A stretch of DNA of 22,295 nucleotides from positions 11,846 to 34,140 of the IMG/VR virus record IMGVR_UViG_3300030419_003692, one strand, 5' to 3'. Below are positions 1 through 22,295 of this stretch, piece by piece. Under the pieces are notes generated by a model. The model made no database searches, had not been told where the DNA came from, and was given only the letters and a program-made list of their open reading frames with translations. Position 1 is the first letter of the stretch. The number at the start of each line of letters is the position of its first letter. The position numbers and the translations under genes are program-made. The DNA is from a virus.

Positions 1-149
1 TCTTTCTTAATGGTATGATAATGGAACCAGATGCATTAACGATAATGCAAAAAGGAACAACATTTGAAACACATATTAATCAAAATTCATTAGGATATTT
101 ATTATCGAGTGATGATGAAGTAGTTGCGTGGGGAAAATTTAATTCATAA
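1..149 (+). CDS. C-terminal end of an unidentified protein (partial)
   Basis: The frame with codons starting at base 3 is open from the window edge to a TAA at 147-149 and encodes the last 48 residues of a protein ending VVAWGKFNS. I do not recognise the family. The composition is mixed rather than the Ser/Gly/Thr-rich pattern of the fibre genes that follow. The gene belongs to the same strand and probably to the late structural region. About 30 bases after its stop comes the first copy of the TGATATTTATTA motif, so a new transcription unit may start there. Confidence 0.6.
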   Translation, partial: FLNGMIMEPDALTIMQKGTTFETHINQNSLGYLLSSDDEVVAWGKFNS

Positions 150-182
150 AAATAGGTATTCCCACATTGGTTTTACCATTTG

Positions 183-195
183 TTGATATTTATTA
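183..195 (+). promoter_or_regulatory. Candidate late-promoter motif, copy 1
   Basis: TTGATATTTATTA lies between the stop of the upstream gene and the zinc-finger ORF. The same core recurs near 4485, 7025, 7444, 10301 and 12141, each upstream of a + strand gene. This copy is unusual because the first ATG is only 2 bases after the motif. If the motif is a -10-type element, the small ORF would be leaderless or untranslated, and the 457 fibre would be the real target. Promoter function is inferred from recurrence and position only. Confidence 0.45.
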
Positions 196-197
196 GT

Positions 198-473
198 ATG
201 AGAAAACGACATTGGAAAAATAGAAAAAATCGAAAGTGTCCATCTTGTAGTAAGATTTTAACTTACACAAGGAAAGATGCTTTTGATAGAGCAGTAGGTA
301 ATAATAGTGTGTGTAAATCGTGTGCACAAACCGATAGGAAATTAACATTGGATACGATTGAGAAAATGAAACAACCAAAATCCACACAACATAAGAAAAA
401 GATTTCAAAATCAATTACAAATTGGTGGGTAGAGAAAAAACAAGAAGTAGAAGAATATGGCATTAATAGATAG
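198..473 (+). CDS. Small zinc-finger / NUMOD3-like protein (homing-endonuclease-type DNA-binding fragment)
   Basis: The 91-aa product from ATG 198 has two Cys pairs, C14-x2-C17 and C39-x2-C42, which could bind one zinc ion. A basic stretch near residues 63-77 (TQHKKKISKSITNWW) resembles the NUMOD3 DNA-binding motif found in phage homing endonucleases. No GIY-YIG or HNH catalytic motif follows, so it is either a stand-alone DNA-binding protein or the leftover of an endonuclease. An in-frame TTG at 180 is possible but falls inside the promoter-like motif. No Shine-Dalgarno precedes either start. The 3' end overlaps the next fibre gene by 17 bases. The Cys pairs are seen directly; the NUMOD3 comparison is from memory of the family, and the nuclease origin is inference. 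Confidence 0.55.
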   Translation: MRKRHWKNRKNRKCPSCSKILTYTRKDAFDRAVGNNSVCKSCAQTDRKLTLDTIEKMKQPKSTQHKKKISKSITNWWVEKKQEVEEYGINR

Positions 474-3354
474 TAAACAACTGAATCCTAAATTTACTGG
501 TTCGTTTACACTTTCTGGTTCAAACCAGACATTCGTAGGTAGTTCTGACTTTCAAGGTAGTGTTACTGCAAGTGGAAACATAAGTTCAAGTGCTAACATA
601 ACAAGTAATATTGTAAATGTAAACACAAGAGTTAAAGCTATTGGCTCTTCTTTAGAGTTTGCAGGTAATTCATTAGATTTTGTAGATGGTAGTTCTTTAA
701 ATTACCTTATGAGAGCTTCAGCATCTAATGCCGTTTCTTTATATTATTCAGGAAACAAAAAATTAGAAACCACTGCTGGTGGTGTAAATTTAACTGGTGC
801 TCTTACTGCAAGTGGTGATATTTTATTAGACGAAGACCAAAGAATATATTTTGAAGCAGACAAACAAACTTGGATGGAAGCCAATGGTGCAAATTTAGTA
901 AGAATAGTTACTAATAATAATCAAATGTTACTATTAGACCATCAGACTGGTAATAGAGCAGTATTTGGTAATGGAGCTAAAGTTTTTATAGGTGAAAATA
1001 ATAATGCATTACCATCAAATACATTAGAAGTGGATGGAACTATAAGTGGTTCAGGAATTTTATCCATTGATGGAAATATAACAGGTAGTGCAACAGCTTC
1101 ATTCGGACATATAAAGGGTGATGGTAGTGGTATAACAGGAATATTACCAAGTGGTATAAATGGACAACTTGGTATATTTGCAAAAACTGGTTCAATACAA
1201 TCTACACAAAATGATTTAGAAGTTACTGGTTCTCTAAATGTTCAATCTGCTTATACAGAGGCCGAACCAAGTTCTTCTACAGGTATAACTACGAATAATA
1301 TTACAAATGGATATCCAACATCTAATGCTTGGGGAACTGGTTTAGATGGAAGTTACTTTAATAATTTTAACAATACAACTCATGTGAGTGAAATTTTAAG
1401 ATTTATAGCAGGTGCAATGAGTCATTCATTAGATGTATCAGATGCCGCACCGAACACAAAAACATTTAGTAGTATAGATACTAATGAAAATAATTTAGGT
1501 AGTACTGATTCAATTAATGGATATGTTCCAACAAATTATTCTTCTATAGGAAATGCTACATTAGATTATTTAGTATATAAAGGTTGGGCAAGTGTTGGTT
1601 CAACAATTTTTAATGGTATTTCGGTGTATCACGATAATGCCTCTACATATAAAATAGATTTTGATTCAAATAGTGGTGGTTCAACTTCATTTAGTTCATC
1701 TGTAGATACAGAATTGTATGGATTGGGTGGTTTAAGTAGTGGGGCTGCAAATGCATTTGGTGTTAGAGTTATTGCTACAGCTTCATTTAGTGATACAGGA
1801 AGTGTTTCATCACCAAATGAAAGTTCTAATACATATACCACACAATCATTTAGAGATTATACACAATCATCTTTTGGAACATCAAATGGTTTAACATTAG
1901 CAAAACTTGTAACAGCTCAACCAGCAGTTATTCCATCGGCATATCAAGATGGTAAATTCATAGATGTAGGTGGAACTGATATGACAGGTACATTATCAAG
2001 AAAATATCACGCAAGTAAAACAAGTATGACAAGTGTATCTTCGAGTGGTTATTACAGATATCATGGGTTGAGTGTTGGTATAGTTAGTGGTTCACAAACT
2101 AATTATACATTTAAAAGTGGAACTACAAAGAATAGATTTTGGGCACCAGTTGACCAAATAGAAAGTGATATCGGAACGAATTCATTAGCAGATGTTGGAA
2201 CAACACACAAAAATTTAACTGCAACATCAAGAAGTTTAAGTGGAGTTCCTTACTTATTAGACTCTACTTTTGAAGTATCAACAAAAATTACAGGATTGTT
2301 TAATCCAATGTATGCCGCATCAACCACATTAGTGGATATGTCATCTACTTCAGTTGGGTTTGGTAGTGTTAGTATAAGTGGTGATACAATTTCTACAAGT
2401 GGTGGTTCAATACAAACAAGTGGTAAAGTTTTCCAAAGTGATGGAACTACTGCAGTGAATAGTGGTGTTCCAAGATATAATGATATAGCAATAGTTACCG
2501 CATCAGTTAGTTACGATAGTGGAAATGCTGATAATGTAAGTCAAACAGGACTTGGTGATTCTTCTTTCCAAGTACAAACAAAAGCAAGAAATAGAAATAG
2601 TTCACAATCTACATTAGATACTCAAACTATAAAATACCATACAGCAGGTGAGTTTGGACAACCAGTAGCAAGTGGAAGTTTGGCATTATATGGAAGAGCT
2701 CAAGGATATGATGGTGGAAGTTTAACTGGAACAAGTGAAGCATTTAGTGGAGAAGATTTTAGAATAGTATTAAATAATAATATTACATCGTTTAGTGGAA
2801 CTGCTTGGACTACGAGTTATGATTTAACTCACTTGGGTAATTATGATTTACAAGTAAAACCAGGATTCTTGGTAGACCCAGGTGGAACATATAGATATTG
2901 GTATGTAAACAATCATGGTAGTGGAACATACAAATATTATGTTAGAAGATTCCAAGATGGTAGCACAAGAACCCAGATGACAGTAGATGTTGGTAAGACT
3001 TTAGTGAATTGGAATTCAACTTCAGATGGAGTTGCAGTTGGATTGATATTAAAAAGTGGTACAAGTGCAGGTAGTAATACTTCAATTACAAATTGTAGAA
3101 TATATGACCCAAGTGCAACTACAGATAACTTAATTGAGAGTGGAATATCAAATGATAATCATAAGAATCCATTTTCAAGTAATGTAGATTTATATGGAAA
3201 TACAGGTGGTAGTGTAAGTTCAACTAATTATACCGTCCCAATAAGAAATGCTGATGGGATGTATTTAGATTCAAGTGATAATGAACTTTATGTGATAATT
3301 AGATATAAGGGAGACCCATCTCCTGTAACATCAATAAGTTTAGGATTTAGTTAA
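457..3354 (+). CDS. Large tail fibre / adhesin-like structural protein
   Basis: This 965-aa protein is strongly enriched in Ser, Gly, Thr and Asn. Its N-terminal part is made of short beta-strand-like units (FTGSFTLSGS, GSVTASGNISS, LTGALTASGDI), a pattern typical of trimeric phage fibres. The middle and C-terminal parts are less repetitive and rich in Tyr and aromatic residues (for example GTYRYWYVNN), which suits a globular or receptor-binding tip. The C-terminus reads DGMYLDSSDNELYVIIRYKG. No enzymatic motif is seen. The start is the ATG at 457, preceded by a weak purine-rich stretch (GAAGTAGAAG), and it overlaps the end of the zinc-finger ORF. The next fibre starts 10 bases downstream, so the two are probably co-transcribed. 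Fibre assignment is by composition and neighbours; receptor binding is inferred. Confidence 0.65.
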   Translation: MALIDSKQLNPKFTGSFTLSGSNQTFVGSSDFQGSVTASGNISSSANITSNIVNVNTRVKAIGSSLEFAGNSLDFVDGSSLNYLMRASASNAVSLYYSGNKKLETTAGGVNLTGALTASGDILLDEDQRIYFEADKQTWMEANGANLVRIVTNNNQMLLLDHQTGNRAVFGNGAKVFIGENNNALPSNTLEVDGTISGSGILSIDGNITGSATASFGHIKGDGSGITGILPSGINGQLGIFAKTGSIQSTQNDLEVTGSLNVQSAYTEAEPSSSTGITTNNITNGYPTSNAWGTGLDGSYFNNFNNTTHVSEILRFIAGAMSHSLDVSDAAPNTKTFSSIDTNENNLGSTDSINGYVPTNYSSIGNATLDYLVYKGWASVGSTIFNGISVYHDNASTYKIDFDSNSGGSTSFSSSVDTELYGLGGLSSGAANAFGVRVIATASFSDTGSVSSPNESSNTYTTQSFRDYTQSSFGTSNGLTLAKLVTAQPAVIPSAYQDGKFIDVGGTDMTGTLSRKYHASKTSMTSVSSSGYYRYHGLSVGIVSGSQTNYTFKSGTTKNRFWAPVDQIESDIGTNSLADVGTTHKNLTATSRSLSGVPYLLDSTFEVSTKITGLFNPMYAASTTLVDMSSTSVGFGSVSISGDTISTSGGSIQTSGKVFQSDGTTAVNSGVPRYNDIAIVTASVSYDSGNADNVSQTGLGDSSFQVQTKARNRNSSQSTLDTQTIKYHTAGEFGQPVASGSLALYGRAQGYDGGSLTGTSEAFSGEDFRIVLNNNITSFSGTAWTTSYDLTHLGNYDLQVKPGFLVDPGGTYRYWYVNNHGSGTYKYYVRRFQDGSTRTQMTVDVGKTLVNWNSTSDGVAVGLILKSGTSAGSNTSITNCRIYDPSATTDNLIESGISNDNHKNPFSSNVDLYGNTGGSVSSTNYTVPIRNADGMYLDSSDNELYVIIRYKGDPSPVTSISLGFS

Positions 3355-3364
3355 GAGATAAATT

Positions 3365-4486
3365 ATGGCAATTAATCAAGAAAAAAAATCAAATAGATTA
3401 CTCGGTGGTAGACGATTTACAAGTGCTGATTTAAACACTTCACAAGAAGCGTTTACTTCGGTATTAGATTTACAAGCATCTGAAATTTATACACAAGGTA
3501 GTTTGATACCTTCAAGTGGATTGCCTTATAGTGGAAGTTCACAGACTGGAAATATTTATACTGCTCAAAGTGATAATATAATGAAATATTGGTTTAGACA
3601 TCGATTAACTAAATCTAATGTTGATGAAGATGTTTGGTTCTTTATGAGCCCAACAGGAAGTGCAAGTGGAGTAACACCGCAGTTGATTCAAGATGGACAA
3701 CAAACTAATTTTATATCACCAAAGTATTCAATATCTTCATTAGCAAACGCAAATACTGAAGATGGAACACCTGGATATGGTATTAAAGTTTTTAAATCTA
3801 CATCAACAAATAGTGGTTCATTAGGTAGTAGTGATGTAGTATCAAGTAATGATTATCAGTTTGATTATAAAACTGGTGTATTACAATTTGAATCAGCATT
3901 AAGTTCAAATGAAATAGTTTACATGAGTGTTTATCAATATGTTGGAACAACACTTGCAACAGGATTAAATGTTGATGGAGATATAACTGCAAACAATTAT
4001 ATTGTTAGTTCATCCATCACCAATATAACAACACAAGAATTAAGTGGTTCATCTAAGTTCGGTGATACCATAGATGATACTCATCAATTTACAGGTAGTT
4101 TGAGTATTAGTGGTTCATTCACACCAACAAAAGATGATATAATGGATTTAGGAAGTTCAACCTTCCAATGGAAAGATTTATATGTAGATGGAACAGCAAA
4201 CATAGATACTTTAAGTTTGACAGATGGTTTCACCTACAATGGAGTAACCTTTAATACGAGTGGTAGTTCACATTTGAGTATTAGTGGTTCAAGCTTTGAT
4301 TTAAAAGCAACAAATTCTGATAATTTATTTACACTATATAATAATAGTGATGAAATATCAGTACAATTAGATGATAAGGTAATAGTTTTAGGAGCCAGAA
4401 GCACACCACCAACTGCCGTTGCAGGTGGAATGTATTATAGTGGTTCTGATGAGTGGTTTTTAGGGTATAATAATTCACCATCTTAA
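3365..4486 (+). CDS. Tail fibre-like structural protein
   Basis: This 373-aa protein opens with a basic N-terminus (MAINQEKKSNRLLGGRRF), probably a virion-attachment part. A central region follows containing IMKYWFRHRLTKSNVDEDVWFFMSP. From about residue 200 it has fibre-type units (FTGSLSISGSFTPT, STFQWKDLYVDG). The unit around WKDLYVDGTANIDTL is common in phage fibre shafts. The end (GGMYYSGSDEWFLGYNN) could be a small tip or trimerisation domain. It starts 10 bases after the 965-aa fibre with only a weak ribosome site (AGAGATAAATT), which suggests translational linkage. Its TAA stop lies within the promoter-like motif at 4485-4500. The exact fibre type is unknown. Confidence 0.6.
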   Translation: MAINQEKKSNRLLGGRRFTSADLNTSQEAFTSVLDLQASEIYTQGSLIPSSGLPYSGSSQTGNIYTAQSDNIMKYWFRHRLTKSNVDEDVWFFMSPTGSASGVTPQLIQDGQQTNFISPKYSISSLANANTEDGTPGYGIKVFKSTSTNSGSLGSSDVVSSNDYQFDYKTGVLQFESALSSNEIVYMSVYQYVGTTLATGLNVDGDITANNYIVSSSITNITTQELSGSSKFGDTIDDTHQFTGSLSISGSFTPTKDDIMDLGSSTFQWKDLYVDGTANIDTLSLTDGFTYNGVTFNTSGSSHLSISGSSFDLKATNSDNLFTLYNNSDEISVQLDDKVIVLGARSTPPTAVAGGMYYSGSDEWFLGYNNSPS

Positions 4487-4500
4487 TATTTATTAATGAA
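4485..4500 (+). promoter_or_regulatory. Candidate late-promoter motif, copy 2
   Basis: AATATTTATTAATGAA overlaps the stop codon of the preceding fibre gene and ends 30 bases before the ATG of the 471-aa fibre. A good AGGAG lies in the leader (TAGGAGAATAATAATG). It matches the extended form at 7025 (TATTTATTAATGAA) apart from A in place of G before ATATTT. Promoter role is inferred from recurrence. Confidence 0.5.
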
Positions 4501-4530
4501 AAACTATAGCCTACAAATAGGAGAATAATA

Positions 4531-5946
4531 ATGGCACAATGGAGAAAAGTAATAGTAAGTGGTTCGGCTGCAGAACTATCTTCTTTGACTTTAGACACTG
4601 CATTACCAGTAGCACAAGGTGGTATTGGTGCATCATCCCTTTCGGATAAAGCAGTTTTAATTTCACAGGATAGTGGTACAGATGCAGTTGGTGCCCTTGC
4701 TCTAACAACAAACGGAAGTATCGTAGTTGGTGGTACTAATGGACCGGCAGTAGAGGCAGCAGCAGATGTTGCTGGAACTGGTTTAACCGCTGTAACAGGT
4801 GACGGAACATTAGTAATCAATGTAGATGCTTCTCAAACACAAATAACATCGGTTGGTGCATTAGATGCGGGAAGTATAACCAGTAATTTTGGTTCTATAA
4901 ATAATGGTTCATCCGCTATAACCACTACAGGCACTATAACAGGTGGTTCATTAATAAATGATTCGACTGTAGCAGCAAGTAGAATCACTGGTTCATTTAC
5001 TGGTTCATTTGTAGGTGATGGAAGTAGTTTGACTGGAGTAGCTCAAGATATTGATAGTTTGAGTGAATTTAGTTCAACATCTTTCCATCAAACACAAGAT
5101 ATGTTCCATTTTTCAGATAATGGAACTGAAAAGAAAGTTAACTTTAGTAATTTACAAGATGGTATATTTGCTGATGTTAGTGGAGATGCCACAATCGCAG
5201 CAGGTGGTGCTTTAACAATTGCAGCAACATCAGTTGAGAATGGTATGTTAGCTGGTTCAATTGCAAATGCTAAACTATCAAACTCAACAATTAGTGGAGT
5301 TTCACTTGGTAGTAATTTGAATGATTTGACTGTGGATGATACTACTATTCAGTTAAATAGTGGAACTACATTTAATGGTTCAGCCGCAAGAACAATATCT
5401 GCCAAAACTGCAGCAATCGCAGATGGTGGAGCAGCACTTGCAACTGCAGACCAAATTCACACATTCTACACCACAGGTGGTAGTGATTTAGCAACTGCAT
5501 TAAATACAGATTTAGGTGGTAACTTTACAATCGGTAATCAAGCAAGTGATACTGCAACATTTAGTGGGCCAGTAGTTATTACTGGAAACTTAGATGTAAA
5601 TGGAACATTAACTACAATTGATAGTGCTAACTTGAGAGTTGCAGATAGATTTATCTACGCATCAAGTGGTTCAACAAGTGGTGATGGTGGATTAGTTGTG
5701 GGAACAGCAGCAGGTGTTGGAACTGCACTTGGATATGATGATAGTGCTTCAAGATGGGCTCTAACAAAAGCTGATGATACTGCAGAAAATGCAACATCAA
5801 TAACACCAAGACAATATGTAGTAAGTGTTAGTGGTTCAGCAGGAGCTGCAAGTGGAACACCAAGTGACTTTGGTTCAAGTGCAACTGATAGAATCGGTAT
5901 GATGCATGTTAATACTTCAAATGGAGATATTTGGATTTATAGTTAA
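4531..5946 (+). CDS. Tail fibre protein sharing an N-terminus with the S74 fibre
   Basis: This 471-aa Ser/Gly/Thr/Ala-rich protein begins MAQWRKVIVSGSAAELSSLTLD. That is closely similar to the N-terminus of the 221-aa S74 fibre (MPSWKKIITSGSDAALNSV), so both probably dock at similar virion sites. The shaft contains repeated units such as FTGSFVGDGSSLTGVA and PVVITGNLDVNGTLTTID, familiar from marine phage fibres. The C-terminus reads DRIGMMHVNTSNGDIWIYS. No enzymatic motif is visible. The start is supported by AGGAG 9 bases upstream and by the preceding promoter-like motif. A 101-aa helical protein follows after 22 bases. Function as a fibre is inferred from composition. Confidence 0.65.
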   Translation: MAQWRKVIVSGSAAELSSLTLDTALPVAQGGIGASSLSDKAVLISQDSGTDAVGALALTTNGSIVVGGTNGPAVEAAADVAGTGLTAVTGDGTLVINVDASQTQITSVGALDAGSITSNFGSINNGSSAITTTGTITGGSLINDSTVAASRITGSFTGSFVGDGSSLTGVAQDIDSLSEFSSTSFHQTQDMFHFSDNGTEKKVNFSNLQDGIFADVSGDATIAAGGALTIAATSVENGMLAGSIANAKLSNSTISGVSLGSNLNDLTVDDTTIQLNSGTTFNGSAARTISAKTAAIADGGAALATADQIHTFYTTGGSDLATALNTDLGGNFTIGNQASDTATFSGPVVITGNLDVNGTLTTIDSANLRVADRFIYASSGSTSGDGGLVVGTAAGVGTALGYDDSASRWALTKADDTAENATSITPRQYVVSVSGSAGAASGTPSDFGSSATDRIGMMHVNTSNGDIWIYS

Positions 5947-5968
5947 TTAATTTAAAGGGTTACAAAAA

Positions 5969-6274
5969 ATGGCAGTAAATGTTAAAGGTAATGTAAAGAG
6001 CATAGTGAATGAAGTAGCTAAGTTTAAGAAAGAAGAAATTGAATTCTTATTCGAAATGATTAAGAACTCTATGATTCCAGGTAAACACTTGGGTATTGCG
6101 ATGGAAGTTGTTACTAAACTTAAATCACAATACCAATTGTTGAATAGAAAAGAAGCTATTATTAAGAAAACAAAATCGAAAGATGATGTAGTTAAAGAAC
6201 AGATAAATGATATTCAACAAGAAGAAAAACAAAGACTCAAAGAAGAAGATGGTGAAATTTGGGTAGAAGAATAA
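5969..6274 (+). CDS. Small charged helical protein of unknown function
   Basis: I do not recognise this 101-aa protein. It is rich in Lys and Glu and looks almost wholly alpha-helical, with a C-terminal coiled-coil-like stretch (about residues 60-95, including QINDIQQEEKQRLKEEDG). There is no signal peptide or membrane segment. It lies between two fibre genes that share an N-terminal domain, so a role in fibre assembly or as a small chaperone is possible; that is an inference from position only. The ATG has AAAGGG about 9 bases upstream. Confidence 0.55.
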   Translation: MAVNVKGNVKSIVNEVAKFKKEEIEFLFEMIKNSMIPGKHLGIAMEVVTKLKSQYQLLNRKEAIIKKTKSKDDVVKEQINDIQQEEKQRLKEEDGEIWVEE

Positions 6275-6280
6275 ACTTTA

Positions 6281-6324
6281 TTGGCCTTGTTTGGCAACAA
6301 GGAAGTGGGCCGAAAGGTAACCAA
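6281..6324 (+). ncRNA. Candidate folded 5' leader of the S74 fibre gene
   Basis: The 69-base gap before the 6344 start can be drawn as a small three-way fold. Stem 1 is TTGG (6281-6284) with CCAA (6321-6324). Stem 2 is CCTTGTT (6285-6291) with AACAAGG (6296-6302), loop TGGC. Stem 3 is short, GCC-GAAA-GGT (6309-6318), with a GNRA tetraloop. The ribosome site AAGGAG (6329-6334) follows directly. No T-run follows, so it is not an intrinsic terminator. GC content is visibly higher than in the flanks. The pairing is visible by hand; any regulatory role is inference. Confidence 0.35.
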
Positions 6325-6343
6325 CCATAAGGAGATGAATTAG

Positions 6344-7009
6344 ATGCCAAGTTGGAAAAAAATCATAACGAGTGGTAGTGATGCTGCTCTAAATAGTGTT
6401 ACTAAGACAGGTGATTTTACACTTGATGTTTCAGGTAATATAACACTTGATGCTGATGGGGCCCAAATTAGATTAGAGGATAACGGAACAGAATTTGGTA
6501 GATTAAGTAGAGTTGCTTCTGATTTGGTTATTAAATCAATAAGTAATAACAATGATATATTATTAAAAGGTGTTGATAATAGTTCAACTATAACTGCACT
6601 TAAATTAGATATGTCAGAGGCAGGAAATGCACAATTCAACGCGAAGATATCAGGTTCAGAAATAGAAGCAAGTGGTGATGTTATTGCATACGGAACATCC
6701 GATGAAAGATTAAAAGATAATATGGTTTACATAGGGAAACCATTAGAAAAGATTGACAAAATTGGTGGTTATACTTTTGATTGGAATGAAAAACAACAAA
6801 CTTTTCGTGGAAAAGATATTGGAGTAAAAGCTCAAGAAATTGAAGCTGTACTTCCTGAGATAGTTACTACTCGGGCAAGTGGATACAAAGGTGTCAAATA
6901 TGAGAAGATTGTTCCTTTATTAATTGAGGGAATTAAGGCATTAAATCAAAAAGTGGAGCACCTTGAAAATCTTTTAGGGAAAAAAATTGCCCCTAAAGAA
7001 AATTCGTAA
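6344..7009 (+). CDS. Short tail fibre with C-terminal S74 intramolecular chaperone domain
   Basis: The 221-aa protein has an N-terminal docking-like segment (MPSWKKIITSGSDAALNSV), a short beta-rich shaft (about residues 20-112) and a C-terminal Peptidase_S74 intramolecular chaperone from about residue 115. The self-cleavage dyad is visible as S119-D-E-R-L-K124. Downstream are typical S74 features: GGYTFDWNEK, DIGVKAQEIEAVLPEIV and a C-terminal helix (IKALNQKVEHLENLL). In this family the domain drives trimerisation and then cuts itself off just before the Ser, here releasing about 103 residues. AAGGAG precedes the ATG by 9 bases, and the leader may be folded. The stop codon falls inside an inverted repeat. 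The family assignment is firm; the role in this virion is inferred. Confidence 0.85.
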   Translation: MPSWKKIITSGSDAALNSVTKTGDFTLDVSGNITLDADGAQIRLEDNGTEFGRLSRVASDLVIKSISNNNDILLKGVDNSSTITALKLDMSEAGNAQFNAKISGSEIEASGDVIAYGTSDERLKDNMVYIGKPLEKIDKIGGYTFDWNEKQQTFRGKDIGVKAQEIEAVLPEIVTTRASGYKGVKYEKIVPLLIEGIKALNQKVEHLENLLGKKIAPKENS

Positions 7010-7020
7010 TTTACGAATTT
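6973..7020 (+). repeat. Two adjacent inverted repeats at the end of the S74 fibre gene
   Basis: TTTAGGG (6973-6979) pairs with CCCTAAA (6991-6997) across an 11-base loop. AAATTCGTA (7000-7008) pairs perfectly with TACGAATTT (7012-7020) across a 3-base loop, and the TAA stop (7007-7009) lies in that second repeat. The following sequence is AT-rich but has no clean T-run, so it may be a weak terminator, an RNA 3'-end stabiliser, or a protein-binding palindrome just upstream of promoter-like copy 3. Confidence 0.35.
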
Positions 7021-7023
7021 AAA

Positions 7024-7040
7024 TTGATATTTATTAATGA
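7024..7040 (+). promoter_or_regulatory. Candidate late-promoter motif, copy 3
   Basis: TTGATATTTATTAATGA, followed by AG, ends 34 bases before the ATG at 7075. The leader contains AAAGGAG. This copy shows the fullest form of the shared motif. It starts 3 bases after the inverted repeat at 7000-7020. Promoter function is inferred from the repeated arrangement. Confidence 0.5.
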
Positions 7041-7074
7041 AGTTATAACACAATAATATAAAGGAGTTATAAAA

Positions 7075-7404
7075 ATGGCTGAAAACCAAACAGAAATCAA
7101 AGAAGCAGAAGTAGTTGAGGAAACATCTCAAATTAAATTTAGTGAGGAAGAACTTAAAAGTTTAACCGATTTAAGAGATGCTTATGCAACTATACAGAAT
7201 GATTTTGGTGTAATTAAAGTTAGAAAAGTTCTTGTAAATCAACAACTCGAAAATCTCGAAAATGCAGAAATAGAGTTAGAGACAAAATATGTTGAAGCAC
7301 AACAAAATGAACAAGAACTTGTTAAAACTTTAAATGATAAGTATGGTCCTGGTAATCTAAACCCAGAGACTGGTGAATTCACACCAATACCACCTGCTCA
7401 ATAA
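7075..7404 (+). CDS. Small acidic coiled-coil protein of unknown function
   Basis: The 109-aa product is acidic and mostly helical. From about residue 22 to 92 it looks like a coiled coil rich in Glu, Gln and Leu (for example QQLENLENAEIELETKYVEA). It ends in a Pro-rich tail (NPETGEFTPIPPAQ). I do not recognise a domain. Its first codons (MAENQ) match those of the gp26-like gene at 11160, including similar AGGAG leaders. It has its own promoter-like motif and stands alone between the fibre block and the sheath gene, followed by a hairpin. A structural or assembly role is inferred from position only. Confidence 0.55.
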   Translation: MAENQTEIKEAEVVEETSQIKFSEEELKSLTDLRDAYATIQNDFGVIKVRKVLVNQQLENLENAEIELETKYVEAQQNEQELVKTLNDKYGPGNLNPETGEFTPIPPAQ

Positions 7405-7411
7405 AAAAAAC

Positions 7412-7438
7412 TTCCCTACAAACTATCGTTTGGGAATT
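7412..7438 (+). terminator. Possible weak terminator / hairpin upstream of sheath gene
   Basis: TTCCC (7412-7416) pairs with GGGAA (7432-7436), continued by AAAC (7420-7423) with GTTT (7428-7431), loop TATC and a 3-base bulge. An A-run precedes and three Ts follow. It lies just after the stop of the 109-aa gene and before promoter-like copy 4. The T-tract is too short for a confident intrinsic terminator. Confidence 0.35.
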
Positions 7439-7443
7439 TAACA

Positions 7444-7460
7444 TGATATTTATATAAGAA
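7444..7460 (+). promoter_or_regulatory. Candidate late-promoter motif, copy 4 (sheath gene)
   Basis: TGATATTTATATAAGAA lies 54 bases before the sheath ATG. It shares TGATATTTAT with the other copies and diverges afterwards. The leader is long and AT-rich and ends with TAGGAG. Promoter function is inferred. Confidence 0.45.
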
Positions 7461-7514
7461 TATGTAAAATCTATATTCGAAATATAACTACTTAACATTT
7501 TTAGGAGAAAATAA

Positions 7515-9896
7515 ATGGCTGAAAGAATAGTATCGCCAGGTGTATTTACTCGTGAAAAAGATTTATCTTTCTTACCTGCAGGTGTTGCAGATATCGGAGC
7601 AGCAATTATCGGACCTACACAAAAAGGGCCGGCATTTGTACCTACTCAAATAGGTTCATTCTCTGAATTCCAAAATATCTTCGGTGATTTAGATACTCGT
7701 TTTTATGTGCCTTACACTGTCAGCGAATATTTCAAAGGGGGAGCACCGACTGTAACTATTGTTCGTGTTCTCGGATTAGGTGGTTATCAGAACTCTAACA
7801 TTAGAGTACAAATGGTCGTAGAAGCATCGGACTCAGGTTCGACCTCGTTGCCAGCTGGAACATATACAGCTGCAATTTTAAAACCTTCTCGTAATAATGT
7901 ATCTCTTGATTTAGGTGCACCAACAAGTGCTTCTGTTGCAAGTTCAACTTGGACTTCTTCACAGATAACAATTGGTGCTTCAGCAGCTAAAACTATGAGT
8001 TTGGCTACTGGTTCAGATAATTACATAACAAAGATTTTCGGTACAGACCCACAAACCACAAATACGAATGTATATGTTTATAAAAACTTTATGCATGTGC
8101 AATCAGCGTATGGACTTACAGAAGCAAATGGAACGGCAGTTGCTGTTACTCTTGCAAGTGCAAGTTCGGCTGAGGATTTCACATATGATTATAGTGTAGC
8201 TACTACACCATATATTATATCACAAAAAGTTGGTGGTTCTGCAAAAAATCTATTTAAAATAAACACCCGTTCACATGGAACAGGTATTAATAGTGACTTT
8301 AAACTTGCTATTTCAGATTTAGTTGCCAAGGATGCAGAAGGAAATGATTGGGGTACATTTACTCTATCAGTAATGAAAAATGCTCCTGGTGAAACTGATG
8401 ATGAAACAGTCTTGGAAACATTTACTAAACTTAATTTTGATGAAGATTCACCAAATTACGCACCAAGAAGAATTGGTGATAGATATGTAACAATTGATAC
8501 AAATGGTAAACTTACCTATAATGGTGATTATCCAAATCAATCATCACATATTTATATAAGTGATTACGCATCAAATCTTGAGGGAATCAATGAAGACATA
8601 TTACCACACGGCTTTGCTGCTGTAAGTAATCCTTGTTTAGGCGGTTCAAATGTACCAAGTGCAAGTTTTCAAACAGACCAGATAAATACATCGTTGAATG
8701 AATTTGATTCAAGTATTTATTATGGATGGAAATTCTCAAATGAAGATAATAAACAATATCTTGCACCACTACCACAATCAGGTGGTTCGGTTGGGGGTAA
8801 TGTTGCATTCTCACTTGAAGATATGTATGGACATGCAGATGCTGCTACTAAGTTAGATGTAGAAACAGCTGCAGATGCCTCTACAGCACTTACATTATCT
8901 GCCGCTGATAAAGCTCAGTTAAAGTTTGTTGTACCATTCCAAAATGGTTTTGATGGAGAACAACCAGCACTATTAAAAGCAACAGGTAATAATATTGCTA
9001 CTTCAAACACACAAGGATTCGATTGTAGTGGAGCACTAACAAGTGGTTCAGTTGCTTATAAACGAGCAATTGATGCAGTAAGTAATCCTGATGAGTTTGA
9101 TATAAACTTAATGGTAACACCTGGTATTATACACGAATATCATAATGCAGTATCAAATCATGCAATTAGTAAAGTTGAAGCTAGAGCAGATGCTTTCTAT
9201 GTAATGGATGGTTCAAGATGGGGAAGGTCAGTAGCAAACGCTGTTACTGATATCAAATCCGTTGATACAAATTATGCCGCTGTATATTATCCCTGGGTTA
9301 AAATACTTGACCCTGTAAAGGATAAACCAATGTGGGTGCCACCTTCTGTAGTATTACCTGGTGTAATATCTTTTACAGATAATGTAGCACACGAATGGTT
9401 CGCACCAGCAGGTTTGAATCGTGGTGGATTGAATAGTGTGTTAGAAGCAAAAACAAGATTAACTCATACTGAAAGAGATAGACTCTATGAAGGTCGTGTT
9501 AATCCAATAGCTTCTTTCCCTGGACAAGGTGTTGTAGTGTTTGGACAAAAAACATTACAAGGTAAACCATCAGCACTTGATAGAATCAATGTAAGAAGAC
9601 TATTAATTAGACTTCGTAAATTCATTGCTTCTTCATCAAGATACTTAGTATTTGAACAGAATACAGCCGCAACAAGAAACAGATTCTTAGGTATTGTTAA
9701 TCCATACTTAGAATCAGTTCAGGCTAATTCTGGTTTAAGTGCGTTTAAAGTAGTAATGGATGATTCTAACAACACACCAGATGTTGTTGATAGAAATCAA
9801 CTTGTTGGACAAATATTTATTCAACCTACAAGAACTGCAGAGTTCATTGTGTTGGATTTCGTAATATTACCAACAGGTGCTGCGTTTCCTGAGTAA
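7515..9896 (+). CDS. Contractile tail sheath protein (T4 gp18-like)
   Basis: The 793-aa product is a myovirus tail sheath protein. The N-terminus (SPGVFTREKDLSF, then GAAIIGPTQKGPAFVPTQI) is the typical sheath opening. The C-terminal part carries the conserved sheath core: GRVNPIASFPGQGVVVFGQKT, INVRRLLIRLRKFI, FEQNTAATRNRF, and an ending with IFIQPTRTAEFIVLDFVI. Sheath subunits polymerise around the tube and contract to drive it into the cell. The protein is longer than T4 gp18 (659 aa). The extra length appears to lie in the variable middle (about residues 100-450), where sheaths carry surface domains. It has its own promoter-like motif and AGGAG, and is closed by the strong terminator at 9928. 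Confidence 0.93.
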   Translation: MAERIVSPGVFTREKDLSFLPAGVADIGAAIIGPTQKGPAFVPTQIGSFSEFQNIFGDLDTRFYVPYTVSEYFKGGAPTVTIVRVLGLGGYQNSNIRVQMVVEASDSGSTSLPAGTYTAAILKPSRNNVSLDLGAPTSASVASSTWTSSQITIGASAAKTMSLATGSDNYITKIFGTDPQTTNTNVYVYKNFMHVQSAYGLTEANGTAVAVTLASASSAEDFTYDYSVATTPYIISQKVGGSAKNLFKINTRSHGTGINSDFKLAISDLVAKDAEGNDWGTFTLSVMKNAPGETDDETVLETFTKLNFDEDSPNYAPRRIGDRYVTIDTNGKLTYNGDYPNQSSHIYISDYASNLEGINEDILPHGFAAVSNPCLGGSNVPSASFQTDQINTSLNEFDSSIYYGWKFSNEDNKQYLAPLPQSGGSVGGNVAFSLEDMYGHADAATKLDVETAADASTALTLSAADKAQLKFVVPFQNGFDGEQPALLKATGNNIATSNTQGFDCSGALTSGSVAYKRAIDAVSNPDEFDINLMVTPGIIHEYHNAVSNHAISKVEARADAFYVMDGSRWGRSVANAVTDIKSVDTNYAAVYYPWVKILDPVKDKPMWVPPSVVLPGVISFTDNVAHEWFAPAGLNRGGLNSVLEAKTRLTHTERDRLYEGRVNPIASFPGQGVVVFGQKTLQGKPSALDRINVRRLLIRLRKFIASSSRYLVFEQNTAATRNRFLGIVNPYLESVQANSGLSAFKVVMDDSNNTPDVVDRNQLVGQIFIQPTRTAEFIVLDFVILPTGAAFPE

Positions 9897-9927
9897 GTTT
9901 AACTTATAAAGAAACTATCTTATAAAC

Positions 9928-9966
9928 AAAAAAACCCCCGTTCTATTTGAGTGGGGGTTTTTTCTT
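9928..9966 (+). terminator. Strong intrinsic terminator after sheath gene
   Basis: CCCCC (9935-9939) pairs with GGGGG (9953-9957), extended outward by AAAAAA (9929-9934) with TTTTTT (9958-9963), followed by C and more Ts. This is a classic rho-independent terminator and, with A- and T-tracts on both sides, could also work on the opposite strand. It separates sheath from tube transcription. Confidence 0.9.
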
Positions 9967-9981
9967 TTTAGGAGGTCTCTA

Positions 9982-10050
9982 ATGAAACAAATTTTTGAGT
10001 TTTTATCAATGGGAACTCTAACCCATCGCCCAAAATTTTCATACACTTGA
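9982..10050 (+). CDS. Possible 22-aa leader peptide ORF in the sheath-tube spacer
   Basis: An ATG at 9982 is preceded at 6 bases by a perfect AGGAGG (9970-9975), the strongest ribosome site in the window. It opens a 22-codon frame beginning MKQIFEFLSMGTLTH and ending at a TGA (10048-10050) inside the first predicted hairpin of the spacer. It has no recognisable domain. The placement resembles a leader peptide whose translation could affect downstream folding, but nothing shows that it is expressed. It could instead be a chance ORF. Confidence 0.3.
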   Translation: MKQIFEFLSMGTLTHRPKFSYT

Positions 10051-10135
10051 GTGGGACTTTTCCCAAGTGTCTCGGTAGATTCTACACCTTAGTTCGTTTT
10101 TACCGCTCCGAGTCGGTGAACTTCAAACAGGGTAA
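10011..10135 (+). ncRNA. Candidate structured RNA in the sheath-tube spacer
   Basis: This stretch is clearly more GC-rich than its flanks and holds inverted repeats. Hairpin 1: ACACTT (10043-10048) with AAGTGT (10065-10070), enclosing GGGA (10053-10056) with TCCC (10061-10064). Hairpin 2: AGTTC (10091-10095) with GAACT (10118-10122), enclosing ACCG (10102-10105) with CGGT (10114-10117). An alternative pairing is CTCGG (10071-10075) with CCGAG (10108-10112), so two exclusive folds are possible. It matches no tRNA or riboswitch class I know. Structure is drawn by hand; function is unknown. Confidence 0.35.
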
Positions 10136-10300
10136 CATTCATAGATAATTCATAATTTCAATTCCTTTTTTTATTAACTCAATCAACACCTTAATATACG
10201 AAGAAAAACAATACAAGTCAAGTCTTTTTTTAAAAACTTCGAAAAAACTTCAAAGAATGATATGATAAATTACTGCTATTTACATCTTTTTTTCGTTTCT
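10136..10300. other. AT-rich non-coding stretch upstream of tube gene
   Basis: This is part of the gap of about 460 bases between sheath and tube. It is very AT-rich with T-runs and weak A/T hairpins (for example around 10219-10240), and no ORF worth calling. A TATGAT box at 10261 could be a host-type -10 element, but no convincing -35 box is seen. Apart from that I see nothing in it. Confidence 0.5.
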
Positions 10301-10320
10301 TGATATTTATTAACGAAGAA
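10301..10320 (+). promoter_or_regulatory. Candidate late-promoter motif, copy 5 (tube gene)
   Basis: TGATATTTATTAACGAAGAA ends 34 bases before the tail tube ATG, with TTAGGAG in the leader. The copy matches the extended motif at 7025 (TATTTATTAAYGAA). Its position right after the terminated sheath unit suggests separate transcription of the tube gene. Promoter function is inferred. Confidence 0.5.
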
Positions 10321-10354
10321 AATTTAATATAGGCAAAATTATTAGGAGAATAAA

Positions 10355-10846
10355 ATGGCCCAAATACTTGATGCAGACGAAATATTTTTTACCCCGTTTG
10401 AACCGAAAACTAAGAACCGATTCGTAATGTATATCGAGGGTATACCTTCTTATTTTGTAAAAACAATGAATCGTCCACAAATTACTTTTGAGGAAATCGA
10501 ACTTAATCATATCAATGTTAAGAGATTTGTAAAAGGTAAAGGAACATGGGAGCCTTTAGAAGTTACTCTATATGACCCAATCGTTCCAAGTGGAGCACAA
10601 GCTGTTATGGAGTGGGTAAGATTACACCACGAATCAGTAACAGGTCGTGATGGATATTCAGATTTTTATAAGAAAGAAATCAAATTCAATCTTTTAGGTC
10701 CAGTTGGTGATAAAGTTGAAGAATGGGTATTGAAAGGTGCTTTCATACAAACAGCAAACTTCAATGACTTAGATTTTGCTAACGGAACTGATGTTGCTGA
10801 TATTTCGTTAACACTTCGTTACGATTACGCAGTATTATCGTTCTAA
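10355..10846 (+). CDS. Tail tube protein (T4 gp19-like)
   Basis: The 163-aa product has the same length as T4 gp19 and the gp19-type pattern: N-terminal NRFVMYIEGIPSYFVKTMNRP, then KRFVKGKGTWEPLEVTLYDP, then EWVLKGAFIQTANFNDLDF and a final beta strand (DISLTLRYDYAVLSF). It would stack as hexameric rings forming the inner tube through which DNA passes. AGGAG lies 8 bases before the ATG. It follows the sheath as in T4, but here a terminator, a structured spacer and a promoter-like motif come between. The small membrane protein follows after 18 bases. Confidence 0.93.
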   Translation: MAQILDADEIFFTPFEPKTKNRFVMYIEGIPSYFVKTMNRPQITFEEIELNHINVKRFVKGKGTWEPLEVTLYDPIVPSGAQAVMEWVRLHHESVTGRDGYSDFYKKEIKFNLLGPVGDKVEEWVLKGAFIQTANFNDLDFANGTDVADISLTLRYDYAVLSF

Positions 10847-10864
10847 AACTATAAGGAAAATACG

Positions 10865-11086
10865 ATGGCGTTTAAAGATATATTCAAAGACGACAACGAT
10901 TATAATGAAAAATCTATAATCGGATTTGGTGCATTTGCTGTAATGGTAATATTTGCAGGTGCAGATGTTGTTACAGGTATTCTTGGAAAAGATTTAGTAA
11001 TCAACGATGTTGTTTACAATTCATTCTTATTTACTGCATTGGGTAGTTTTGGTATTGCAGGGGCAGAGAAAATTTTCAAAAAATAA
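10865..11086 (+). CDS. Small two-helix membrane protein, holin-like in shape
   Basis: This 73-aa protein has a charged N-terminus (FKDIFKDDNDYNEK) and two likely membrane helices, about residues 18-41 (including GFGAFAVMVIFAGADVVTG) and 49-69 (NSFLFTALGSFGIAGAEKIF), and ends with Lys residues. That size and topology fit phage holins, which form holes in the inner membrane at lysis. No lysin is seen nearby and the gene sits inside the tail module, so a virion or assembly role is equally possible. AAGGAAA precedes the ATG and the gene is 18 bases after the tube gene. The membrane prediction is fairly firm; the holin label is a guess. Confidence 0.5.
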   Translation: MAFKDIFKDDNDYNEKSIIGFGAFAVMVIFAGADVVTGILGKDLVINDVVYNSFLFTALGSFGIAGAEKIFKK

Positions 11087-11093
11087 ATTTGAT

Positions 11094-11124
11094 TTTACGA
11101 AAGTAAATTAATAGTTATATACAT
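11094..11124 (+). promoter_or_regulatory. GAAA-loop hairpin and AT-rich promoter-like box before the gp26-like gene
   Basis: TTTAC (11094-11098) pairs with GTAAA (11103-11107) around a GAAA tetraloop, and AGTTATATACAT (11113-11124) follows 35 bases before the ATG at 11160. This gene group lacks the TGATATTTATTA motif. A similar box, AGTTATATATAT, occurs at 20514 before the thyX cassette. Both could be a second promoter type; the evidence is thin. Confidence 0.25.
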
Positions 11125-11159
11125 ATGGTTTTAAATACAATTTTCATTAGGAGATAAAA

Positions 11160-11927
11160 ATGGCTGAAAATCAGTACGATTTTCCGACCGAAGTTTTGGC
11201 ACTTCCTTCAAAAGGTTTACTTTATCCAAAGGATAGTCCGCTTCGTTCAGGAACAATAGATGTCAAATATATGACAGCAAAAGAGGAAGATATTCTAACT
11301 TCTACAAATCTTATACAAAAAGGATTAGTAATAGATAAACTATTAACAAGTGTTATTGCAGATGATAAAGTTTCATTAGATGATATGTTAATCGGTGATA
11401 AAAATGCACTTATGGTAGGAACAAGAGTTTTAGGATATGGTCCAGAATATCAAGTTAAAATGGAAGACCCTGATACGGGTTTAGAAGTTGAACATTCTTT
11501 TAATTTAACGACATTAGAAACTCGTGAGATAGATGATAAAGTGTTTAAGAATGGTAATAAATTTTCATTCAAAACACCAAAATCAGGAAATACTTTAGAG
11601 TTTAGGTTGTTAACACATAAAGATGAGAATGATATCGCAAAAGAAGTTAAATCTTACGAGAAGTTAACTAAAGCAACAGGTGTATCAAACGAACTTACAA
11701 CTCGATTGAAAAAACAAATTATTTCAGTAGATGGTGATAATAAACAATCATCTATTAATGAATTTGTAGATAATCGATTTCTTGCATTAGATACAAAAGA
11801 GTTTCGTAAGTATGTAACATCAGTTACACCAGATGTGTTATTCGAACAAGAATATGAGAGTCAGATAGGAGAATCCCATACGGTCAACATACCGATAGGG
11901 ATTGGGTTTTTTTGGCCTGACAGCTAA
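11160..11927 (+). CDS. gp26-like baseplate hub / tail assembly protein (T4_baseplate family)
   Basis: The 255-aa protein shows the pattern of the T4 gp26-like baseplate family: LPSKGLLYP (residues 15-23) and YMTAKEEDILTS (37-48) near the N-terminus, and the ending IPIGIGFFWPDS. T4 gp26 is a baseplate hub component of about 208 aa. AGGAG lies 8 bases before the ATG. The last codons run through GGG-TTT-TTT-TGG, and the +1 frame here opens a second ORF that continues 208 bases past this stop. Translation could therefore give two products, of 255 aa and about 324-325 aa. The location two genes upstream of the tape measure matches that of frameshifted tail chaperones in other phages. The family call is from recalled motifs. 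Confidence 0.72.
   Translation: MAENQYDFPTEVLALPSKGLLYPKDSPLRSGTIDVKYMTAKEEDILTSTNLIQKGLVIDKLLTSVIADDKVSLDDMLIGDKNALMVGTRVLGYGPEYQVKMEDPDTGLEVEHSFNLTTLETREIDDKVFKNGNKFSFKTPKSGNTLEFRLLTHKDENDIAKEVKSYEKLTKATGVSNELTTRLKKQIISVDGDNKQSSINEFVDNRFLALDTKEFRKYVTSVTPDVLFEQEYESQIGESHTVNIPIGIGFFWPDS
11897..11915 (+). promoter_or_regulatory. Candidate programmed ribosomal frameshift site
   Basis: AGGG (11897-11900) is followed by ATT and then GGGTTTTTTTGG, with seven Ts at 11907-11913. The gp26 frame reads GGG-TTT-TTT-TGG. A peptidyl-tRNA-Phe on TTT (11910-11912) can re-pair on TTT after moving +1 (11911-11913) or -2 (11908-11910), entering the downstream frame. The AGGG lies 9 bases upstream of that TTT codon, in the range for a stimulatory Shine-Dalgarno. 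No strong downstream stem-loop is evident. Confidence 0.5.
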
Positions 11928-12135
11928 ACACAAGACTTTAATACACGAAGAAATATTTAATTTAATCCAATACGGAAACGGGTTCGTCCATTCTGACGTC
12001 TATAGAATGCCCGTCTATTTAAGAAAATTCTATTTAAAACAATTAGTTGATGTAAAGAAAAAAGAGACTGAGCACACTAAACGGGCTCAATCACAAAGTT
12101 CAAATTTACCACCACACCTTCAAAAGAAAAATTAG
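11902..12135 (+). CDS. Start-less ORF overlapping gp26-like gene; candidate frameshift extension (gp51-like or chaperone part)
   Basis: This frame is +1 relative to the gp26-like gene and encodes up to 77 aa. Its only upstream initiation codon is a TTG at 11902 without a suitable Shine-Dalgarno; an in-frame TAG lies at 11896 and the first ATG is far inside (12007). The sequence is clearly protein-like: HKTLIHEEIFNLIQYGNGF, then DVYRMPVYLRKFYLKQLVD and a charged, Gln/Ser-rich tail. The pattern of helix, DVYRMPVYLR, then KKE resembles the small partner proteins of tail assembly. It is most simply expressed as a +1 or -2 frameshift fusion at GGGTTTTTTTGG (11904-11915). A sequencing indel in the 7-T run is the main alternative. 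Confidence 0.6.
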   Translation: MGFFGLTAKHKTLIHEEIFNLIQYGNGFVHSDVYRMPVYLRKFYLKQLVDVKKKETEHTKRAQSQSSNLPPHLQKKN

Positions 12136-12140
12136 GTTTA

Positions 12141-12157
12141 TGATATTTATTATTGAA
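12141..12157 (+). promoter_or_regulatory. Candidate late-promoter motif, copy 6
   Basis: TGATATTTATTATTGAA lies in the short gap after the frameshift ORF and ends 29 bases before the ATG of the 61-aa gene that precedes the tape measure. The core TGATATTTATTA matches the copies at 185, 7025 and 10301. Promoter function is inferred. Confidence 0.5.
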
Positions 12158-12186
12158 TATTCACATCTAAATTCAAGGATAATACT

Positions 12187-12372
12187 ATGAAGAAGAAATT
12201 GACTGTCGAGGGTTTTATACAGTCATTACTTAAACAAATACAAAAAATTACAAGTAATGACCTTAATAAAATAATGAGATTACAAGACCCACGATTAAAA
12301 AAATCTATACTAAGATTAAAAACCGACAAAGATTATTACGAGAAGATGGCTAAAAAATATGGCCTTCGATAA
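12187..12372 (+). CDS. Small basic helical protein of unknown function
   Basis: This 61-aa product is Lys-rich (pI clearly basic) and predicted helical, with no membrane segment or Cys motif. The middle reads LQDPRLKKSILRLKTDKDYY. I do not recognise it. It has AAGGA about 9 bases before the ATG and a promoter-like motif upstream, and the tape-measure gene follows after 23 bases. A role in tail assembly near the tape measure is possible by position only. Confidence 0.5.
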   Translation: MKKKLTVEGFIQSLLKQIQKITSNDLNKIMRLQDPRLKKSILRLKTDKDYYEKMAKKYGLR

Positions 12373-12395
12373 GCTCGTTAAACTATAATTAAATC

Positions 12396-14888
12396 ATGGC
12401 CAAATATACACCACAACAAATAATAGATGCTAAAAGGGAAGAAGTGCGCTTGGGTGAAGAACTCAAACAAGAAGCTGGTGATATTAAAAAGGAACAAGAA
12501 AGAATAAATAAATTAAAAGGAGATGCCAAAGATATGGCTCAAAGTGAGCTTGATATGACAAAAGAGATGTATAATATGAAGAAGATGGAGTATGATGAAC
12601 AAAAGGCCATTGGAAATGAATACAAAAAACAATCAAATACACAAAGAAGATTGATTGGTAATGCTGGTGAACATATAAAACTCGTTATTAAAGAAAAAGA
12701 TGTTTTGGATAGTGTTAATAGGGCAGTAAAGTATCAACATGACCAGGCATCTGATATTTATACTATTTTAACAGAAACATCTTCAATTCGAAATGAGATT
12801 TTAAAAACTAATAATAAAGAAAAATTATTATCCTATGATATAGCAGGTAATACTGAACAATTAAAAGAGATTCAAGAAAAAATCTTGATAATGGCACAAG
12901 ATAAAACTAAAGAAGGTCAACAGGCATATAAGGATGCAAAAGCTGAATATGACTTAGCGGAAAAAGCTCATGTTGCAACATCATTGGTTGCAGAAAAAAT
13001 GCAAGTTCAAAGAGACTTGTCTGATAGGTTACTTAATAATATAGGAATGACCACCGAAGGTATGAAGGATATGGCAAAACAGGCTCAATTGTTTATGAGT
13101 GCCATGATGAGAAATCCCTGGTTAATAGCAATTGCCGCTATTGTTGCAATGGTTGCGGCATTTAAAAAAGTTTTAGAAATGAATATGGATATTCGTGATT
13201 CAATGAAACTGTCTATGAAACAGGCACAAGATTTTAATAAAGAAATTTATGATGTAAATTCTTTATCAAAGTTAGATGGTTTTCTTGGTAAAGATGGTTA
13301 TTTGTGGCAAGGTATGAAACTTGGAACAGATTACTTTGAAGATTGGATGTTGGGTATAGATAGAAAAGAAATTGGTGCCTCTATTATAAATGCAACAGGA
13401 AAATTATCTGATGTATCTGTAGATACTGTCAAACAAGTAGCTAATTTACAAAAATATATGGGAGTTCTTCCAGAAGATGCTACTCAACTTGCTAAGAATT
13501 TTTCAGTTGTTACTGGTGAATCTATGTCAGCTTCATTATCGACTGTAGAGATGGTTGCGGCCATGGCACAATTCAATGATGTAGCGGCAGGTGTTGTAGT
13601 AGCAGATTTGGCAGAGAATATGGAAGATATGATGGCCTTTACTGATGGTAGTGCAGAGCAAATGGCAAGGGCAGCTATTGAAGCTAAGAAGATGGGTGTT
13701 AATTTAGCCACTACCGCAAAGATTGCAAATTCATTATTAGATTTTGAATCGAGTATTGAAAAAGAGATGGAGGCATCTCTATTAATTGGTAAACAATTAA
13801 ACTTTAACAGAGCTCGACAATTAGCAATTGAGGGTGATATTGCTGGAGCTGCTCGAGATGTTATGAAACAAATTGGTGGTCAAGGTGCTTTCCAAAAAAT
13901 GAATGTTATTCAGAGAAGAGCATTGGCTGATAGTATTGGTGTAAGTGTAGATGAGTTGGCGAGATTATCAAGTGGTAAAGTAGAGTTTAAGAAACCAACT
14001 GAAGAACAAATTCAAGAACAATTAACTGATGCACAAAAAGCAACAAATGCGGCATTGGCTCTGAATACAGTCGCTTTAGGTGGTTTAACAGCGGTAATGG
14101 CATATGCTGGTAAAAAGGGTTATAACAGATTTATGGGAGCTCCAGGAAGTACACCACCACCTGGAACAAAAATAAATTCTGCTGGTAGAGTAGTTGATGC
14201 AAAAACAGGTAGATTTGTAAAAACTGAAGGAACTACACAAGCACCAAAAGCACCAAAAACACCAAAAGGTGGTCGTTTTAAAGGTATAAGAGGAAAAGGT
14301 GGTATGGCGGCAGCGGCATTGTTGTATGGATATGATATGTATAATATTCTTACCGATGATACAATGGCTAAAGCAGATAAAACCAAAGAAGCCACAAAAG
14401 TAACAGCTGGAACTGGTGGTGCAGTTGCTGGTGGTATTGGTGGTGCTAAAATTGGAGCCGCAATAGGAACAATGATTGCTCCAGGAATTGGAACGGCTAT
14501 TGGTGGATTTTTAGGTGGAGTTGGTGGTAGTATTGCTGGTTGGTGGGCTGGTGAAAAAACAGCTGAGGCCGCTATAAGTGCAGTTGAGGGTGTTCAAGAA
14601 GGTGAAAAAGAAATTATGTCACATCAAGAGGCTCTAAGAAAAGAGTGGTCAGAAATGAACGAGACTCAACAAGGATATCTTATGGATGCCATGGCGGATA
14701 GAGCTCAATTTGAAGAATTTACAAAGCAGTTATTTGAACAATTACCACAAGTTATTGCACAAGCACAGAGTGAAACAGATAAGAAAAATTTACAACAAAC
14801 ACAAGATTTTATAAACTTATTACAACAAATTGCTGATAATACAGGTAAGACTAGAGCAGAAGTAATTAACTTAATGGGTGGAGATTAA
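12396..14888 (+). CDS. Tail tape-measure protein
   Basis: The 830-aa protein has the layout of a tape measure. Residues 1-235 are long charged coiled coil (EELKQEAGDIKKEQERINKL and similar). A hydrophobic segment follows at about 241-257 (PWLIAIAAIVAMVAAF), then a helical, Ala-rich middle. A Gly/Ala zipper-like stretch at about 670-715 (GGIGGAKIGAAIG, GGFLGGVGGSIAGWWAG) could insert in a membrane, and a helical Gln-rich tail follows. Tape measures set tail length, fill the tube, and leave with the DNA. T4 gp29 is shorter (590 aa). The gene has no strong Shine-Dalgarno. It is followed 1 base later by the next baseplate gene, and the gp26-like pair upstream fits the usual chaperone-before-tape order. 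Confidence 0.82.
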   Translation: MAKYTPQQIIDAKREEVRLGEELKQEAGDIKKEQERINKLKGDAKDMAQSELDMTKEMYNMKKMEYDEQKAIGNEYKKQSNTQRRLIGNAGEHIKLVIKEKDVLDSVNRAVKYQHDQASDIYTILTETSSIRNEILKTNNKEKLLSYDIAGNTEQLKEIQEKILIMAQDKTKEGQQAYKDAKAEYDLAEKAHVATSLVAEKMQVQRDLSDRLLNNIGMTTEGMKDMAKQAQLFMSAMMRNPWLIAIAAIVAMVAAFKKVLEMNMDIRDSMKLSMKQAQDFNKEIYDVNSLSKLDGFLGKDGYLWQGMKLGTDYFEDWMLGIDRKEIGASIINATGKLSDVSVDTVKQVANLQKYMGVLPEDATQLAKNFSVVTGESMSASLSTVEMVAAMAQFNDVAAGVVVADLAENMEDMMAFTDGSAEQMARAAIEAKKMGVNLATTAKIANSLLDFESSIEKEMEASLLIGKQLNFNRARQLAIEGDIAGAARDVMKQIGGQGAFQKMNVIQRRALADSIGVSVDELARLSSGKVEFKKPTEEQIQEQLTDAQKATNAALALNTVALGGLTAVMAYAGKKGYNRFMGAPGSTPPPGTKINSAGRVVDAKTGRFVKTEGTTQAPKAPKTPKGGRFKGIRGKGGMAAAALLYGYDMYNILTDDTMAKADKTKEATKVTAGTGGAVAGGIGGAKIGAAIGTMIAPGIGTAIGGFLGGVGGSIAGWWAGEKTAEAAISAVEGVQEGEKEIMSHQEALRKEWSEMNETQQGYLMDAMADRAQFEEFTKQLFEQLPQVIAQAQSETDKKNLQQTQDFINLLQQIADNTGKTRAEVINLMGGD

Positions 14889-14889
14889 T

Positions 14890-17709
14890 ATGTCTAAGTT
14901 AATTGATATGACTAAAGATATTAAGAGTTTTAATTATAGCTCTGTAGGTAAACAACACTTAGGTGGTAAAGGTGGTAAAGATTACTTTGGTGATGACCAT
15001 GCTACAGGTTTTACACCTAATAGAAATGAGGGTATGAAATCAGAATTTAAAGGTGTAACTCAAGATACATATATGAATTCTGGTATAAAATGGACTGTGG
15101 ATGGTGTTAAGTTTCCAGGACCAGTAAATAGGTTTGATGATACACACCAATCAGGATATACTATAGGTAGAACAACTGAAGGTTTACCAAGTGAATTTAT
15201 AGGAGTAACACCACCAACATTTACTCAAACAGGTACAAAATATAGTATGGGTGGAATAACATTTCCAGGACCAGTAGATTATTTCGACCATCAAAGTCCT
15301 TTGGTAAAAGGTTTAGAATATAATATTCAATCCGAAAGATTAACAATGAGTGGTGTTAGTTGGCCAGGACCAGTAGATTATTTCAAGCACTATGATAGTC
15401 CTTTGGTAACCGATGATTTACATTATAATAATTTTTCTGAAAACTTAGCAATGAGTGGAGTATCATGGAATGGTCCAGTTAATTATTTTAGTGATGACCA
15501 TGCAAGTGGATTTACATTAAATCAACCATTAAAAAGTACTAAATTTAAAGGTTTTGGTGGTAGTGATGAAGTAGGAGTTCAATGGAATAATGTTGCTGGA
15601 ACAGGATGGACAATTAGTGGATTTAACTTTCAGAATCAATCTAATCTTGGAAATAGTTATAATATATCACCTATTGCATTACAAGCACAGAAAAACGGAT
15701 TTACTGCAAATAGACAAGAAAAACAACATACAGAATTTTTTGGTTTCGTAACAGATGGTTCTTTTGTAAATGTTGGAAGTAAATGGACACAAGGTGGATT
15801 TAATTTTAATAATCAAAGGGCCTTGGGTAATAACTTTTCAATACTGTCGGATATATACCAAAGTGGATTTACTTCATTTAGAGAAGAATTAATGGATTCA
15901 CAATTTGTTGGTGTTGATGATGATGGTAATACATATCAGAATCCAGGTCAACTTGGTAGTAATGATTTTAAAGTTGGAACTCAAGATTATTTTGACCAGA
16001 ATCATCAATGGACTGCGGGTGCATTTGTTGCCGATATTGGATTGAAAGAAACTGGTTTTCTTGATGACAAATGGCCAAGTAATTTACAATATGGTGAGGG
16101 GACTGTAAATTATATTACAGGTATTGATAATGCTATCTCTGGTGTTTCTACAGAAGGTCAACAGGCAAATGCAGTGGCATCAAAAATTATTACACAAAAC
16201 CCAAACAGAGCTAAAACTTCTGATTTTGGTGAGAATCATCAATATGGTGCATTTCAACCACAATTGGAGTTTAGAGTTAGAGATTTAAGTGAAGTTCATA
16301 AAGGGCCTTTTGGTGGGGGAAATGCTGATTTAAGAAGAACCGAACCAAGTTCACCATGGCAGAATAGTGACCATCCACTTATTATTAAAGATTTAGGTGT
16401 AGGGTATAATAATTTTGGAACAATAGATGATGGTATTGTTAGAGGTGGTATTGCATTAAATGTAGAAAGAGCAATAGATGATGTAGAACGAATTGGTAAA
16501 TGGTTATTAACACCTAAAGGATTATTATGGACTGCGAAACAATTCTTATTACAACATGGTGCTGGTATACCTGGTTTATATGGTAACGCACGAATTGAAA
16601 CCAAAGTATATAATCCATTAGGAACATTAGGTTCAGTTGCTAAACTTGCTGGAGTTGGAGTGCATTTACCAAGACACGCTGATGGACTTACAGGATTAAA
16701 CCCAAACACACCTGGTCAATATGAAGATTATGAACCAGATAGTGGATATGCAGAACACTTCGAAGACACACCAATAAAGAATTCACAAATAAATGCACCA
16801 TATATGAGGAATCGACCTGATAATGAACAAGAGGCTTTTGAGCCACCAGGTGGATTAAATTTAACAGCAGCTGTAGGTAGTTTATTCGGTTCTGAACCAA
16901 AAAGAAACACACAAAAAGCGGATACCTTTAATTTAGGAAAAGGATTTATAAGAACTGAACAAGGTAAATTATATGCAGTTGGTGCTAGTAATCAATTACA
17001 AGTTCCTTATGGTGGCAAATTTGGAAAAATGCTTAAGGGTCCAGATGGAAAATCTGATTTACCAAAAGATTTTATAAAATTTAGAATACGAGATGCAGTT
17101 AATGGTAAAAATATTATTTTTCCTGCTCAACTCGGTACTATAACTGATACAGTCACTCCTGAATATACCAAAGAAAGATACATTGGTAGACCAGATAGTG
17201 TTCACATTTATAGTGGAACGGAAAGAAGTGTTGCTTTTGATTTCAAAGTAGCGGCATTTACTAAACAAGAAATACCAATCATTCAAGAGAAAATGAATTA
17301 TTTAATGGGATTAGGTTATCCTACATATAAACAAGTTATAAGTGGTGATAAGGAATTCAGACCAACAACACCATTTATTTATTTAACTATTGGTGATTTG
17401 TTTAATGCAACTCCAGGATATTTTGATAATATAACAATTACCATAGATGAAACGGGCACTTGGGAAATTGATGAAGGATTTCAAATCCCACAATTCTTTA
17501 GTGTTAGTGTTAATTTTGTTCATGTTGGTAAATACTTACCACATACATTGGGTAAACATTATGAAGTGCCTTGGTTAAAAGATGGTGGTTTATCTGATAA
17601 ATCTTGGGGAACATTTAATACAGACCCATATAAAAAAGGAACACAACCTAATAGAGTAAATACAGGTACTACAGGTGATGTAGGATGGTCAAAAGGAATC
17701 GGAAAATGA
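14890..17709 (+). CDS. Large baseplate/tail-tube-junction protein with N-terminal repeats (possibly gp48/gp54-like)
   Basis: ATG 14890 gives 939 aa. Residues 30-350 hold degenerate repeats: GVKFPGPVNRF (72-82), GITFPGPVDYF (122-132), GVSWPGPVDYF (155-165), GVSWNGPVNYF (190-200), then eroded GFNFQNQ and GFNFNNQ. These alternate with units of the type SGFTxxR...SEFxGV near residues 38, 88, 206, 269 and 325. The last 240 residues look like a folded tail-tube-like domain: KFRIRDAVNGKNIIFPA, RYIGRPDSVHIYSGTERSV, YLTIGDLFNATPGYF, TGTWEIDEG, then VHVGKYLPHTLG. Such a domain suits the proteins connecting tube to baseplate (gp48/gp54 in T4); this parallel is tentative. It ends with an ATGA overlap to the LysM gene, so the two are translationally coupled. 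Confidence 0.6.
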   Translation: MSKLIDMTKDIKSFNYSSVGKQHLGGKGGKDYFGDDHATGFTPNRNEGMKSEFKGVTQDTYMNSGIKWTVDGVKFPGPVNRFDDTHQSGYTIGRTTEGLPSEFIGVTPPTFTQTGTKYSMGGITFPGPVDYFDHQSPLVKGLEYNIQSERLTMSGVSWPGPVDYFKHYDSPLVTDDLHYNNFSENLAMSGVSWNGPVNYFSDDHASGFTLNQPLKSTKFKGFGGSDEVGVQWNNVAGTGWTISGFNFQNQSNLGNSYNISPIALQAQKNGFTANRQEKQHTEFFGFVTDGSFVNVGSKWTQGGFNFNNQRALGNNFSILSDIYQSGFTSFREELMDSQFVGVDDDGNTYQNPGQLGSNDFKVGTQDYFDQNHQWTAGAFVADIGLKETGFLDDKWPSNLQYGEGTVNYITGIDNAISGVSTEGQQANAVASKIITQNPNRAKTSDFGENHQYGAFQPQLEFRVRDLSEVHKGPFGGGNADLRRTEPSSPWQNSDHPLIIKDLGVGYNNFGTIDDGIVRGGIALNVERAIDDVERIGKWLLTPKGLLWTAKQFLLQHGAGIPGLYGNARIETKVYNPLGTLGSVAKLAGVGVHLPRHADGLTGLNPNTPGQYEDYEPDSGYAEHFEDTPIKNSQINAPYMRNRPDNEQEAFEPPGGLNLTAAVGSLFGSEPKRNTQKADTFNLGKGFIRTEQGKLYAVGASNQLQVPYGGKFGKMLKGPDGKSDLPKDFIKFRIRDAVNGKNIIFPAQLGTITDTVTPEYTKERYIGRPDSVHIYSGTERSVAFDFKVAAFTKQEIPIIQEKMNYLMGLGYPTYKQVISGDKEFRPTTPFIYLTIGDLFNATPGYFDNITITIDETGTWEIDEGFQIPQFFSVSVNFVHVGKYLPHTLGKHYEVPWLKDGGLSDKSWGTFNTDPYKKGTQPNRVNTGTTGDVGWSKGIGK
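15265..15384 (+). repeat. Near-exact direct repeat within the baseplate gene
   Basis: A 21-base identical segment beginning CCAGGACCAGTAGATT occurs at 15265-15285 and 15364-15384, each followed shortly by AGTCCTTTGGTAA. The repeat encodes the PGPVDYF unit. The high DNA identity suggests recent duplication of one protein repeat, about 99 bases apart. Confidence 0.7.
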
Positions 17710-18014
17710 AACGATATAAATTTACAAAAACAAAAATAGATTCTGTATCAAAGGATAGACATAAAATTACTACACATTATCCAAAAATTTATTCTAAAGA
17801 TACAGATATAATTTATCGTGCAAAATGGGGTGATACTTATACTAATTTGGCTCATAGATTTTATGATAATCAAGATTTGTGGTGGATAATTGCAAGAGCA
17901 AATTCACCATATAGTGGCCAGTTAGCACCTAAAGTTGGCTCTAAAGTAATTGTGCCAAAAGAAATCGGAGATATATTATCAGATTTTGAGATAATGAACA
18001 AGTTTGGTGGATAA
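17706..18014 (+). CDS. LysM-containing baseplate protein (gp53/gpX-like)
   Basis: From the ATG at 17706 (ATGA overlap with the previous stop) the product is 102 aa. Residues 37-84 form a LysM-like fold: YRAKWGDTYTNLAHRFYDN, then LWWIIARAN, then KVGSKVIVPKE. This is the pattern of T4 gp53 (baseplate wedge, 196 aa) and of P2 gpX tail proteins, where the LysM-type domain serves assembly or contact with the cell wall. An upstream in-frame ATG at 17685 would add 7 residues, but the overlap and the purine-rich AAAAGGAATCGGA favour 17706. The hub-like gene follows after 2 bases. The fold call is fairly safe; gp53 versus gpX is open. Confidence 0.75.
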   Translation: MKRYKFTKTKIDSVSKDRHKITTHYPKIYSKDTDIIYRAKWGDTYTNLAHRFYDNQDLWWIIARANSPYSGQLAPKVGSKVIVPKEIGDILSDFEIMNKFGG

Positions 18015-18016
18015 TT

Positions 18017-20503
18017 ATGTTTCAATTTAATCAAATCGAAAAACCAATTCAAAAAAAGTTGTTTAAAAGAATGGATGCACTTTCCAGACAAGGAGATTAC
18101 GCTCCTTTAGACCCAATGGTAGAAAAAGTAGATAATGCAGTTTCAGAAATATTTTCTAAAACTTGTTGGGTTAAAGTTACATCAGCTACTACAAAAATTG
18201 AAGAAGCAGATGATGGAACAAAAAAAATTATGAAGGGTGAACCTACAAGATTATCTGGTGCATTTAAAAAAGGACAACCATTAAATAGAGCTGTTACCAG
18301 TAGAGATAATATAAATAATAATAGACCTAACTCAACACATAGACCATATGAGGGTATAACAGGAGTTACTACAGCATTTAAAGGTTCATATGGAATCCAA
18401 AATGTTACTATTAATTTTAAAGTTTGGGATATGAAAAGGTTTGAAGAAATATATCAACCAGCATTTTTAACACATGGTAAAACAATTTTAGTAGAATTTG
18501 GGTGGGGAACACATTCACAAATGACACCAACAACAACTGCACAAGGTAAAACACAATTAGAATATTATGAAAATATACAAAAAAAGATTTTAGAGGCAAA
18601 TGGAGATTATTATGCTGCCGTAGGAACAGTCCAAAATTATAGTTGGAGTATAGGAACTAATGGTGAATTTGATTGTTCAGTAACATTAACAAGTATGGGA
18701 CATACTTTATTTAAAGGGCCAACTAATACATCAACCGATGATGGAACAGCTCAGGCAATTAAAGATTTACAGAGTAAAGAGGCAGAAGAAGCCTTTGAAG
18801 AAGGTCAAGCAAAAATGATAGGTGCTATGGAAAACTTTGATGATTATCTTAAAACTTTTATAGATAAGGATGATAGAGTTTATTATAATTCTGATAATGG
18901 TAAGGCGTGGTGTAGTTGGGGATTCTTTGAAGATACTATCTTAAATACCTTTTTTGGAACAACAAGTAAAAAGTTTGCAGATGGTGAAGTAGTATCTGAA
19001 AATGACTTAACTACTTTTATACAAAGTAAAGGATTTAGATATCAAAGCACACCAGGTGATGAAGATACTTTTGAAAAAATAGATGGTGATTCGAAATGTA
19101 GAAATAGTTCTAAAAATTTATATACCAAATCTATTCATGTTATTATTCCAGAAAAGATAGAAGGATTATCTACTTTAAAAGATATAGGTGAAAGTGGTGC
19201 ATATGAAATTGGTGGTGAAGAACAAATTATAGAAGATGAAGAGATGAGAAAAAAATATAAGAATCTCTATCAAACTTTTAGTGATATTAAAGACCAATTT
19301 GATACATTTAAAGATTCAGAAGATTCGGAAAAGGGTATCATAAGAAATTTTGTATTTAGTTCGGCGTATTACAAATCACATTTTACTGGAATTAGTACAT
19401 TACAAGCTGGATTAGAAAGTTTTTGGAGTTCTGTATCTTATTTATATGGTGGTTATTGGGATTTTAGAGTAGTGCAAGACCAAAATAATAATGGACAGAT
19501 TGCAATTATGGATAATCATTCAGTTGAAGTTAAAATAAAAGATGTTAATCCAGCACTTTCATCTACAGCTAAAAGTACACCTTCAAGTCCTAATAGAACT
19601 TTTGTATTTCCACTTTATAGTAATCGTTCAATGTTTAAAGATTTTAGTTTAGATGTTAGAATGAACGCTGGTATGGTTTCTCAAGCTATATATCATAGTA
19701 ATAAAAATTATACATTAAAGGGTGAAGAAACTACACACAATCCAGAGAATCTTGCAATACAAGCTTTGGCTTCATTATCAAATACTGAAGTTGCACCAAT
19801 GGATGCCAATGAACTTTCTGAAGAAGATTTGAAAAAATTAAAAGACGAGCATGTAAAGGATATACATCCGATATTTGTTGGTGATGGAAAATCGGGAGCA
19901 CAACAAGTAATTTTAAAAGATGGTAAATTGGTAGTTCAGAATATGCCAAATGATACTCGAAAGGCTGGAACTTCTAAAGATGAAAAGGATAAACAAAAAC
20001 AGGCAGAAACTGCTGAAGCAAAATTGGCTGAACAAATGAAAGCCGTTGGAGAAGAACCATCAACACTATTATATAGTCCTGATGGTGAATTAGTAGATGT
20101 ATATAATAAGGGATTGTTATACATTTTAAATTTTACTCCTGATAGTTTAAAGAATGTATCACCATTAGTACCATTTAGTATTAGTTTTTCAATGCCAGGA
20201 ATTGGTGGTATAAGATTGTTTGATATATTTGCGGTAGATTATTTACCAAAGAGATATAGAGAGTTTGGTTTATTCCAAGTTAGTGGTTTAGAACATGAAT
20301 TATCTACTACAGGTTGGACTACAAAGATTGAAGGTACATTGAGAATTGATATGGATTCTATGTTAGCTCAAGTTGACCCTGAACAAAGTGAAGAAACAAA
20401 GTTAGTGCAAAGTATTCAAAAAACAGGTAATATGAATTTTGTTTCATTCGTTAATAAACAAATTGAAAATAAAAAGAAACAATCGCAAGAAAATAGTGAA
20501 TAA
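18017..20503 (+). CDS. Putative baseplate hub / tail structural protein
   Basis: The 828-aa protein has no enzyme motif. An N-terminal part contains ITGVTTAFKGSYGIQNVTIN, then FLTHGKTILVEFGWG, a pattern seen in baseplate hub-type proteins of marine myoviruses. A long charged middle follows, with a Lys/Glu/Asp/Gln-rich linker near residues 645-680. The C-terminus reads VPFSISFSMPGIGGIRLFDIF, then LFQVSGLEHELSTTGWTTKI, resembling the end of tail hub proteins, where a beta domain binds the tube or spike. It follows the LysM gene after 2 bases and closes the structural block. T4 gp27 is only 391 aa, so this would be an expanded version. The hub role is inferred from position and C-terminal pattern. 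Confidence 0.5.
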   Translation: MFQFNQIEKPIQKKLFKRMDALSRQGDYAPLDPMVEKVDNAVSEIFSKTCWVKVTSATTKIEEADDGTKKIMKGEPTRLSGAFKKGQPLNRAVTSRDNINNNRPNSTHRPYEGITGVTTAFKGSYGIQNVTINFKVWDMKRFEEIYQPAFLTHGKTILVEFGWGTHSQMTPTTTAQGKTQLEYYENIQKKILEANGDYYAAVGTVQNYSWSIGTNGEFDCSVTLTSMGHTLFKGPTNTSTDDGTAQAIKDLQSKEAEEAFEEGQAKMIGAMENFDDYLKTFIDKDDRVYYNSDNGKAWCSWGFFEDTILNTFFGTTSKKFADGEVVSENDLTTFIQSKGFRYQSTPGDEDTFEKIDGDSKCRNSSKNLYTKSIHVIIPEKIEGLSTLKDIGESGAYEIGGEEQIIEDEEMRKKYKNLYQTFSDIKDQFDTFKDSEDSEKGIIRNFVFSSAYYKSHFTGISTLQAGLESFWSSVSYLYGGYWDFRVVQDQNNNGQIAIMDNHSVEVKIKDVNPALSSTAKSTPSSPNRTFVFPLYSNRSMFKDFSLDVRMNAGMVSQAIYHSNKNYTLKGEETTHNPENLAIQALASLSNTEVAPMDANELSEEDLKKLKDEHVKDIHPIFVGDGKSGAQQVILKDGKLVVQNMPNDTRKAGTSKDEKDKQKQAETAEAKLAEQMKAVGEEPSTLLYSPDGELVDVYNKGLLYILNFTPDSLKNVSPLVPFSISFSMPGIGGIRLFDIFAVDYLPKRYREFGLFQVSGLEHELSTTGWTTKIEGTLRIDMDSMLAQVDPEQSEETKLVQSIQKTGNMNFVSFVNKQIENKKKQSQENSE

Positions 20504-20513
20504 GAGAAATTAA

Positions 20514-20534
20514 AGTTATATATATTATTAATAA
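20514..20534 (+). promoter_or_regulatory. Possible promoter for the thyX cassette
   Basis: AGTTATATATATTATTAATA spans the gap after the structural block. It resembles the box at 11113, and its end (TTATTAATAAAG) also resembles a divergent copy of the 7025 motif. It ends only 5 bases before the ATG of the 48-aa ORF. A change of transcription unit is expected here, but the sequence support is weak. Confidence 0.25.
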
Positions 20535-20539
20535 AGGTT

Positions 20540-20686
20540 ATGTATTTCATAAAAAACATTTTAAAAACAATCTATTTGATTTATTGGGTTAAATTTACCA
20601 AAGATGGTAGAGAGTATGCCAAATCATATAAGAATCTTAGAACTACAGAATTAACAGAACTTATAAAATCCAAAGGAGATGCGTGA
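20540..20686 (+). CDS. 48-aa ORF coupled to thyX
   Basis: An ATG at 20540 preceded by AAAGG opens a 48-codon frame. The N-terminal half is hydrophobic and basic (MYFIKNILKTIYLIYWVKF), and the C-terminal half is charged (YKNLRTTELTELIKSKGDA). Its TGA overlaps the thyX start as TGATG, which is strong positional support for a real translated gene. Just before its end lies the AAAGGAG that serves thyX. I do not recognise a family; a small membrane-associated or regulatory peptide is possible. Confidence 0.5.
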   Translation: MYFIKNILKTIYLIYWVKFTKDGREYAKSYKNLRTTELTELIKSKGDA

Positions 20687-21381
20687 TGAAAATCGATGTA
20701 TTAGATAAAGGATATATTGAGTTAGTTGATACACTTGGAGATGATTTAACACCAGTTAACGCCGCTCGTGTATCATTTGGTGGTAGAAGTGATAAATTTG
20801 AAAATAAAGATAGAAAATTATCTAAATTTTTAATTAAACATAAACACTTTTCACCATTTCGACATCAACATATTCAAGTTATTATTAAAGCACCAGAGTT
20901 TGTAATGAGACAATGGTATAAGCATGTAGTTGGAATAGAAACCACATCAGACCATCCAACAAAAGACCATGCTTGGAATGAGATTAGTGGTAGGTATGTT
21001 CCTTATAATGAGTTCTATGAACCAACAGAGTTTCGTAAACAATCAGAAGATAACAAACAGGCTAGTGATGGATTGGTTGATAATCAAAAACATATGAAAC
21101 AACTATGGACTATCTCTCAACAAAATGTAATATCTGCTTATAAAGAGATGTTAAAGGGTGGTATGGCAAAAGAACAGGCAAGAAGTATTTTACCATTAAC
21201 TCTTTATACAAAAGTTTGGTGGACAGCATCATTTCAGAGTGTAATGAATTTTATAGAGTTAAGAGATGAACCAACATCACAAGTAGAGATACAAGATTAC
21301 GCAAAAGCTATGAAAGAAATTATGTTGGAATGTTTTCCAGAAACCACTAAATTGTGGGGAGAGATATATTGGAATGAGTGA
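20686..21381 (+). CDS. thyX: Flavin-dependent thymidylate synthase
   Basis: The 231-aa product is ThyX, which makes dTMP from dUMP using FAD, NADPH and methylene-tetrahydrofolate. Visible motifs: HFSPFRH (54-60), RQWYKH (75-80) followed by AWNEISGRY (96-104), RSILP (166-170), and near the C-terminus NFIELRD (188-194) with QVEIQDYAKAM. The usual RHRx7S motif is present only as a variant (RQWYKH then ExSxRY), with a longer intervening loop. AAAGGAG lies upstream of ATG 20686; a GTG at 20683 would add one residue. The start overlaps the stop of the 48-aa ORF and the end overlaps nagB. Phages carry ThyX to supply dTMP for replication, so this marks the switch from structural to metabolic genes. 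Confidence 0.93.
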   Translation: MKIDVLDKGYIELVDTLGDDLTPVNAARVSFGGRSDKFENKDRKLSKFLIKHKHFSPFRHQHIQVIIKAPEFVMRQWYKHVVGIETTSDHPTKDHAWNEISGRYVPYNEFYEPTEFRKQSEDNKQASDGLVDNQKHMKQLWTISQQNVISAYKEMLKGGMAKEQARSILPLTLYTKVWWTASFQSVMNFIELRDEPTSQVEIQDYAKAMKEIMLECFPETTKLWGEIYWNE

Positions 21382-22033
21382 GGTTAAGTTATTTATTAAT
21401 TATGAGAAACTATCATCTTATGTTGCCAATATAGTTGAAAAACAATTAAAAGAAAAACCAAACTCAACATTTATATTACCAACAGGTACTACACCAATTG
21501 GATTATATAAAGAGTTGGTAAAAAGAAAATTAGATTGGAGTGAGGCAACTACATATAATTTAGATGAATATATTGATAACATAGACCCAGAACAAAGTTA
21601 TTTACATTTTATGATGGTTAATTTATTTGAACACATAAATATTAATTCAGATAATGTTCATTTTCCAAAAAAAGAACATGATACAGAGTATGGATTTAAT
21701 GTTGATTTATGTTTATTAGGTATTGGTGGTAATGGACATATAGCATTTAATGAACCAGGTTCTTCATTTGAATCAGAAACAAGGATTGTAGATTTAACGG
21801 AAGAAACAATTAAAGATAATTCAAGACTTTTTGATAACATAGAGGATGTTCCAACACAGGCAATCACTATGGGAATGAAACCAATTATGAGTTCTAAGAG
21901 AATTGTAATGATGGCAAATGGAAAACATAAACAAAGGATTTTAGATAAGGCGATGTTTGGTAGATTAAGTGAAGAACTACCAGCATCAATTTTACAACTT
22001 CACGATAATATGGAGGCAGTTTATTGTGATTGA
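21374..22033 (+). CDS. nagB: Glucosamine-6-phosphate deaminase-like protein (NagB family)
   Basis: The 219-aa product carries the NagB signatures: phosphate-binding PTGTTPIGLY (36-45), YNLDEY (61-66, D64 the likely general base) and GIGGNGHIAFNEP (116-128, with H122 and E127). NagB interconverts glucosamine-6-phosphate with fructose-6-phosphate and ammonia. Asn at the position of E. coli D141 (GNDGH there, GGNGH here) is, as I recall, common in Gram-positive NagB. The protein is shorter than E. coli NagB (266 aa), lacking part of the segment before GIGGNGH and part of the C-terminus. It overlaps thyX by 8 bases and the next gene by 8 bases. Substrate could differ from GlcN6P, since a related fold occurs in 6-phosphogluconolactonase. 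Confidence 0.85.
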   Translation: MSEVKLFINYEKLSSYVANIVEKQLKEKPNSTFILPTGTTPIGLYKELVKRKLDWSEATTYNLDEYIDNIDPEQSYLHFMMVNLFEHININSDNVHFPKKEHDTEYGFNVDLCLLGIGGNGHIAFNEPGSSFESETRIVDLTEETIKDNSRLFDNIEDVPTQAITMGMKPIMSSKRIVMMANGKHKQRILDKAMFGRLSEELPASILQLHDNMEAVYCD

Positions 22034-22295
22034 TAAGATAATGATAGTAGCACACCCTGATGATGAAGCACTATTTGGTGGGGCAGAATTATTATCACAT
22101 CCAAATGAATATAAAGTAGTAGTAATAGATGAGTATCATAATGATATCAGACGAAGAGAATTTTTAGATAGTATGAGATTCATTGGTATTCACGAGTATG
22201 AACATTGGACAGGATTTAAAGGTGGTGAGGATTATCATAGAGAGAAATTGATTTACGAATTACTAAGGGTTTTGAGAGAAAGAAAATATATAAAG
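22026..22295 (+). CDS. PIG-L/LmbE-family deacetylase (partial, runs off the window)
   Basis: The first 90 residues are visible. IMIVAHPDDEALFGGAELL (residues 5-23) contains the AHPDDE zinc-binding motif of the PIG-L/LmbE family, followed by the family-type helix RRREFLDSMRFIGI (42-55). These zinc enzymes remove acetyl groups from N-acetylglucosamine-type sugars. GTG 22026 is chosen because GGAGG (22012-22016) lies 9 bases upstream and it gives the usual short lead-in before the motif; ATG 22041 would start right at MIVAHPDDE. The gene overlaps nagB by 8 bases, so both are probably co-translated. The third zinc ligand and the substrate-binding part lie beyond the window. Confidence 0.82.
   Translation, partial: MIDKIMIVAHPDDEALFGGAELLSHPNEYKVVVIDEYHNDIRRREFLDSMRFIGIHEYEHWTGFKGGEDYHREKLIYELLRVLRERKYIK

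Follow-up and report, generated by a model that had tools for sequence, protein, structure and literature searches.

The window analysed here, a stretch of 22,295 nucleotides, is part of a 34,140-base virus record. On its plus strand, the gene of a tail tube protein (10355-10846; PHROG 4542, E=3.6e-28) is followed by a gp26-like gene (11160-11927), a second reading frame termed ORF2, a short ORF and the gene of the tape measure protein (12396-14888; PHROG 794, E=1.5e-10). The gp26-like gene, designated G, encodes 255 amino acids, and its product matched the PF12322 profile with 37.1 bits (curated cut-off 24.5) and PHROG 150 with E=3e-10. In the zero frame, G ends with ATT GGG TTT TTT TGG CCT GAC AGC TAA, so that the junction (GGG TTT TTT TGG) carries a run of seven Ts (11907-11913). 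ORF2 lies in the +1 frame, extends without a stop from 11899 up to a TAG at 12133-12135 and overlaps the 3' end of G. The preliminary description of this DNA had noted such a start-less overlapping ORF, and we confirmed it at coordinates that had been right within a few bases. The sole start-like codon found near the junction is a TTG at 11902, and the AGGG only 1-2 bases 5' of it is too close to act as Shine-Dalgarno (SD) sequence. The candidate slip site TTT TTT TGG occupies positions 11907-11915 (plus strand) with TTT 11910-11912 as P-site and TGG 11913-11915 as A-site codon. After a +1 shift, reading would resume at GGC 11914 and would add an extension of 73 amino acids ending at the TAG (11914-12135, plus strand), which we call T. 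This assignment relies on a conserved family, a codon-position-3 bias, an alignment and a structural model. Between ORF2 and the tape measure gene there is a small helical ORF of 61 amino acids (12187-12372), and small ORFs are present at the matching place in Microcystis phage Mel-JY01 and in the huge uncultured phage LR756508.

A first scan of IMG/VR yielded 80 relatives of 48-100% identity, about 76 of which extend to the gp26 stop codon, and all of these carried TTT TTT TGG CC[T/A] together with a start-less +1 ORF. An identical junction at such divergence indicates neither a read error nor chance. Homopolymers are error-prone, and a read or assembly error would make both frames one gene, but the seven Ts and the frame offset recur in these roughly 76 contigs and in finished phage genomes. 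The comparative data refute this explanation and leave it a negligible probability. Alignment-based scans, each covering the best 80 of several hundred relatives, brought the set, drawn from IMG/VR contigs and named phages, to 208 unique junctions. Among the matches listed, 194 of the 208 showed the +1 overlap, located at a terminal Phe-Phe/Leu site, which bears out the expectation that overlap and T-run are kept in related phages. Since membership in the +1 group was assigned by the open frame, it is the constraint on codons and the scarcity of exceptions that carry information. For counting, we defined 114 lineages with less than 75% identity.

Named relatives with 25-47% identity retain the +1 overlap while their junction codons vary. 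We found TTT TTT TGG in Mel-JY01 and Rhodothermus phage RM378, TTT CTT TGG in Flavobacterium phage immuto, TTT CTA TTC in LR756508, TTT TTT CAC in Bacillus phage SP-15, TTC TTT CGT in Streptococcus phage GXN1 and TTT TTT AGT in Listeria phage LIS04. All four relatives located in bacterial genome contigs are of the +1 type as well. In the named +1 phages examined, ORF2 is either unannotated or labelled hypothetical. A single-protein scan with SP-15 gp26 as query retrieved nothing beyond itself. In one single contig (L165; junction TTC TTT TGG CCC), ORF2 is in the other frame, which is possibly an indel or else a real change.

The codons of the junction are strongly constrained. Among the 194 +1 junctions (matches listed), TTT TTT TGG occurred 143 times, TTT TTT TAC 24 times, TTT CTT TGG 13 times and TTC TTT TGG 4 times, and others were few. 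Counted by lineage, the P-site codon was TTT in 104, CTT in 9 and CTA in 1 of 114. When the P-site codon encoded Phe, it was always TTT (104/104), compared with 74% elsewhere in these genes; TTC was found at this site in none of the 114 lineages, although it makes up 26% of their Phe codons. Similarly, P-site Leu was encoded by CTT in 9 of 10 cases, compared with 21% elsewhere. The A-site codon was UGG in 96 of 114 lineages, and UAC and other sense codons account for the remainder. In nearly all junctions the P-site tRNA can re-pair one base forward (UUU to UUY or CUU to UUU). For LIS04, this re-pairing carries a third-position mismatch, and the only P-site codon that is unable to re-pair at +1 is the CTA of LR756508; in this phage, the TTT C that precedes it by one codon could be the slip site instead.

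The preliminary description had left open whether the shift is +1 or -2. A -2 event at the T-run, as proposed for Mu, would produce the same fusion with one extra Phe, and -2 frameshifting is known in Mu and in arteriviruses (PMC5009743). The seven Ts of the window would permit it, and the E-site codon is TTT in 109 of 114 lineages, which is above the expectation from codon bias. However, junctions with TTC TTT (8/194) and TTT CTT (13/194; both among the matches listed) retain the arrangement and cannot re-pair at -2, so that P-site re-pairing at -2 is not common to all members. All but one of these variant junctions can re-pair at +1 by a P-site slip. The sequences TTC TTT TGG, TTC TTT CGT and TTT CTT TGG thus argue for +1, and a -2 shift appears unlikely. 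The variety of junctions also led us to reject slippage of RNA polymerase on the T-run, which would fuse the frames via mRNAs with extra or missing bases. The seven-T run of the window would be suitable for such a process, but TTT CTT TGG, TTC TTT CGT and TTT TTT CAC, with runs of only 3-6 Ts, preserve the architecture, and the SD-like element and hairpin upstream point to the ribosome. Transcriptional slippage is therefore very improbable. Taken together, the codon patterns make it very likely that a frameshift takes place and that its direction is +1, and the idea that a programmed event at the T-run fuses ORF2 to the gp26-like protein has gained strong comparative support.

If ORF2 were translated separately, by re-initiation or from a non-AUG codon in the vicinity of the gp26 stop, no frameshift would be needed at all. 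Initiation can make use of a distant SD sequence when a hairpin follows it, as in T4 gene 38, and both elements might aid such a start. In the huge uncultured phage LR756511 (L089), ORF2 has its own ATG overlapping the stop codon region of G, so that separate expression exists in a distant relative, and annotations of the cyanophage small gp51 begin at an ATG past the stop. However, a conserved start codon is lacking: up to 30 nt past the slip site, an ORF2-frame ATG is absent in 95 of 114 lineages and any of ATG, GTG or TTG in 55 of 114. Homologues with their own ATG and SD sequence had been named as evidence against a frameshift; LR756511 has such an ATG, and most lineages lack this codon. 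The first ORF2-frame ATG is usually codon 31-32, within a conserved YxMP motif. Moreover, a separate start leaves unexplained why the P-site Phe codon is TTT in 104 of 104 lineages and why the frame is open up to the slip site. We assign this route a small probability and retain +1 frameshifting.

Upstream of the slip site, the preliminary description had pointed to an AGGG. Better conserved is an SD-like AGGAG (11867-11871, plus strand) within G, and immediately 3' of it there is a stem-loop (11872-11903, plus strand; -12.2 kcal/mol) that ends 3 nt before the T-run; both had been missed. None of 500 synonymous shuffles of this part of the window was equally stable (z = -4.0). Across the 114 lineages, the region from -45 to -3 before the P-site codon gave a mean z of -1.79 against synonymous shuffles, with p=8e-17, a value that is indicative only because the lineages are related; four control regions farther upstream had mean z-values of -0.42 to -0.09. 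Individual hairpins reached p<0.05 in just under half of the lineages. An SD core (GGAGG or AGGAG) was present in 66% of lineages and in 5% of control windows. Glu codons in the SD region were GAG in 74% of cases compared with 26% elsewhere, and Gly at -12 was encoded by GGG in 32 of 66 cases compared with 7%. The SD-like element and the hairpin are under synonymous selection.

In the 50 lineages whose SD precedes the hairpin, the linear distance from SD to P-site codon was 30 +/- 5 nt, and it was 8.5 +/- 3.7 nt when the hairpin was looped out. The positions of SD end and hairpin start correlated with rho 0.24 (p=0.06) in all strong cases; the rho of 0.73 obtained within the SD-5'-of-hairpin subset is partly forced by the choice of that subset. 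Position-by-position covariation of the hairpin over the 114 lineages was weak because the stem geometry varies. For 70S ribosomes, an upstream hairpin adjoining the E site mimics an internal SD sequence, stimulating +1 and attenuating -1 frameshifting (PMC6321510). Five lineages (L031, L148, L228, L278, L225) have a second hairpin that begins just 3' of the slip site and whose loop contains the G stop codon; its stems (for instance GCCGCC..GGCGGC and GGGCTTA..TAAGCCC) appear compensatory between lineages. As a part of the core model this downstream hairpin was dropped, since it occurs only in some lineages (e.g., L031, L278) and is absent from the window.

To the proteins themselves we applied structure prediction, with G and T modelled apart. 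The AlphaFold model of G had a pLDDT of 92.7, and Foldseek matched it to models of SP-15 and T4-like gp26. A fold search of the PDB with G gave no significant match; the HK97 chaperone 2ob9 had the highest listed Foldseek probability (0.20), but with E=2.8. No match in sequence was found between G and lambda G. For T, the model (pLDDT 87) predicts three helices; a fold search with it returned nothing significant, and a profile search of solved structures gave no match. The T family shares the pattern HEEIF..GFT..EVYxMP..LRxFY. In the non-overlapping part of ORF2, differences at codon positions 1, 2 and 3 amounted to 0.22, 0.14 and 0.40, which fits a real coding frame. Five of 50 T members matched DUF6760 (PF20546) weakly, the best with E=3.7e-4.

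The locus shares its layout with the lambda G/GT genes, which lie between tail tube and tape measure and involve a -1 shift (Xu et al. 2004, as cited in PMC5009743). In both systems the short product comes from normal reading, and in the window, too, we found an overlapping ORF pair in this position, with a start-less second member and a shift-prone site kept in relatives. In contrast to lambda, the overlap of the window needs +1 at UUU UUU UGG, with SD and hairpin upstream. A likely +1 precedent in a tail-chaperone gene is that of the haloarchaeal myovirus HSTV-2, for which this direction is considered very likely (PMC5009743). The P-site slip proposed here resembles a cellular case. In E. 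coli prfB (RF2), a P-site slip on CUU/UUU then U, with an SD sequence upstream, gives a +1 shift. There, however, the A-site codon is UGA, whereas it is a sense codon (mostly UGG) here, and the SD of our system is distant with the hairpin in between.

We conclude, with a probability of roughly 0.8, that the gp26-like gene together with ORF2 encodes tail-assembly chaperones of the G/GT type and that GT is made by +1 frameshifting. A chaperone role, which had been suggested before, is supported by gene position and by the link to T4 gp26/gp51 and weakly by the fold. Kinship of PF12322 to lambda-type chaperones is suggested by gene position, by organisation and weakly by the fold, and we therefore claim a G/GT-like mode of action rather than homology. 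We infer the frameshifting and its +1 direction, and likewise the binding partners and what SD and hairpin do, as follows. Most ribosomes would terminate at the TAA and release G (255 amino acids). A minority, with Phe-tRNA in the P site and UGG in the A site at UUU UUU UGG, would slip forward by one base, UUU would re-pair with UUU and GGC would be read next, giving GT (324 amino acids). The AGGAG and the hairpin refolding behind the ribosome would push it forward, with the hairpin, as we propose, forming a bridge between SD and ribosome. On the model of lambda, G may coat the tape measure and the T tail may recruit tail-tube subunits.

In a second group of phages, a single PF12322 gene is overlapped by a small -1 ORF at T TTT TTC/T. 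This group includes the cyanophages P-SSM2, S-ShM2 and S-PM2, pelagiphage HTVC008M, Caulobacter phage Cr30, Sinorhizobium phage phiM12, KVP40, phiW-14, Atu_ph07 and PA5oct. In a further scan that included named phages, 75 of 77 unique junctions were of the -1 type and the remaining 2 were incomplete. The SD core was located at -15/-16 in 17 of 19 -1 lineages (<75% identity), and no upstream hairpin signal was detected in these 19 (mean z -0.04 for -42..0; -0.74 for -33..-3). An ATG just past the stop is present in most -1 relatives, with HTVC008M and PA5oct as exceptions, and thus separate translation is possible there. In P-SSM2, the small ORF is annotated as gp51, 'baseplate hub assembly catalyst'. 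Like the window, the cyanophages combine one PF12322 gene with a homologous small ORF overlapping at a terminal Phe-Phe run downstream of an SD; they differ in the -1 offset, in the SD lying 10-11 nt upstream, in the missing hairpin signal and in the annotation as two genes.

T4 gp26 and gp51 both belong to PF12322, the family of G. PHROG 150 is covered from 3 to 281 by T4 gp51 and from 10 to 236 by T4 gp26, and the separate small ORF of cyanophage-type phages corresponds to positions 206-282. HHalign gave 96.9% for T(+1) against T(-1) and 97.1% for T(-1) against gp51 tails, with reversed or column-shuffled controls below 1%; T(+1) and the gp51 tail compared directly gave 10.5%. On the strength of these profiles, T is homologous to the cyanophage small gp51, and only through T(-1) to the C-terminus of T4 gp51. 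Judged from their sequences, T4 gp26 and gp51 are paralogues, with gp51 consisting of the family domain plus a T-like tail that gp26 lacks. Unlike the window, T4 has them as separate genes on opposite strands and without an overlapping ORF. Both are classed as hub assembly chaperones, of which gp51 is needed but does not occur in the particle (PMC3004832). The pair suggests that T4 may have replaced the frameshift by gene duplication.

A broader scheme, to which we give even odds, is that in a very wide range of T4-related phages the ratio of G to GT is set by the SD, a hairpin bringing it near the ribosome and UUU UUU UGG, that during evolution the shift changed from +1 to -1 or back as the hairpin was gained or lost, and that duplication in T4 left gp26 as G and gp51 as GT. 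G-T frameshifting is described as conserved in long-tailed phages with T4 as the named exception (PMC5009743), and the proposal would answer that exception. If it holds true, G/GT exists in the T4 family too, encoded by a +1 or -1 overlap in relatives with a single copy and by a gene pair in T4, and the need of T4 for two related hub assembly chaperones would be explained. The family would also allow shift direction, which appears to follow the upstream hairpin, to be compared among natural sequences; otherwise only synthetic constructs permit this comparison. Reports of such a frameshift in gp26/gp51 relatives were not found in the open-access literature, an absence that is not proof; we consider as new the frameshift in this family, the arrangement of SD, hairpin and slip site, the +1/-1 split and the proposed duplication in T4.

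Elsewhere in the window, we observed a tail-fibre-like protein with an intramolecular chaperone domain (Peptidase_S74; 6344-7009) and a ThyX gene (PF02511; 20683-21381). The region 21374-22295 holds a gene resembling glucosamine-6-phosphate isomerase/6-phosphogluconolactonase (PF01182), followed by the start of a PIG-L-like de-N-acetylase gene, whose PF02585 score was just below the cut-off. These two genes suggest amino-sugar metabolism in the phage.
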